64,000 nt of DNA, from the NCBI RefSeq assembly GCF_011947225.1, contig NZ_JAATVW010000017.1:1-64000 (forward strand). Direction: 5' to 3'. The notes below the pieces were generated by a model, which was not told the DNA's origin, did not search any database, and saw only the letters and a program-made list of their open reading frames with translations. Position 1 is the stretch's first letter; each line of letters opens with the position of its first letter. Both the position numbers and the translations under genes were made by a program. Of the stretch, positions 1-64,000 are shown one piece after another. This DNA is from Planosporangium flavigriseum (GTDB lineage: Bacteria > Actinomycetota > Actinomycetes > Mycobacteriales > Micromonosporaceae).

Positions 1-137
1 GCCAACCATCTTCAAAAGACAGCCGGCCGGGGTATCAAATAAACTTTGGCACTGGCTTTACAAGCACCCTGTTGAGTTCTCAAAGAACAACCACACACCC
101 GCCACAACCACCATCCAGTGGCCACAACCGGGGCAAC
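1..137 (-). promoter_or_regulatory. rRNA operon 5' leader (upstream of a 16S gene outside the window)
   Basis: Read on the minus strand, positions about 93-1 give the conserved actinobacterial pre-rRNA leader: the block TTTGAGAACTCAACAG at about 84-69, followed by GGTGCTTG, GCCAGTGCC and an AT-rich TTTGATACCCC stretch. In Micromonosporaceae this text lies a short distance before the mature 16S rRNA and carries processing and antitermination signals. The 16S gene itself must begin just left of position 1, so nothing of the mature rRNA is in the window. The same TTTGAGAACTCAACAG block can precede 23S, but the following GCCAGTGCC text favours 16S. This rests on recalled family sequence, not an alignment. 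Confidence 0.75.
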
Positions 138-143
138 TTCCTA

Positions 144-172
144 ACGCTACGCGATCGGAATCCCTGCGTCAA
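144..172 (-). promoter_or_regulatory. rRNA promoter, proximal (-35 TTGACG, 17 nt, -10 TAGCGT)
   Basis: On the minus strand TTGACG (172-167) is followed after 17 nt by TAGCGT (149-144), an excellent vegetative-sigma promoter aimed at the rRNA leader. It would start transcription near 137. Confidence 0.6.
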
Positions 173-316
173 ATCCTCGTTCGGACTTTCCTTGGGCTTG
201 CCACCGCGCATACCAACGCTCACCATCACGGTGATCGTTGGTATAGGTATCCAACAGACCGGCCGGCGGCACCACTGTCGCGGCGCAACACCCGCCCGGC
301 TCCTGCCGGCTTGCCA

Positions 317-345
317 ACTTTAGCCGAGCCACATCGCAACCGCAA
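317..345 (-). promoter_or_regulatory. rRNA promoter, middle (-35 TTGCGG, 17 nt, -10 TAAAGT)
   Basis: Minus-strand TTGCGG (345-340) and TAAAGT (322-317) are separated by 17 nt and face the rRNA leader. Multiple tandem promoters are usual for actinomycete rrn operons. Confidence 0.45.
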
Positions 346-452
346 GTCCATCAGGATTTCGCCTGCGATCGGCTCAACATCCACTTCCATTACCAGGAGG
401 TGGAACTCGCGGATCCGGCCGGTTTCCGTCCGGTGCCCCGCGGGCAGAGAGA

Positions 453-482
453 AAGTTACGTGTCCTTGGGTCTCAACGTCAA
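453..482 (-). promoter_or_regulatory. rRNA promoter, distal (-35 TTGACG, 18 nt, -10 TAACTT)
   Basis: Minus-strand TTGACG (482-477) and TAACTT (458-453) with an 18-nt spacer form a third promoter-like element in tandem upstream of the leader. The roughly 300 nt between this element and the leader hold no convincing gene. Confidence 0.45.
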
Positions 483-569
483 ATCGGCGCTGAATGTTCC
501 CGGTCACGTGCACTTTCCGAACGCGGCACTCTCCTTCCGCTCCACCGGTCTACGCAGTTCAATGGGCAC

Positions 570-827
570 ATGAGCCCGGCGTATCCCGGCACTGTCACTT
601 CCGAAGAGGTTGACCGCGCGACGACGACCATCGCTGGTGATGGTCTACTCGCTACCCTCGCACCGATCTGGCAGATCGTGATCGGAGGTTGCGTGCTTGT
701 CTGCCTTGTCGCCGCGTCCGTGCGGCTTGCACGCCGCGGACGGTCGCGGATGACCACCGCACTCCTCGTGACTGCAGCAGCCGTCGTCAGTCTCGCCGTC
801 ATCGGCGTTCTGACCAGCGGACGCTGA
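570..827 (+). CDS. small two-helix membrane protein, unknown function
   Basis: This 85-residue product has an acidic N-terminus (about 1-28). It is followed by a hydrophobic helix (about 30-50, LATLAPIWQIVIGGCVLVCLVAASV), a basic loop LARRGRSR, and a second helix (about 61-81). The basic loop between the helices predicts a cytoplasmic hairpin with both termini outside. No conserved catalytic motif is visible and I do not recognise a family. There is no clear ribosome binding site, and an antisense frame (838-479) is also open, so the gene call rests on the coherent two-helix pattern. It lies back to back with the rRNA promoters. The 210 nt after it (828-1037) hold no recognisable gene, only weak inverted repeats. 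Confidence 0.45.
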   Translation: MSPAYPGTVTSEEVDRATTTIAGDGLLATLAPIWQIVIGGCVLVCLVAASVRLARRGRSRMTTALLVTAAAVVSLAVIGVLTSGR

Positions 828-1037
828 TCACCGATCACAGTGGGTCGTACCAGTTATAACCACCCGGCCAGCAGAGGTATTCCACGCGGCGCGCCCCCGG
901 CACCTCACCGTCCGACGCTCACCGCACACCCCACCGGGCCGCGAAGGTTACAACACCCCTCGGTACCGGATATTCCGAGGCGGGTGGCGGTGCCACGACC
1001 GACGCGCATGCCGACGGCGCGGGACAGTGGCGCTTGC

Positions 1038-1841
1038 TCAGCTCGTTGTCAGCCGCCGGTTGGCGAGGCTCGGCAACTCTGCGCGGATCGTGCTCAGCCG
1101 GTCAAGGTCGAGATCGGCGACGGTGACCCCCACGGCGTCAGGCGCTTGAGCGATGACGGTCCCCCACGGGTCGACGATCATGCTGCGCCCGTAGCAGGTA
1201 CGGCCCGGGTCGTGATCACCAATCTGGCCAGCGGCGAGTACGTAGCACTGGTTTTCGATCGCGCGGGCCCGCAGCAACACCTCCCAGTGGTCCCGACCGG
1301 TGTGCATCATGAAAGCGGCTGGCACGACCAGGACGTTGGCGCCCGCAAGCGCCAGCCGCCGGTACAACTCCGGGAAGCGCAGGTCGTAACAGATGGATAG
1401 GCCGAGTCGCAGGTCGCTGACGTCTGCTACGACGGTCTCTGCACCGGGGGCCACGGCGCGCGACTCGTGGTAGGAAACCCGTCCGGGGATTTCGACGTCG
1501 TACAAATGGATCTTGCGATAGGTCGCGGCGAGCGTTCCGTCCGGCGCGAAGACCAGAGATGTGTTGTACGTCCGCTCGGGTTCAGGTCCGACCTCGTGGA
1601 ATGACCCGGCGTGGACCCACATGCCGAGGCCGCGGGCGGCGTCCGCGAAGAACGCGCCGAACTCCCCGTCGACCGGCTCCGGCTTGGGCGCTCCCCGCGC
1701 CGGCCCGAGGTAATCGACGTACTCCGGGAGCACCGCCATTTCGGCGCCGGCGGCAGCCGCCCGCTCGAGCAGGTCCCGTGCCACACGCAGGTTCTGCGCA
1801 CGATCATCGCGCGCGTTCAGCTGACAAACCGCCACCCTCAT
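1038..1841 (-). CDS. carbon-nitrogen hydrolase (nitrilase superfamily, Nit/omega-amidase-like)
   Basis: The product is a 267-residue amidase of the nitrilase superfamily, predicted cytosolic. The Glu-Lys-Cys catalytic triad is visible: E40 in LPEYVDYL, K110 in TYRKIHLYDVE and C151 in SICYDLRFPELY, the last matching the Nit-type signature closely. The length is normal for single-domain Nit proteins (260-280). Family members hydrolyse small amides such as deaminated glutathione or alpha-keto-glutaramate; the substrate cannot be fixed from sequence. It lies downstream of clpX in the same direction but is separated from it by a strong stem-loop (1854-1890), so it is probably transcribed separately or at a reduced level. 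The start gives MRVAVCQLNA, the expected first strand of the fold. Confidence 0.85.
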   Translation of the reverse strand: MRVAVCQLNARDDRAQNLRVARDLLERAAAAGAEMAVLPEYVDYLGPARGAPKPEPVDGEFGAFFADAARGLGMWVHAGSFHEVGPEPERTYNTSLVFAPDGTLAATYRKIHLYDVEIPGRVSYHESRAVAPGAETVVADVSDLRLGLSICYDLRFPELYRRLALAGANVLVVPAAFMMHTGRDHWEVLLRARAIENQCYVLAAGQIGDHDPGRTCYGRSMIVDPWGTVIAQAPDAVGVTVADLDLDRLSTIRAELPSLANRRLTTS

Positions 1842-1853
1842 GACGTGCAGCCT

Positions 1854-1890
1854 ATGCGGGTAGCAACAGCGGTTCCATTGCTACCCGCAT
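1854..1890 (-). terminator. stem-loop terminator after clpX
   Basis: A perfect 13-bp inverted repeat (1854-1866 with 1878-1890) with an 11-nt loop lies 20 nt after the clpX stop. There is no T-run, as is common for actinobacterial I-shaped terminators. Confidence 0.7.
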
Positions 1891-1909
1891 GTACCGGACC
1901 GCAAGAGGG

Positions 1910-3202
1910 TCAGGCGGACTTCTCCTCGCGCTGGTGCCTGCGCACCGTCTGGCGAGCCAGGTCGCGGGGAACGATGGTCGGAATGACCTTCTCCAGCACG
2001 ACCTCGCGGGTGATCAGAACGCGGCCGATATCGGGGTTGCTCGGCACTTCGTACATGACGGAGAGGAGAACCTCTTCCATGATCGCGCGGAGGCCACGCG
2101 CGCCCGTGCCTCGCAGGATCGCCTGATCGGCGATGGCCTCCAGAGCCTCGGGGGCGAACTCGAGCTCGACGCCGTCGAGCTCGAAGAGGCGCTGGTACTG
2201 CCGGACGAGGGCGTTGCGCGGCTCGGTCAGGATGCGGACCAGGGCCGGGCGGTCGAGACTGCGCACACTGGTGATCACCGGGAGCCGGCCGATGAACTCG
2301 GGGATCATGCCGAACTTAAGCAGGTCTTCCGGCATGACCTCGGCGAAGATGTCGTCGAGGTTGCGCTCCGAGACCGATCGCAGGTGAGCGCCGAACCCGA
2401 GCCCCTTCTTGCCGACCCGTGACTCGATGATTCGGTCGAGCCCGGCGAACGCGCCCCCGCAGATGAAGAGCACGTTCGTGGTGTCGATCTGAATGAACTC
2501 CTGGTGCGGGTGCTTTCGGCCGCCCTGCGGAGGAACGTTGGCCACCGTGCCCTCGATGATCTTTAGGAGGGCCTGCTGAACACCTTCACCGGAGACGTCG
2601 CGGGTGATCGACGGGTTTTCCGACTTCCGGGCGATCTTGTCGACCTCGTCGATGTAGACGATGCCGGTCTCCGCGCGACGGATGTCGTAGTCGGCCGCCT
2701 GGATCAGCTTGAGAAGGATGTTCTCGACATCCTCGCCGACGTAGCCCGCCTCCGTCAGCGCGGTGGCGTCAGCGATGGCGAACGGCACGTTGAGCATGCG
2801 CGCGAGGGTCTGCGCCAGGTGCGTCTTGCCGCATCCCGTGGGGCCGATGAGGAGGATGTTGGACTTTGCGAGCTCGACGTTGTCGGGGCCGGCAGCGCCC
2901 GCGGTATCCGCCTGGATCCGCTTGTAATGGTTGTAGACCGCAACGGCCAACGCCTTCTTGGCCTGCTCCTGGCCCACGACGTACTGGTCAAGGAAGGAGC
3001 AGATCTCCATCGGCTTGGGCAGCTCGTCCCACTTGACGTCGCCGGACTCCGCGAGCTCCTCTTCGATGATCTCGTTACACAGGTCGATGCACTCGTCGCA
3101 GATGTAGACGCCAGGCCCCGCGATGAGCTTCTTCACCTGCTTCTGCGATTTGCCGCAGAACGAGCACTTGAGTAGGTCGCCACCGTCGCCGATCCGTGCC
3201 AC
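1910..3202 (-). CDS. clpX: ClpX, ATPase subunit of the ClpXP protease
   Basis: This 430-residue AAA+ unfoldase recognises tagged substrates and feeds them into ClpP. The N-terminal zinc-binding domain has C13-x2-C16 and C35-x2-C38. Walker A is GPTGCGKT (120-127), Walker B is IVYIDEVDK, the pore loop is GYVGEDVE, and the sensor-2 region GTGARGLR is present. The ClpP-docking loop reads KKGLGFG, the LGF form of the IGF tripeptide. Full length and ending in a basic/acidic tail, it is the normal actinobacterial form. It is separated from clpP2 by a terminator (3551-3588) and 348 nt, so it should have its own promoter. Gene order clpX-clpP2-clpP1-tig matches M. tuberculosis Rv2457c to Rv2462c. Confidence 0.98.
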
Positions 3203-3550
3203 CTACGTATCTCCCTGCCTTCACGGCCGGACCATCGTCCGGTCTTGCCCACCGCCGGAACGCCCGGCGCTTGTCGGCCCCTGGTGCCAGCCGCTGCCTC
3301 GACGTTACCCGGTTACGGGCGCTTATCCGACCCCTGCTGTGCGGTGTCTTCTCACTTGCCGTTCGTCGTCGGATGCGTTACGCGCAAATCCGGCTGAACG
3401 ACCCCGGCGGAGCGCCCATCGGTCGACAACGCCACTGGGGCGAGGTCGGGGCACCCGACGTCTTCAACGCTGATGGTACCGGTCAGCGGCGCTTCGACGA
3501 GAGGGCCGAGCACCGGATTTGCCGCTCAATTCCGCCACTAATGCCCGGAC
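3203..3550. other. intergenic region upstream of clpX
   Basis: These 348 nt separate the clpP2 terminator from clpX. Open frames here (for example 3196-3660 plus) have no conserved motif and no ribosome binding site, and I treat them as non-coding. The clpX promoter must lie here, but I see no -35/-10 pair good enough to place it. Confidence 0.5.
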
Positions 3551-3588
3551 GGGGAGGGGCGGATCGCCAATGGCGTCCGCCCCTCCCC
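3551..3588 (-). terminator. strong stem-loop terminator of clpP1-clpP2
   Basis: A perfect 13-bp GC-rich stem (3551-3563 with 3576-3588) has a further CGCC/GGCG pairing inside the loop. It begins 9 nt after the clpP2 stop. Confidence 0.8.
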
Positions 3589-3596
3589 CGCAGTCG

Positions 3597-4253
3597 TCAG
3601 CGAGCCGGCGTGAGCGTCGACTTCTTGCGGCTGGCGAGCACCTGGTCGACCAGGCCGTAGTCCTTGGCCTCTTCAGCGGTGAGGATCTTGTCCCGGTCAA
3701 TGTCCTTGCGGACCTTGTCGGGGCTTTGGCCGGAGTGCCGGGCCAGCAGGTCCTCCAGAAGCGTGCGCATCCGCAGGATCTCACGAGCCTGGATCTCGAT
3801 ATCGGACCCCTGCCCGTAGCCGCCCTCGGTGGCCGGCTGGTGGATGATGATCCGCGAGTTGGGAAGGGCCATCCGCTTGCCGGGCGTACCCGCGGACATC
3901 AGCACAGCCGCCGCCGAGGCGGCCTGCCCCAGGCAGACCGTCTGGATGTCCGGCCGGACGAACTGCATCGTGTCGTAGATCGCCGTCATGGCCGTGAACG
4001 AACCGCCCGGCGAGTTGATGTACATGACGATGTCGCGGTCCGGATCCATCGACTCGAGCGTGAGCAACTGGGCCATCACGTCGTTCGCCGACGCGTCGTC
4101 AATCTGGACGCCGAGGAAGATGATCCGCTCCTCGAACATCTTGTTGTACGGGTTCATCTCCTTGATCCCGTACGACGTGCGCTCCACGAACGACGGCAGG
4201 ATGTAGCGGTTGTGAACCTCACGCATGCCCGAGGACAGGCTCAGGTCAGTCAT
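3597..4253 (-). CDS. clpP2: ClpP2, ATP-dependent Clp protease proteolytic subunit
   Basis: This is a 218-residue serine peptidase subunit of the mixed ClpP1P2 tetradecamer. The catalytic triad is S113 (GQAASAA), H138 (IIIHQPA) and D188 (DRDKIL), with the oxyanion motif NSPGG near 80-84. The start is set at ATG 4253 because GAGGAG lies 7-8 nt upstream and it gives MTDLSLSS. A longer open frame reaching 4568 would run through the 3' end of clpP1 and is not credible. It follows clpP1 after only 11 nt and must be co-transcribed with it from the ClgR-associated promoter. In actinobacteria ClpP1 and ClpP2 assemble into a hetero-complex in which the ATPase docks mainly on the ClpP2 face. Confidence 0.97.
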
Positions 4254-4264
4254 CGTGCTTCTCC

Positions 4265-4897
4265 TCAGTCCCGGGTCCCGGCGCCGGCTGGCACCTGGCG
4301 CGCCCCGGTCACAACATGGTCGATGAAGCCGTAGTCCAGCGCCTCCTGGGAGGTGAACCAACGGTCGCGGTCCGAGTCGGCTTCGATCTGGCTCTGGGTC
4401 TGGCCGGTGTGGAAGGCCACACGATCCTGGAACATCCGCTTGGTGTAAAGCATCTGCTCCGCCTGGATCGCGATGTCGGACGCGGTGCCGCCGATGCCAC
4501 CGGACGGCTGGTGCATCATGATCCGGGCGTGCGGCAGCGCGAACCGCTTGCCCTTGGTGCCGGCGCACAGGAGCAGCTGGCCCATCGAAGCAGCCAGGCC
4601 CATCGCGACCGTCACGACGTCGTTACCGACGAACTGCATGGTGTCGTAGATCGCCATGCCGGCCGTGACCGAGCCACCGGGCGAGTTGATCCAGAGGTTG
4701 ATGTCGCGGTCCGGGTCTTCCGCGGCCAGCAGCAGCAGCTGCGCACAGATCCGGTTGGCGACCTGGTCGTTGACCTCGCTGCCGAGCAGGATGATCCGCT
4801 CCTTGAGCAGCCGGTTGTAGACCGAGTCGTCAAGGGCACCGAGGCCGGAATCGGCGCCTCGAGCGACCGGCGTCGCTGGAATGTGAAGGTCGGTCAT
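4265..4897 (-). CDS. clpP1: ClpP1, ATP-dependent Clp protease proteolytic subunit
   Basis: This 210-residue ClpP-family serine peptidase is the first gene of the clpP1-clpP2 operon. The triad is S104 (MGLAASMG), H129 (IMMHQPSGG) and D178 (DRDRWF), with NSPGG at 71-75. ATG 4897 is chosen because AAGGG lies 6 nt upstream and it gives [10 protein letters not shown]. An upstream extension to 5017 would cross the ClgR operator and the promoter region. A ClgR-type operator lies 68-100 nt before the start, consistent with ClgR activation of clpP1P2 known in Streptomyces, Corynebacterium and Mycobacterium. Confidence 0.97.
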
Positions 4898-4964
4898 GGC
4901 AGCCCTTCGGAAGAGTTCTTGATATGCCGACAGTAACCTCTGGTGCCGACACGAGCTTCCGCCT

Positions 4965-4996
4965 GGGCAGGTTGTTCGCTCTGAGCGCACCTGCCC
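4965..4996. promoter_or_regulatory. ClgR-type operator nested in a longer palindrome
   Basis: Positions 4974-4990 read GTTCGC-TCTGA-GCGCAC on the plus strand, the CGC-N5-GCG core with flanks expected for ClgR, the activator of clpP1P2. Around it, perfect 8-bp arms GGGCAGGT (4965-4972) and ACCTGCCC (4989-4996) form a second dyad whose centre is offset by 1.5 bp. Position relative to clpP1 is right for an activator site. Assignment to ClgR is by motif and gene context. Confidence 0.75.
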
Positions 4997-5015
4997 GCGT
5001 AAACCCTGCTGAAAC

Positions 5016-5045
5016 ACGTAACACCCGCCGAGGCGGGTGTTACGT
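5016..5045 (-). terminator. stem-loop terminator of tig
   Basis: A perfect 14-bp inverted repeat (5016-5029 with 5032-5045) around a tiny loop lies 10 nt past the tig stop. It isolates tig from the clpP1 promoter. Confidence 0.8.
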
Positions 5046-5054
5046 CGTTAAATG

Positions 5055-6422
5055 TCAGCCCTCGTGGTCGTGGTCGTGGTCGTGATTGTGCTCGCCCTCC
5101 TCGGCGGGACCACGGAGGTCATCGAGCGAGAGCGGGTTACCCGCGGCGTCGCGGAGCTTGACCCGCTCCATGACCACGGAAAGCGCCTTGCCCCGGCGAA
5201 CGTCACCGAAGACGGCGGCGGCAAGGCCGGACCGGACGAGCTGGTCGTAGTACTGCTGCGGCGAGACACCGGCGCGCTGCGCGCGGTGGACGACCTCGTG
5301 GCCGAACTCGTCGTCGGAGACCTGGACCTGCTCGGCGTCCGCGAGCGTGTCGAGCACGAGCTGGATCCGCACACCCTCGACCGCCGCCTCGGCCAGCTCG
5401 TTGTCGAGATCCTCCTGGGCCTTGCCCTCGGACTGAAGGTACTCGTCCATCGAAGCGCCGATGCGCTGCAGCTGGTCGTTCATCGCCTCCTTGCGCTGCT
5501 CGACCTCCTCGCGCACGACGCCTTCCGGCGCCGGCACGTCGGCGGCCTCGACCAGCGCCTTCAGCGCCTTGTCCCGGGCGTCGTAGAGCTGCTCGACGCG
5601 CTTGACCCGCTCCAGCCGGGTACGCAGGTCGCCGCGCAGCTCCTCGAGCGTGTCGAACTCGCTCGCCAGCTGGGCGAAGTCGTCGTCGAGCTCGGGAAGC
5701 TGCTTCTCCTTGACGGTACGGACGGTCACCGCCACCTCGGCCTCGCGGCCGGCGTACTCGCCACCGACGAGCTGGGTGGTGAAGGTGGTCGACTCGTCGG
5801 CGGACATCCCGACCAGGACCTCGTCAAGGCCCGGGAGCAGCTGTCCGCTGCCCACCTCGTGGGAGACGTTGGTCGCGGTGCCGCCCGGCACTTCCTCGCC
5901 GTCCACGGTCGCGGCCAGGTCGAGCTGCACGTAGTCGCCGTTGGCGGCGGCCCGCTCGACGGTCTTCAGCGTGGAGAAGCGGTCCCGCAGGCCGGCGAGC
6001 TGCTCGTCGATCTCCTGGTCACCGATCTGGATCTCGTCGACGGTCACCTCGATCTCGTCGAGCGCCGGCAGCGTGATCTCCGGCCGTACGTCGACCTCGG
6101 CGGTGAACTTCAGCGGTGAGCCGTCGGCGAACTCGGTGATCTCCACCTCCGGGCGGCCGAGCGTCTTCACCTCGTGCTCGCGCACCGCGGCGAGGATCTG
6201 TGTCGGGATCGCGTCCTGCACGGCCTCGTTCAACACGGCACCGCGACCGACTCGCTGGTCGATCACCGCCGTCGGCACCTTGCCCCGCCGGAAGCCCGGG
6301 ACGGTGACCTGCGCGCCGATCTCGCGGTAGGCCTTCTTGAGGCTCGGTTCTAGCTCGGCGAACGGCACCTCGATGGCCAGCCGCACGCGGGTCGGGCTGA
6401 GAGTCTCGACGGTGCTCTTCAC
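5055..6422 (-). CDS. tig: trigger factor, ribosome-associated chaperone and prolyl isomerase
   Basis: This 455-residue trigger factor binds nascent chains at the ribosome exit. The ribosome-binding signature GFRRGKVP is visible near residues 44-51, followed by the FKBP-type PPIase domain (about 150-240, GDYVQLDLAATVDGEEV...LPGLDEVLVGM). A long helical C-terminal domain completes it. The start is GTG 6422: GAGGAG sits 6 nt upstream and translation gives the canonical KSTVETLSPTRVRLAIEVPF. The ATG at 6458 is rejected because it precedes the ribosome binding site. The C-terminus is unusual: after an acidic stretch it ends NHDHDHDHEG, encoded by tandem GTGGTC hexamers on the plus strand (5064-5084). 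It may bind metal, as His-rich tails of other trigger factors and SlyD do; that is inference. Confidence 0.96.
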   Translation of the reverse strand: MKSTVETLSPTRVRLAIEVPFAELEPSLKKAYREIGAQVTVPGFRRGKVPTAVIDQRVGRGAVLNEAVQDAIPTQILAAVREHEVKTLGRPEVEITEFADGSPLKFTAEVDVRPEITLPALDEIEVTVDEIQIGDQEIDEQLAGLRDRFSTLKTVERAAANGDYVQLDLAATVDGEEVPGGTATNVSHEVGSGQLLPGLDEVLVGMSADESTTFTTQLVGGEYAGREAEVAVTVRTVKEKQLPELDDDFAQLASEFDTLEELRGDLRTRLERVKRVEQLYDARDKALKALVEAADVPAPEGVVREEVEQRKEAMNDQLQRIGASMDEYLQSEGKAQEDLDNELAEAAVEGVRIQLVLDTLADAEQVQVSDDEFGHEVVHRAQRAGVSPQQYYDQLVRSGLAAAVFGDVRRGKALSVVMERVKLRDAAGNPLSLDDLRGPAEEGEHNHDHDHDHEG

Positions 6423-6545
6423 AGGTACTCCTCGGTAATGTGACGGACAAGGCCGCATCGGCCGCGAAAAGTCTAGGCGAGCCGGCCCGAGATCTTCACG
6501 GACGGGCTATACCCCCGCCGGCGGGACATCCGCCGGCGGTCTCGG

Positions 6546-6619
6546 TCGGGGTGGCGGGATTTGAACCCACGGCCCCTCGCTCCCAAAGCGAGTGCGCTAC
6601 CAAGCTGCGCCACACCCCG
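6546..6619 (-). tRNA. tRNA-Pro (TGG anticodon)
   Basis: The minus strand folds as a complete cloverleaf: acceptor CGGGGTG/CACCCCG, D arm GCGC..GCGC, anticodon stem CTCGC/GCGAG with loop TTTGGGA (anticodon TGG), and T arm GTGGG-TTCAAAT-CCCGC. The discriminator is A at 6546; the 3' CCA is not encoded. Confidence 0.97.
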
Positions 6620-6805
6620 GTGGCGTCGTGAAGTGTATGCGTTCGCGCGACCTCCCGTCGCGCCGCCCACCGCATCTGCGACCGTCGCCTTCGATGCCGG
6701 CCTCGGACGCGGGTGCGACGTCTCGAGATCTCGGGCACAGCCCCCGCGCACAGGGCCGCGAGTATTCGGTACCCTTGGTGCCGCGCCGCGCACACGCGTG
6801 GCGAC

Positions 6806-6879
6806 GCGGGCGTAGCTCAATGGCAGAGCTTCAGTCTTCCAAACTGACGGTGCGGGTTCGATTCCCGTCGCCCGCTCCA
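6806..6879 (+). tRNA. tRNA-Gly (TCC anticodon)
   Basis: Cloverleaf: acceptor GCGGGCG/CGCCCGC, D arm GCTC..GAGC, anticodon stem TCAGT/ACTGA with loop CTTCCAA (anticodon TCC), and T arm GCGGG-TTCGATT-CCCGT. CCA is encoded at 6877-6879. Confidence 0.97.
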
Positions 6880-6882
6880 CGA

Positions 6883-6928
6883 ACGAAGGCCCAGGTCATT
6901 GGCGCGATTGCCAGCCCTGGGCCTTCGT
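6883..6928 (+). terminator. terminator of tRNA-Gly
   Basis: Perfect 13-bp arms (6883-6895 with 6916-6928) and an inner TGGC/GCCA pairing lie just 4 nt after the tRNA CCA end. It may also end the convergent kinase transcript that stops at 6970. Confidence 0.7.
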
Positions 6929-6969
6929 CATGTCAACGGACATCGACCCAGCGGACCGCGCGCCGATCA

Positions 6970-8757
6970 TCACGTACCGCTCACCCACCGGTACACCTGC
7001 ATGACCCACGGCGTCTGCTGTAGGTAGGCGATCCCGGCGATGACCAGGAAGGCTCCGGTGATCGCGTGAGCGCCCTTGGCGCTGCGCCGCACCCGGCCCA
7101 GCCGGTTCACCAGGATGACCCGGCCCACCAGCCGGGAAACCGCGAAGACGCCGGCCGCGACCAGGAGGACGAGGCAGAACGCCAACAGCGGCCCCGCGAG
7201 CCGGCCGCGCGCGCTCGCCGCCCAGATTCCCCAACAAATGAAGGCGAAGAAAGCCCCAATTCCCGACATTTCCCAGCCCCGCTTGAGCATCCCACGCTCT
7301 TCCCGGGGCCGCTCGGACCCCCCGGGCCACTGCCCGCTCCCCTGGTCGAGCGCTGCTTCGGTCGGGTCCACATGCTTGGGCGGCGGGACGCTCGCCCGTC
7401 CCCGGATCTGAGCCGGCCCTGCCGGCGCGGAGCCGGGAGGCGCAGCCGGGGACACCGGCACCGGGGCCGCAGCCGCGGATGAAGCCGCGGCCTGCGGCCC
7501 CGGCCGTACCGCAGAAACGCGCTGCTGCTCGCCGGTGGGGCCGTCGAGCGCTTCGAACCGGTGCTCGGAGGCGACCCGGGTGCGGGCGGGAACGGCGGCC
7601 CCGTTCGCGACCGCTGCGGGCGTGGCGAGGTCATCGGGCGCACCGAGGGCGGCGCGCAGTTCGACCAGTTCGCGCTCAAGTTTCTCGATCCGCTGGAAGG
7701 CTCCGGTCTCGGTACCCGCGACCGGAGGCCGGGGCTTGGCCCTGCCGACCGCCCGCGCGGTCTCCGGCTCGCCCCAGTCGACCCCTGAGTCGGGGATGCC
7801 GCAGCGGCGCACGAGCTCGGCGAGGCGATCGGTCCAGGCCGGCAGCTCAAGCGTGGACGGCCGGTCACCGGGCCGATCGGCGAGGATGTGGTGCAGGTGG
7901 TCGCGCAGAGCGGGCACCTGCTCGAGTACGGGGTGGCGGCGCAGCACGGACCAGGCCGGGGGCGCCTCCTCGCCGGCCTGCGACTGGCGGCCCGGCTCCC
8001 GTGGGTACTCGCCGGTCACCAGGAAGTAGGCGACGGCTCCGAAGCCATGCACGTCGTACGCGGGCCCGACCTGCGCGGTGCCGCCGAAGGCCTCCGGGCC
8101 GCCGGACTCCGGCGTGTACGCAATCTGGGTGATCTCCTCGGGCCGCCAGTACCGCGCGCCGGTGAAGTCGATCAGCTTCACCTCCCCGGTCGCCAGCACC
8201 ATCACGTTGGACGGCTTCACGTCCATGTGCAGCACCGGGGTGGCGCCGGGCTCCTGGGGATGGTGCAGCGCACGCAGCACCCCGGCGAGCGTGTCCAGCG
8301 CGGCGACGGCGTTGAGCCGGCGGGCGCCAGCGGCCAGCCCGGCCCGGTTGGACACGTACTCGCGCAGGTTGATCCCGTGCAGGTAGTCGTACACCTGGTA
8401 GGGCACCGCGTCACCGGCGTCGGGGAGCTCTCCGGGGCGGTGCGGCGGCGGTCCGTAGAAGCCGTCGGCGCGCCGGCAGATCGCCTGGACGCCCCGGTTG
8501 TTCAGGTCCATCAGGGCCGCGTCGCCCTTGTCCCATGAACGCAGCTCGTCCACGAGCGGCCGGCGCGGGTCGACCCGGAAGACCTTGACCGTGAGCGGAG
8601 CCGACGACACTCCCCCGCACAGCCGCACCGCGCGGTAGACGTCAGCCTGCCCACCGGAGCCGAGGTGCGCGACGAGACGGTAGCGCTGGTAGGTCTCCGG
8701 CAGCGGACCGGCCGGGCCACAGACAAGATCCAGCAACCGCGCGCCGTTCGCAGTCAT
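6970..8757 (-). CDS. atypical membrane-anchored Ser/Thr protein kinase-like protein
   Basis: The product is a 595-residue Hanks-type kinase-fold protein. The glycine loop is LGSGGQADVY (about 32-41), the nucleotide lysine is probably K58 (LTVKVF), and the catalytic loop is HMDVKPSN (D179, K181, N184) in place of HRDLKPEN. The metal motif is IDFTG (D197, F198, T199) in place of DFG. A Pro/Ala-rich linker with a short predicted coiled coil (about 355-375, RIEKLERELVELRAALG) follows, then three hydrophobic helices at about 498-515, 520-542 and 568-585. This leaves the kinase domain cytoplasmic and the anchor at the C-terminus. Catalytic Asp and Asn are kept, so activity is possible, but the DFT motif is divergent. 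No extracellular PASTA domain is present. The gene stands alone, convergent with tRNA-Gly. Confidence 0.85.
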   Translation of the reverse strand: MTANGARLLDLVCGPAGPLPETYQRYRLVAHLGSGGQADVYRAVRLCGGVSSAPLTVKVFRVDPRRPLVDELRSWDKGDAALMDLNNRGVQAICRRADGFYGPPPHRPGELPDAGDAVPYQVYDYLHGINLREYVSNRAGLAAGARRLNAVAALDTLAGVLRALHHPQEPGATPVLHMDVKPSNVMVLATGEVKLIDFTGARYWRPEEITQIAYTPESGGPEAFGGTAQVGPAYDVHGFGAVAYFLVTGEYPREPGRQSQAGEEAPPAWSVLRRHPVLEQVPALRDHLHHILADRPGDRPSTLELPAWTDRLAELVRRCGIPDSGVDWGEPETARAVGRAKPRPPVAGTETGAFQRIEKLERELVELRAALGAPDDLATPAAVANGAAVPARTRVASEHRFEALDGPTGEQQRVSAVRPGPQAAASSAAAAPVPVSPAAPPGSAPAGPAQIRGRASVPPPKHVDPTEAALDQGSGQWPGGSERPREERGMLKRGWEMSGIGAFFAFICWGIWAASARGRLAGPLLAFCLVLLVAAGVFAVSRLVGRVILVNRLGRVRRSAKGAHAITGAFLVIAGIAYLQQTPWVMQVYRWVSGT

Positions 8758-8840
8758 CCAACCTCCCCCTCGGGCGAACCTCAGCGTAGCGGCCGGTCAA
8801 ATCCCTCGCGGACAACCGCCGCGCGCGGTAGACAGAGTCG

Positions 8841-10082
8841 GTGGCTGATGATCCGTACCACCTGCGCACCCTCGAGTCGATCGACGACTTCACCCGCGTG
8901 TTGGACGTCCTCGCGGCCGCCTTCGGCGAGGACTTCCCGGCGGAGGACCTGGCTACAACCCGGTCGGTCTTCGAACCGCGCCGCTCCCACGTGATCGAGC
9001 ACGATGACGACGGGATGGTGGCGCACGCGGCCGCCTACACCCGGGAGGTTACGGTGCCCGGCGGGGTGATCCCGGCGGCACACGTCACGCTGGTCGGCGT
9101 CCGCCCGACGCACCGGCGCCGGGGACTGCTGACCCGCCTTATGGCACATCAGTTGCGCGACGTTCGCGAGCACGGCGAGCCGGTCGCGATGCTGTGGGCC
9201 AGCGAGGGCCGCATCTACCAACGCTTCGGCTACGGGATCGCCGCCCTGCGCCACATCATCCCCGGTGCCGACAAGCGGGAGATCCGGCTGAACCGCTCGT
9301 CCACCCCGGAGGCGGGCCGCCTGCGCGACGCCTCCCCCGAGCAGGTGCGCAAGGACCTGCAGCAGGTGTACGAGCGGGTACGCCCGGAGCGCCCCGGCTG
9401 GTCGAGCCGGGACGAGAACTGGTGGAGCCGACTGCTGGACGACTCACCAAGCCGCCGCCAGGGCTACACCTCGCGCCGCGCGCTGCTGTTCGAAGGGCCC
9501 GCTCGCGTCGACGGGTACGCGCTGTGGCGGCGTAAGGGCGACTGGGCCGAGACCGGCCCGAAGGGCGAAGTCAACGTGGCCGAGGTGGTCGCGGCGACGC
9601 CGGAGGCGTACCTGGCGCTGTGGGAGTTCCTGTTCTCGGTGGATCTGGCCCGCACGGTGCGCTACCCCTTCGCCGCCCCCGACGAGCCGCTGCGCTACCT
9701 GGTCAACGAGCCACGAGCGCTCGGCGACCGGGTCGCGGACTCGCTGTGGGTACGGCTGGTGGATGTGCCGGCCGCGCTGTCGACCCGCCGGTTCGCCGCA
9801 CCGGTCGACGTGGTGATCGACGTGACCGACGCCCTGCTACCCGACAATGCCGGGCGATGGCGGTTGACCGGCGACGCGACCGGCGCGGCCTGCACGCCGA
9901 CGACGGACGCGGCGGATCTGGCCTGCGACGTCGCCGATCTGGGAGCGGTGTACCTCGGCGGCACCGGGCTCGGCGCGCTGGCCGCCGCGGGCCGCGTACG
10001 CGAACTGCGCCCCGGGGCCGTAGCAGCCGTCGCACCGCGGTTCGGTTGGCATCGGGCACCGTCCGCACTCGACATCTTCTAG
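8841..10082 (+). CDS. Eis-like GNAT family N-acetyltransferase
   Basis: This 413-residue protein has the Eis family architecture. An N-terminal GNAT domain carries the acetyl-CoA loop RPTHRRRGLLTRLM (about 91-104). A second GNAT-like domain and a C-terminal sterol-carrier-like domain follow. The conserved YQRFGYG contains the Tyr that acts as general acid in M. tuberculosis Eis, and the chain ends in Phe, whose terminal carboxylate is the general base there. Eis enzymes acetylate amines of aminoglycosides, polyamines or protein lysines; the substrate here is unknown. The GTG start has no Shine-Dalgarno, but TAGACA lies at 8829-8834, exactly 6 nt before it, so a leaderless mRNA is likely. The next gene starts 9 nt downstream. 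Confidence 0.88.
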   Translation: MADDPYHLRTLESIDDFTRVLDVLAAAFGEDFPAEDLATTRSVFEPRRSHVIEHDDDGMVAHAAAYTREVTVPGGVIPAAHVTLVGVRPTHRRRGLLTRLMAHQLRDVREHGEPVAMLWASEGRIYQRFGYGIAALRHIIPGADKREIRLNRSSTPEAGRLRDASPEQVRKDLQQVYERVRPERPGWSSRDENWWSRLLDDSPSRRQGYTSRRALLFEGPARVDGYALWRRKGDWAETGPKGEVNVAEVVAATPEAYLALWEFLFSVDLARTVRYPFAAPDEPLRYLVNEPRALGDRVADSLWVRLVDVPAALSTRRFAAPVDVVIDVTDALLPDNAGRWRLTGDATGAACTPTTDAADLACDVADLGAVYLGGTGLGALAAAGRVRELRPGAVAAVAPRFGWHRAPSALDIF

Positions 10083-10091
10083 AGTCGGGGC

Positions 10092-10556
10092 ATGGGTACC
10101 GAGCGGCGACGCCGCCGGATGCGGCGAGCATCCCGGTCCGCCTGGGCGGTCGACTCGCCGGCGCCCGGCGCAGAGGACGAGGCAGCCGAGGTGGCGCCCC
10201 GCTCCCCCACCCCGCACGACATCGCAGAGCTGGGCGGCACGTTCGCGATGACCGCCGGGGTGCTCGACCCCGACGACGATCCGGCAGCGACCGGCGTACG
10301 CGGTGAAGCCTCCGACTGGGGAGCTGACGAGCCGACCGGCCACGCCCGCCCGGCCGATGATCCGCATGCCGAGCGCGGCCTGCGCGGTCTGGTCGGTGGG
10401 GGTTCCTCACAGGTGAGCGTTGACGCGGCGCTTCGGGCGCGGGACGCCGCCCGCCCCTCCGCGGCCGACTTCGCGGCGGCCGAGGCGGAGCTGGTGATCG
10501 TCCGTCGCGGGTGGGTGCCGCGCGAGGACCTGCCGGCCCGGGGCCCGCGCCGCTGA
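10092..10556 (+). CDS. hypothetical protein, Arg-rich N-terminus
   Basis: This 154-residue soluble protein is of unrecognised family. The N-terminus is strongly basic (MGTERRRRRMRRASRS), the middle is acidic and disordered, and the C-terminal 60 residues are more ordered (VSVDAALRARDAARPSAADFAAAEAELVIVRRGWVP). No catalytic motif or membrane segment is visible. It begins 9 nt after the Eis-like gene. It also has its own -10-like TAGAGT at 10080-10085, 6 nt before the ATG, so it may be made from a leaderless transcript as well as by read-through. Codon bias is like its neighbours, supporting a real gene. Confidence 0.7.
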   Translation: MGTERRRRRMRRASRSAWAVDSPAPGAEDEAAEVAPRSPTPHDIAELGGTFAMTAGVLDPDDDPAATGVRGEASDWGADEPTGHARPADDPHAERGLRGLVGGGSSQVSVDAALRARDAARPSAADFAAAEAELVIVRRGWVPREDLPARGPRR

Positions 10557-10560
10557 ATTG

Positions 10561-10612
10561 GCGATCGTGGACACCTAGACCGGTTATAGGCGGCCTAGGT
10601 GTCCACGATCGC
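10561..10612. terminator. bidirectional 18-bp palindromic terminator, repeat-family member
   Basis: Perfect 18-bp arms (10561-10578 with 10595-10612) contain GATCGTGGACACCTAG and surround a 16-nt loop with TTATAGG. It sits between convergent genes (10556 and 10627). Arm and loop sequence are related to the palindrome at 31045-31094, which suggests a dispersed repeat used as terminator. Confidence 0.8.
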
Positions 10613-10626
10613 GGGGGAGGCGGGCG

Positions 10627-11094
10627 CTACGGCAGCGGGGGCAGTTCGTGGGTCTTCTCGTACTCGGCAATCTGCGCGATGCGCCGCATGTGCCGCTCGC
10701 CCCGCGAGAACGGCGTCGTCAAGAACGCGGTGACGATCTGGGTCGCCTCGTCGAGGGTGTGCATCCGGGCGCCGACCCCCGCCACGTTGGCGTCATTGTG
10801 CTCACGGGCCAGCCGCGCCGTCTCGACGCTCCAGGTCAGTGCCGCGCGCACCCCGGGGACCTTGTTCGCCGCGATCTGCTCGCCGTTGCCGGAGCCGCCG
10901 ATCACCACGCCGAGCGAACCGGGGTCGGCGACCACCCGGGCACCGGTGTGGAAGCAGTACGCCGGGTAGTCGTCATCGGGGTCGAACGAGAACGGTCCCA
11001 CGTCGACGACCTCGTACCCCTGCGTGCCGAGGTGGCTGGCGAGGTGCACCTTCAGTTCATATCCGGCGTGGTCGGAGCCAAGGTAAACGCGCAT
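10627..11094 (-). CDS. rpiB: ribose-5-phosphate isomerase B
   Basis: This 155-residue RpiB/LacAB-fold enzyme interconverts ribose-5-phosphate and ribulose-5-phosphate in the pentose phosphate pathway. The N-terminal GSDHAGYELK carries the phosphate-binding Asp-His, and GGSGNGEQIAANKVPGVRAAL is the actinobacterial active-site form. In this form a Glu (E in GNGE) serves as base in place of the Cys of the E. coli type. The conserved tail HMRRIAQIAEYE is present. In M. tuberculosis rpiB (Rv2465c) also lies near the Rv2466c homologue, as here. It is followed upstream by a small membrane gene in the same direction. Confidence 0.95.
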   Translation of the reverse strand: MRVYLGSDHAGYELKVHLASHLGTQGYEVVDVGPFSFDPDDDYPAYCFHTGARVVADPGSLGVVIGGSGNGEQIAANKVPGVRAALTWSVETARLAREHNDANVAGVGARMHTLDEATQIVTAFLTTPFSRGERHMRRIAQIAEYEKTHELPPLP

Positions 11095-11107
11095 GCGACA
11101 GAGTCTG

Positions 11108-11386
11108 TCACCACAGGATCAGGCCCGCGCACGACCCAAGCATCAGGATGGTGCCGACAACAAGAGAGCCCACGATCATGGTCGCCGGCGGGAACGTGCT
11201 GACCGCCCGCACCACCCTCGGCGCCCGGCTCATCGCCTCGGCGGCCTCGGATGCTTCGCCCGCGGCCTGGGCGCGGCGAGCCGCGTGCCATCCGCGTAGC
11301 ACCCCGCGCCGGTCGAACAGCAGCGCCGCCACCGCGTACAGCCCCAGCCCGAACGTGAACACCACCAGCGCCACCAAAAAGCGCAT
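11108..11386 (-). CDS. small two-helix membrane protein
   Basis: This 92-residue protein of unknown function has an N-terminal hydrophobic helix (about 2-24, FLVALVVFTFGLGLYAVAALLF). A basic/acidic amphipathic stretch with Ala/Glu repeats follows, and then a second helix (about 66-90). It sits 13 nt upstream of rpiB in the same direction and is probably co-transcribed. The ATG at 11386 is preceded by GGAAGG at too short a distance, so a TTG start three codons upstream (11395) is an alternative. I do not recognise a family. Confidence 0.65.
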   Translation of the reverse strand: MRFLVALVVFTFGLGLYAVAALLFDRRGVLRGWHAARRAQAAGEASEAAEAMSRAPRVVRAVSTFPPATMIVGSLVVGTILMLGSCAGLILW

Positions 11387-11435
11387 GCCTTCCAACCCCC
11401 AGGACCGTCGATCAGCGGTCTGGGTAGTTTACGGC

Positions 11436-12659
11436 TTACGCCTCCGGCGCGATATCGACAGCAACCAATCCGGCTCGCGCCTTCGGCGTGAACCAGGTGC
11501 TCTTGCGCGGCATCTTCAGCCTCGCCAAATTGACGGCCACGAAGTCGTCGACGGTGACCGGCGCGATAAGGACGGCGAGTTCGGCGCGGCCCGCGTCCAC
11601 CTCTCCCCGCAGCCAGGCGGCCGGGTAGTCGCCACCGACGTAGGTGATCCGCTTGTCCCCCGGGTCGAGGCCGAGGGCGTCACCGAGGACGCGCCGCTCG
11701 ACGAGCGCGTGATCGAGGTTTTCTACGACGCTGCCCGTTCCGGCTGTGGGCAAGGTCACCGTCCAGGCACCGGCCCTCGTGTACAGGTTGACCGTGCCAC
11801 CGCTGGCCGGCACCTCGGGCGTACCCGTCACCGGCGTGACCGTCGCACCGGCGGCCGTCAGGCGCGTGATCAGCTCCTCCGGGGCGATACCCAGCTCACT
11901 GACCAGGCGGTTGTAGGGCTGGATCGCCACCGACTCGGGCGTGGTGACCACCGCGAGGAAGCGCGGCAGGCCGGCGGTCTGGGCGGCGAGGCTGCGGTGG
12001 TTGCCGTCTGCCACGACCAACTCCCCGCCGCCCGCCAGGGCCAGCACCCGGTCCCGGGCCTCACCGGGCCCGAGCGGCCAGATCTCGTGGACACGCCCGG
12101 CCGCGTCGGTGTCGTTCGCCGCCGCGTCACCCGCCTCCGCGATGGCCTCGGCGAGCGCCGCGTGCAGGTCGGCACCGCGCGCGGTCTGCAGGAGGAGTAC
12201 GGGTGAGAGCAGGTGCCCGACGGCCTGCGCGAGGGCGACCCGCTCGCGCACCTTCTCGATGAACACGTCCTCGTTGCGGATGACCAGGCCGGGCTCCTCG
12301 GCGCTGGTGGAGATCTGCCCCGTCTCCACCATCGTCCACACGCCGTACGCGGTCGCGCCGTCGGGCGCGGTGATCCGGTACAGGACGGCCACGTCGTCGC
12401 TCTCGGCGTAGTGACCCTGCTCCTTGGCAGCGGCCAGGCGCGCGACGGCGTCGGGCAGGCAGTCGGCGAAGGCGCGCCCCACACTCTCCGGAGCGCGGTG
12501 GGGCATCTCGACGCCGAGGGCGCTGAACGGATTGGCCGCGATGATCGCGGTAATCTCGGCGTCGTCGGCGAACTCGTCGTAGTTCTGCGCCGCGGTGGTC
12601 TGCCCGGCGCGTCCGCCGGTCGTCAGCCAGGCCCGGGCGATCGGGTGCGCGATCGTCAT
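11436..12659 (-). CDS. DUF1015 family protein
   Basis: The product is 407 residues and matches the DUF1015 pattern. An IIAANPFSALGVEMPHR segment is followed by a region in which RNEDVFIEKVRERV corresponds to the family's conserved receptor-like motif. VVADGNHRSLAA (about 230-245) corresponds to the conserved DGHHR block, with conserved C-terminal KMPRKSTWFTPKARAGL. The biochemical function of the family is not established; a kinase-inhibitor-like or phosphatase role has been proposed. ATG 12659 is chosen because it gives MTIAHPIARAWL. The open frame upstream to 12992 has unlikely composition and overlaps the next gene. Confidence 0.85.
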   Translation of the reverse strand: MTIAHPIARAWLTTGGRAGQTTAAQNYDEFADDAEITAIIAANPFSALGVEMPHRAPESVGRAFADCLPDAVARLAAAKEQGHYAESDDVAVLYRITAPDGATAYGVWTMVETGQISTSAEEPGLVIRNEDVFIEKVRERVALAQAVGHLLSPVLLLQTARGADLHAALAEAIAEAGDAAANDTDAAGRVHEIWPLGPGEARDRVLALAGGGELVVADGNHRSLAAQTAGLPRFLAVVTTPESVAIQPYNRLVSELGIAPEELITRLTAAGATVTPVTGTPEVPASGGTVNLYTRAGAWTVTLPTAGTGSVVENLDHALVERRVLGDALGLDPGDKRITYVGGDYPAAWLRGEVDAGRAELAVLIAPVTVDDFVAVNLARLKMPRKSTWFTPKARAGLVAVDIAPEA

Positions 12660-12741
12660 GAGCGCGACGTTATCGGTTCGAGGCGGATCACTCCCCGCCG
12701 GCCGGCGCCCATCCACTGGATGGACGCCGGCAGCGCGGTAC

Positions 12742-13185
12742 TCAGGCCGCGTTCGTGGAGCGCCGTCGACGCAGCCGGGGCAGGCTCGGCCGGAAACGAC
12801 CCCGGGGCTCCTCCGGCGCGGCGTGCCGGGGGCTGTAGGCGGGCTCGCCGTTGCCGGTCTCCGACTCGGGTTCCGCAGCCGCGACGGCGCCCTCCAGCAC
12901 CAGCGCCGCGGCGACTTCCTGGAAAACCGGCGCCGGAACGGCGTCCACGGCGCCCTGCGCGGGGACGACATCCACCGAAGCCGGGACGACATCCACCGAA
13001 GCCGGCGCCGGAGCGAAGGCCTCGGCCGAGACGATCACCGGCGGGGCGAGCAGCGCCGCGACCTCCGCGGGCACCTCGTCTCGCCAGTCGCACTCACGGA
13101 CCGACCAGCACGCGGCGGGACTTGCGGCCGCCACGTCGTCGGCGACGACAGCCTCACTGGGCTTCACATCCGCAGCGGTCGACAC
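12742..13185 (-). CDS. low-complexity Ala/Val/Pro-rich protein with internal repeat
   Basis: The product has 147 residues, no recognisable domain and no membrane segment. It starts at GTG 13185 with a strong ribosome binding site (GAGGAGG, about 5 nt upstream), which supports translation. The central region is rich in Ala, Val and Pro and contains the exact repeat ASVDVVP-ASVDVVP, produced by a 21-bp DNA tandem duplication. The C-terminus is very basic (RGRFRPSLPRLRRRRSTNAA). Several other frames are also open here because of GC bias; the ribosome binding site favours this one. It could be a disordered DNA- or membrane-associated protein; that is speculation. Confidence 0.6.
   Translation of the reverse strand: MSTAADVKPSEAVVADDVAAASPAACWSVRECDWRDEVPAEVAALLAPPVIVSAEAFAPAPASVDVVPASVDVVPAQGAVDAVPAPVFQEVAAALVLEGAVAAAEPESETGNGEPAYSPRHAAPEEPRGRFRPSLPRLRRRRSTNAA
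12962..13003. repeat. perfect 21-bp tandem duplication inside a CDS
   Basis: Two identical adjacent 21-bp units (12962-12982 and 12983-13003) keep the reading frame and encode the repeated peptide ASVDVVP. The unit number may vary between strains. Confidence 0.9.
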
Positions 13186-13281
13186 CGGTCCTCCTCGGGC
13201 AGGAAAAGCTCTCGTCGAGAAGCAACGATGAGCGATACAGCGGCGTCACGCGAGTAATGCCCAGAATTCGGACAATTAGGT

Positions 13282-13908
13282 TTATTCGAAAGACGGAGGC
13301 ACGTCCCGCGTTCGCTTGATTTCAAAGAAGCCGGGAGTACCGGCGACGAGCAGCGTGCCGTCCCACAGTCGGCCGGCGGCCTCCCCCTTGGGCGCCGGCG
13401 TGACGACCGGGCCGAAGAAGGCGATCTGCGCGCCGTCGGGGCCCGGCACGTGGATCACCGGCGTACCGACGTCCATGCCGACCGGCCGCATGCCCGCCTC
13501 GTGGCTGGCCCGCAGGGCCTCGTCGTACTGGGTGGACTCGGCGGCCGAGGCGAGCTCGACGGGCAGGCCGGCGTCGGCCAGGGCCGCCTCGTACAGCGCC
13601 CGACCCCGCTCCTCCTTGCCAATGTGGATGCGGGTGCCCAGGGCGGTGTACAGCGAGCGGAGGACGTCGTTGCCGTACTTCTGCTCGGCGGCGATCGCCA
13701 CCCGTACCGGCCCCCAGGCGGTCTTCAGGAACTCCCGGTACTCCTCGGGCAGGTCGTCACGGCCGTCGTTCAGCACGGCCAGGCTCATTACGTGGAAGCG
13801 GAGGTCGACCGGGCGGACCTTCTCCACCTCGAGCAGCCAACGGGAGGTGATCCACGCCCACGGGCAGGCGGGGTCGAACCACATATCAGCGGTGACGCGC
13901 TCGGTCAC
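13282..13908 (-). CDS. DsbA-fold mycothiol-dependent reductase-like protein (Rv2466c-type)
   Basis: This 208-residue thioredoxin-fold protein carries a DsbA-type helical insert. The active site reads ACPWAW (C15, A18), where Rv2466c of M. tuberculosis has CPWC, so only the nucleophilic Cys is kept. The cis-Pro region GTPVIHVPG and C-terminal [10 protein letters not shown] are typical. Rv2466c is a mycothiol-linked reductase that activates nitro prodrugs; a single-Cys version would use a monothiol mechanism with mycothiol (inference). GTG 13908 has AGGAG about 5 nt upstream. It is divergent from pepN, exactly as Rv2466c is from Rv2467. Confidence 0.85.
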
Positions 13909-14134
13909 GGCAGCTCCTCACGATCTTCAAATGTGACAGCGGTCCAGCAAGTACTGGGTCCACTACCGATCCTTACGCCAGCCGGCGACCACAGCGGAAC
14001 TGCCGTACCGTGACCTGTGCCACTTCATGGCCGCTGACCGGTTATGAAAGGATCGTTTCTTACCACTCGGCTCGGATGGCGGCTGCGAAAGCCCCTCTCG
14101 AACCAAGATTTCGCAACAGATGGAGACAAAGACC

Positions 14135-16705
<2,571 letters not shown>

Positions 16706-16716
16706 GTGGTGATACA

Positions 16717-16755
16717 GCAAGGGCGCCCTCCGATTCGGAGGGCGCCCTTGCTTTT
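16717..16755 (+). terminator. intrinsic terminator of pepN
   Basis: A near-perfect 17-bp stem (16717-16733 with 16735-16751) is followed by TTTT at 16752-16755, a classical rho-independent terminator. The convergent DUF5130 gene ends 14 nt further on. Confidence 0.92.
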
Positions 16756-16768
16756 GCTTTCGTGCGCG

Positions 16769-17182
16769 TCAGGCGCTCGGCTTACCCGCCTGGTCGCTGA
16801 GTTGAGCAAGCCCGGACACGATGCCACCGGCGAGGTCGCCACCGCCGAATGCGGCCGCCATGGAGAGCGCGGCTAACTTGGCCGAGCGGTCCGGAATACG
16901 CTTGCGCGCCTCCGAACCCGTGACGATCTCGAGCACCCGCTGGTTGGGCGACACGGCGACGAGGACCGAGTGGTCCGGGTCGCCCAACTGGCCGTGCAGC
17001 TTCTCGGCGTGGCCACGCACCGGCTCGTCGAGTTCGCCCACGTACACGCTGAAGGTCAGCCCGGTGCCCCGGTCAGCCAACCGCAGCGCCTCGTCCAGTC
17101 GCAACAGCTGTCGCGTGTTGAACGGGCCGTCGAGCACCTCGGGGCGGCCGGTTGGCCGTCCCCCCTGCTCACCAGCGGTCAC
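16769..17182 (-). CDS. DUF5130 family protein (Rv2468c-type)
   Basis: This 137-residue soluble protein resembles TPM/TLP18.3-type folds: FSVYVGELDEPVRGHAEKLHGQL, HSVLVAVSPNQRVLEIVTGSEARKRIPDRSAKLA and a Gly-rich C-terminal helix. The function is unknown. The GTG start overlaps the 3' end of the upstream membrane gene by 14 nt, implying translational coupling. The position between pepN and the HNH gene matches Rv2468c in M. tuberculosis. Confidence 0.85.
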   Translation of the reverse strand: MTAGEQGGRPTGRPEVLDGPFNTRQLLRLDEALRLADRGTGLTFSVYVGELDEPVRGHAEKLHGQLGDPDHSVLVAVSPNQRVLEIVTGSEARKRIPDRSAKLAALSMAAAFGGGDLAGGIVSGLAQLSDQAGKPSA

Positions 17183-17483
17183 TTGCGCCTCCAGTCACAC
17201 GCTGCTCAGCCGACGGGCGGGCAGCCCACTCGGCGGCACTCGAACCACCGGCAGGCAGAGCCGCTGCCGCGGCAGTGCCGTGCAGCGCCTTGTGCTCGCC
17301 TGAGGTTGCGTCGGCCAGCTGCTCCGGCGCCGACAGGAACCAGACCGGGCGGAACTCGAACGGCCGGCCCGGCCGGTAGCGCTTGCCGCGCCGGACGTCA
17401 CCGGCGAACACGAGGCCAGTGACGACCAGGATCACAAGGACCGGTATGCCGACGTAGATGAGCACCGTCTCAATTGTTGACAA
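17169..17483 (-). CDS. small single-pass membrane protein coupled to DUF5130
   Basis: The product has 104 residues: a short N-terminus, one hydrophobic helix (about 5-28, VLIYVGIPVLVILVVTGLVFAG), a basic stretch RRGKRYRPGRPFEFRPVWFL, and a soluble Ala/Ser-rich tail. The start at TTG 17483 gives (M)STIETVLIYVG and is the only sensible one. The same frame is open far upstream to 18188, but that part is antisense-like noise inside the HNH gene. It is small, like Rv2468A at the same place in M. tuberculosis; homology is a guess from position. The stop overlaps the start of DUF5130. Confidence 0.65.
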   Translation of the reverse strand: MSTIETVLIYVGIPVLVILVVTGLVFAGDVRRGKRYRPGRPFEFRPVWFLSAPEQLADATSGEHKALHGTAAAAALPAGGSSAAEWAARPSAEQRVTGGASDRW

Positions 17484-17577
17484 GCCCAGCGCCCCCCGGC
17501 GTCGAAGAGACAAATATGCGGGCTTCACGTTAGCGGCCGGTGCATCGTACGCCGCGTCGGGGGTACCCGGAACCCCT

Positions 17578-18102
17578 CTAGGCGACTTCCGGCAGTCCGA
17601 GCCACCCCGTCCAGCGCGGATCAGCCGCCCGATGGCCGAGTACCCGCCATGCCGTACCCTTCGGCGCGCTCGGTGCCGCGTGCAGCCGCCAGCCCAGCTC
17701 CGCCAGGGTGCGGTCGCCCTTGGTGTGATTGCACTTGGCACACGCCGCGACCACGTTGTCCCAGACATGGGCGCCGCCGCGGCTACGCGGCAGCACATGG
17801 TCGATCGTCTCGGCCGGGCCGCGGCAGTAGGCGCACCGGCTGCCGTCGCGGGCGAAGATCGCCCGGCGGGAGAGGACGACGTGGGTGCGGTAGGGCACCC
17901 GGACGTACCGGATGAGCCGCACGACGGACGGGACGGGCAACTGGGAACGGATGCTGTGCAGCACCCCATCGCCGTCGGTGACGCACACCGCCTTGGCGGA
18001 TAAGACCAGGATCGCGGCTCGTCTGACGGACACGACGCACAGCGGCTCGTACGTGGCATTGAGTACCAGGGTGGTGCCGACTGTGGGTCGTATGTCAGGC
18101 AT
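17578..18102 (-). CDS. HNH endonuclease (Rv2469c-type)
   Basis: This 174-residue HNH nuclease-fold protein has an N-terminal domain (LVLNATYEPLCVVSVRRAAILVLSAKAVCV) typical of this actinobacterial group. The HNH core follows with CAYC (zinc), TIDHVLPRSRGG (catalytic His), HVWDNVVAACAKCN (second zinc pair) and HTKGDRT. It is probably a housekeeping or repair nuclease rather than a mobile-element enzyme, since it is in the conserved pepN-glbO block. The ATG start gives MPDIRPTVGTTLVLN. 94 nt separate it from the small membrane gene downstream. Confidence 0.9.
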   Translation of the reverse strand: MPDIRPTVGTTLVLNATYEPLCVVSVRRAAILVLSAKAVCVTDGDGVLHSIRSQLPVPSVVRLIRYVRVPYRTHVVLSRRAIFARDGSRCAYCRGPAETIDHVLPRSRGGAHVWDNVVAACAKCNHTKGDRTLAELGWRLHAAPSAPKGTAWRVLGHRAADPRWTGWLGLPEVA

Positions 18103-18375
18103 CGCTGCCGCCCTCCCAGGGTGATGCGGTCTCCCGTCGCCTCGACTGTCTTGGGGCCAATCGTCCCCGATAGATCGCCGAATTGCACGCGTTAATCAGG
18201 GTGGGACCTGGGGTGAAGCTGGCGCCGTTCACGAGCGCCGGCTCCGCTCTCGACGGCACGGCGAGTGAGAGTTGCCCGGTACCGGGTGAATTACCACCAT
18301 CCTGCAGATCCGTCGCGTCTCTCCCGCCGGGGGCAATGCGGCGGAGGCGAGGGCGATGAGGTACGAAACTATTCC

Positions 18376-19500
18376 GTGACCCCCCTTCACCAGATCGCCG
18401 CCGCGGTCCGGACCGACCTCATCGCGACCACACCGACGCCCCGTCCGTCGCCGAGCTGTGAGCACGCCCAGGAGCTGTGCCGGTGGGTGTACCGGCAGAC
18501 CGGCCAGGTCTGGGCCGCCGAGGGCAGCTACCTGTTCCTGGTGAAGCCGCTGCGGGTCCTGCTGATCGTCACGCTGGCGATCCTCGCCCGGTCGTTGATC
18601 CACCGCATGATCAGCCGGCTGGTACGCAGCACGACCGGCGTCTCCTCCCCCACCCTGCTGCGTCCGTTACGCGAGAAGGTGCCGGGCACGCTGCTCCGCG
18701 ACGCCGCCGGCACCCTGCCCGAACGCCGCCGGCAGCGGGCGGAGGCGCTCGGCTCGGTACTGCGCAGCATCACATCCGCCGCGATCTTCGTGATCGCGCT
18801 GATGCTGGTACTCGGCGAGCTGAGCATCAACCTGGCCCCACTGCTGGCCAGCGCCGGCATCGTCGGCCTCGCCATCGGTTTCGGCGCACAGAACCTGGTG
18901 AAGGACTTCGTGGCCGGCATGTTCATGCTGCTCGAGGATCAGTACGGGGTGGGCGACGTGGTCGACGTCGGCCAGGCGAGCGGCACCGTCGAGGCGGTGG
19001 GTCTGCGGATCACCACGATCCGCGACGCGCAGGGCGTGGTCTGGTACATCCGCAACGGCGAGATCCTCCGCGTCGGCAACAAGAGCCAGGGCTGGGCGCA
19101 GGTGGTGGTGGATATCCCAGTCGGGTTCGCGGGCGTGCAGGAGGCAACCGAGATCCTGCGTACCGCCGCGAGCGAGATGGCGGACGACCCGGCGTGGAGT
19201 GACGACCTGATCGAGGCGCCGGAGGTGCTCGGCGTCGAGCAGATCACCGCGGACGGCGCGGTGCTGCGTACCACCGTCAAGACCACGTCCGAGTCACAGT
19301 GGCGGGTCGGGCGCGAACTGCGCCGTTGCCTCACCGACGCGCTGGACCGGGCCGGCATCGCCGAGCGGCTCGGCGCCGGGCGGGTGCTGCTGCGGCCCTC
19401 GACTCCGAGCGGCGCGGAGCCGTTGACGCCGAACAGCGCGACCAAAACGCTGGGCACCGTCGGCAAGGTGACCGAGAGCGGACTCGACCACGCGCCCTGA
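18376..19500 (+). CDS. MscS-family mechanosensitive channel
   Basis: This is a 374-residue small-conductance mechanosensitive channel, releasing solutes on osmotic downshock. Hydrophobic helices occur at about 45-70 and 128-145. The pore helix region APLLASAGIVGLAIGFGAQNLVKDFVAGMFMLLEDQYGVGDVV (about 150-195) is the MscS signature, and the beta domain and C-terminal cage domain follow. GTG 18376 is my choice. The open frame goes back to 18265 but the added residues look non-protein-like, and neither start has a good ribosome binding site. The gene ends just before a terminator (19540-19573). Confidence 0.9.
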   Translation: MTPLHQIAAAVRTDLIATTPTPRPSPSCEHAQELCRWVYRQTGQVWAAEGSYLFLVKPLRVLLIVTLAILARSLIHRMISRLVRSTTGVSSPTLLRPLREKVPGTLLRDAAGTLPERRRQRAEALGSVLRSITSAAIFVIALMLVLGELSINLAPLLASAGIVGLAIGFGAQNLVKDFVAGMFMLLEDQYGVGDVVDVGQASGTVEAVGLRITTIRDAQGVVWYIRNGEILRVGNKSQGWAQVVVDIPVGFAGVQEATEILRTAASEMADDPAWSDDLIEAPEVLGVEQITADGAVLRTTVKTTSESQWRVGRELRRCLTDALDRAGIAERLGAGRVLLRPSTPSGAEPLTPNSATKTLGTVGKVTESGLDHAP

Positions 19501-19539
19501 CGCGCTGTCGCCACCCGCCGGCAGGATCACCGCCGGCCC

Positions 19540-19573
19540 TCGCCCGGCAGGATCTCGATACCCTGCCGGGCGA
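19540..19573 (+). terminator. terminator of the MscS gene
   Basis: A perfect 12-bp stem (19540-19551 with 19562-19573) is followed by AACCTTTT. Confidence 0.75.
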
Positions 19574-19781
19574 AACCTTTTGGTCGTTTTTGCGAAATGT
19601 TGGCATGAACCTTTGGATGAGGGCTCGCGCGTCAGGCGGCCGGTGGATTATCGTCCGATCGTTCAGGTCCGCCGACTACATAAACCCTTTCGCCGGAGTT
19701 CGCTCCGCACGAAAGCCATCGAGGGACCTCTACCACCGCACCGACCGGACATTGTCAGATCCGATCTTGGAGGACCCACCG

Positions 19782-21095
19782 GTGCCCGTCCCGGACCACC
19801 GTCGCCCTACGGCCTTCCGCGAGGTTCTGGCGAACGGCGAGTTCCGGGCGATCTTCGCCGCCTCGGCGCTGTCGAGCCTCGGCGACTCGATGGCACGGGC
19901 GGCCGTCACCGCTCTCGTCTACCAGCACACCAAGTCCGTGCTGCTGACCGGGGCCACCTTCGCCATCAGTTTCCTGCCCTGGCTGGGCCTGGGCCCGTTG
20001 CTCGCGGCACTGGCCGAGCGGTACCCGTACCGGCGCACCATGGTCGTCTGCGACCTCGCGCGCATGGTCACGATCGCTCTGGTCGCGGTGCCGGACGTGC
20101 CGCTGGGCGCCCTGCTCGCCCTGTTGTTCATGACCGCGCTGTTCGATCCGCCGTTCCGCGCCGCACGGTCCGCCCTGACGCCGCGGATCCTGGAGGGCGA
20201 ACGGTACGTCCTGGGTCTGTCGCTGTTCGAGACGACCAGCCAACTGACGCTGATTCTGGGCTACTTCACCGGCGGCGCCATGGCGGCCTACAGCCCTCGG
20301 ATGGCGCTGCTGCTGGACGCCGCGACGTTCGGCATCTCGGCGTGCCTCGTCGGGCTCGGGATCCGGTACCGCGAGCCGGCGCTACGGCCGGACCGGCGGA
20401 GCAACCTGCTACGCGAGACGGCCGAAGGCTTCCGCGTGGTGTTCGGCGCCCACGTGCTGCGGTCGATCGCGATCGTCGTCTTCGCCTCGCTGCTGTTCGC
20501 GATCGTCCCGGAGGGCCTCGCGGCGGCGTGGGCCGGCCATCTGTCGCCGGACAGGCAGGCCCAGGGCTGGATGCAGGGCCTGATCATGTGCAGCATGCCG
20601 GTCGGCTTCATCCTGGGCAGCCTGCTGGTCAACCGGTTGGTCGGACTCTCCACCCGGCAGCGGCTCATCCGCCCGTTCGGGGTTCTCGCGCCGCTGGCCC
20701 TCGTGGGCGCGCTCGTCGACCCCAGCGTCTACGGCGTGGCGCTCATCTCGGCGGTCAGCGGCTTCGCGACCGCGGCCCTCCTGCCCGCGGCCAACGGCCT
20801 GTTCGTGCAGGCCCTGCCCAACCAGGTCCGGGCCCGGGCGTTCGGGGTGATGCAGAGCGGCGTACAGCTCTGCCAGGCCGGCGCAGTCCTCGGCATCGGC
20901 GCCCTGGCCAACCGCTTCCACCTGCCTCTGGTCGTGGGCCTGTGGGGCGCCGCCGGCACCGTCCTGATGCTGCTGATCAGCCTGGCCTGGCCCCGGCCGG
21001 AGGCCCTCGCCGACGCGATCGACCGGGCGCGGCGGGACAACGAGGAAGGCGAATCGACAGCCACTCCGAGCGAGCCTGGCAGAATCAAAGGGTGA
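19782..21095 (+). CDS. MFS transporter (MFS_3/EntS-like)
   Basis: This 437-residue, 12-helix major facilitator protein is of the MFS_3 type (drug or siderophore exporter-like). The motif-A-like loop LAERYPYRRTMVVCD (about 75-90) follows helix 2, and RARAFGVMQSGVQL is typical of the C-half in this group. The start is GTG 19782, preceded by GGAGG 8 nt upstream. Longer open frames upstream (from 19299) run over the mscS 3' end and terminator and are not real. The stop overlaps the glbO start by 4 nt (GTGA), so the two proteins are translationally linked. The substrate is unknown. Confidence 0.88.
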   Translation: MPVPDHRRPTAFREVLANGEFRAIFAASALSSLGDSMARAAVTALVYQHTKSVLLTGATFAISFLPWLGLGPLLAALAERYPYRRTMVVCDLARMVTIALVAVPDVPLGALLALLFMTALFDPPFRAARSALTPRILEGERYVLGLSLFETTSQLTLILGYFTGGAMAAYSPRMALLLDAATFGISACLVGLGIRYREPALRPDRRSNLLRETAEGFRVVFGAHVLRSIAIVVFASLLFAIVPEGLAAAWAGHLSPDRQAQGWMQGLIMCSMPVGFILGSLLVNRLVGLSTRQRLIRPFGVLAPLALVGALVDPSVYGVALISAVSGFATAALLPAANGLFVQALPNQVRARAFGVMQSGVQLCQAGAVLGIGALANRFHLPLVVGLWGAAGTVLMLLISLAWPRPEALADAIDRARRDNEEGESTATPSEPGRIKG

Positions 21096-21493
21096 CGACG
21101 ACACCCCAGACCCCCTCGTTCTACGACCAGGTCGGCGGGGAGCCGACGTTCCGCAAGCTCGTCGACGAGTTCTACGCGGGAGTCGCCACCGATCCCCTGC
21201 TGCGGCCGCTCTACCCGGAAGAGGACCTCGGCCCCGCCGCCGACCGGTTCGCGCTGTTCCTGATGCAGTACTGGGGTGGCCCCAACACGTACTCGGCCAC
21301 GCGCGGCCACCCGCGCCTGCGCATGCGCCACGCCCCGTTCCGGGTCGGGCCGGCCGAGCGGGATGCCTGGCTGGGTCACATGCGCCGCGCGGTGGACTCC
21401 CTGGGCCTGCCGCCGGAGCAGGAGGCCGAGCTCTGGAACTACCTGGCCCGCGCCGCGTACTTCATGGTCAACACGCTCGACGACGAAGCCTGA
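21092..21493 (+). CDS. glbO: group II truncated hemoglobin (GlbO/trHbO)
   Basis: This 133-residue 2-over-2 globin matches M. tuberculosis GlbO (Rv2470). SFYDQVGGEPTFRKLVDEFYAGV is followed by LYPEEDLGPAADRFALFLMQYWGGPNTYS (Trp G8 in QYWGG) and the proximal-His region LRMRHAPFRVG. It binds O2/NO and may act in redox or NO chemistry at the membrane. The GTG overlaps the MFS stop (GTGA). CAGAAT at 21080-21085 lies 6 nt before it, so an additional leaderless transcript is possible. It is followed by a 20-bp terminator. Confidence 0.95.
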   Translation: MTTTPQTPSFYDQVGGEPTFRKLVDEFYAGVATDPLLRPLYPEEDLGPAADRFALFLMQYWGGPNTYSATRGHPRLRMRHAPFRVGPAERDAWLGHMRRAVDSLGLPPEQEAELWNYLARAAYFMVNTLDDEA

Positions 21494-21506
21494 CGTAACC
21501 CCGACA

Positions 21507-21550
21507 ACAGTTCAGGCCCGGCCCCTCGAAAGGGGCCGGGCCTGAACTGT
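21507..21550. terminator. bidirectional terminator between glbO and tRNA-His
   Basis: A perfect 20-bp stem (21507-21526 with 21531-21550) is closed by the stable tetraloop CGAA. It serves glbO on the plus strand and, 13 nt after the mature tRNA end, tRNA-His on the minus strand. Confidence 0.9.
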
Positions 21551-21562
21551 CTAACCACGTGG

Positions 21563-21636
21563 GGTGACTGATGGGATTTGAACCCACGACACCCGGGACC
21601 ACAACCCGGTGCTCTGCCAACTGAGCTACAGCCACC
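21563..21636 (-). tRNA. tRNA-His (GTG anticodon)
   Basis: The minus-strand cloverleaf has acceptor GTGGCTG/CAGTCAC with the extra G-1 at 21636 facing C73 at 21563, as required in tRNA-His. The anticodon stem CCGGG/CCCGG has loop TTGTGGT (anticodon GTG), and the T arm is GTGGG-TTCGAAT-CCCAT. CCA is not encoded. Confidence 0.97.
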
Positions 21637-21644
21637 ATGCTGAC

Positions 21645-21660
21645 GCGGAGCTAGCTCCGC
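21645..21660 (-). terminator. short perfect palindrome between orn and tRNA-His
   Basis: GCGGAG-CTAG-CTCCGC is a perfect 16-bp palindrome 64 nt after the orn stop and 9 nt before the tRNA-His 5' end on the minus strand. It could be a weak orn terminator or a processing signal for the tRNA. Confidence 0.4.
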
Positions 21661-21723
21661 GGCGCCGACTCATGATAGCCATACTCCCCCGGGCCGCGTC
21701 GAGTGGGATACCGCAGTGGCGTG

Positions 21724-22335
21724 TCAGGCGTCGTCCTCGGCGCTGAGCAGCGAGGCGGCGACCGCCTTGGCGGTGTCGACGTCCGGCCCGGGCAGCGGTA
21801 CGAACACGGTGCGCCGGTAGTACTCCAACTCGCGCACGCTCTCCCGGATGTCGGCCAGGGCGCGGTGCGCCAGGCCCTTCGCCGGCTGCCCGAAGTACAC
21901 CCGCGGGTACCACCGCCGGGTCAATTCCTTGATCGACGAGACGTCGATCATCCGGTAGTGCAGGTGCGCGTCCAGGCGCGGCATGTCGCGCGCGAGGAAA
22001 CCCCGGTCCGTGGCGATCGAGTTGCCGCAGAGCGGCGCCGTCCGCGGCTCCGGGACGTGGCGGCGCACGTACTCCAGGACCATGTCCTCGGCCTCCGCGA
22101 CAGTCACCGTCGACTTCCGGACCGCATCCGTGAGGCCGGACCGCTCGTGCATCTGCCGCACCACCTCGGCCATGCCGTCCAACTTGGCGTCGTCGGCGTG
22201 GATCACCACGTCGAGGCCGTCGTCGAGCAGCTTCAGGTCGGGATCCGTCACCACCACCGCGACCTCGATGAGGGCGTCGTGGGCCAGATCCAGCCCGGTC
22301 ATCTCACAGTCGATCCAGACCAAAAGATCACTCAC
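21724..22335 (-). CDS. orn: oligoribonuclease
   Basis: This 203-residue DEDDh 3'-5' exoribonuclease degrades 2-5 nt RNAs and linear pGpG. Exo I is [10 protein letters not shown] (D and E ligands). Later conserved blocks are [31 protein letters not shown] and the terminal [11 protein letters not shown] with the catalytic His and Asp. The GTG start gives [13 protein letters not shown]. There is no Shine-Dalgarno; instead TAGGCT lies on the minus strand exactly 6 nt before the GTG, a leaderless signature. Confidence 0.97.
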
Positions 22336-22493
22336 GTAGACAGCCTAGTCCGCGTTCGGGCGTTCACGTGGCGGCCGGTGCCAGGTCACGATGGCGAGTC
22401 GCCGCCGATCGCCGTGGTGGCCAAGCCGGGCGATCAGGAAACGCGGGCCGATAGAGTGGCCGGGATCCGGTTGGCACCGACCTGGGAGCGAGC

Positions 22494-23747
22494 ATGACCA
22501 CGACACGCGCCGGCGGCGCGCGAGTCGGTCCTCGCCACCTCGTCGCCCTGGTGGCAGCGTGGGCCACCGCCGTCGCCGCCCATGTCTGGTACGGCGACCG
22601 GCACGGGTTCTTCGACTTCACCATCTACTACCGCGCGGTGCGCTGGTGGGCGGACGGCCACCACGTCTACTCCTACAGCCAGCCAGATCCGGTGCAGGGC
22701 TCGCTCGGCTTCACCTACCCGCCCTGCGCGGCGCTGCTGTTACGCCCCCTCGCCGCGCTCCCCCTCGGCGCCGCGCAGGTGGTGTTCAGCGCGGTGTCGG
22801 TCACGGTGCTGCTCGCGGCCGTCTGGTTCCTGGTCGCCCCGGTGGCGGCCCGGCACGGGTACCCGCCCTGGTTCGGGGTCGCGCTCACGGTTCCCCTGGT
22901 GAGCTGGTTGGAGCCGGTACGGGAGAGCTTCACGTTCGGGCAGATCAACTTCATCCTGCTCGGGCTCGTCGTGATCGACCTGATGGTGGCCGTGCCGCGC
23001 CGGTCCCGGCTGGCCGGGGTGGGCATCGGCCTCGCCGCCGCGATCAAGCTCACGCCGGCCATCTTCGTGCTCTACCTGCTACTGACCCGTCGGCGGCGGG
23101 CCGCCGGCACGGCGGTCATCTCCGCAATCGCGGCGAACGCCCTCGGTGCGGCGCTGATGTGGCACGACACCTGGCGGTTCTGGACCGAACTGCTGTGGCG
23201 GACCGAGCGGATCGGCCACCTGGACCGACTGGAGAACCAGTCCCTGATGGGCACGCTGACCCGGCTGGGCGACGGCGCCGCCAACAAGCCGGCGTGGGTG
23301 CTCATGGTCGTACTCGTCGCCGGGTACGGGCTGTGGCGGGCCCGCCGGGCGGCGCTGGCCGGCGACGAACCGAGCGGCCTCATCCTGACCGCGCTCGTCG
23401 GCTGCCTGATCAGCCCCGTGACGTGGACCCACCACCTGCTGTGGTTCGCGCCGGCGCTGGTCGTACTCGTCGACGCGGCGCTGGACCGGAACGGAACCGG
23501 CCGGCGGCGCTGTACGGCGGTCACGACGGCGGCTGTGCTCTATGTCACGGCCGCGTTCAGCGTGGTCAGCTGGTACGACTGGGGCGTCGTGAAGCCGTCG
23601 GCGGACGCCGGCCTGGCGGGCTTCCTCATCGACAACTGGTACGTGCTGCTCATGCTCGCGCTGCTGGTCACGCTGCCTTTCCGGTCAGTGCGGGGGGCCG
23701 AAAAGACGATCGACGAGCCCACCGAAGGGCGGCCCGCCCTGACCTAA
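22494..23747 (+). CDS. GT87 (DUF2029) polyprenol-phosphate-dependent mannosyltransferase
   Basis: The product is 417 residues with about 10 hydrophobic helices. The first extracytoplasmic loop carries FFDFTIYYRAVRWW with the Asp conserved in the GT-C superfamily, and a conserved GQIN motif (FTFGQINFILLGLVVIDLM) is typical of GT87. Relatives include alpha-1,2-mannosyltransferases (PimE, Rv2181) that use polyprenyl-phosphomannose to extend PIMs or lipoglycans. A role in the cell envelope at the outer face of the membrane is likely; the acceptor is unknown. GGAG lies about 5 nt before the ATG. It is divergent from orn. Confidence 0.85.
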   Translation: MTTTRAGGARVGPRHLVALVAAWATAVAAHVWYGDRHGFFDFTIYYRAVRWWADGHHVYSYSQPDPVQGSLGFTYPPCAALLLRPLAALPLGAAQVVFSAVSVTVLLAAVWFLVAPVAARHGYPPWFGVALTVPLVSWLEPVRESFTFGQINFILLGLVVIDLMVAVPRRSRLAGVGIGLAAAIKLTPAIFVLYLLLTRRRRAAGTAVISAIAANALGAALMWHDTWRFWTELLWRTERIGHLDRLENQSLMGTLTRLGDGAANKPAWVLMVVLVAGYGLWRARRAALAGDEPSGLILTALVGCLISPVTWTHHLLWFAPALVVLVDAALDRNGTGRRRCTAVTTAAVLYVTAAFSVVSWYDWGVVKPSADAGLAGFLIDNWYVLLMLALLVTLPFRSVRGAEKTIDEPTEGRPALT

Positions 23748-24051
23748 AGCCCATAGCCGGCTAGCCGACATAGCACAGTTTGACGCAAATAGACAGACCT
23801 GGCGGGATCGCTTTGCTCGCATTACCGTATGGCTTGTCCGAAATGATCCCCACGGACACGAAGTACGGCACGGATGTACACCGTCGCCGTCGCGGACGGT
23901 CTGGTGCTTCCCCCCGCACCTGATCGCCGACAACTATAAAAGTCACCATCCCCCCCAACAGGTGACGAAGTGGCCTCCGTCGCGGCGGGGGCCACGGTTG
24001 TTTCCGGCCACGGTTGTTTCCCGGCCCCGCCCCTTCAGGCCGTGTCCCGGC
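23748..24051. other. low-GC intergenic stretch before lysX 3' end
   Basis: These 304 nt are less GC-rich than their surroundings. They hold an AT-rich TATAAAAG segment (about 23933), inverted GTCACC/GGTGAC arms around a C-run, a GTGGCC/GGCCAC stem (23970-23995) that may terminate lysX, and a 16-bp tandem repeat (23990-24021). Short open frames (21 codons from 23875 plus; 65 codons minus) have no supporting signals. I see no convincing gene. Confidence 0.5.
23990..24021. repeat. perfect 16-bp tandem duplication
   Basis: Two identical adjacent 16-bp units (GGCCACGGTTGTTTCC) lie 30 nt from the lysX stop and share bases with the putative terminator stem. Confidence 0.9.
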
Positions 24052-27000
24052 TCAGGAGGCCGGCTTGACCAGCGGGAACGGCAGCGTCTCGCGGATGGCC
24101 CGGCCGGTCAGCAGCATGACGAGCCGGTCGATGCCCACGCCCAGCCCGCCGGTCGGCGGCATCGCGTACTCGAGGGTGTGCAGGAAGTCCTCGTCGAGCT
24201 CCATCGCCTCCGGATCGCCACCGGCGGCGAGCAGGGACTGGGCCGTCAACCGGTGTCGCTGCTCCACCGGGTCGATCAGCTCGGTGTACGCGGTGCCCAG
24301 CTCCATCCCGAAGGCCACCAGGTCCCACCGCTCGGCCAGCCGCGGATCCTCGCGGTGCGCCCGGGTCAGCGGCGACACCTCGGTGGGGAAGTCCGTGTAG
24401 AACGTCGGCGCCTCGGTCTGCGCCTCCACCAGGCGCTCGTACATCTCCAGCACGACCTGCCCGGCCCCCCACGACGCCTGCACCGGCACCTTCGCCCCCG
24501 CCGCCAGCTCCCGCAGGCGCTCCAGCGACGTGTCCGGGTCGATCTTCTCCCCCAGCGCCAGGGAGATCGCCTCGTACACCGGCACGACCGGCCACGGACC
24601 GCTCAGGTCCACCTCGACGTCGTTGCGGCGGGCCACGGGCCTCCCGTACGCGGCGGTCGCGGCACCGATAATCAGGTCGCGGGTCAGCTCGCGCATCGAG
24701 ACGTAGTCGCCGTAGGCCTCGTACGCCTCCAGCATCGTGAACTCGGGGTTGTGAGTGGCGTCGACACCCTCGTTACGGAAGTCGCGACCCAGCTCGAAGA
24801 CCTTCTCCACGCCGCCGACGGCGAGCCGCTTGAGGTACAGCTCCGGGGCGATACGCAGGTAGAGGCGCATGTCGTAGGCGTTGCTCTGGGTGACGAACGG
24901 ACGGGCGTTGGCCCCGCCGTGGATGCGCTGCAGGATCGGCGTCTCGACCTCCAGGTACCCGCGCTCGACCAGCGTCGTGCGTACCGCGTGCAGCGCGGCG
25001 GAGCGCACCCGCAGCATCTCCCGCGCGCTCGGGTTCACGATCAGGTCGAGGTGCCGCTGACGTACCAGCGCCTCCGGGTCGGCCAGGCCGCGGTGCTTGT
25101 CCGGCAACGGACGCAGGCACTTGGCCGTCAACGCCCACTCCTCGGCCCGCACCGTGACCTCGCCACGCCGCGTCGTGATCACCTCGCCGCTGATCCCGAC
25201 GTGGTCGCCGAGGTCCACCGCGTACTTCCAGTCACCGATCGTGTCGCCCTCGATCATGACCTGCACGTCGCCCGACCAGTCCCGCAGCGTGGCGAAGACC
25301 AGCCCGCCGTGGTCGCGCTCCAGGAGCACCCGACCGGCGACCGCGACCCGGTCCCCGGTCCGGGTATCGGGCGCGAGGTGCGCATATGCCGACCTGATCT
25401 CGCCACACCCACGGGTACGCGCGAAGCCCGGCGGGTACGGGTCGACCCCGCCCGCCCGCAGCGTGTCCAGCTTCGCCAGCCGTACCCGCGTCTGCTCCGG
25501 CACCGCCGTGGCGCGGTCGGTCGCCGGCTTCTCCTCGACGACGACCTGCTCCGGCTCGACCGCTGTGCCTTCGACCCCGGTGCCCTCCGGCAGCGCCTCG
25601 GCCGGCCGCGTGGCGCCGCGCCGCAGCAGGGTGCGCAGGCTCGGCACGACGACGAACCCCTCGGCGATGCCGGAGGCGATGCCGACCTTGGCCATGTCCC
25701 GGATGTCTTCGAAGCAGACGTAGCGCGGCACCCACTCCGGCCGGTACTTCACGTTCGAGCGGTACAGCGATTCCAGCTGGAACCAGCGCGAGAAGAACAG
25801 CAGAAGCCCGCGCCAGGCCCGGATGATCGGGCCGGCGCCGATGCGGGCACCCTCCTCGAAGACCGCCCGGAACATGGCGAAGTTCAGCGAGATCCGCTCG
25901 ACGCCCATCCCCGGAGAGGCCGCGATCACCTCGGTGACCATGTACTCGATGAGCCCGTTGTCGCTGGCACGGTCCCGGCGCATCAGGTCCAGCGACAGGC
26001 CGTGGACGCCCCACGGCACGAACGACAGCAGCGCTGCCTCTTCGCCGTTCGCGTCGAGCGCCTCGACCAGCACGCACCGGCCGTCACTCACATCGCCCAG
26101 CCGGCCGAGCGCCATCGAGAAGCCGCGCTCGGTCTCGGTGTCGCGCCAGCGGGCGGCGAGGTCGATGATGTGTGCCATCTCGTCGCGGGAGATGTCGGCG
26201 TGGCGGCGAATGCGGACGGTGTACCCGGCGCGCTGCACTCGGTTGGCCGCCTGCCGCACCGGGCGCATCTCCCGGCCCTCTAGGCTGAAGTCGCGTACGT
26301 GGATGATCGCCTCGTCACCCAGTTCGATCACGCGCAGCCCGGCGCGCGCGTACGCGGTGGCGCCCTCCTCGCCGGCCCCCATCACCGCCGGCGTCCAGGC
26401 GTACGCCCGGCACATCTCCAGCCAGGACGCGATGGCCGGCCCCCACGCCTCCGGGTCGCCGAGCGGGTCGCCGCTGGCCAGGCACACCCCACCCACGACC
26501 CGGTAGGTGATGGCCGCCTTGCCGGTGGGCGAGAAAATGACTGACTTGTCCCGGCGGGTCGCGAAGTACCCCAGCGAGTCCCGCTCACCGGACTCGGCCA
26601 GCAGCGCGCGTACCTTGCGCTCCTCGGCGGGCGCGAGGGCCGCGGCGGCGAGCTGGGAGCGGAACAGCACGTACAGCGAGGCGAAGAGGCTGATCGCACC
26701 GAACAGGCCGAGGACCAGGTTGACCCAGCCGGGGGCGCCGCCCGCTCGGGTGACGTCGAAGACGAACGCGCCACCGGTGACCTTCTCGGCGGCGTAGAGG
26801 AACTCGTCGGCGCCGTTGCGCAGCGAACCCGGGAACGCCTCGACCAGCGCCCACCCGGCCAACGAGAAGGCCAGCAGCAGGCCCAGCAGCGTGGCCACGG
26901 CCTTGCGCAGGCTGGCCCGCTGTACCCGCGCGTAGAACTGCCGGTGCGAGACGGTCAGGAGGGCGAGCATGGCGGCGGTCAGCAGCAGGTTGCCGGCGGC

Positions 27001-27402
27001 GATCCACGGCTCGAACGGCTTGAGGTCGGTCTCCCAGTACTCCGACGGAGACGTGCGGATCAGGTCGTACACGCCGAACAGCACCAGGTCGGCGACGACC
27101 TGCAGGCCGAAGCCGACCACCAGCATCCAGAAGGCGGCCCGTTTGCGGTGCGCCACGGCGACGGCCAGGACGCCCATGAAGGCGGCGTAGCCGAGGTTGG
27201 CCGGGGCGGGTACGAGCAGCTCGTCGACTGCCACCCGGACCCACTGGACCCGGTGGTGGAACGCGGCGCTGACCGCGGCGACCGCGCAGAGCGCGGCGAG
27301 CACCGTCAACGCACCGGCGAACACCGATGGTATGCGCTCCCGCCAGTCGCGCCGGTCCTCGCTCGACCGCCCCGCCACTGTTCGCTCTGCCGCTTCGGAC
27401 AC
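24052..27402 (-). CDS. lysX: LysX: lysylphosphatidylglycerol synthase fused to lysyl-tRNA synthetase
   Basis: This 1116-residue, three-part membrane protein has an N-terminal MprF-like part (about 25-250) with seven or so helices, the flippase-like region. A DUF2156 LPG-synthase domain follows (about 270-600, including [20 protein letters not shown] and [12 protein letters not shown]). A class II lysyl-tRNA synthetase ends it (about 660-1116), with OB fold, motif 2 [26 protein letters not shown] and motif 3 [14 protein letters not shown]. It makes Lys-tRNA and transfers lysine to phosphatidylglycerol, lowering surface negative charge and giving resistance to cationic peptides, as in M. tuberculosis LysX. 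GTG 27402 is chosen because GAGGAG lies 6 nt upstream. It is the same size as known LysX; a housekeeping LysRS is expected elsewhere. Confidence 0.96.
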   Translation of the reverse strand: [1116 protein letters not shown]

Positions 27403-27487
27403 CAAATCTCCTCAAACCACCAACGTGCCCAAAGATATGCGCGCGAGTGTCCTCGCCGCTCCCCCCAAGTCTGATCGATGACCGGGG

Positions 27488-29200
27488 TCAGGTGATCGGC
27501 ACCTCCGCGATCACGGTGGCGGTGTCGATCTCGGTGGTGCGCAGCGTGAACCGCAGCTGCCAGGTTCCCGCCTGACCCAGCTGGGCCTGCGCGACGGCGT
27601 GGTTCTCGGAGACCGGCAGCACCGGCAGGTCCACCGGCTCGATGCCCTGCCCGGGCAGGGCGGCGGTGGCCTTCCACTCCTTGACGGCGAGCGCGGCGCC
27701 GTCTGCGCTGAAGGCGTACAGGTGGATGGTGTTCGCCCCGGTGTGCTTGGGTTCGAGCTGCACCTGCAGCGAGTACAGCTTCGTGGTCAGCGTCGCGTTG
27801 TACGTCGTGTTCTCCTGGCGGGAGGCCTGCTCCAGGGCGGCCCGGGCCGGCGTGGTCTGCACCAGCGCCGACGTCAGGCCGAGGACGACCACGGCACCGA
27901 CCACCTCCACCAGCACCGACCGGCGCAGCCGCCGGGACGGCTGGACACCGTCGACGCCGTCGACGGTGTCGGCCCTGTCGACCTCTTCGGCCGCGGGCTG
28001 CGCCACTCGCCGCGTCAGCCGGCGGGAGTACCAGGCCGCAGCGAGCACCAGCGCCAGCAGACCGACCTTGACCAGGAGCAGCCGGCCGTACGTCGTGTCG
28101 TACAGCCCGCGCAGCGAGCCGATCGAGACCAGCGCCTGCACGGTGCCGGCGACCACCAGCACGCTGACCGCGATCATCGCCCACCGCGACCAGACCGGCA
28201 GGATCGCGGCGAGCTCACGGGCGTTGGCCCGCCGCAGCAGGAACCCGAAGAGCATGACCAGCCCGCCGAGCCAGACCGCCATCGCGCCGAGGTGCGCCGC
28301 ATCGGCGATCGTCGTGACGACCGGCACGGAACTGGCGGCGGCATGCCCCGAGATCGGCCAGGTGGCCAGCCCGACCACGGCGAGGATCGCGACGAGGGCG
28401 CGGTCGGTCCAGCTCGCGCGGCTGTCCTCGGTGCCAGGTCGGTTGGCGAACGCCGGCAGCAGCACCAGCAACGCGGCGATGACACCGATCCGCACCAGGT
28501 GCGCGGCCCCGTACTGGCTGTTGAACACCTCGCGCAGGTCGGCGGCGCTGGCCCCGAACACACTGGTCCCCGCGTGATAGGGCGCCTGCAGGTACTGCTC
28601 GGCCAGGGCCGAGACACCGACGAGGCCGACACCGACCTTGACCATCCGTAGCGGCCCCCGCCCGGACAGCCGCCGTGGCCACAGCAGGGCCAGGAAGAGC
28701 GCCGGGCCCGCTACGAGGACGAGTCCGGCGTACCCGAGGTAGCGCGCTCCGCCTAACAGCGTGGTCACCAGCGGGTCGCTCTGCGTGCCGCTGGTGGCCG
28801 TGGTCGGCGCGTTCGCCGACGGCGCGCCGATGGAGAACGGGATGGCACCCGAGACGGGGTGGCTGTCCGCCGAGATCACCCGGAAGCTGATCAGGTAGCT
28901 GCCGCGCTCGGTGGTCTGCTTCATCGGGATGTGCAGCTGCGAGCCCTGGACGGTCGGTGCGCCCTGCTCGACCCGGCGCCCGTCCGGGCCGATGATTTGG
29001 ATCTTCTGCGGCACGACGCGTACGGGCTCGCTGAACGTCAACACCACCTCGCCCGGCGAACTCGCCAGTACCGCGCCGGACTGCGGTTCGCTCTGCAACA
29101 GGGCCGCGTGGGCGCTCGCCGGGCTGGCGGGCGTGAGGAGAACGGCCAGCAGTCCGAAGAGCAGTCCCGCCAGCGCGGTGAGGGCACGGCACCGAGTCAT
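27488..29200 (-). CDS. CopC-CopD fusion, periplasmic/membrane copper protein
   Basis: The product is 570 residues. The signal peptide (about 1-28, ALTALAGLLFGLLAVLLTPASPASA) cleaves before HAALLQSEPQSGA, leaving an N-terminal His as in mature CopC copper sites. A CopC beta-sandwich (about 29-125) is followed by an eight-helix CopD domain (about 155-430) and a C-terminal extracytoplasmic beta domain (about 460-570, YtkA-like). The fusion suggests copper capture and transfer across the membrane. ATG 29200 fits the signal peptide; an in-frame GTG lies 15 nt upstream. It is divergent from the MauE/DsbA-like/Bcp operon, sharing a 153-nt promoter region. Confidence 0.88.
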   Translation of the reverse strand: MTRCRALTALAGLLFGLLAVLLTPASPASAHAALLQSEPQSGAVLASSPGEVVLTFSEPVRVVPQKIQIIGPDGRRVEQGAPTVQGSQLHIPMKQTTERGSYLISFRVISADSHPVSGAIPFSIGAPSANAPTTATSGTQSDPLVTTLLGGARYLGYAGLVLVAGPALFLALLWPRRLSGRGPLRMVKVGVGLVGVSALAEQYLQAPYHAGTSVFGASAADLREVFNSQYGAAHLVRIGVIAALLVLLPAFANRPGTEDSRASWTDRALVAILAVVGLATWPISGHAAASSVPVVTTIADAAHLGAMAVWLGGLVMLFGFLLRRANARELAAILPVWSRWAMIAVSVLVVAGTVQALVSIGSLRGLYDTTYGRLLLVKVGLLALVLAAAWYSRRLTRRVAQPAAEEVDRADTVDGVDGVQPSRRLRRSVLVEVVGAVVVLGLTSALVQTTPARAALEQASRQENTTYNATLTTKLYSLQVQLEPKHTGANTIHLYAFSADGAALAVKEWKATAALPGQGIEPVDLPVLPVSENHAVAQAQLGQAGTWQLRFTLRTTEIDTATVIAEVPIT

Positions 29201-29353
29201 GCGCCAATGCTCCACGATCCGCCCGTGGCCGCTACCCCGGCCCTGGTCAACGTTCACGCTGCTGGTAGTCGATCGGGAAGCGGGGAAAGTTCCCGGGTCA
29301 GTGATACAGGTCACGCATGGAACTGAGCGGCGGTCAGGAGGCGACAAACCCCG

Positions 29354-29845
29354 GTGAGCATCACGGATCGCTGGGTGGAGGCGCGTCCCTGGCTCGGCAC
29401 GCTCGCCCGGCTGGGACTCGCCGCCGTATGGATGATCGCCGGCGGCACCAAGATCGGCGACCTGGCCGCGTCGGGGCGGGCGGTGGCCGCCTACAAGCTG
29501 ATGCCGGTGGAGGTGGCCCGCGTCGTCGGCGCGGCGCTGCCGTTCGTGGAGCTGGCGCTGGGCGTACTGCTGCTGGTGGGCCTGGCCACCCGGCTAGCCG
29601 CCGCCATCTCCGCGGCGCTGTTCATCGTCTACATCGTGGGTATCGCGGCCGCATGGGCGCGCGGGCTGAACATCGACTGCGGCTGCTTCAGCCGCGGCGG
29701 GGAGCTCGCACCGGGGCAGCACGCCAATTACCTCCCGGAGATCCTGCGTGACGTCGGTTTTCTGGCGGTCGCCGGGTTCCTGGTGAGCTGGCCGCGCACG
29801 CGCCTCGCGCTCGACGAATGGCTCTTTCGGGGAGAGACAGCATGA
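29354..29845 (+). CDS. MauE/DoxX-like redox-associated membrane protein
   Basis: This 163-residue protein has four predicted helices (about 14-33, 55-75, 77-100 and 130-148). The MauE family is linked to disulfide formation in extracytoplasmic proteins. A conserved IDCGCFSRGGE loop (about 111-121) carries the paired cysteines typical of this branch. The GTG start is preceded by GGAGG at a long spacing. The stop overlaps the next ATG (ATGA), so it is translationally coupled to the DsbA-like gene, its likely thiol-redox partner. Confidence 0.85.
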   Translation: MSITDRWVEARPWLGTLARLGLAAVWMIAGGTKIGDLAASGRAVAAYKLMPVEVARVVGAALPFVELALGVLLLVGLATRLAAAISAALFIVYIVGIAAAWARGLNIDCGCFSRGGELAPGQHANYLPEILRDVGFLAVAGFLVSWPRTRLALDEWLFRGETA

Positions 29846-30558
29846 GTTCACGGGCCAACAAGAAACAGGCCGCGAAGGTGGTACGCGAGCAGATCGCCCG
29901 GGAACGGGCCCGGGCCCGGCGGGTCTGGGTGTCGATCGCGGCCGTGGCGGTGCTCGTGATCGCGGGCCTCGTCGGCTGGGGGGTGTACTCCAGCCAGCGC
30001 TCGTCCAGCTTCACCGCGCCGGCGCACGCGACCGCGAACGGCGACGGGCTCGTCGTCGGCGCCGGACCGAAGACCGTCGAGCTGTACCTCGACTTCATCT
30101 GCCCGGCCTGCCGGAACTTCGAGGAGTCCGGCGGCTCCAGCCTCAACCAGATGGCCGCCGCCAACAAGATCAAGCTCGTGTACCACCCGGTGGCGTTCCT
30201 GGACCGGGCCTCCACGACCCAGTACTCGACGCGGTCCGCCGCGGCGGCCGGGTGCGCCTCCGACGCCGGGAAGCTGCCCGAGTTCGTGCAGGCGATGTAC
30301 GCCAACCAGCCGCCCGAGGGCAGCGCGGGCCTGAGCAACGACCAGATCATCCAGCTGGCGCACCGGGCCGGGATCACCGGCTCGGGCTTCGACACCTGTG
30401 TACGCGACGGCAAGTACAGGCCCTGGGTCCAGCACGTCACGGACGCGGCCGTGTCCCGCGGCGTGACCGGCACCCCGACGGTGTTCGTCGAGGGCAAGCA
30501 GGTCGAGGCGAGGCTGCCCGCCATCACGCAGGCGCTCGGCGGCGGACCGGTAGGTTGA
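29842..30558 (+). CDS. membrane-anchored DsbA-like thiol-disulfide oxidoreductase
   Basis: The product is 238 residues. A basic N-terminus (about 1-27), one membrane helix (about 28-49) and an extracytoplasmic thioredoxin fold of the DsbA/DsbG type follow in order. The active site is CPAC (C87, C90) in [12 protein letters not shown], and the cis-Pro loop is [13 protein letters not shown]. An additional Cys pair (about C137 and C181) may form a structural disulfide. Paired with MauE, it probably oxidises or isomerises exported proteins, perhaps including the nearby copper protein (inference). ATG 29842 overlaps the MauE stop and is followed by bcp after 4 nt. Confidence 0.9.
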
Positions 30559-30562
30559 GGAC

Positions 30563-31036
30563 ATGACCGCGACTCGGCTCTCCCCGGGCGACCAGGCCCC
30601 GGACTTCACGCTGCCCACCGCTGACGGTGGCCAGTTGACCCTCTCCGACCTGCGCGGCCGCAAGGTCGTGCTGTACGCGTACCCGGCGGCCATGACGCCC
30701 GGGTGCACCACGCAGGCCTGCGACTTCCGGGACTCGCTCGCCTCCCTGCAGGGCGCCGGGTACCAGGTCGTGGGGATCTCGCCGGACAAGCCGGAGAAGC
30801 TGGCCCAGTTCGTCGAGCGGGACGCGTTGACCTTCCCTCTCGTGGCCGACCAGGACAGGTCGGTGCTGACCCAGTACGGCGCGTACGGCGAGAAGCAGAA
30901 CTACGGCAAGACCGTCATGGGCGTGATCCGGTCGACCTTCGTCCTCGACGAGGAAGGCCGCGTGGAGCGGGCGCTCTACAACGTGAAGGCAACGGGCCAC
31001 GTGACCAAGCTGCGCCGCGAGCTAGGCATCGACTAG
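30563..31036 (+). CDS. bcp: thioredoxin-dependent thiol peroxidase (Bcp/PrxQ)
   Basis: This 157-residue peroxiredoxin reduces peroxides. The peroxidatic C48 is in [17 protein letters not shown] and the resolving C53 lies five residues on, the atypical 2-Cys PrxQ arrangement. The usual YP(K)...TPGCT motif has PAAMTPGC here. It is the third gene of the redox cluster, 4 nt after the DsbA-like gene. TAGGTT at 30551-30556, 6 nt before the ATG, gives it a possible leaderless promoter of its own. It ends just before a large palindromic terminator. Confidence 0.95.
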
Positions 31037-31044
31037 CACTTTTC

Positions 31045-31094
31045 CGATCTTGGACACTTGGCGGGGTCATAGGCCCGCCAAGTGTCCAAGATCG
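31045..31094 (+). terminator. 21-bp palindromic terminator, repeat-family member
   Basis: Perfect 21-bp arms (31045-31065 with 31074-31094) contain CGATCTTGGACACTTGGCGGG, with loop GTCATAGG. It follows bcp by 8 nt. It shares the GATC-K-TGGACAC-Y-T arm and the ATAGG loop core with 10561-10612. Only the arm identity, not a T-run, supports termination. Confidence 0.8.
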
Positions 31095-31123
31095 TGAAAA
31101 TGGCTCTAGAATCGTGGCGCCGC

Positions 31124-31207
31124 GCGGGAGTGGCGGAATGGCAGACGCGCCAGACTTAGGATCTGGTGTCTTCGGACGTAGGGGTTCAAGTCCCCTCTCC
31201 CGCACCA
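31124..31207 (+). tRNA. tRNA-Leu (TAG anticodon)
   Basis: A class II tRNA with a variable arm: acceptor GCGGGAG/CTCCCGC, anticodon stem CCAGA/TCTGG with loop CTTAGGA (anticodon TAG), variable arm TGTCTTCGGACG, and T arm AGGGG-TTCAAGT-CCCCT. CCA is encoded at 31205-31207. A -10-like TAGAAT lies at 31106-31111. Confidence 0.97.
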
Positions 31208-31309
31208 TCTTCATCGCCCGGGATACCTGAGCCAGTGGCACCGGACCGGGCGAGATACCGCCCGACGCACTACCGCGCCGCGCCCGCGTGAGACCTCTTG
31301 CCGCCAAGG

Positions 31310-31327
31310 ATTGAACCGTGGTTCGAT
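31310..31327. promoter_or_regulatory. palindromic operator in front of the TetR gene
   Basis: ATTGAACC-GT-GGTTCGAT is an 18-bp palindrome with one mismatch, ending 6 nt before the TetR start codon. Position and size fit autorepression by the adjacent TetR protein. Confidence 0.6.
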
Positions 31328-31333
31328 TCTTGC

Positions 31334-31933
31334 ATGGCCTACCGCAGCACCGACCGTGTGAAGGCCCGGCTGAGCGCCTCCCGGCAGCGGATCATCACCG
31401 CGGCGCTGGAGATCATGGCCCAGCACGGGTACGCCGGCTGCTCCGTCGCCGCCGTGGCCGAGCGCGCCGGGATGGCGACCGGTAGCGTCTACAGCCACTT
31501 CCCCACCAAGGCTGACCTGTTCGCCGAGGTCTTCCGCATCGCCTCACAGCGGGAGGTCGACGCGGTCACCCGCGCCGCCGCCCTCGAAACCACCATGGCC
31601 GACCGGATCACCGCGGTCATCGAGACGTTCGCCGGCCGCGCGTGGAAGTCGCCCCGGCTGGCGTACGCCCTGCTCGCCGAGCCGGTCGATCCAGCGGTCG
31701 ACGCCGAGCGGCTGGTCTTCCGGCGGGCGTACGCCCACGCGATCGCCGGCTACGTCGCCGAGGGCGTGGCCAGCGGCGAACTCCCCTGCCAGGACCCCGA
31801 CCTGACCGCCACCGCCCTGGTCGGCGCCCTCGGCGAGGCCATGGTCGGCCCGCTCGCCGCCGGAGTCGCGGGCCCGGACACCATCCCCGGCCTGATCACT
31901 TTTGCCCACCGCGCGCTTGGAGTGTCGACGTGA
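31334..31933 (+). CDS. TetR family transcriptional regulator
   Basis: This 199-residue repressor has an N-terminal helix-turn-helix: ASRQRIITAALEIMAQHGYAGCSVAAVAERAGMATGSVYSHFPTKADLFAEVF (about residues 14-66). The C-terminal domain is a helical ligand and dimerisation domain of TetR_C type. It heads a unit with an acyl-CoA dehydrogenase and a thioesterase remnant, so its ligand is probably an acyl-CoA or fatty acid (inference). ATG 31334 follows a palindromic operator. The GTG of the next gene overlaps its stop by 4 nt, so repressor and dehydrogenase are made together. Confidence 0.92.
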   Translation: MAYRSTDRVKARLSASRQRIITAALEIMAQHGYAGCSVAAVAERAGMATGSVYSHFPTKADLFAEVFRIASQREVDAVTRAAALETTMADRITAVIETFAGRAWKSPRLAYALLAEPVDPAVDAERLVFRRAYAHAIAGYVAEGVASGELPCQDPDLTATALVGALGEAMVGPLAAGVAGPDTIPGLITFAHRALGVST

Positions 31934-33558
31934 TCACACATGAGGTGTTCAACCAGGTTCCATCGCTGGTCGGCTACGACGCGGCGGACGACGCGGCCCT
32001 GCTCGACGGGCTCCATCGGGAGGGCGCCGGCTGGGCCGCGGCCGAGGTGCACGAACTCGGCCGGCTCGGCGGCTCCGAGCAGGCGATCGAGTGGGGCCGG
32101 CTGGCCAACGAGCACCCGCCGGCGCTGCGTACCCACGACCGCTACGGGCACCGGATCGACGAGGTCGAGTTCCACCCGCACTGGCACGACCTGATGCGTA
32201 CGGCGGTCAGCCACGGCCTGCACGCCGCGCCCTGGACCGACGACCGCGTCGGCGCCCACGTCGCCCGGGCCGCCAAGTTCTACACCTGGCGCCCGGACGC
32301 CGGCCACGGCTGCCCCATCTCGATGACCTACGCGTCGGTCCCGGCGCTGCGACACAACCCCGACCTGGCCTCACAGTACGAGCCGCTGCTCACGAGCACG
32401 GTGTACGACTTCGGGCTGCGGGCACCGCTGTCCAAGCAGGGGCTGCTGGCCGGCATGTCGATGACGGAGAAGCAGGGCGGCTCGGACGTACGCGCCAACA
32501 CCACGGTCGCGCGCCCCGAACCGGACGGCAGCTACCGGCTCGTCGGGCACAAGTGGTTCACCTCGGCGCCCATGTGCGACGTCTTCCTCACGCTCGCCCA
32601 GGCGCCCGGCGGGCTCACCTGCTTCCTGGTCCCCCGCGTCCTGCCCGACGGCACGCGCAACCCGATGCGGTTGATGCGCCTGAAGGACAAGCTGGGCAAC
32701 AGGTCCAACGCGTCGTCCGAAGTGGAGTACGAGGACGCGGTCGCCTGGCGGGTCGGCGACGAGGGCCGTGGCGTCCGCACGATCATCGACATGGTCAACC
32801 TGACCCGGCTGGACTGCGTGATCGGCGCGGCGGCCGGGATGCGCCAGGAGCTGATCATGGCTGCCCACCACGTCACCCACCGGCAGGCGTTCGGCCGCTA
32901 CCTCGTCGACCAGCCGCTGATGCGCAACGTCCTGGCCGATCTCGCGGTGGAGTCCGAGGCCGCCACCGTGCTGATGATGCGGCTGGCCGGGGCGACCGAC
33001 CGGTCCGCGCGCGGCGACGCCGGCGAGACGGCGTTCAAGCGGCTCGCCCTCGCGGTCGGCAAGTACTGGGTCTGCAAGCGCTGGCCGGGCCACGCCGCCG
33101 AGGCCCTCGAATGCCTGGGCGGCAACGGGTACGTCGAGGAGTCAGGCATGCCCCGGCTGTACCGGGAGTCGCCGCTGAACGGGATCTGGGAGGGCTCGGG
33201 CAACGTCGCCGCGCTGGACGTCCTGCGCGCGCTCGTACGCGAGCCGCAGGTCATGGAGGCGTTCCGGGCCGAGGTGGCCGCCGCGGCCGGCGCCGATCCC
33301 CGGCTCGACGCCGCGGTACGCGCACTCCAGGCCGACCTGTCCGACCCCGGCGACCTCGAACTGCGGGCCCGCCGCGTGGTCGAGCGCCTCGCGCTCGTCC
33401 TCCAGGGTTCGCTGCTGGTACGGCACGGCCACCCGGCCGTCGCCGACGCCTTCTGCGCCTCCCGACTGGCCGGCGACCACGGCCAGTCGTACGGCACCCT
33501 GCCGACCGGCGTCGACTTCGCCGCGATCATCGCCCGCGCTACCCCGAAAGTGAGCTGA
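31930..33558 (+). CDS. AidB-like acyl-CoA dehydrogenase family flavoprotein
   Basis: The product is 542 residues, the length of E. coli AidB. The FAD/acyl-CoA dehydrogenase fold shows MSMTEKQGGSDVRANTT and HKWFTSAPMCD in the middle domain. The C-terminal signature is LECLGGNGYVEESGMPRLYRESPLNGIWEGSGNVAALDVLRAL. AidB relatives have weak isovaleryl-CoA dehydrogenase activity and E. coli AidB binds DNA in alkylation stress; which role holds here is unknown. The TetR partner favours an acyl-CoA role. The GTG start overlaps the tetR stop. The longer open frame back to 31642 is antisense-like noise within tetR. Confidence 0.9.
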   Translation: MITHEVFNQVPSLVGYDAADDAALLDGLHREGAGWAAAEVHELGRLGGSEQAIEWGRLANEHPPALRTHDRYGHRIDEVEFHPHWHDLMRTAVSHGLHAAPWTDDRVGAHVARAAKFYTWRPDAGHGCPISMTYASVPALRHNPDLASQYEPLLTSTVYDFGLRAPLSKQGLLAGMSMTEKQGGSDVRANTTVARPEPDGSYRLVGHKWFTSAPMCDVFLTLAQAPGGLTCFLVPRVLPDGTRNPMRLMRLKDKLGNRSNASSEVEYEDAVAWRVGDEGRGVRTIIDMVNLTRLDCVIGAAAGMRQELIMAAHHVTHRQAFGRYLVDQPLMRNVLADLAVESEAATVLMMRLAGATDRSARGDAGETAFKRLALAVGKYWVCKRWPGHAAEALECLGGNGYVEESGMPRLYRESPLNGIWEGSGNVAALDVLRALVREPQVMEAFRAEVAAAAGADPRLDAAVRALQADLSDPGDLELRARRVVERLALVLQGSLLVRHGHPAVADAFCASRLAGDHGQSYGTLPTGVDFAAIIARATPKVS

Positions 33559-33559
33559 C

Positions 33560-33894
33560 GTGCCGTTCTCCGTCCGGATCACGGTCCGTGGGTACGAACT
33601 GGACACCCAGGGCCACCTGAACTCGGCGGTGTACCACCAGTACGGCGAGCACGCCCGCTGGGAGTACCTCAAGGCGGCCGGCGTAACCACGGACAAGCTG
33701 CTCGCCTCCGGGGTCGGCCCGGTGCAGCTGGAAGCCACGATCAAGTTCTTCCGGGAACTGCGCGGTGGCGACGAAGTCGACGTGACCTGCGAGTTCTCAC
33801 CGCGCGCCGGATGATCCCCGATCCGGGCGGCCACCTGCGCGGCCTCGCCGACGACCCGGCGATCTTCGGCCTGGAAAGCGCCCCTGTTGGTTAA
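33560..33894 (+). pseudogene. acyl-CoA thioesterase remnant (4HBT hotdog), internal deletion
   Basis: The frame from 33560 encodes the N-terminal half of a 4-hydroxybenzoyl-CoA-type thioesterase: VRGYELDTQGHLNSAVYHQYGEHARWEYL has the Asp and the helix of the hotdog fold, and FFRELRGGDEVDVTCEF is the next strand. It then stops after 84 residues. In the +2 frame directly at the stop, 33811-33894 continues with IPDPGGHLRGLADDPAIFGLE, which looks like the C-terminus of the same family. Family members are about 140-150 residues, so some 30-45 codons are missing and the frame has shifted. It begins 1 nt after the dehydrogenase stop, as an intact partner would. Confidence 0.75.
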
Positions 33895-33938
33895 GAGGGT
33901 GCCCCTGTTGCCGCGTGAGCGCTAACAGGGGCACCCTC
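33895..33938 (+). terminator. stem-loop after the thioesterase remnant
   Basis: Perfect 15-bp arms (33895-33909 with 33924-33938) with a 14-nt loop begin directly at the end of the remnant. An extra copy of GCCCCTGTTG lies at 33879-33888. Confidence 0.75.
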
Positions 33939-34125
33939 CTGAACAAGAGGGGAAGAACGCCGTCCAGTTGAGCGGCCTCGAGCGCCTCGACCTGATCCCC
34001 GACCGCGACGAACACTGATGACGAAATCCGGCGCACGGATTTTCGCAGCGCGCCGGCCGGTAGAGATGGGGACAAGACGCCACCAGCCGACCGACGCCGG
34101 TCACACATTTCCCGTTGTCAGGCGA

Positions 34126-34155
34126 TTGACCGGTGAATAAAACCATGCATACAGT
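34126..34155 (+). promoter_or_regulatory. promoter of the hut regulator (-35 TTGACC, 18 nt, -10 TACAGT)
   Basis: TTGACC (34126-34131) and TACAGT (34150-34155) are spaced by 18 nt. The -10 ends 6 nt before the GTG at 34162, so the transcript should start at or next to the start codon and be leaderless. The preceding 33939-34125 holds no recognisable gene. Confidence 0.65.
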
Positions 34156-34161
34156 CCCCTT

Positions 34162-34995
34162 GTGAATGGACCGGCGTCAGGACTGCTGGAGCTGTTCGAC
34201 GGGCAGCGGCTCACGCCGGCCCAGCGGCGCATCGCGCAGTGCCTGGTCGAGCACGCCGCCGACGCCGCCTACCTGTCCAGCGGTGAGCTGGCCGAGCTGG
34301 CCCAGGTGAGCCAGCCCAGCGTGACCCGGTTCGCCGCGGCGCTGGGCTTCGACGGGTACCCGGGCCTGCGCCGCCGTCTCCGGGAGCTGACCGCGGGCAC
34401 ACCCCGGCCCGCTGACGAGCACAACGAGGCACAGCGGGCCGTCCTCGCCGAGGCCGGCAACCTCGCCCGGCTCGCCGAGTCGCTCGCCGACCGCCGCCCG
34501 GTCGAGGAGGCGGGCAAGCTGCTCGCCGCCAGCCGGCCGCTGCCCGTACTCGGACTGCGCGCCGCCGCGCCGATGGCCGCCTACTTCGGGTACTTCGCCG
34601 CGAAGGTGCACCCGGACGTGCGGGTACTCGACACCGGCGGCAGCGCGTGCGCGGATCGGCTGGAACAGGCCCACGCGGCCGGCGCGACCGCCATGCTGGC
34701 GTTCGTGCTGCCGCGATACCCCAGGGAGGCCCACGACGCCATACGGGAGGCCAGGCACCTCGGCCTGTCCACGATCGTCGTCACGGACTCCCCCGTGAGC
34801 CCCGTCGCCGACGACGCCGACCTGACGCTGGCCGCCGCGGTCGGGTCCCGGCTCGTGTTCGACCTGCACACCGCGCCGCTGGCGCTCGCCGGCGTGCTGC
34901 TGCAGGCGATGTGCGACGCGGCGCCCGCACAGACCCAGTCCCGGCTGGAGGCGTTCGAGCAGTCGGCCGCCCGCCGCCAGGTCTTCCTGCCCTAG
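34162..34995 (+). CDS. RpiR/MurR family regulator, probable hut regulator
   Basis: This 277-residue regulator has an N-terminal RpiR helix-turn-helix (about 10-80, LTPAQRRIAQCLVEHAADAAYLSSGELAELAQVSQPSVTRFAAALGFDGYPGLRRRLREL). A C-terminal SIS domain (about 110-255) binds a sugar phosphate or another small ligand. It is the first gene of the unit with hutU 9 nt behind, so it probably controls histidine utilisation and may sense urocanate or a related compound (inference). Translation is probably from a leaderless mRNA (promoter 34126-34155). Confidence 0.88.
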   Translation: MNGPASGLLELFDGQRLTPAQRRIAQCLVEHAADAAYLSSGELAELAQVSQPSVTRFAAALGFDGYPGLRRRLRELTAGTPRPADEHNEAQRAVLAEAGNLARLAESLADRRPVEEAGKLLAASRPLPVLGLRAAAPMAAYFGYFAAKVHPDVRVLDTGGSACADRLEQAHAAGATAMLAFVLPRYPREAHDAIREARHLGLSTIVVTDSPVSPVADDADLTLAAAVGSRLVFDLHTAPLALAGVLLQAMCDAAPAQTQSRLEAFEQSAARRQVFLP

Positions 34996-35004
34996 GAGGT
35001 AGTC

Positions 35005-36663
35005 GTGGACCCGATCCGCGCCGCGCGCGGTACCGAACTGTCGGCCCTCGGCTGGCAGCAGGAGGCCGCGCTCCGCATGCTGCACAACAACCTCGACCCC
35101 GAGGTGGCCGAGCGCCCGCAGGACCTCGTCGTGTACGGCGGCACCGGCAAGGCCGCCCGCGACTGGCCGTCGTTCCACGCGCTGACCCGCACGCTCCGGT
35201 CACTGCGCGACGACGAGACCATGCTGGTGCAGTCCGGCCGCCCGGTGGGCGTGTTCCGTACCCATGAATGGGCCCCGCGTGTGCTGATCGCGAACTCCAA
35301 CCTGGTCGGCGACTGGGCGACCTGGCCCGAGTTCCGCCGCCTGGAGGCGCTCGGGCTGACCATGTACGGGCAGATGACCGCCGGCTCCTGGATCTACATC
35401 GGCACCCAGGGCATCCTGCAGGGCACGTACGAGACGTTCGCGGCCGTGGCGGCGAAACGGTTCGGTGGGTCGCTGGCAGGGACCCTCACGCTGACCGCCG
35501 GCTGCGGCGGAATGGGCGGCGCGCAGCCCCTCGCGGTCACGATGAACGACGGGGTCTGCCTGGTCATCGACGTGGACGCCGCCCGACTGCGGCGTCGCGT
35601 CGACACCCGCTACCTCGACATGGTGGCGAGCGACCTGGACGAAGCCCTGGCGACGGTCCTGAAGGCCAAGGCGGAGCGCCGGGCGCTGTCGGTCGGCGTG
35701 GTGGGCAACGCCGCGACGCTCGTACCCGAGATCCTGGCCCGCGGCGTCGGAGTCGACATCGTCACCGATCAGACCAGCGCGCACGACCCGCTGTCCTATG
35801 TACCCGAGGGCGTCGACCCGGGCGACGCGCCGGACTACGCGGCGAAGAAGCCGGAGGAGTTCACGGACCGGGCCCGCGCGTCGATGGCGAAGCACGTCGA
35901 GGCGATGGTCGGATTCCTGGACGCGGGCACCGAGGTGTTCGACTACGGCAACTCGATCCGGGGCGAGGCGAAGCTGGGCGGCTACGAGCGGGCGTTCGAC
36001 TTCCCCGGCTTCGTGCCGGCGTACATCCGGCCGCTGTTCTGCGAGGGCAAGGGGCCGTTCCGGTGGGCGGCGCTCTCCGGCGACCCGGCCGACATCGCCG
36101 CCACCGACCGGGCGATCCTCGAACTCTTTCCCGAGAACGAGTCGCTGGCCCGGTGGATCAGGATGGCCGGCGAGCGGGTGGCGTTCCAGGGGCTGCCGGC
36201 GCGCATCTGCTGGCTCGGGTACGGCGAGCGGGACAAGGCCGGTCTGCGGTTCAACGAGCTGGTCGCGAGCGGAGCCGTAACCGCGCCGATCGTGATCGGC
36301 CGCGATCACCTGGACTGCGGATCGGTCGCGTCGCCGTACCGGGAGACCGAGGCGATGCGCGACGGCTCCGACGCGATCGCCGACTGGCCGCTGCTCAACG
36401 CCCTGGTCAACACGGCGAGCGGTGCGAGCTGGGTCAGCATTCACCACGGCGGCGGCGTCGGGATCGGCCGGTCCATCCACGCCGGCCAGGTCACCGTCGC
36501 CGACGGCACTCCCCTCGCGGCGCAGAAGATCGAACGGGTACTGACCAACGACCCCGGCATGGGCGTGATCCGGCACGTCGACGCCGGGTACGAGCGTGCC
36601 GAGCAGGTCGCCGCCGAGCATGGAGTACGGGTACCGATGCGGGAGTCCGATGATGTCACCTGA
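35005..36663 (+). CDS. hutU: urocanate hydratase
   Basis: This 552-residue enzyme catalyses the second step of histidine degradation, urocanate to imidazolonepropionate, with NAD+ as bound electrophile. The N-terminal [29 protein letters not shown] and [15 protein letters not shown] are family signatures. The catalytic Cys is in [17 protein letters not shown] (about C434) and the NAD loop GWVG-like region is intact. GTG 35005 has the perfect AGGAGG ribosome binding site 5-6 nt upstream. Full length and apparently functional, unlike hutI and hutH downstream. Confidence 0.96.
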
Positions 36664-37861
36664 ACGCTTCGCCGCGCTGTGGCGCTCGCTGCTGCCGATC
36701 GGCCGGGACGGGCGCGACGGCGGGTACCTGCGCCGCTCGTGGGGGCCGGCGGACCTGGAGTGCCGCGAGTGGTTCGTCGAGGAGGCGCTCGACCGCGACC
36801 TGACGCTCGACCCCGACGGCAACGGGAACCTGTTCGCCTGGTGGGGAGACCCGACCGCCGGGGACGCTGTGGTAACCGGCAGCCACCTGGACTCGGTACC
36901 GCACGGCGGCGCGTACGACGGCCCCCTCGGCGTGGTCTCCGCGCTGCTCGCGGTCGACGAACTGCGCGAGCGGGGCCGCAAGCCCCGGCGCCCCATCGGG
37001 CTCGCCGTCTTCACCGAGGAGGAGGGGGCCAGGTTCGGCGTCGCCTGCCTCGGCTCCCGGCTGCTCACCGGCGCGATCGACCCTGCCCGGGCCCGGGCCC
37101 TGACCGACCGCGACGGCCTGACCCTCGCCGACGCGATGACGAAGGCCGGCCACGAACCACTTGACCTGGGCGCCGACCCCGAGCGGCTGGGCCGGATCGG
37201 GGCCTTCGTCGAACTGCACATCGAGCAGGGCCGCGCGCTGACCGACCTGGACGCGCCCGTCGGGGTCGGCAGCGCGATCTGGCCGCACGGCCGCTGGCGG
37301 ATGGAGTTCACCGGCGAGGCCAACCACGCCGGTACGACCCGGACGGCCGACCGGCGCGACCCCATGCTGGCGTTCGCCGCAGCCGTACTGGCCGCGAACG
37401 AAGAGGCCCACCGGCAGGGTGCGCACGCGACCATCGGCCGGGTCGAGGTGACGCCCAACGCCACCAACGCGATCGCCTCGTCGGTCGCCGCGTGGCTGGA
37501 CGCCCGCGCGGCCTCCGCCGAGGCCCTGTCATCCCTGGTGGCCGCGGTGCGGGAACGGATCAACGAGCGGGCCGCCGCCGTCGGCACGGGCTTCGCGATG
37601 ATCGCGGAGTCCGAGAGCCCGATCGTCGAGTTCGACTCCGGGCTGCGTGACCGGATCGCGGCGCGGCTCGGCGGGGCGCCGGTGTTGCCGACCGGCGCCG
37701 GCCACGACGCCGGCGTGCTGTCGGCGCACGTACCGACGGCGATGCTGTTCGTACGCAACCCGACCGGGGTGTCCCACGCACCGACCGAGTACGCCACCGA
37801 CGCCGACTGCGCGGCCGGGGTGACCGCCCTCGCGGACACGTTGGAGGAGTTGGCGTGCTGA
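36653..37861 (+). CDS. M20 family amidohydrolase (allantoate amidohydrolase-like) in the hut operon
   Basis: This 402-residue zinc amidohydrolase is of the hydantoinase/carbamoylase group. Metal and catalytic motifs are [19 protein letters not shown] (His, Asp), [10 protein letters not shown] (Glu pair), HIEQG (His) and [11 protein letters not shown] (His). The dimerisation-domain region [10 protein letters not shown] is also present. No hutG is present here. HutF yields N-formylglutamate, so this enzyme probably performs formylglutamate hydrolysis to glutamate and formate (inference from position; the family name refers to allantoate). It overlaps hutU by 11 nt; GGGAG lies 7 nt before ATG 36653. 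ATG 36650 is an alternative. Confidence 0.85.
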
Positions 37862-39171
37862 ATCGCTACTGGGCCGAACACGCGCTGCTCAACGGCGCTG
37901 CGGCTCAGGGCGTGCTCATCGAGGTCGACGACGGGCGGATCACGGCGGTCACGCCGGGGGCTTCTGATCGGGATGCCGTCCGGCTACCCGGCCTCACCCT
38001 GCCCGGGCTGGCCAACGCGCACTCGCACGCGTTCCACCGGGCGCTGCGCGGCCGTACCCACGACGGCAGCGGCACGTTCTGGACCTGGCGGGACCGGATG
38101 TACGCCCTGGCCGACCGCCTCGATCCGGACAGCTACTACGCCCTCGCCCGCGCCACGTACGCCGAGATGGCCCTCGCCGGGGTCACCTGCGTGGGCGAGT
38201 TCCACTACCTGCACCACTCCCCCACCGGCTCGCCGTACCCGCTTCCCAACGCCATGGGCTCGGCGCTGATCCAGGCAGCCGCAGCTGCCGGCATCCGGAT
38301 CACGCTGCTCGACGCCTGTTACCTGACGTCCAGCGTGGACGGGAAACCGCTGGCGGGCCCGCAGCGCCGCTTCGGTGACGGCAACGCTTCGCGCTGGACA
38401 GCACGGGCGGCGACGATCGAACCGGCCCCGCACGCGAAGATCGGCGCCGCGATCCACAGCGTCCGGGCCGTACCCGCCGATCAACTCGCCACGGTCGCCG
38501 ACTGGGCGGCGGAACGCGGGGCCCCGCTGCACTTCCACCTGTCGGAGCAGCGCGGCGAGAACGACGCCTGCCTAGAGTTTTATGGACGCACCCCGACCGA
38601 GGTGCTCGCCGATGCCGGCGCGCTCGGGCCCGCCAGCACCGCCGTACACGCCACCCACCTCACCGACCTTGACCGTACCGAGCTGGGCGACACCGAAACG
38701 GCCGTCTGCCTCTGCCCCACCACCGAGCGCGACCTCGCCGACGGGATCGGCCCGGCGCGGGCCCTCGCCGACGCCGGCAGCCCGCTCTGCCTGGGCAGCG
38801 ACAGCCACGCGGTGATCGACCTGTTCGAGGAGGCCCGCACGGTCGAGCTGGACGAACGGCTGCGCACCGAGCGCCGGGGCCACTTCGACGCCGCCGAGCT
38901 GTTGCGGGCGGCCAGCAGTGCCGGCCACAAAGCGTTGGGCTGGGACGACGCGGGCGTCATCGCGCCCGGCGCGCGGGCGGATCTGGTGACGGTCCGGCTC
39001 GACTCGGTCCGCACCGCTGGCGTCGAGGCAGGACCGGCGGTGGTCTTCTCCGCCGGCGCGGCAGACGTGTCGCACGTGGTCGTCGACGGGAGGGTGATCG
39101 TCCGCGACGGCGTTCACCGGTCGATCGACGTTGCCGCCGAACTCGCCCGGTCGATCGGGGCGCTGTGGTGA
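37855..39171 (+). CDS. hutF: formimidoylglutamate deiminase
   Basis: This 438-residue amidohydrolase-superfamily enzyme deiminates N-formimino-glutamate to N-formylglutamate and ammonia in the five-step hut branch. The metal site is [13 protein letters not shown] (HxH), the substrate region is [15 protein letters not shown] supplies the third His, and the Asp ligand is in [21 protein letters not shown] 37855 overlaps the preceding stop by 7 nt. The next gene, hutI, starts by GTGA overlap at 39168. Full length. Confidence 0.95.
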
Positions 39172-40430
39172 GCCTTCTCGTCACCAACCTCGGTGAGCTC
39201 GTCACCAACGATCCAACGCTGGGCGACGGGCCGCTCGGACTGCGCCGCGACGCCGCGATCGTGATCGAGGACGGGCGCGTGGCCTGGATCGGAGACGCAG
39301 CAGCCGCCCCCGCCGCAGACGAGCGGCGAGACGCCGAAGGGCGGGCCGGACTGCCCGGGTTCGTCGACAGCCACGCCCATCTCGTCTTCGCCGGGGACCG
39401 CGCGGCCGAGTTCGCCGCGCGGATGGCCGGCGAGCCGTACACCGGCGGCGGCATCCGCACCACCGTCGCGGCCACCCGCGCCGCCAGCGACGACGCGCTT
39501 CGCGCCAACGTGGTGCGCCTACGCCGCGAAGCGCTACGCCAGGGCACGACCACGATCGAGATCAAATCCGGGTACGGGCTGAGCGTCGCCGACGAGGCCC
39601 GCTCGCTGCGGATCGCGGCCGAGTTCACCGACGAGACCACGTTCCTCGGTGCGCACGTGGTGCCCGCCGATCGCGAGCCCGACGACTACGTCAAAGACGT
39701 GTGCGGGGAGATGCTGGCCGCCTGCAGCCCGTACGCGAAATGGGTCGACGTCTTCTGCGAGCGCGGCGCGTTCGACGGCGAGCAGTCCCGCGCGGTCCTG
39801 ATCGCCGGCCGCAAGGCGGGCCTGGGCCTGCGCGTGCACGCCAACCAACTCGGCCCCGGGCCCGGTGTGCAACTGGCCGTCGAACTGGGCGCGGCGAGCG
39901 CCGATCACTGTACCCACCTGACCGATCAGGACGTCGCGGCGCTGAGCGGCTCCGGCACCGTCGCCGCTCTGCTGCCCGGTGCCGAGTTCTCGACCCGCTC
40001 GCCGTACCCGGACGCACGCCGCCTGCTCGACGCGGGCGTGACCGTCGCCCTCGCCACCGACTGCAACCCCGGCTCGTCGTACACGTCGTCGATGCCGTTC
40101 TGCATCGCCCTCGCGGTCCGGGAAATGCGGATAACCCCGGCGGAAGCGGTCCACGCGGCGACCGCCGGCGGTGCGCGGGCGCTGCGCCGCGACGATGTGG
40201 GCCGGCGCCGCTCGCCCACTGCGCCCTGGTCGCAATGGGCGAAGGCTGGGCGCTCGGCAAGGACGGCGCCCGCCTCGGTGCGGCGGAGGCGCTGCAGTCG
40301 GCCGGACTGCGACCGATCGAGCTGGCGGCCAAGGAGGGGCTGGCGCTCATCAACGGCACCGACGGCATGCTCGGCATGCTGCTGCTGGCCCTGTACGACC
40401 TCGCCCACCTGCTCACCATGGCCGACCTGA
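39168..40430 (+). pseudogene. hutI: imidazolonepropionase remnant, C-terminus lost by fusion to hutH
   Basis: Residues 1 to about 345 (to position about 40203) are a good Hut[19 protein letters not shown] (metal HxH and substrate Arg), [36 protein letters not shown] and [15 protein letters not shown]. After ALRRDDVG the expected C-terminal strand segment (about 45-55 residues) is absent. The DNA passes directly into hutH sequence in another frame, so the open frame reads about 75 unrelated residues to 40430. HutI normally has about 390-420 residues. The active-site residues remain but the folded barrel is probably incomplete. The GTG overlaps the hutF stop. Confidence 0.8.
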
Positions 40431-41302
40431 CCGCGGCGCTCGCCATCGAGGCGATGCTCGGCACGGACCGGCCGTTCCAGCCCGAACTGCACGCGATCCG
40501 CCCCCACCCCGGCCAGGCCGTCTCCGCCGCCAACATCTACCGGCTGCTGCAGGACTCCCGGATCATGGACTCGCACCGCAACGACCTCGTCCACGCGGTG
40601 CAGGACGCGTACTCGATGCGCTGCGCCCCGCAGGTCTCCGGCGCCGCCCGGGACACGGTGGAGTTCGCGAGAACCGTGGCGGCCCGGGAGCTGGTGTCCA
40701 TCGTGGACAACCCGGTCGTCCTGCCGGACGGGCGGGTCGAGTCGACCGGCAACTTCCACGGCGCCCCGCTCGGGTTCGCCTGCGACTTCCTCGCGATCGC
40801 CGCCGCCGAGGTCGGCGCGATCTCCGAGCGGCGCGTCGACCGGCTGCTCGACGTGTGCCGGTCGCGCGACCTGCCGCCGTTCCTGACCCCGGACGCGGGC
40901 GTCAACTCCGGGCTGATGATCGCCCAGTACACAGCGGCCGGGATCGTGGCCGAGAACCGGCGGCTGGCGTCGCCGGCGAGCGTGGACTCCCTCCCGACCT
41001 CCGGCATGCAGGAGGACCACGTCTCGATGGGCTGGGCGGCGGGCCGCAAGCTGCGTACCGTCCTGGACAACCTGACCAGCCTGCTCGCCGTCGAGCTGCT
41101 GGCGTCAGTACGCGGCCTGCAACTCCGGGCGCCACTGACGCCGTCGCCGGCCGGCCGGGTGGCCAGCTCGATGGTCGAACCGTTCGCCGGGCAGCCCGGA
41201 CCGGATCTGTTTCTCGCGCCGGTCCTGGAGGCCGCCCGTGACCTGGTCCGCGGCCCTGAGCTGCGCGCTGCCGTGGAGGCCGCGGTCGGCCCGCTGCGCT
41301 AA
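40205..41302 (+). pseudogene. hutH: histidine ammonia-lyase remnant without the MIO motif
   Basis: Homology begins abruptly at [18 protein letters not shown], the text that in HutH directly follows the Ala-Ser-Gly triad forming the MIO cofactor. It then continues normally to the C-terminus ([58 protein letters not shown]). About 365 of about 510 residues remain; the N-terminal 145-150 with the MIO triad and the Tyr/His active-site residues are gone. There is no start codon of its own before the homology; the first in-frame ATG is at 40235. Without MIO it cannot deaminate histidine. The 3' end overlaps convergent rdgB by 4 nt. Confidence 0.85.
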
Positions 41303-41904
41303 TGGGACTCGATCTGCTCGTGAAGAATGTCCGCGAGCGCCCGCATCGCCTGGCCGCGGTGGCTGATCGCGTCCTTCTCCTCGGCCGTGAGCTCCGCATT
41401 GGTCCGGGTGTTGCCGGCCGCCACGAAGATCGGGTCGTACCCGAAGCCGTTCTCCCCGCGCGGCTCGCGGATCAGCTTGCCCGGCTGCCTGCCGTGGGTG
41501 ACGTACTCGCGGCCGCCGGGAATACACAGCGCCGCCGCGCAGACGAACTCGGCGCCCAGGTGTTCGTCCGGCACCTCGGCCACCTGGCCCAGCACGAGCC
41601 GCAGGTTGGCCTCGTCGTCCCCGTGCCGGCCGGCCCAGCGGGCGCTGAACACGCCCGGCATGCCGTTGAGCACGTCGACGGTGATCCCGGAGTCGTCGGC
41701 GATCGTCGGCAGCCCGGTCGCCTGCACGCCGGCGCGCGCCTTGAGCAGCGCGTTCTCCTCGAACGTCAACCCGGTCTCGGGGACCTCCGGGTAGGCCGGG
41801 ACGTCATCGAGCCCCGCGATCTCGACGTCGGCGCCGGTCGCGTCGAGGATGCGCCGCAGCTCGCGCAGCTTCTTGGCGTTCCGCGTCGCCAGCAGCACCC
41901 TCAC
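41299..41904 (-). CDS. rdgB: RdgB/HAM1 non-canonical purine NTP pyrophosphatase
   Basis: This 201-residue housecleaning enzyme hydrolyses dITP, dXTP and related nucleotides. The N-terminal [17 protein letters not shown] binds the phosphate. [24 protein letters not shown] carries the catalytic DDSG and base pocket. [11 protein letters not shown] and [10 protein letters not shown] complete the family motifs. The GTG start overlaps the rph stop (4 nt), so the two are translationally coupled, as in M. tuberculosis Rv1340-Rv1341. Confidence 0.96.
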
Positions 41905-42626
41905 GACAGCGCCTCGCGCTGGATGCGGGTCAGCTCGGCGCAGCCGGCCGCGCCGAGGTCGATCAACGCGTCCAACTCGGCGCGGTTGAACACGTCCTGC
42001 TCCCCGGTGCCCTGGACTTCGACCAGGTCACCGGCGCCGGTGCAGACCACGTTCATGTCCACGTCGGCGACGACGTCCTCCTCGTAGCACAGGTCCAGCC
42101 GCGGCTCGCCGCGGAGGATGCCGACGCTCACGGCGCTGACCGATCGGTGCATCACCTTCTCCACCGAGCTTTTCAACGAGCCGTTCTCGGCCATCCACGA
42201 CACCGCATCGTGCAGCGCCACATACGCGCCGGTGATGGCCGCCGTACGGGTGCCACCGTCGGCCTGCAGCACGTCGCAGTCGAGGACGATCGAGTTCTCC
42301 CCAAGCGCCTTGAGATCGACGCAGGCCCGCAGGCTGCGGCCGATCAGCCGGGAGATCTCGTGCGTACGCCCGCTGATCTTGCCTCGGACGCTCTCCCGCT
42401 CGCTGCGCGTCGTGGTGGCGCGCGGCAGCATCGCGTACTCCGCGGTGACCCAGCCGAGGCCGGAACCCTTGCGCCAACGCGGCACCCCCTCGGTGACGCT
42501 GGCGGTGCACAGCACCCAGGTGTCGCCGAACTGGACGAGCACCGAACCTTCCGGGTGCTTGGTCCAGTTGCGTTGCAGGGTCACCGGGCGCAGTTGATCC
42601 GGTGCGCGTCCATCGGGTCGGGCCAT
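41901..42626 (-). CDS. rph: ribonuclease PH
   Basis: This 241-residue phosphorolytic 3' exoribonuclease matures tRNA 3' ends. Motifs: [13 protein letters not shown] at the start, [18 protein letters not shown], the hexamer-forming [47 protein letters not shown] and the C-terminal [22 protein letters not shown] 42626 gives MARPDGRAP. There is no Shine-Dalgarno, but on the minus strand TAGGGT lies 7 nt before the ATG, another leaderless-type start. It is coupled to rdgB by a GTGA overlap. Confidence 0.97.
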
Positions 42627-42659
42627 GACCATCACCCTAGGGTGCGGGTGCGACGGTCC

Positions 42660-43742
42660 TCACGTCAGCCCTTTGTTGTTCTTCTTCTCCTGCGGGTGCT
42701 CGTCCACCTTCCGGTCGTCGCGCAGCGGGAGGTACGGCTCCTTGTCTTGCGGCCGCAGGCCGGTCACGATGGCCCGCTGCCGCTCCAGTTCCGCGTCGAA
42801 CTCGGCTCCCAACAGGATCGCGATGTTCGAAATCCACAGCCAGACCAGGGCCGCGATCGCGCCGCCCAGGGCACCGTAGGTCTTGTTGTACGAGCCGAAG
42901 TTCGACACGTACAGCGCGAACGCGCCGGAGGCGATGACCCACACCACGACGGCGAGCACGCCGCCCGGGGTGATCCAGCGGAACCCGGTGTGCCGGGCGT
43001 TGGGCGCCAGGTAGTACAGCAGCGCGAAAGCCAGGCTGATCAGAACGAGCACGACCGGCCACTTGGCGATGTTCCAGACGAGAATGGCCGTGTTGCCGAC
43101 GTGCAGCAGGCGGCCGACCACCTCGGCGAGCTTGCCGGTCAGCACGACGGCCAGGGCGCTGACCACCAGCAGGGCGCCGATCAGGATCGTCAGGCCGAGG
43201 CGCAGCGGCAGCGTCTTCCAGAAGGGGCGCCCCTCCGGCACGTCGTAGATCGCGTTCGCGGCCCGCATGAACGCCCCGATGTAGCCCGACGCCGACCACA
43301 GCGCGCCGAGCAGACCGACGATCGCGAAGATCCCGGCGCCAGCGCTCGCGTTCTGCAGCGCCTTCTCGATCGCCGGCCCGATCACCGGCTGCGCCTGCGG
43401 CGGCAGGAACTGCTGGATGGCCTTGATCACCGTGCCCGGGGCGTTCTTGCTGAGCATGCCCAGCCCCGAGGCCAGCGCCAGCAGCCCGGGGAACAGCGAC
43501 AGGATGCCGTAGTAGGTCAGGGCCGCCGCCCAGTCGGTGAGGTTGTCGGTCTGGAACTGCTTGAGGGTGCGCTTGAGCACGCCCTTCCAACTCGGTTTGG
43601 TCAGGTCGGTCGGGCTCTCGGGCTGCGCCCGACCGGCCCGCTCCTTCTCTTCGTCGGTTGCCTGCTGGCCGGCCGGGTCCTGCTGTCGGTCTCGTTGCTG
43701 AGGCAGGTCCTGCCGCCGGTCGCGCGTGTCTCGCTCGTCCAC
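42660..43742 (-). CDS. YihY/BrkB family membrane protein
   Basis: This 360-residue integral membrane protein has a charged, Gln-rich N-terminus (about 1-45). Six hydrophobic helices follow between about 75 and 325 with family motifs WAAALTYYGILSLFPGLLALAS, YDVPEGRPFWKTLPLRLGLT and ALVWLWISNIAILLGAEFDAELER. A charged tail KKNNKGLT ends it. The family is often labelled RNase BN in error; its function as transporter or envelope protein is unproven. GTG 43742 has GGAG 7 nt upstream. 193 nt separate it from the MBL gene; no gene is evident there. Confidence 0.88.
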   Translation of the reverse strand: MDERDTRDRRQDLPQQRDRQQDPAGQQATDEEKERAGRAQPESPTDLTKPSWKGVLKRTLKQFQTDNLTDWAAALTYYGILSLFPGLLALASGLGMLSKNAPGTVIKAIQQFLPPQAQPVIGPAIEKALQNASAGAGIFAIVGLLGALWSASGYIGAFMRAANAIYDVPEGRPFWKTLPLRLGLTILIGALLVVSALAVVLTGKLAEVVGRLLHVGNTAILVWNIAKWPVVLVLISLAFALLYYLAPNARHTGFRWITPGGVLAVVVWVIASGAFALYVSNFGSYNKTYGALGGAIAALVWLWISNIAILLGAEFDAELERQRAIVTGLRPQDKEPYLPLRDDRKVDEHPQEKKNNKGLT

Positions 43743-43935
43743 CGTGCGCTCCTTCCGGGATTACCGCTTGTGTTCCCGAAATGAGCACGGTGAACCGTCA
43801 ATGGATCGTGATCGGCGGCGAAATGTGTTGCTCAAGCCTGGCCAGTGCCGCCTCGATCTCGGCATCGATCCTGATGTCCGCGCGCTGAGTGCGCGACGCC
43901 GTTGACGTCGGGCAAATTGTGGGCGACGAGATATT

Positions 43936-44685
43936 TCAGATCTCGTACCGGCAGCCCGGGCGGACGACTTCGACCGGCCCGGCGAACGCCGACGACGCGG
44001 CCTCGAACGTCTCCGACTCGCTGCCCCACGCGGTCACCAGATGGGTCAGCAGCAGCCGGCCGACGCCGGCCTTGGCCGCGTGCTCGCCCGCTTCCCGGCC
44101 GGTGAGGTGCAGGTCGGGAGGGTTGTCCATGCCGTCGAGGTAGCTCGCCTCGCACAGGAACGCGTCGGCGCCCTGCGCCAGGCGTACCAGCGACTCGCAG
44201 GGCGCGGTGTCGGCCGAGTACACGAGCACCCGCCCACCGTGCTCGATGCGGACGCCGTAGGTCTCGACCGGATGGTTGACCCGGTCGACGGTGACCTGGA
44301 ACGGCCCGATCGGGAACGTGCCGGGCTGTAGCGCATAGAAGGAGTAGACGTCGTCGAGCGGCCCCTCGTCGGGTCCGCCGTACGCCGCGGCCAGCCGCTC
44401 CGGGGCGCCCGGCGGCGCGTAGACCGGGAGGGTCGGCAGCGGCCCGGTCGGCGCGTAGCGGCGTGCCACCACGTAGGCGCAGGCGTCGAAGATGTGATCG
44501 GCGTGCAGGTGCGACAGCAGGATGGCGTCGACGGTGTACAGGCCGGAGAAGCGCTGCAGCGCCGACAGCGAACCGGTGCCGAAGTCGATCAGCAGCCGGA
44601 ACCCGTCCGCCTCGAGCAGGTAGGACGAGCAGGCCGACTCCGGGCCGGGAAAGCTGCCGGCACACCCAAGGACGGTCAGCCTCAT
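43936..44685 (-). CDS. metallo-beta-lactamase fold hydrolase (Rv1339-type)
   Basis: This 249-residue MBL-fold hydrolase has the dinuclear metal motif HLHADH (H59, H61, D63, H64). Further ligands are in VNHPVETYG and [11 protein letters not shown], and the C-terminal [11 protein letters not shown] is related to RNase Z and phosphodiesterases. Its position after murI and close to rph matches Rv1339 of M. tuberculosis, reported to be an atypical cAMP phosphodiesterase; by analogy it may lower cAMP here (inference). Its start overlaps the murI stop by 4 nt, so the two are coupled. Confidence 0.88.
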
Positions 44686-45491
44686 GCCGCCGCCTCGACG
44701 GGAGCGGCACCGGTCAGGCCGACCTCGGGGCCGATGAAGCGGCGCGCCAGGCGGGCGAACCTCTCGGTGTCGCCGGTGGCCAGGAACCGGTGCTCCGGCA
44801 GCGGCGCGTCGTCGGGGCGCAGCAGGTCGAGTTCGGTCAGCACGCGGTAGACGTCCTTCGCCGTCTCGTCGGCGCTCGATACCAGCGTGACACCGTCGCC
44901 CATGACCAGCCCGAGCAGCCCGGCCAGCAGCGGGTAGTGGGTGCAGCCGAGCACCAGCGTGTCGACCTGGGCGCGCTGCAGCGGCTCCAGGTACCCGCTC
45001 GCCAGTCCGAGCAGCGCCCGGCCCGAGGTGACGCCGCGCTCGACGAAGTCGACGAACTGGGGGCAGGCGACGCCGTGCACCGTGACGTGCGGCGCAGCGG
45101 CGAACGCATCGTCGTACGCCCGGCTGTTGATCGTGGTCTTGGTGCCGATGACACCGATCTGTCCGTTACGGGTGGCGGCGACGGCCCGACGGACGGCGGG
45201 ACCGATGACCTCGACCACGGGCACCGGGTAACGCTCGCGGGCGTCGTGCAGGCAGGCCGCGGAGGCGCTGTTACATGCGATCACCAGCATCTTGACGCCC
45301 TGCTCGACCAGATGGTCCAGGCACTGGAGCGCGAAACGGCGCACGTCAGCTATAGGCTTAGGGCCGTAAGGCACATTCGCTGTGTCTCCGACGTACAGGA
45401 CCTGTTCGTGCGGCAACTGGTCGAGGATGGCGCGAGCCACGGTCAGACCGCCGACGCCTGAGTCAAAGATCCCGATGGGCGCGTCCGTCAC
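44682..45491 (-). CDS. murI: glutamate racemase
   Basis: This 269-residue cofactor-independent racemase supplies D-glutamate for peptidoglycan. [17 protein letters not shown] is the N-terminal signature, the first catalytic Cys is C73 in VIACNSASA, and the second is in [13 protein letters not shown] 45491 is chosen since it gives [11 protein letters not shown]; the open frame to 45545 adds only Arg-rich text. No Shine-Dalgarno is present. On the minus strand TAGGCT lies 7 nt before the GTG, suggesting a leaderless mRNA. Confidence 0.96.
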
Positions 45492-45601
45492 GCAGCGCAG
45501 CCTACGCCGACGGACCCGTCTCTCTCTCAACATCACGCGCCACATGTCGCCAACGTGACACCCATGGTCACGGCTGACCAGTACCCATTACGCAAGGTCC
45601 A

Positions 45602-45623
45602 TTTCACTGTGCAGTGAGTGAAA
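45602..45623. promoter_or_regulatory. nested palindrome upstream of a membrane-protein gene
   Basis: Outer arms TTTCACT (45602-45608) and AGTGAAA (45617-45623) and inner CACTG/CAGTG form overlapping dyads in a low-GC patch 53 nt before the ATG at 45676. It may be an operator; the regulator is unknown. Confidence 0.4.
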
Positions 45624-45675
45624 ATACGCAGTCGGTACTTTTCGGGACATCAAGCCAAAACGAAGGACTCGATCG

Positions 45676-46116
45676 ATGAGCGGCGAGTTCGCCACTCCCG
45701 TGGCGGTAAAGAGACACAGAGCCAGACCGGTACCGGTGCGGGCCAGGATCAACGCGGCCGTCGCACACCTGCGGTCCCGGTTACCTTCGCAAGAGGAGGC
45801 GCTCGACGCCCTCGCGCAACTACGGATGCCCGGCACGCCCGATCCGGACGTACGCATGCGCCAACTCCTCGGCATCTCCGCCTGGTCGGCGGTGCTCGGC
45901 GCCCTCGGCCTGATCATCGCAGCGCGCGTCGTGTTCGGGATCTTCACCGAGATGCCGCTCTGGTACTGGTTCCTGATATTCGCCATGGGCATCCCCGGGG
46001 TCGTGGCCACGTTCACCGCCTTCGCCACCCTCCACAAAGGCCGATTGCCCTGGAAGCTGATGCGGTTCGCCTCGGCGGCCGAGGTCCTCGCGCTCGTCGG
46101 CACCTACTTCTCTTAG
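45676..46116 (+). CDS. hypothetical membrane protein, 2-3 helices
   Basis: The product has 146 residues. A basic soluble N-terminus (about 1-62, with HRARPVPVRARINAAVAHLRSRL) is followed by a first helix (about 66-87), a second (about 92-114) and a shorter hydrophobic C-terminal stretch (about 128-145). No family is recognised. The ATG is preceded by GAAGGA at moderate spacing. It is monocistronic, divergent from murI and ended by a stem-loop shared with cysM. Confidence 0.7.
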   Translation: MSGEFATPVAVKRHRARPVPVRARINAAVAHLRSRLPSQEEALDALAQLRMPGTPDPDVRMRQLLGISAWSAVLGALGLIIAARVVFGIFTEMPLWYWFLIFAMGIPGVVATFTAFATLHKGRLPWKLMRFASAAEVLALVGTYFS

Positions 46117-46131
46117 CATCCATGAAACGTC

Positions 46132-46168
46132 CGAAGCCACGCCCCTCGCGGTGAGGTGCGTGGCTTCG
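46132..46168. terminator. bidirectional stem-loop between the membrane gene and cysM
   Basis: 11-bp arms (46132-46142 with 46158-46168) plus an inner CCTC/GAGG pairing lie between convergent stops at 46116 and 46201. Confidence 0.75.
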
Positions 46169-46200
46169 ACGTCTGTGCGGCGATCAGGCCCAGCGCGCGA

Positions 46201-47449
<1,249 letters not shown>

Positions 47450-47521
47450 GACTTTCGATGCTCCTCATAAGTCGAACAGAAGGTGGTGGACAGCGGTGAC
47501 TTCGGGTGGAATCGCGCGGCG

Positions 47522-48013
47522 TCAGCTGCCGGCAGGACACTCGTAGTCGACCTCCGCCGGGCTCTGTCCGAACATGTAGGACTGGACGGCGTGCTGGTCC
47601 ACACCCGCGTTGACGACGCGCACCGGCTCCTCGGTCACGACCCCGTCCACGATCCGGTACGACCGGATCTCGGTGGTGTCCGGTTCCCGCGTGGAGACGA
47701 GCAGGTAGTGCGCTTCCGGAAGCTGCGCGATCCCGACATCCGTCCGCGACGGGTAGGCCTCGGTCGCGGTGTGCGAGTGGTAGATGACGACCGGCTCCTC
47801 GTCGCGGTCGTCCATCTCGCGCCACACCCGCAGCTGCTCCATCGAGTCGAAGCGGTAGAACGTCGGCGAGCGCTCGGCGTTGTCCATCGCGATGTGGCGG
47901 GTCGGCTGGTCCGAGCCGATCGGACCGGCCACGATCCCGCACGCCTCGTCCGGGTGGTCCCGGCGGGCGTGCGCAACGATCGCTTCCAGGATCGCGGCGT
48001 CGATGGTCAGCAC
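47522..48013 (-). CDS. mec: Mec, JAMM (M67) metalloprotease of the CysO pathway
   Basis: This 163-residue zinc peptidase cleaves newly made cysteine from the CysO C-terminus. The JAMM motif is complete: E23 (PDEACG) and H79-S-H81-x7-S89-x2-D92 (YHSHTATEAYPSRTD). GTG 48013 is chosen because AGGG lies 4 nt upstream and it starts at the first strand; a TTG at 48031 is possible. It precedes cysO by 72 nt in the same direction. It may also trim the extra residues of the CysO precursor here (inference). Confidence 0.93.
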   Translation of the reverse strand: MLTIDAAILEAIVAHARRDHPDEACGIVAGPIGSDQPTRHIAMDNAERSPTFYRFDSMEQLRVWREMDDRDEEPVVIYHSHTATEAYPSRTDVGIAQLPEAHYLLVSTREPDTTEIRSYRIVDGVVTEEPVRVVNAGVDQHAVQSYMFGQSPAEVDYECPAGS

Positions 48014-48075
48014 GCGCCCTAGATTACCCAACTTCCTCCGGCACCCGGCAGGTGAGCGTCACCACGTGGGACGGC

Positions 48076-48567
48076 TCACCCGGTGAGCGCCTCGAGCAGG
48101 GACTCCTGCAGCTGACTCAAGTACGCATACACGGACAACTGCGCCACCCGTACCGAAATCGGATCGCGGGCCACGGCCTCGTCCAGCTCCTCGACCAGAT
48201 CGGTGTCGTCGCGGATGCCCAGCTGTAGGCCCAGTGCGAGCCGGGCGTCGGTCAGCGCCCGCAGCCACGCCTCGGCCCCCTCGTCGTCGAGGCGCACCTC
48301 ACCGCCCTCCGGCGGCACCGCGGCGAGCATCTCCCCCGCCTGGTCGAGCTTGGCCGCCTTGAGGTCGGCCTCGGTGTAGCGCCGCAGGTCGGCAGAGACG
48401 TCGGGATCGTCGCGGTACACGTCCGGGAACAGGCGCGCGACCACCGGGTCGGCATGGTCGAGCCGCTCCGACAGCAGCGTGACCATCTCGACCATCACCT
48501 GCTGGAGCACCGCCGCCTCGGCCTGGTCGAAGCGGCCGACGCAGACGTCACCTTCTCGCTTGAACAT
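48076..48567 (-). CDS. DUF2017 family protein
   Basis: This 163-residue helical, acidic protein (RFDQAEAAVLQQVMVEMVTLLSERL; RRYTEADLKAAKLDQAGEML; ALTDARLALGLQLGIRDDTD; AYLSQLQESLLEAL) has no catalytic motif. DUF2017 is found next to clpS throughout actinobacteria (Rv1332 beside Rv1331), suggesting a part in the Clp adaptor system, but no function is established. ATG 48567 shares one base with the clpS stop (TGATG), so translation is coupled. Confidence 0.88.
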   Translation of the reverse strand: MFKREGDVCVGRFDQAEAAVLQQVMVEMVTLLSERLDHADPVVARLFPDVYRDDPDVSADLRRYTEADLKAAKLDQAGEMLAAVPPEGGEVRLDDEGAEAWLRALTDARLALGLQLGIRDDTDLVEELDEAVARDPISVRVAQLSVYAYLSQLQESLLEALTG

Positions 48568-48857
48568 CAAGACTGGTCCACCGTCGCCCACAGCCCGTAC
48601 GCGTGCAGTCGCGACGCGTCGTGCTCCATCCGCTCCCGCGCGCCGCTGGACACGATCGCCTTGCCCTTGTGGTGCACGTCCAGCATGAGCCGCTCGGCCT
48701 TCTCCTTGCTGTACCCGAAGAGCTTCTGGAAGACCCAGGTCACGTAGCTCATGAGGTTGACCGGGTCATTCCACACGATCGTCACGAAGGGCCGGTCCGT
48801 CGCCGGCACCTCCGCGATGTCGGGCGTTGCAACCGGTGTCACCTGTGGGGCCGCCAT
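48567..48857 (-). CDS. clpS: ClpS, N-degron adaptor for ClpC/ClpP
   Basis: This 96-residue adaptor has a flexible N-terminus (about 1-22) followed by the ClpS core. [45 protein letters not shown] contains the conserved ND motif and the His residues that contact ClpC and the N-degron. It delivers proteins with hydrophobic N-terminal residues to ClpCP1P2. The minus-strand AAGAAT 6 nt before the ATG suggests a leaderless transcript. It overlaps the DUF2017 start by one base. Confidence 0.96.
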
Positions 48858-48919
48858 AGGGCCATTCTTACCCGTACCAGCCCGGATAGCGACAACCGCG
48901 TCTTGAGCCCCCTATGAGG

Positions 48920-50527
48920 TCAGGCCAGCAGCACCCCATGATCGACCGTGTCGGCGGCCACCACCGCGAGCGCTTCATGCAGGTACTCGAAGCGCTGGGC
49001 CAGCTCGCACCCGAGGTCGACTTCGAGGGTCCGCATCGTCTTCGCCAGCCAGCCGCGGCACCGGCTGCCGTCGACGTCGTGGCCGCGGGCCGAGTAGCAG
49101 GTGGCGCTCAGACCCACGCCGACCGGCGGCAGCAACTGGGCGTCGATCGGCCGCGGTTCGATGGCCGACAGGCTCGCGACGGCCCCACCGCCCGCCGAGA
49201 CTGCGACGCCTCCGGTGGCCGTGACCAGCAGAGCCCGGTCCCACTCGGGCTCGCCGCGCTCGGCCGCTTCGACCGCGCGCCGGGCACCGCCCCGGACGCG
49301 CTCCACCGCGGCCCGGTCGGGCGGCACCTCCAGGATCTCGCCGAACACCTTCCGCATGATCTCGGTCGCGACCTCGTCGACGGCGCGGGTGAGCCGCACC
49401 GACAGCGCGTGCAACTCACGGTCGACCGCGTACGCGAGGCGCGCGCGGCCCTCCGGCGAGTCGGTCTCCCGTGCGCACCGGAGCTGGATCGCTTCGAGAT
49501 CCATGGCCAGGTACCGGGCGGTGTTGATCCCGCCGGCGCGGATCTCCTGGTTGAGAAGTTCTGTCCAGTGCGCATCCGTGGCGCCGGCCGCGACGCGCGG
49601 CGCGGGCGCGGGCGCCGGCACGCCGGTCCGACCAGGTGCGCCGGCCTGCCGGGGCGACCGCTCCCCCGGCGCCGGTTCGGTGAGGCCGCGCCGCAGCGCG
49701 CCCAGGCTCAGCCCGGCGAGGCCGCGCGCCGCCTCCTCCACCGCCGCCGCGGGCGAGGCGTCGTCGGCGCCGCGCAGCGTGCTCACCGCGTACCACGGGG
49801 CGGTGGCCAGCCGCGGCGCGTGGTCGTGCACGAGCTTCTGGTTGGCCGACAGCACCGCCGGCCACTGCGGGCAGGAGTCAATCTTGGTCAGGACGAACGT
49901 CACGGGTACGCCGCGCTGCTCGACCTCGGCGAGGAAGTCCAACTGCGCGGATCCCAGGGCGGTCGAGGCCTCGGTCACGAAGAGCAGCCCACCGCCATGG
50001 TCGAGCGCGTCGAGGACGATCTCGGCGTACGCCTCGTCGAACCCGCCGGCGCCCGGCGTATCGACCAGGCTGACGTGCCGCAGCAGTTCCGCGGGGTGCA
50101 GTACCACCACGCGGCGCGGCGGGCGACCCGGGCCGCCGCGCGCGAACATGCCTGAGTCGCCCGCCCGCAACTGCTCCACGCTCAGCAGGCGCGGGGCCCG
50201 CCGACCCGGCACGTACGCGTACGCCCGCAGCTCCTCGCCGTGGCGGAAGTTCACGTACGCGGAGGTGGTCGGGAGATCGACGACCGGCCCGCCGGCCGGC
50301 CTCGACGTGGACGTACCCAACAGCGCGTTGGTCACGGAGCTCTTTCCGCACCGCGGCGCGCCCGCCACCACGATCATCGGAACATTCGCGGCGTCCGAAG
50401 GTGCCGACGGCGCGAGCCGACCGTCGGGTGACGTCGACTCGATCCGCCCGTTGAACGTCTCCGCCGGCCCGCTGGGCGCAGCCGCTCCGAGGGTCGCCAT
50501 CGGCGTGCGAGGCACTGCCGACTTCAT
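48920..50527 (-). CDS. dynamin-like P-loop GTPase
   Basis: The product has 535 residues. The disordered N-terminus (about 1-48) is followed by a GTPase domain with Walker A GAPRCGKS (56-63), DTPGAGG (G3) and TKID (G4). A Pro/Ala-rich linker (about 275-320) and a mostly helical C-terminal domain with a short hydrophobic segment (ALLVTATGGVAVSAGGGAVASL, about 445-466) complete it. It resembles bacterial dynamin-like or YfjP/Era-type GTPases that act at membranes; the exact family is uncertain. ATG 50527 has GGAGG 6 nt upstream; the frame before it is rejected. It is divergent from the LuxR-type regulator. Confidence 0.8.
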   Translation of the reverse strand: MKSAVPRTPMATLGAAAPSGPAETFNGRIESTSPDGRLAPSAPSDAANVPMIVVAGAPRCGKSSVTNALLGTSTSRPAGGPVVDLPTTSAYVNFRHGEELRAYAYVPGRRAPRLLSVEQLRAGDSGMFARGGPGRPPRRVVVLHPAELLRHVSLVDTPGAGGFDEAYAEIVLDALDHGGGLLFVTEASTALGSAQLDFLAEVEQRGVPVTFVLTKIDSCPQWPAVLSANQKLVHDHAPRLATAPWYAVSTLRGADDASPAAAVEEAARGLAGLSLGALRRGLTEPAPGERSPRQAGAPGRTGVPAPAPAPRVAAGATDAHWTELLNQEIRAGGINTARYLAMDLEAIQLRCARETDSPEGRARLAYAVDRELHALSVRLTRAVDEVATEIMRKVFGEILEVPPDRAAVERVRGGARRAVEAAERGEPEWDRALLVTATGGVAVSAGGGAVASLSAIEPRPIDAQLLPPVGVGLSATCYSARGHDVDGSRCRGWLAKTMRTLEVDLGCELAQRFEYLHEALAVVAADTVDHGVLLA

Positions 50528-50704
50528 GCGCCGCCTCCCGTGTTCATGGCCGACCAACCCCGTGCCGGCCGGCACCGGAACGCTACGTGAACGGTCACTT
50601 ACAGGGGCAGGAGAGACAGTACTCAAAGGACGGACGGTGCACTACTCAAAGTTTGTGACATACGAGGGTGCACACAGTAACGGGAACGTCTATATGCTGC
50701 GACC

Positions 50705-53329
50705 GTGCCTCCGTGGAGTTTCGTCGGGCGTGGCGAGGAGCTGACCCGACTGACCGAGGCGGCCGCAGGCGCCACTGGCCGTGGTCTGATTCTGGGTGGT
50801 GCCGCCGGCATCGGGAAGAGCCGGCTGCTCCGCGAGGGTGTCGTGGGCCTGGATGCCGAGCGCCTGTCGGTCTGGTCGACCACGGCCAATGCGGCCACCG
50901 CCGGACTCCCGCTGGGCGGCCTGTCCCAGGTACTGCCGGCCGACCAGCCGGCGCCCGCCTCGACCTCGGGCCTGCTGCGGTGGGCCGTGGACGCGCTGCG
51001 CCAGCAGGCCGCCGGGCGACCGATGGTGCTCGCGATCGACGACGCGCACCTGCTCGATCCACTGTCGGCGACCCTGGTCTACTACCTGGCCCGCAGCGAG
51101 CGCGCCACGGTCCTCGCGACGGTGCGCACCGGCGAGCCGGTCCCCGACCCGGTCCGAGCACTGTGGACGGATGATCTCGTCGAACGGGTCGAACTGGGCC
51201 CGCTGACCGAGCAGGAGGTCGCCGACCTGCTGACCCAGGTGCTCGGCGGGCCGGTGGACTCCGCGACGGTGGACCGGCTGAGGCAGCTGTCGCAGGGCAA
51301 CGCGCTGCTGCTGCGCGAGCTGGTCCTCGCCGCCCGCGCCAGCGGAGACCTCGACGCCTCGTACGGCGTCTGGCGCTGGACCGGCCGCTTCGAGCTGGCG
51401 CCGACGCTGACCGAGGTGGTCGACTCGCGTATCGGCCAGCTCACCCCCGAGGTACGCGCCGTGCTCGAACTGGTCGCGTTCGGCGCGCCGATCGGGCTGC
51501 CGCTGCTGGTAGGGGCCACCGACGCGGCGGCCGTGGAGACCGCCGAGGAGCGCCAGCTGATCCGGGTGACCCGCGACGACCACCGGGTCGACGTGTGGCT
51601 CGCCCACCCGCTGTACGGAGAGATCGTGCGCCAGCGCTGCCCGGTCACCCGGTTCCGGCGACTGCTGGCCGACCTCGCCGACCTGTTCGAGGAGGCCGGC
51701 GCGCGTCGCGACGAGGATCTACTGCGGATCGCGGTCTGGCGGCTGGACAGCGACACCGTCCGCGACCCGCGCCAGCTGCTGGACGCGTCCCGGCTGGCCT
51801 TCACCGGCTACGACGTCCCGCTCGCGCTGCGCCTGGCGCGCGCCGCAATGACCACCAGCGCGGGCCTCGAGGCCGCCAAGACGCTCGGCACGCTGCTCAT
51901 GCTGGTCGACCAGCCGCAAGAGGCGCTCAGCACCCTCGACTCGGTGGCCGACCTGATCACCGACGACGAGCAGCGCTGCCGGTGGCAGTGCACCCGGGCG
52001 GTCATCGCGTACTGGGGAATGTCCGACGAATCCGCACCCGAGCACCTGGCCAAGGACGGGCCGCTGCTCGCCGAGGGCTGCGCCCCGACGTGGGCACGGG
52101 CCATCGAGTCGCTCATGCGCCTGCACCACGGCGAGCACGAGACCGCGCTGGAGCTGGCCCGTAGCGTCCTCGACGGCCCCGACAGCGTCGCCGGGGCCCG
52201 GGCGCTCGCCGCCAGTACGGCCGCCCACCTGCAGGCCGCGCGGGGCGCCTTCGTGCAGACCATGCGATGCATGGCCGCGGTCGACACCGGCTCGCCGCAG
52301 TGGCGGGCGGAGGCGCCCGCGACCCAGCTCGCCGTCGAACTGGCCCGTGGCACCGCGATGATCCTCGCGGGCGACCTCGGCGCGGTGCAGACCATGGTGG
52401 CCGCCGAGTTCGCCGGCCTGGCCGACGCCGGCGAGTTCCGCCTCGGCTCCGGGTACGTCACGCTGGTCCGCGCGCAGGCCGCCCGGCTGCGCGGCCGGTT
52501 GCACGAGGCCGGCCGCCTCGCCGGGCAGGCCACCGCAATGCTGGCGACCAGCAATGTGTACGCCGCGCTGGCGAACGCGGAGCGGGCGCACGTGGCGGCG
52601 CTCTCCGGCGGCCACGCGCTCGCCGCCGAGGCGATGGCCCAGTCCGACGCGAGCCACCGGCCGACCATGAACATCCTGTACCCGTGGCTGGAGCAGGCGC
52701 GGGCGTGGGTCGCGATCTGCGCCGGCGACACCCGTACCGGCCTCGAGGTGCTTACCGAGCTGCTCGGCCGGCTGCGAGCCGACCGGTTCGCCGGGCACGA
52801 GCTGCACGCGCTGCACGACCTGGTCCGCCTCGGCCGCGCCGGCGAGGCCGTCGAGCGCCTGGCCGAACTGGCCGCCATGGTCGAGGGGCCGCTGGCGCCG
52901 GTCATGGCGTGGCACGCCCGCGCCGCGGCGGCGCGCGACGGCCATGGGCTACTCGCCGCGGCGGAGGCGTTCGCCAACCTCGGCCTGTCGCTGTACGCGG
53001 CGGAGGCCGCCGCCGCCGCGATCCCCGTCCTGCGTGCCGCCCGGGCCCCGCAGACCAGGGCGGCCACGGAGCTGCTGACCGCGCTCCTGGGCCGCTGTGA
53101 AGGGGTGAACAGCCCGACGCTCGCGGTGGCGCAGCCGGCGTTGACCACCCGGGAACGACAGATCGCCAAGCTCGCCGCGGCCGGCGTACCCAGCAAGGAG
53201 ATCGCCGATCAGCTCTACCTGTCCGCGCGTACGGTCGACAACCACCTGCTGCGGGTGTACGCGAAGCTGGGCGTGGCCGGCCGGGCGGAGCTGAGCGGCG
53301 CTCTGCGGGCCCTGCCCACCGAAGATTGA
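50705..53329 (+). CDS. LuxR family (LAL) ATP-binding transcriptional regulator
   Basis: This 874-residue large LuxR-type regulator has an N-terminal AAA/NACHT-like ATPase with Walker A GGAAGIGKS (about 31-39) and Walker B MVLAIDDAHLLD. A long TPR-like helical middle (about 330-790) follows. The C-terminal GerE helix-turn-helix is LTTRERQIAKLAAAGVPSKEIADQLYLSARTVDNHLLRVYAKLG. LAL proteins switch on nearby or pathway genes on sensing a metabolite with ATP. It sits 31 nt before pncB. The GTG has no Shine-Dalgarno; TATGCT lies 6 nt before it. Direct repeats ACTCAAAG upstream (about 50622 and 50643) may be operators. Confidence 0.92.
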   Translation: MPPWSFVGRGEELTRLTEAAAGATGRGLILGGAAGIGKSRLLREGVVGLDAERLSVWSTTANAATAGLPLGGLSQVLPADQPAPASTSGLLRWAVDALRQQAAGRPMVLAIDDAHLLDPLSATLVYYLARSERATVLATVRTGEPVPDPVRALWTDDLVERVELGPLTEQEVADLLTQVLGGPVDSATVDRLRQLSQGNALLLRELVLAARASGDLDASYGVWRWTGRFELAPTLTEVVDSRIGQLTPEVRAVLELVAFGAPIGLPLLVGATDAAAVETAEERQLIRVTRDDHRVDVWLAHPLYGEIVRQRCPVTRFRRLLADLADLFEEAGARRDEDLLRIAVWRLDSDTVRDPRQLLDASRLAFTGYDVPLALRLARAAMTTSAGLEAAKTLGTLLMLVDQPQEALSTLDSVADLITDDEQRCRWQCTRAVIAYWGMSDESAPEHLAKDGPLLAEGCAPTWARAIESLMRLHHGEHETALELARSVLDGPDSVAGARALAASTAAHLQAARGAFVQTMRCMAAVDTGSPQWRAEAPATQLAVELARGTAMILAGDLGAVQTMVAAEFAGLADAGEFRLGSGYVTLVRAQAARLRGRLHEAGRLAGQATAMLATSNVYAALANAERAHVAALSGGHALAAEAMAQSDASHRPTMNILYPWLEQARAWVAICAGDTRTGLEVLTELLGRLRADRFAGHELHALHDLVRLGRAGEAVERLAELAAMVEGPLAPVMAWHARAAAARDGHGLLAAAEAFANLGLSLYAAEAAAAAIPVLRAARAPQTRAATELLTALLGRCEGVNSPTLAVAQPALTTRERQIAKLAAAGVPSKEIADQLYLSARTVDNHLLRVYAKLGVAGRAELSGALRALPTED

Positions 53330-53360
53330 CGGATCCGGCGCCCCACTAGGCTGGTGACCC

Positions 53361-54647
53361 GTGAACTCGGATACGGCCCTGCACACCGATCATTACGAGC
53401 TGACGATGGTCGCGGCGGCGCTGCGCGACGGCAGCGCGGACCGCCACTGCGTGTTCGAGGTGTTCGCCCGCCGACTGCCGCTGGGCCGCCGTTACGGAGT
53501 GGTGGCCGGCACCGGCCGGATCATCGAGCAGTTGCGGAACTTCGTCTTCGACGCCGACGACATCGCGTTCCTGCTCGATCGCAAGGTGGTGGACGAGCGG
53601 ACCGCCGACTGGCTGCGGGACTACCGGTTCCGCGGCGACATCGACGGGTACGCCGAGGGCGAGCTGTACTTCCCGAACTCCCCCATCCTCACCGTCAGCG
53701 GCACGTTCGCCGAGTGCGTGGTGCTGGAGACGTTCATCCTCTCCGTGCTCAACCACGACTGCGCCATCGCGGCGGCGGCCGCCCGGATGGTCACCGCCGC
53801 CCGGGGCCGACCGGTGATCGAGATGGGCTCCCGGCGTACTCACGAGGAGGCGGCGGTCGCTGCTGCCAGAGCCGCCTACCTCGCGGGCTTCGCCTCAACC
53901 TCCAACCTGGCGGCCGGCAAGCGGTACGGCATCCCCACCGCCGGGACGGCCGCGCACGCCTTCACGCTGCTGCACGACGACGAGAAGGCCGCGTTCGCCT
54001 CCCAGGTGAACACGTTCAGCAAGGACACCACGCTGCTGGTCGACACGTACGACATCAGCCAGGGCATCCGCAACGCGATCGCCGTCGCCGGCCCGGACCT
54101 GGGCGCCGTCCGCATCGACTCCGGTGACCTGTCGGTCCTGGCGCAGCAGTCCCGGAACCTGCTCGACGAGCTGGGTGCCGCCGATACCCGGATCGTCGTC
54201 TCCGGCGATCTCGACGAGTACTCGATCGCCGCGCTCGCCGCCGAGCCGGTCGACGCGTACGGCGCGGGTACCGCCGTCGTGATCGGCTCCGGCGCGCCGA
54301 CCGCCCGGATGGTCTACAAGCTGGTCGAGGTGGACGGTAAGCCGGTGGTCAAGCGCTCGGAGAACAAGGCCACCGTGGGCGGGCGCAAGACCGCGGTACG
54401 CCGGCACAAGCCCACGGGTACGGCCGTCGAAGAGATCGTCGTGCCGCAGGGCACCCCGGAGCCGAAGCCGCACGACCGTCCGCTGCAGCGCCCGTACGTG
54501 CGCGGTGGGGAAATCGTGCCCGACCTGCCGACCTTGGCCGACTCCCGCGAACTGCTACGCCGTAACCTGATCTCCATCCCGTGGGAGGGCCTGAAGCTCT
54601 CCCAGGGCGACCCGGCCATCCCGGTGACCATGGAGCCAGGCCAGTAG
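53361..54647 (+). CDS. pncB: nicotinate phosphoribosyltransferase
   Basis: This 428-residue enzyme of NAD salvage (Preiss-Handler) makes nicotinate mononucleotide from nicotinate and PRPP. Motifs: TDHYELTMVAAALRDG at the N-terminus, EMGSRRTHEEAAVAAARAAYLAGFASTSNLAAG including the phosphorylated-His region, and the VRIDSGDL barrel strand. TAGGCT at 53347-53352 lies 8 nt before the GTG, with TTGACG 15 nt further upstream, so a separate promoter is plausible. It is followed by pncA after 17 nt. Confidence 0.96.
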   Translation: MNSDTALHTDHYELTMVAAALRDGSADRHCVFEVFARRLPLGRRYGVVAGTGRIIEQLRNFVFDADDIAFLLDRKVVDERTADWLRDYRFRGDIDGYAEGELYFPNSPILTVSGTFAECVVLETFILSVLNHDCAIAAAAARMVTAARGRPVIEMGSRRTHEEAAVAAARAAYLAGFASTSNLAAGKRYGIPTAGTAAHAFTLLHDDEKAAFASQVNTFSKDTTLLVDTYDISQGIRNAIAVAGPDLGAVRIDSGDLSVLAQQSRNLLDELGAADTRIVVSGDLDEYSIAALAAEPVDAYGAGTAVVIGSGAPTARMVYKLVEVDGKPVVKRSENKATVGGRKTAVRRHKPTGTAVEEIVVPQGTPEPKPHDRPLQRPYVRGGEIVPDLPTLADSRELLRRNLISIPWEGLKLSQGDPAIPVTMEPGQ

Positions 54648-54664
54648 ACCGCGAAGGAGACGTC

Positions 54665-55240
54665 ATGACCCGCGCCCTGATCATCGTCGACGTGCAGAAC
54701 GACTTCTGCGAGGGCGGCTCGCTGGCCGTCGGCGGTGGCGCCGGGGTCGCGAGCGCGATCTCGTCCGCGCTCGCCGCGGGTGATGGGCGGTGGGACCACG
54801 TCGTCGCCACCCAGGACCACCACATCGACCCGGGCGATCACTTCGCCGACCGGCCCGACTACGTCAAGACCTGGCCGGCCCACTGCGTGGTGGGTACGGG
54901 CGGGCAGGAGTTCCACCCCAACCTGGAGACCGACCGCATCGAGGCGGTCTTCACGAAGGGTGAGCACGCCGCGGCGTACTCCGGCTTCGAGGGCGACGCC
55001 GGCGGGGTCGGCCTGGCGGCCTGGCTGCGGATGCGGGACGTGGACGCGGTCGACGTCGTCGGCATCGCGACGGACCACTGCGTACGCGCGACCGCGCTCG
55101 ACGCGGCCCGGGAAGGCTTTGACACCACCGTTCTGCTCGACCTGACGGCCGGCGTGGCGCAGGCTACGGTCGACGACGCGCTGTCACAGCTGCGCGCGGC
55201 AGGGGTGACGCTGAAGGGTGAACCGGTCGTCCGGGCATGA
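54665..55240 (+). CDS. pncA: nicotinamidase (isochorismatase family)
   Basis: This 191-residue hydrolase converts nicotinamide to nicotinate, feeding PncB directly before it. The catalytic triad is D9, K98 (FTKGEH) and C139 (GIATDHCVRAT). The metal ligands are D51, H53 and H59 in TQDHHIDPGDHF. GGAG lies 5-6 nt before the ATG. The pncB-pncA pair forms a complete nicotinamide salvage unit. A 7-bp stem (55283-55289 with 55306-55312) downstream may be a weak terminator. Confidence 0.95.
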   Translation: MTRALIIVDVQNDFCEGGSLAVGGGAGVASAISSALAAGDGRWDHVVATQDHHIDPGDHFADRPDYVKTWPAHCVVGTGGQEFHPNLETDRIEAVFTKGEHAAAYSGFEGDAGGVGLAAWLRMRDVDAVDVVGIATDHCVRATALDAAREGFDTTVLLDLTAGVAQATVDDALSQLRAAGVTLKGEPVVRA

Positions 55241-55366
55241 GTAGCGACCTTTAGCCAATAAGTAAGCCACAGATATACGGAACGTAGCGCGGGCGAGCCT
55301 GGGTCCGCTACGCTGACCGCACCTCAGAGGCCACCGCTCGGTGGTTGGTACGCGGGAGGCGACGCA

Positions 55367-55747
55367 GTGAGCCTGTCGATCCAGACCCGCCGGCGGGGTG
55401 ACCGGGAGACCGTCATCGCCCTGCACGGAGAGGTCGACTACGCCACGGCCCTTGATCTCCGGGCCACGATCTCCGCAACACTCAACGCCGGTGCCGTCGA
55501 CAGAATCGTCGTCGACCTCGCCGGCGTGACGTTCCTGGACTCCACGGGCGTGGGAACGCTCGTGGTGGCCACGCGCATCTGCGCCGACCACTTGGTCGAG
55601 TTCCGGGTCTGCGACCCCAACCCCTTCATCGCCAGACTGTTGACGGTCATGGGAGTGGCCGAGATGCTCGGCATACCCGCGGCTCCCGGTCTGCCGCCAC
55701 GCACCCTGCGGAGGCGGATCCTCTCCCCCGCCTCCCGGGTCGCCTGA
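55367..55747 (+). CDS. STAS-domain anti-sigma factor antagonist
   Basis: This single-domain SpoIIAA/RsbV-like protein has 126 residues. IALHGEVDYATALDLRATI is the first strand and helix, and VTFLDSTGVGTLV contains the Ser (S59) phosphorylated by the partner anti-sigma kinase. The C-terminus is basic (RTLRRRILSPASRVA). It presumably frees a sigma factor under stress; no partner kinase gene is adjacent, so the pathway is unknown. The GTG has GGAGG about 8 nt upstream. Confidence 0.9.
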   Translation: MSLSIQTRRRGDRETVIALHGEVDYATALDLRATISATLNAGAVDRIVVDLAGVTFLDSTGVGTLVVATRICADHLVEFRVCDPNPFIARLLTVMGVAEMLGIPAAPGLPPRTLRRRILSPASRVA

Positions 55748-55776
55748 GCGGCCCGCTCCACCCAGCCGTCCAACGC

Positions 55777-55811
55777 GAAACGCCCGCCCGGTCGACCCGG
55801 GCGGGCGTTTC
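55777..55811. terminator. bidirectional terminator between the STAS gene and ctaD
   Basis: A perfect 15-bp stem (55777-55791 with 55797-55811) with a 5-nt loop lies between convergent stops. GAAACG/CGTTTC ends give short T-runs on both strands. Confidence 0.88.
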
Positions 55812-55825
55812 ACATGATCAGGCGA

Positions 55826-57574
55826 CTACCGCTCGCCGGAGCGGTCCTCGGTGTAGCGAGCGCCGCCGTACTGCTCGGCGCTGCCCGGCAGCGCACCGCC
55901 CTCCGGCGGGTTCTGCAGCGAGTGGCCGGGCGCGTGCTCCGGGAACTTCAGGTCGAACGCGGGGCGCTCGGAGCGGATCCGCGGCATCCGGTCGAAGTTA
56001 CGCAGCGGCGGCGGGCAGGACGTGGCCCACTCCAGCGAGGCGCCGTGGCCCCACGGGTCGTCGACCTCGACGACCTGGCCGGTCTTGTACGACTTCCACA
56101 CGTTGTAGATGAACGGCAGCGTCGAGGCACCGAGGATGAAGGCACCGATCGTCGAGATCGTGTTCCACGTCGTGAAGCCGTCCGAGGCCAGGTAGTCGGC
56201 GTACCGGCGCGGCATGCCGCGGGTACCCAACCAGTGCTGGATCAGGAACGTCATGTGGAAGCCGATCGTGGTCAGCCAGAAGTGCACCTTGCCCCAGCGC
56301 TCGTCGAGCATCCGGCCGGTCATCTTCGGGAACCAGAAGTAGATGCCGGAGTACACGGCGAACACGATCGTGCCGAACAGCACGTAGTGGAAGTGCGCCA
56401 CCACGAAGTACGTGTCGGAGACGTGGAAGTCGATCGGCGGAGCGGCCAGCAGCACGCCGGACAGACCACCGAAGAGGAACGTCACCAGGAAGCCGATCGC
56501 GAACAGCATCGGCGTCTCGAACGAGATCTGCCCGCGCCACATGGTGCCGATCCAGTTGAAGAACTTGATACCGGTCGGCACGGCGATGAGGAAGCTCAGG
56601 AACGAGAAGAACGGCAGCAGCACCTGGCCGGTCACGAACATGTGGTGCGCCCACACGCTCATCGACAGGGCGGCGATCGCGAGGGTGGCGCCGACCAGGC
56701 CCTTGTAACCGAAGACCGGCTTGCGGCTGAAGACCGGGATGACCTCGGTGATGATGCCGAAGAACGGCAGCGCCACGATGTACACCTCGGGGTGGCCGAA
56801 GAACCAGAACAGGTGCTGCCAGAGCATCGGGCCGCCGGTGGCCGGGTCGTAGACGTGCGCGCCGAGCTGCCGGTCGGCCAGCAGCGCCAGCAGCGCGGCG
56901 GCCAGGATCGGGAAGACCATCAGCACCAGCAGCATGGTGATGAGGATGTTCCAGGTGAAGATCGGCATCCGGAACATCGTCATGCCGGGGGCGCGCAGGG
57001 TCAGGATCGTGGTCATCAGGTTGACCGCGCCGAGGATCGTGCCGAGACCGGAGATCACCAGGCCGACGATCCACATGTCAGCGCCGACGCCCGGCGAGTG
57101 GATCGCGTTGGTCAGCGGCGCGTAGGCGAACCAGCCGAAGGAGGCCGCGCCGTCCGGGGTGATGAAGCCGGCGACGGAGAGGGTGCTGCCGAACAGGTAG
57201 AGCCAGTAGGCGAACGAGTTCAGCCGTGGGAACGAGACGTCCGGCGCGCCGATCTGGATCGGCACGATGTAGTTCGCGAACGCGAACACAACCGGCGTCG
57301 CGAAGAACAGCAGCATGATCGTGCCGTGCATCGTGAACAGCTGGTTGTACTGCTCGGTGGAGAAGATCTGAAGCCCGGGCTTCGCCAGCTCGGCCCGCAT
57401 GGCCAGGGCGAGCGCGCCGCCGACCAGGAACCAGACGAAGGACGTGACCAGGTACATCAGCCCGATCTGCTTGGCGTCCGTCGTGCGCAGCAGCCGGGAG
57501 AACGCCGAGCCCTTGGCGGGTTGGTGGACCGGCCACGGCCGCGTCACTATCGGCTTCGGGGCGACGGTGGTCAC
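55826..57574 (-). CDS. ctaD: cytochrome c oxidase subunit I
   Basis: This 582-residue, 12-helix subunit of the aa3 oxidase reduces O2 with proton pumping. Heme and CuB ligands are visible: His in [12 protein letters not shown], the His-Tyr cross-link region [19 protein letters not shown], the His pair in WAHHMFVTG, and HFHYVLFG for heme a3 and a. The conserved C-terminal tail is hydrophilic. GTG 57574 has GGAGG 6 nt upstream and gives [18 protein letters not shown]; the open frame before it is rejected. It stands alone without ctaC or ctaE, as in M. tuberculosis. Confidence 0.97.
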
Positions 57575-57954
57575 GAATGGCCTCCTGTGCTGGTTACCAG
57601 CTGAATCTTGTGCGTCGGTAACGATCTGTGGCCGTACCAGTGGGCAGAATAGCCCGACTACCAGACGGTATCCGGTCGGGGTCCGGCGACAGGTGTCTAA
57701 CGCCGCTTTGGTGGCGTGGGTAACCCGCCCGAGAAGATCACGATTTGGTAGTGATCCGCCCCGACTGGCCTGCCGTCGCATGATTCTCTCTCCGCACGAT
57801 CCCGGTGATCGCGGGAGATGGCGATGCTGATCTCCAGCCACGACGAGGCGGTGATCGCGGCGGCCGACCGGGTGGTCGCGTGCCCTTCCCCTCGACATTT
57901 CCCCGTGACTACAGTGACGAACGCGCTACTGAGCGCACTGGGGGGTCGATTGCC
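57575..57954. other. divergent intergenic region ctaD / winged-helix regulator
   Basis: These 380 nt contain a minus-strand TATTCT -10-like hexamer (57651-57646) that could serve ctaD. They also contain an inverted repeat GATCAC/GTGATC (57736-57741 with 57751-57756) of operator size, and TACAGT at 57910-57915. No convincing gene is present; open frames here lack ribosome binding sites and conserved text. Confidence 0.5.
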
Positions 57955-58527
57955 GTGGAATTCGATCAGCTCGCCCGTTACCTGACCACCGGCCTCGTCC
58001 GGGTCGCGGTAGCGGCCCAGCACACCCGAGTCGAAGCCCTCGAACGCACCATCGCCCAGCAACAGGCGCTCCTCGCGCTCTCCCGCCGGCCGGGGACACA
58101 CTCCCGGAACGCCCTCGCCGCCGAGCTCGGCATGCCGGTACCGGCCGCCCAGGCGGCCCTCTCGGGCCTGCACCGTGAAGGCCTGGTGACGATGGAGCCG
58201 AGCCCGCCGGATGACGTCCGGGTGGAGCTGACCGAGTGTGGGCGGGCCCACACCCCGGAGTTCCTCGAGTGGGCGGCCGCCGTGCTCACCGAGCTGTCCA
58301 AGCTCGGCGACGACGACCAGCGCCGGCTGCTGCAGGCGGTCACCGACCAGATCATCGGCGCGCAGCGGCGCGGCCAGATCCCGATCACCAAGATGTGCGT
58401 GACCTGCCGCCACTTCGAGCCGTACGCACACCCGGGCACGCCGGAGCCGCACCACTGCCACCTGGTCGACACCCCCTTGGGGTACCGCGAGCTGCGGCTG
58501 CGCGGCCCCCAGCACAGCCCTGCATGA
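57955..58527 (+). CDS. MarR-like winged-helix regulator with Cys/His C-terminus
   Basis: This 190-residue winged-helix protein has a MarR-type core (RVEALERTIAQQQALLALSRRPGTHSRNALAAELGMPVPAAQAALSGLHREGLVTMEPSP, about 25-85) and a helical dimerisation region. The C-terminus CVTCRHFEPYAHPGTPEPHHCHLVDTPL (about 147-174) holds a CxxC plus clustered His and Cys, a probable metal or redox site. This suggests regulation by metal, NO or thiol oxidation (inference). GTG 57955 follows a G-rich ribosome binding site; the frame upstream to 57805 is doubtful. Divergent from ctaD, so it might regulate the oxidase. Confidence 0.82.
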   Translation: MEFDQLARYLTTGLVRVAVAAQHTRVEALERTIAQQQALLALSRRPGTHSRNALAAELGMPVPAAQAALSGLHREGLVTMEPSPPDDVRVELTECGRAHTPEFLEWAAAVLTELSKLGDDDQRRLLQAVTDQIIGAQRRGQIPITKMCVTCRHFEPYAHPGTPEPHHCHLVDTPLGYRELRLRGPQHSPA

Positions 58528-58556
58528 TCGCGGCGCGCCAGGGAACAGCGCCTCCC

Positions 58557-58955
58557 ATGGCCGACACCCAGTCTCGACTGACGTGGTACACCACGCTGGA
58601 CCGGCCGCGGTGGCGGCCTCCCCCGGCGGTCCTCGGCGCGGCCTGGACCCCGCTGTACGCGCTGACCATGGTCGCCGGCGCCCGCGTCCTCGACCGCACG
58701 GCCGGTGCGCAGCGGCGCCCGTTCGCCCGCGCGTACGCGGCCAGCCTCGTCCTCGGCGCCGCCTGGTCGGCGCTGTTCTTCGGCGCGCGGTCACCGCGGC
58801 TCGCGCTGGCCGACGCCGTGGTCCTCAACGCCGCCAACGTCAGCCTGTTGCGCCACGCCTGGCGCGCCGACCGGCTCGCCGCCGTGGAACTCCTGCCCTA
58901 CGTCGGCTGGATGGCTGCCATGACCGCCGTCACGGCTGCGGTAGCAACGCGATAG
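58557..58955 (+). CDS. TspO/MBR family protein, short form
   Basis: This 132-residue membrane protein of the tryptophan-rich sensory (TspO) family binds porphyrins or sterol-like ligands in relatives. The signature TWYTTLDRPRWRPPPAVLGAAWTPLYALTMVAGARV is clear. Normal TspO (about 150-165 residues) has a helix before this motif; here the motif starts at residue 9 and no upstream in-frame helix exists, so only four helices remain. The ribosome binding site is weak. It lies 29 nt after the winged-helix gene and is probably co-transcribed. Confidence 0.82.
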   Translation: MADTQSRLTWYTTLDRPRWRPPPAVLGAAWTPLYALTMVAGARVLDRTAGAQRRPFARAYAASLVLGAAWSALFFGARSPRLALADAVVLNAANVSLLRHAWRADRLAAVELLPYVGWMAAMTAVTAAVATR

Positions 58956-59049
58956 GCGTCTGGTAGCCCGTGCGTTCATCGTCAACTCGTGGTCGTGACG
59001 CCGGCCGCACCCTGTTCGTCAAGCGTTCGGCATGGTTTGCTGACCAGCG

Positions 59050-59976
59050 ATGGCGTGGGATACGGACCTGATCATCGTGGGCGGCGGCCCGGCGGGCTGC
59101 GCGGCCGCCGTCATGGCGTCCAGCCTGGGCCTGCGCTGCGTGCTCGTCGAGCCGGTCACGCTGTGCCACAAGCTCCGCCACATCCCGTCGACCACGAACG
59201 TGCTGGGCGGCTTCGCCAGCGGCGGCAAACTGGCCGGGCGCATCACCGCGGACGTGGCCCGGGCCGCGCGCTGCCAGGTACGACTCGGACGCGCCGCCGC
59301 GGGCGTGCGCACGTTCGACGACCACGTACGGGTCGACCTCGACGACGGCGAAACCCTGCACGCGCCGTACGCGGTGGTCGCGACCGGGGTACGGCCCCAG
59401 GCCACGGCCGAGGTCGACTGGATCGACCAGGACGGCGAGCTGACCGCCAAGCCACTGTGGGAAGCCGATCCCCTACCCGGCGCGCAGGTCCTCGTGCTCG
59501 GCGTCGACCGGCCGCTGGGCACGCTGCTGCGCAGCCACCCGGACGTGGACATGCGCCTGGTCGTGCTCTACTCGGCGGCCGAGCAGTACAAGGCCGACGA
59601 GGTCCGTGATGATCCGCGGGTGGCCCTGCTGCCGACCGCACACCTCGAACTGCGCCACGGCACCGACGGCCTGCTCCGCCTGCGCGCCGTCGACGACACC
59701 GGCGAGGAGCGCAACTTCGCCGTCGACAACCTGTACCTCAACCTGGGCAGCCACCCGGTCGTGCCCGCCGGGGACGTGCGCGCCGACGCGTCGGGCTACT
59801 GCCCTCCCGGCATCCAGCACCCCCGGATCCTGGTCGCGGGCGACCTGCGCAGCGCGCGGTACCAGCGGATCCTCACCGCGTACGGATCAGGCGCGGAGGC
59901 GGCCCTGACGGCGTACTACGCCCGCAACGACGTGCCCCACGAACGACCGAGCACAGTGGACGACACGCGGGCATGA
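59050..59976 (+). CDS. FAD-dependent oxidoreductase, thioredoxin-reductase-like, no CxxC
   Basis: This 308-residue flavoprotein has an N-terminal dinucleotide fold (DLIIVGGGPAGCAAAVMASSLGL, GxGxxG at 11-16) and the C-terminal FAD segment ILVAGDLRSARYQRILTAYGSGAEAAL as in thioredoxin reductase. The redox CxxC and a clear second GxGxxG for NADPH are absent; the corresponding segment is VLVLGVDRPLGTLL. It is therefore unlikely to be a true TrxR and resembles the ferredoxin/flavodoxin-reductase-like or TrxR-like oxidases of actinomycetes. The substrate is unknown. An HAD-type gene follows 7 nt later. Confidence 0.82.
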   Translation: MAWDTDLIIVGGGPAGCAAAVMASSLGLRCVLVEPVTLCHKLRHIPSTTNVLGGFASGGKLAGRITADVARAARCQVRLGRAAAGVRTFDDHVRVDLDDGETLHAPYAVVATGVRPQATAEVDWIDQDGELTAKPLWEADPLPGAQVLVLGVDRPLGTLLRSHPDVDMRLVVLYSAAEQYKADEVRDDPRVALLPTAHLELRHGTDGLLRLRAVDDTGEERNFAVDNLYLNLGSHPVVPAGDVRADASGYCPPGIQHPRILVAGDLRSARYQRILTAYGSGAEAALTAYYARNDVPHERPSTVDDTRA

Positions 59977-59983
59977 TTGAGCG

Positions 59984-60643
59984 ATGAGCCGGATCGACGG
60001 AGTCGTTTTCGACGTCAACGAAACCCTGTTCTCCCTCGACCGGCTGCGGGAGGCGTTCGCCGACGTCGACCTGGACCCCGGGCTGGTGCCGCTGTGGTTT
60101 GCCGGGGTGCTGCGCGACGGGTTCGCCCTGACCGTGCTCGACTGCTTCACCCCGTTCACCGCCGTGGCCGCGGACAACCTGCGCGCCCTCGACGCGCGCG
60201 TGGACAACCGGGCCGTCGCCACCGTGCTCGCGGCGTTCCGTGAGCTCACGCCGCACGACGACGTCGAGCCGGCGCTGTACCGGCTACACGAAGCCGGTAT
60301 CCCGGCGGCCACGCTCAGCAACGGCAGCGCCGAGGGCGTACAGGCGCTCCTCGACCGGGCCGGCCTGACCCGATACGTGTCGCGGAATCTGTCCATCGAC
60401 GCCGTACGCCGCTGGAAGCCCGCCCCGGAGCCCTACCGGTACGCGGCCACCGAACTCGGCGTCGAACCGCAGCGGCTGGCGCTGGTGGCGGTGCATCCGT
60501 GGGACTGCGCGGGCGCGGCGGCGGCCGGCCTGACGGCGGGCTGGGTACGGCGTTCGCAGCCGCACTGGCCTGCGATGTTCCCGACGCCCGCGGTGACGGG
60601 TGCGGATCTGACCGCGGTCGTCGCGGCCCTACTAGCCGATTAG
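59984..60643 (+). CDS. HAD superfamily hydrolase (haloacid dehalogenase type II-like)
   Basis: This 219-residue HAD enzyme has the nucleophile D10 in VVFDVNETLF, motif II TLSNGS, motif III Lys in RRWKPAPEPYRYA and motif IV LVAVHPWDCAGAAAAG. The DVNETL form and the length fit type II haloacid dehalogenases, which release halide from 2-haloacids, but phosphatase activity is also possible. It lies 7 nt after the FAD gene, suggesting one operon (winged-helix regulator, tspO, FAD protein, HAD). The 223 nt after it hold only the promoter region of the next gene. Confidence 0.88.
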   Translation: MSRIDGVVFDVNETLFSLDRLREAFADVDLDPGLVPLWFAGVLRDGFALTVLDCFTPFTAVAADNLRALDARVDNRAVATVLAAFRELTPHDDVEPALYRLHEAGIPAATLSNGSAEGVQALLDRAGLTRYVSRNLSIDAVRRWKPAPEPYRYAATELGVEPQRLALVAVHPWDCAGAAAAGLTAGWVRRSQPHWPAMFPTPAVTGADLTAVVAALLAD

Positions 60644-60866
60644 TCCTCATCAACCGGCGTTTAGCAGGACCGGTACTGGCAAGTGCTGTGCTGGCGCCAT
60701 CCCGGCGGGTCTGACCGGCACGCGGTCGATGCCGCCATCGCCGACGGCTGTTCGCACGTGTGTTGTCCCTGCTGGCTGTGCCCGGCTGGCCATTGACGTG
60801 GCCGGCTGGATGGTGGTGCGCCCGGTGTGCGCGGGCTACCCCATGCCATCGATGAGGAGACCAGCG

Positions 60867-61592
60867 ATGCCGGTACCCGCGCACCACCGCGCGGCGCTCA
60901 CCCGCGCCGCGCGTAGCTCAATCCCGTTAATGGTCGTATTCGTCCTGGTCGCCGGTGCGATGATCCCGGGCGCCGCGGTCGAACAGCGTCCGCGAGTCCA
61001 CAGATACGCGGCCTTCCCCGCCGGCCCGAAACCCGATCCCCCGGCGTCAGCCGCCGGCGGTACTGCCGGTATGGAGCTGAACCCCCTCATAACGACACTG
61101 TCCCCATCCCCCTCGGGCAGCCCCGTCGTCAGCTCGGTACCGGCAGTACCGCCGATCCCCCCTGTATCAACCATCCCCACTCAAACGGCCCCGCCCGCGA
61201 CCACGGTCCCCGCCCTGGTGCCCGTCGCGGCACCCGCTCGACCGTCGCCACGCGACATCGCCGTCGCCTACGCCCTGGACCAGCTCGGCAAGCCGTACGT
61301 GTACGGCGCCGCCGGCCCCAAGGCCTTCGACTGCTCCGGCCTGGTCATGCGCGCGTGGGAGGCGGCGGGCGTGTTGCTGCCGCACAGCACGTACGCGATG
61401 GCCAAGCTGGGCAGCCGCGTCACCCGGGACCAACTTCTCCCCGGTGACCTGGTGTTTCTCTACAACTACGGGCACGTCCAGCTCTATATCGGAGCCGGAA
61501 GGACCGTCGAAGCCCCGAACACCGGCGCCGTCGTACGCACCGGCCCGCTGCCCTGGCAGGTCAACGCCTACGTACGGGTCAGCGACGCCTAG
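60867..61592 (+). CDS. secreted NlpC/P60 peptidoglycan hydrolase
   Basis: The product has 241 residues. A basic N-terminus and hydrophobic helix (about 16-37, a signal peptide or anchor) are followed by a long Pro/Thr/Ser-rich linker (about 50-126) for crossing the wall. The NlpC/P60 domain follows (about 127-241) with catalytic C156 (AFDCSGLVMRAW) and H203 (YNYGHVQLYIG). It cleaves stem peptides of peptidoglycan. ATG 60867 has GAGGAG 7-8 nt upstream; the frame back to 60729 has no signal-like text. I looked for the ydaO (c-di-AMP) riboswitch often found before such genes and did not find it. Confidence 0.92.
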   Translation: MPVPAHHRAALTRAARSSIPLMVVFVLVAGAMIPGAAVEQRPRVHRYAAFPAGPKPDPPASAAGGTAGMELNPLITTLSPSPSGSPVVSSVPAVPPIPPVSTIPTQTAPPATTVPALVPVAAPARPSPRDIAVAYALDQLGKPYVYGAAGPKAFDCSGLVMRAWEAAGVLLPHSTYAMAKLGSRVTRDQLLPGDLVFLYNYGHVQLYIGAGRTVEAPNTGAVVRTGPLPWQVNAYVRVSDA

Positions 61593-61712
61593 GTCGATCG
61601 CGCCGGTCGCTCCGCTCATGGCACGGGTCTTACCCGGCAGAGATTGATAGAAACCCTATTTAACGAAAGTCTCATGAAGACGGTCGGATCCAGTCTGCGA
61701 CGACCCGGTTAC

Positions 61713-61734
61713 ACCCCGCGCTTCGCCGCGGGGT
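61713..61734. terminator. stem-loop downstream of the NlpC/P60 gene
   Basis: 8-bp arms (61713-61720 with 61727-61734) and the loop CTTCGC form a compact GC-rich hairpin 120 nt after the stop. The surrounding 61593-61895 has lower GC and no convincing gene; a 36-codon frame from 61674 lacks a ribosome binding site. GTGA/TCAC arms near 61781-61794 may be an operator. Confidence 0.55.
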
Positions 61735-61895
61735 TGCCGCGCGGGTGCGCCCCGGAGGGCATTGCCAAGGACAGACCGGAGTGATTTCCGTCACTTTCAA
61801 TCCACGTCGTGGGCCGCCCGCCATTGTCGGGGGTGCATCGTAAGCTCCGGGTCGCGACCGACGAGTTCGGCGGCGCGGAGCACCACGGAGACAGT

Positions 61896-62534
61896 GTGAG
61901 AAAGAGACGTATCAGCCTGCTCGATATCGGTCTGGACTCCAACTTCGACGCGGCCATGTCCTTCATCCAGTCGACGCTGTCGAACATCAACATCCACTAC
62001 GGCGAGCCCGTGGTCGACATCGACTTCGTCCGCACCCGTGACCCGGAGACCGTTCTCACCGCCTTCACCGCCTCGTGTGACGTGCTGCACGTCATGGCGC
62101 ACGGTGACTACGTCGCCGCCTCCCCGACGTTCAGCAGCAGCGACGAGAAGACCAACATCTCGCTCGAACAGTTAGGCGAGGCCGCCGCCGAGCGCGGCCG
62201 GGGCATCTCGACCGGCGCGATCCTCGCCGACGGCTGCAAGACCGGCACCGGCGCGTGGCAGAAGGCGGTCAGCGACTGCCTGCACGGGGACGTCACCTAC
62301 ATCGGCACCTCAGCCCAGGTCGGCTGGTACGAGAGCACGGTGTTCTGCTCGGCGTTCTACAGTGCGCTCCTGCGCAACAAGGGCAAGGGAATCACCCCTG
62401 CCGAGCAGGCCCAGGACGCGGCCAAGCGGGCGCAGGAGGCGTACACGATGCTGACCGACCGCAGCTGCCCGTACAAGGTCATGACCTTGAGCCCGAGCCG
62501 CTGGGCGAAGCGGGCGTTCGGCCTGGCTGTCTGA
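61896..62534 (+). CDS. minimal caspase-like (CHAT-type) protease-fold protein
   Basis: The 212-residue product looks like a free-standing C14-clan/CHAT domain. A central strand and catalytic-His motif CDVLHVMAHGDY (H69) is followed by GAILADGCKTGTGAW (C114). TYIGTSAQVGWYESTVFCSAFYSALLRNKGKGITPAEQAQDAAKRAQEAY matches the CHAT C-terminal pattern (FY..L..G..P.eA...AQ). There is no sensor, TPR or effector domain. GTG 61896 has GGAG 5 nt upstream and is preferred to 61809. CHAT proteases cut partner proteins in toxin and defence systems; here neither activity nor target is known. Its stop touches the stop of the opposing nuclease gene. Confidence 0.68.
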   Translation: MRKRRISLLDIGLDSNFDAAMSFIQSTLSNINIHYGEPVVDIDFVRTRDPETVLTAFTASCDVLHVMAHGDYVAASPTFSSSDEKTNISLEQLGEAAAERGRGISTGAILADGCKTGTGAWQKAVSDCLHGDVTYIGTSAQVGWYESTVFCSAFYSALLRNKGKGITPAEQAQDAAKRAQEAYTMLTDRSCPYKVMTLSPSRWAKRAFGLAV

Positions 62535-64000
62535 CTACGGTTGGTCGGGATTCCCGGAGCCCTGACCGATTCCGCGCAGCCAGCGGCGCACCGCGAGGCT
62601 CGCGCGTACGTCGTCTTCGTTGTACGCCAACAGTCGCGCCGCCGCCGCGGCGTCGCCGTGGACCGCCTGCTCGTACCAGATCTGGGACTGCCGGCCGCCC
62701 GGGTCCTCGTCGCGCCAGGAGAAGCCGGCGCCGTGGTAGGCGACGACCTTCAGCCCGTGGCCGTAGCGGCTGTCGATCGAATCGCGCACGTACGGCAGGA
62801 GGTCGACCCAGGAGTCCAGGATCCAGTCCTCCTCGCTGAGAATGCGGCGGGCGTGGGTACGTTCGGCGTGGGAGTAATGGAAGACGAGCAGGCTGCGCCC
62901 CTGCTCCCGGGCGCTTGTGACGATGTCGCGCAGCCACGCCAGGCAGCGCCGGGCCAGGTCCGCTTCGACGGCCGCCGGGTCGAAGAAGCTGACGTACCGG
63001 GAATCATCTTCGCTGGTGAGAAGGGCGCCCCACAGGTACACCTGGTTGTCGGCGCTCCACTCGATGTCCAGGTCGATCTCGATGTCGGCTTTCGGTAGGT
63101 CGATCGTCGTTTCTGGCTTGACGCGCAGAACGGCGTCGTCGCGGGCGAGCTGGGCGGAGATGATCGCCTGGCGGAGCCGGGAGGCCCTTCTGGTCAGGTG
63201 TGCGGTGTCCTGGAGGTAGCCGTCCGTAAGCAGGTCTTCAGCGCTTTTCGCGGCCAACTGCTCGATGGTGCCGATCCCGGCGTCGCGGAGCGCGGCGTAC
63301 TCGCGGACGCTCAGCGCGCCACGCAGCCCACCGCTCAGGTCGCTAGCGGGCAACATGTCCACGCAAACACTGGCCCAGACGCACTCGTCGCACTCCTGCT
63401 GGCCGATGGGAACGACGAGAGGCTCGGGGTCGTCCACACTCCCCTTTCTTTGGACCGCTGCTTTCGCCACGTCCAGCCGGAAGCCGTGCTCGTGGTCGTA
63501 CCGTTCCAGGGCGCTCCGTTTCACCGCCCCCTGGCTGCGGGAGAAGGTGCGGAACAGCGGCTCGGTGAGGTCGTACCAGGCCAGCAGCGGATCCTCGGAC
63601 TGGTCGTTGCCGCAGATCGCGCCGTACGGGCTCTCCGCCTGGTATCCGCACACCTCGAGCATCCGCCAGAAGTGGGCAAGCTGGAGCAGATCGGGCTCGC
63701 GGTAGCGCAGCCCATGGTCTGACAGCGCCGTCGCGTTCGCAAGGGCCGGGGCGTGCAGGCAGGTGACGAGCCCGCCGGTCTCACGCTTGTCGAGTACGAA
63801 GTGAGCCTTCACGTCCGCCGGGTGGTACCCGGGGCCGTCGGTTTCCCGGAGCAGGATGTCGGGCTTGCCGGTCCGGCCGCCATCGGGGTCGTCGGGCAGC
63901 CGGCCACCGAGAATGACCGGTACCCCGTACTCCATCGCGCGCAGCGTCGCGTCAATGTGCTCATACTTGTCGTGGTCGTAGTCGCGGAGGTCTACCAGGC
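62535..64000 (-). CDS. TM0106-type RecB-like nuclease with C-terminal RNase H-like domain (5' end outside window)
   Basis: At least 488 residues are visible; the frame is open through the right edge (LVDLRDYDHDKYEHIDATLRAM precedes the first internal ATG), so the N-terminus is missing. The N-terminal part is a RecB/Cas4-like PD-(D/E)xK nuclease (GKPDILLRE...YHPADVKAHF) with cysteines CDECVWASVC that could hold an Fe-S cluster. A helix-hairpin-helix-like segment follows (LRDAGIGTIEQLAAKSAEDLL). The C-terminal DEDD exonuclease-like domain has DIEIDLDIEW and LLAYNEDDVRASLAVRRWL. Such proteins are probably DNA-processing enzymes; the biological role is not established. Confidence 0.85.
   Translation of the reverse strand, partial: LVDLRDYDHDKYEHIDATLRAMEYGVPVILGGRLPDDPDGGRTGKPDILLRETDGPGYHPADVKAHFVLDKRETGGLVTCLHAPALANATALSDHGLRYREPDLLQLAHFWRMLEVCGYQAESPYGAICGNDQSEDPLLAWYDLTEPLFRTFSRSQGAVKRSALERYDHEHGFRLDVAKAAVQRKGSVDDPEPLVVPIGQQECDECVWASVCVDMLPASDLSGGLRGALSVREYAALRDAGIGTIEQLAAKSAEDLLTDGYLQDTAHLTRRASRLRQAIISAQLARDDAVLRVKPETTIDLPKADIEIDLDIEWSADNQVYLWGALLTSEDDSRYVSFFDPAAVEADLARRCLAWLRDIVTSAREQGRSLLVFHYSHAERTHARRILSEEDWILDSWVDLLPYVRDSIDSRYGHGLKVVAYHGAGFSWRDEDPGGRQSQIWYEQAVHGDAAAAARLLAYNEDDVRASLAVRRWLRGIGQGSGNPDQP

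Follow-up and report, generated by a model that had tools for sequence, protein, structure and literature searches.

The proteins closest to those considered here are well represented among described families, HutI, which hydrolyses imidazolonepropionate, by TIGR01224 and the solved structures 2bb0 and 2oof, and HutH, which converts histidine to urocanate, by TIGR01225, PF00221 and the solved structure 1b8f. Pseudogenes that arise by an end-joining deletion across two adjacent genes are likewise of a known general kind. In the window, that is, the whole stretch of 64,000 nucleotides of Planosporangium flavigriseum DNA that was analysed, both hut genes are recognizable and both are incomplete. 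The HutI protein scores above its family cut-off and aligns to 2bb0 and 2oof, but its last 40 residues are exchanged for a 75-residue out-of-frame tail, and the HutH remnant aligns to 1b8f chain residues 145-503 but is devoid of the first 147 residues, the MIO triad included. The joint between the two resembles those of end-joining pseudogenes in its short or absent homology and in the truncation of both neighbors, and we found no specific difference from that kind. Collectively, we read the locus, as it stands in one draft assembly, as a real and recent deletion across the hutI-hutH junction that disabled both genes, with a probability of about 0.8. The deletion represents ordinary pseudogene formation, a loss-of-function event.

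The rest of the cluster, all of it on the forward strand, is preserved. In agreement with the original prediction, which had hutU, hutF and the M20 enzyme retained, profile matches identify intact genes for urocanate hydratase (hutU, 35005..36663; TIGR01228, 902.8 bits), an M20-family amidohydrolase (36635..37861; NF006770, 639 bits, and Peptidase_M20) and formimidoylglutamate deiminase (hutF, 37855..39171; NF006681, 655.7 bits), the last of which aligns to all 438 residues of HutF of G002, a genome of the same genus. Located 5' of hutU is a gene for an RpiR-type protein (34162..34995; HTH_6, with SIS just below the cut-off), which is likely the hut regulator. The M20 gene (allantoate amidohydrolase-like) is flanked by hutU and hutF not only in the window but also in 11 of 11 relatives tried (G001 to G003 and 8 named loci), and its product may carry out the final hut step. 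A separate match to the FGase family (PF05013) is found in the same genome (G000:C1:44891-45556).

Comparison with the intact locus in relatives, to which the original prediction had pointed, defines what is absent. The genus set comprises four genomes, including that of the window (G000). In two congeners, G002 and G003, the order hutF-hutI-hutH is the same as in the window, hutI and hutH are both intact, and 558 bp more lie between the matched edges; the two comparisons agree, with alignments breaking at 40202 and 40204 and a DNA identity of 80-88%. In G001, hutH is placed ahead of hutU. Of 39 named loci examined (L022-L060), 38 encode HutI upstream of HutH at a distance of at most 200 bp; HutI was not found in the remaining one (L060). 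A 4-nt overlap (ATGA) places hutI and hutH of G002 in different frames, and a deletion whose length is divisible by three does not change this. The original prediction described the deletion as fusing hutI to hutH; the frames do not match, however, and no HutI-HutH fusion protein is encoded.

From its start at 39165 to its stop at 40430, the hutI frame has 421 codons, of which 346 (39165..40202) belong to HutI. This part matches TIGR01224 at positions 3-335 of 377 with 348.7 bits, above the cut-off of 298.15, leaving positions 336-377 unmatched, and aligns to residues 7-373 of 421 in 2bb0, with ATDCNPGSS opposite ATDFNPGSS. The alignment to HutI of G002 extends to 40202 and covers residues 1-360 of 400, so that the C-terminal segment is incomplete by 40 residues; the following 75 codons plus stop (40203..40430) are hutH read in the wrong frame and bear no relation to HutI. 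With its C-terminal segment lost and an unrelated tail gained, the protein is probably unstable or inactive.

HutH homology begins at 40205 with APLAHCAL, in a frame other than that of hutI, and continues to 41302 (residues 148-512 of 512; PF00221 positions 138-459 of 466, 411.2 bits). The edges and frames of both homologies are thus those originally described. The count of lost codons held for hutH, for which 145-150 had been given and 147 were measured, and was too high for hutI (about 50 against 40 measured); the net loss relative to G002 is 558 bp. Against TIGR01225, the remnant reaches 442.0 bits, short of the equivalog cut-off of 539.15. Within the 147 missing residues, HutH of G002 carries Ala-Ser-Gly at 143-145 and YGVSTGFG from residue 54; from work on Pseudomonas putida HutH, we take these to be the MIO triad and the site of the N-terminal catalytic tyrosine. 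Both elements are absent from the remnant, and the intact congeners support the deletion and the loss of the MIO motif. The HutH frame is open upstream to a GTG at 39701, over a stretch of hutI read out of frame. Within the homology, the earliest start codon is the ATG at 40235, and inspection by eye of the 16 bases preceding it revealed no evident ribosome-binding site. The remnant shares 93-94% identity with the HutH proteins of G002 and G003 and 61% with that of G001, and its nearest named matches come from Micromonospora, Actinoplanes and their kin, which probably points to the Micromonosporaceae, in a comparison from which records of the same or a very near genome were perhaps left out. 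Two contigs titled 'MAG: Bifidobacterium breve' (L081 and L089) carry a HutH 64% identical to that of the window, and their organism label looks doubtful.

The joint itself (40203..40204) reads GATGTGGGC on the left side, then CG, then GCGCCGCTC on the right. The C at 40203 fits neither edge in G002 and neither in G003, so that an exact base-by-base tracing of the joint is impossible; were either genome to represent the ancestor, the two sides would have no base in common. Among the 38 relatives whose hutI end could be read, 12 have CGG as the codon after the glycine at the hutI break; if the ancestor was of this type, the C at 40203 would derive from the left side and 2-3 bases would be shared, giving a range of 0-3 bp of possible microhomology overall. 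Taking the intact relatives as a stand-in for the ancestor, exact direct repeats lying within 300 bp of the breakpoints reach a length of at most 13 bp (G002) or 11 bp (G003), and the sequences around one breakpoint have no more than 8 bp (G002) or 6 bp (G003) in common with those around the other, offset from the joint. Repeat-mediated deletion was therefore rejected, no explanatory repeat being present at the window joint and none exceeding these lengths in the relatives. The lack of a repeat fits end joining and argues against collapse by the assembler, and the Ku gene present in the genome is compatible with that mechanism. Presumably, the final 40 codons of hutI and the first 147 codons of hutH were lost in one recent event, a deletion of about 560 bp whose ends were joined at little or no homology.

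The remnants bear no mark of age. No internal stops are found in hutU, the M20 gene, hutF, or the hutI and hutH remnants. Private codon changes, given as synonymous/nonsynonymous for the window, G002 and G003, amount to 35/4, 45/4 and 43/4 in the hutH remnant and to 37/10, 39/20 and 29/8 in hutI, compared with 40/14, 37/25 and 40/14 in hutF, 32/9, 19/11 and 47/27 in the M20 gene, and 3/1, 10/3 and 20/3 over the 107 comparable codons of hutU. The hutH remnant shows 4 nonsynonymous changes, where 79-91 would be expected in the absence of constraint along the entire branch. The one-sided 95% bound on the unconstrained share of the branch is at most 0.07-0.08 for hutH and about 0.02 for hutI. Given that selection on the hutH remnant is not relaxed, the loss would date to at most roughly the last 8% of the branch to this genome, a rough estimate from codon counts on three sequences under a simple mutation model, with no outgroup and with constraint gauged against the two congeners. 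The best reading is that the hut deletion is very recent. Early operon decay, one of the possibilities raised originally, does not describe this state: a lone lesion with no internal stops and no relaxed constraint in the remnants points to a young event.

The assembly comprises 5,719,918 bases (5.72 Mb) in 85 contigs and is 99.14% complete. It contains a single PF00221 match and hence no second hutH, and among its 21 TIGR01224 matches only the window hutI passes the cut-off, the next best reaching 38.1 bits. Queried with the G002 DNA spanning the missing stretch, the assembly yielded the left flank (40113-40202) plus three weak hits, 51-115 bases long, and not the stretch itself. A second hutH or hutI, which the original prediction had allowed for, and a missing stretch placed on another contig were accordingly both rejected. 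The suggestion that the strain lives on external urocanate is weak and less likely, because the truncation also affects HutI, the enzyme acting after HutU.

Could the genome carry an intact hutI-hutH pair from which the draft, through an assembly or library artefact, dropped 558 bp? The fragmentation of the draft into 85 contigs and the presence of a PF00221 match in 350 of 354 genomes of the family favor such an artefact; a lesion with no decay in either remnant is also what it would be expected to look like, and a chimeric read at a thinly covered spot is compatible with a repeat-free joint. Against it stand the absence of a long collapsible repeat at the joint (at most 13 bp or 11 bp in the relatives that serve as stand-in, G002 and G003 respectively), the absence of the missing stretch from every other contig and the integrity of the matched neighboring ORFs. 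Between about 250 and 55763, the window is collinear with a contig of G002, apart from several differences of gene size. Of 43 G002 ORFs chosen by length and GC3, 34 were matched in the window at an identity of at least 55% (lower pieces were dropped), each as one piece, 4 of them covered over 85-94% and the rest over 95% or more; 9 had no match. The hutF, hutI and hutH genes of G002 fell outside this filter and were compared separately. Among all genes in this comparison, only the hut lesion leaves two of them truncated. Misassembly, which the original prediction had listed, is thus made less likely by the joint and its clean surroundings, and we consider it unlikely while retaining it as the main competitor of a real deletion.

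Poor sequence quality across the window was rejected, all 34 matched ORFs being unbroken. Four gene-content gaps relative to G002 were also examined. The idea that they correspond to insertion sequences in G002 was dropped, the three ORFs scanned being kynureninase-like, a glycosyltransferase and one with no Pfam match. The kynureninase-like gene, missing at 17576-17578 of the window, has an 81% identical copy in G001; the genome of the window and G003 hold only homologues of about 35% identity, and the gap edges at 17577 look diverged.

The other reading to be weighed against a real loss of function is that the remnants remain under selection because the 421-residue HutI chimera, the MIO-less HutH piece, or both are functional, for example through residual HutI activity or with the HutH piece serving as an inactive partner subunit. 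The constrained substitution ratios in both remnants speak for it, as does the portion of HutI that is kept, which passes the family cut-off and aligns to 2bb0 with ATDCNPGSS included. The same ratios, however, are explained by a recent deletion with no need for a new function, the first ATG of the HutH piece has no evident ribosome-binding site by eye, and the HutI tail is out-of-frame sequence; we regard retained function as extremely improbable. That histidine catabolism was lost adaptively and very recently in a lineage whose family nearly always has hutH, leaving behind a chimeric HutI and an MIO-less HutH with some remaining activity, is very improbable as well.

Within the family, the lesion is unusual, because full-length HutH is so widespread. 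Judged by the best match per genome, which leaves extra broken copies beside an intact one uncounted, PF00221 is matched in 350 of 354 genomes and unmatched in G165, G166, G287 and G359; the best E-value is worse than 1e-170 in three of the 350, namely G000, G008 and G156. In G156 and G287, the HutH piece runs to within 2 and 14 bases, respectively, of a contig end, and G008 has only a 38% identical HutH homologue, so that none of the three offers a clear parallel to the window. No other internally truncated hutH was seen among the best PF00221 matches listed for the 354 genomes, and our search found no literature on histidine together with hutH in Micromonosporaceae. An order-level relative, G035, has an intact HutH match and a second, split HutH-like gene (L120, G035:C23:18500-22800), which occupies two frames separated just past the MIO region and reads LGTGDLAP in place of the usual LGASGDLAP, denoting either a pseudogene or a sequence error. 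In the Actinoplanes liguriensis hutH, a run of 254 N (L059:6940-7193) is a scaffold gap and not a real insertion.

Finally, the lesion bears on what the strain can do with histidine. By the established mechanism, a HutH without the MIO-forming Ala-Ser-Gly and the N-terminal catalytic tyrosine should not deaminate histidine; with residues 1-147 absent, no MIO would form and the step from histidine to urocanate would be blocked. Hydrolysis of imidazolonepropionate is probably blocked too, HutI lacking its end. It follows that the strain probably cannot use the hut route to break down histidine or urocanate, which would leave the intact hutU, M20 gene and hutF almost without a role. Because HutI, though shortened, scores above its family cut-off, automatic naming may label the two ORFs hutI and hutH, in which case a metabolic model would assign to the strain a histidine degradation that is very probably absent.
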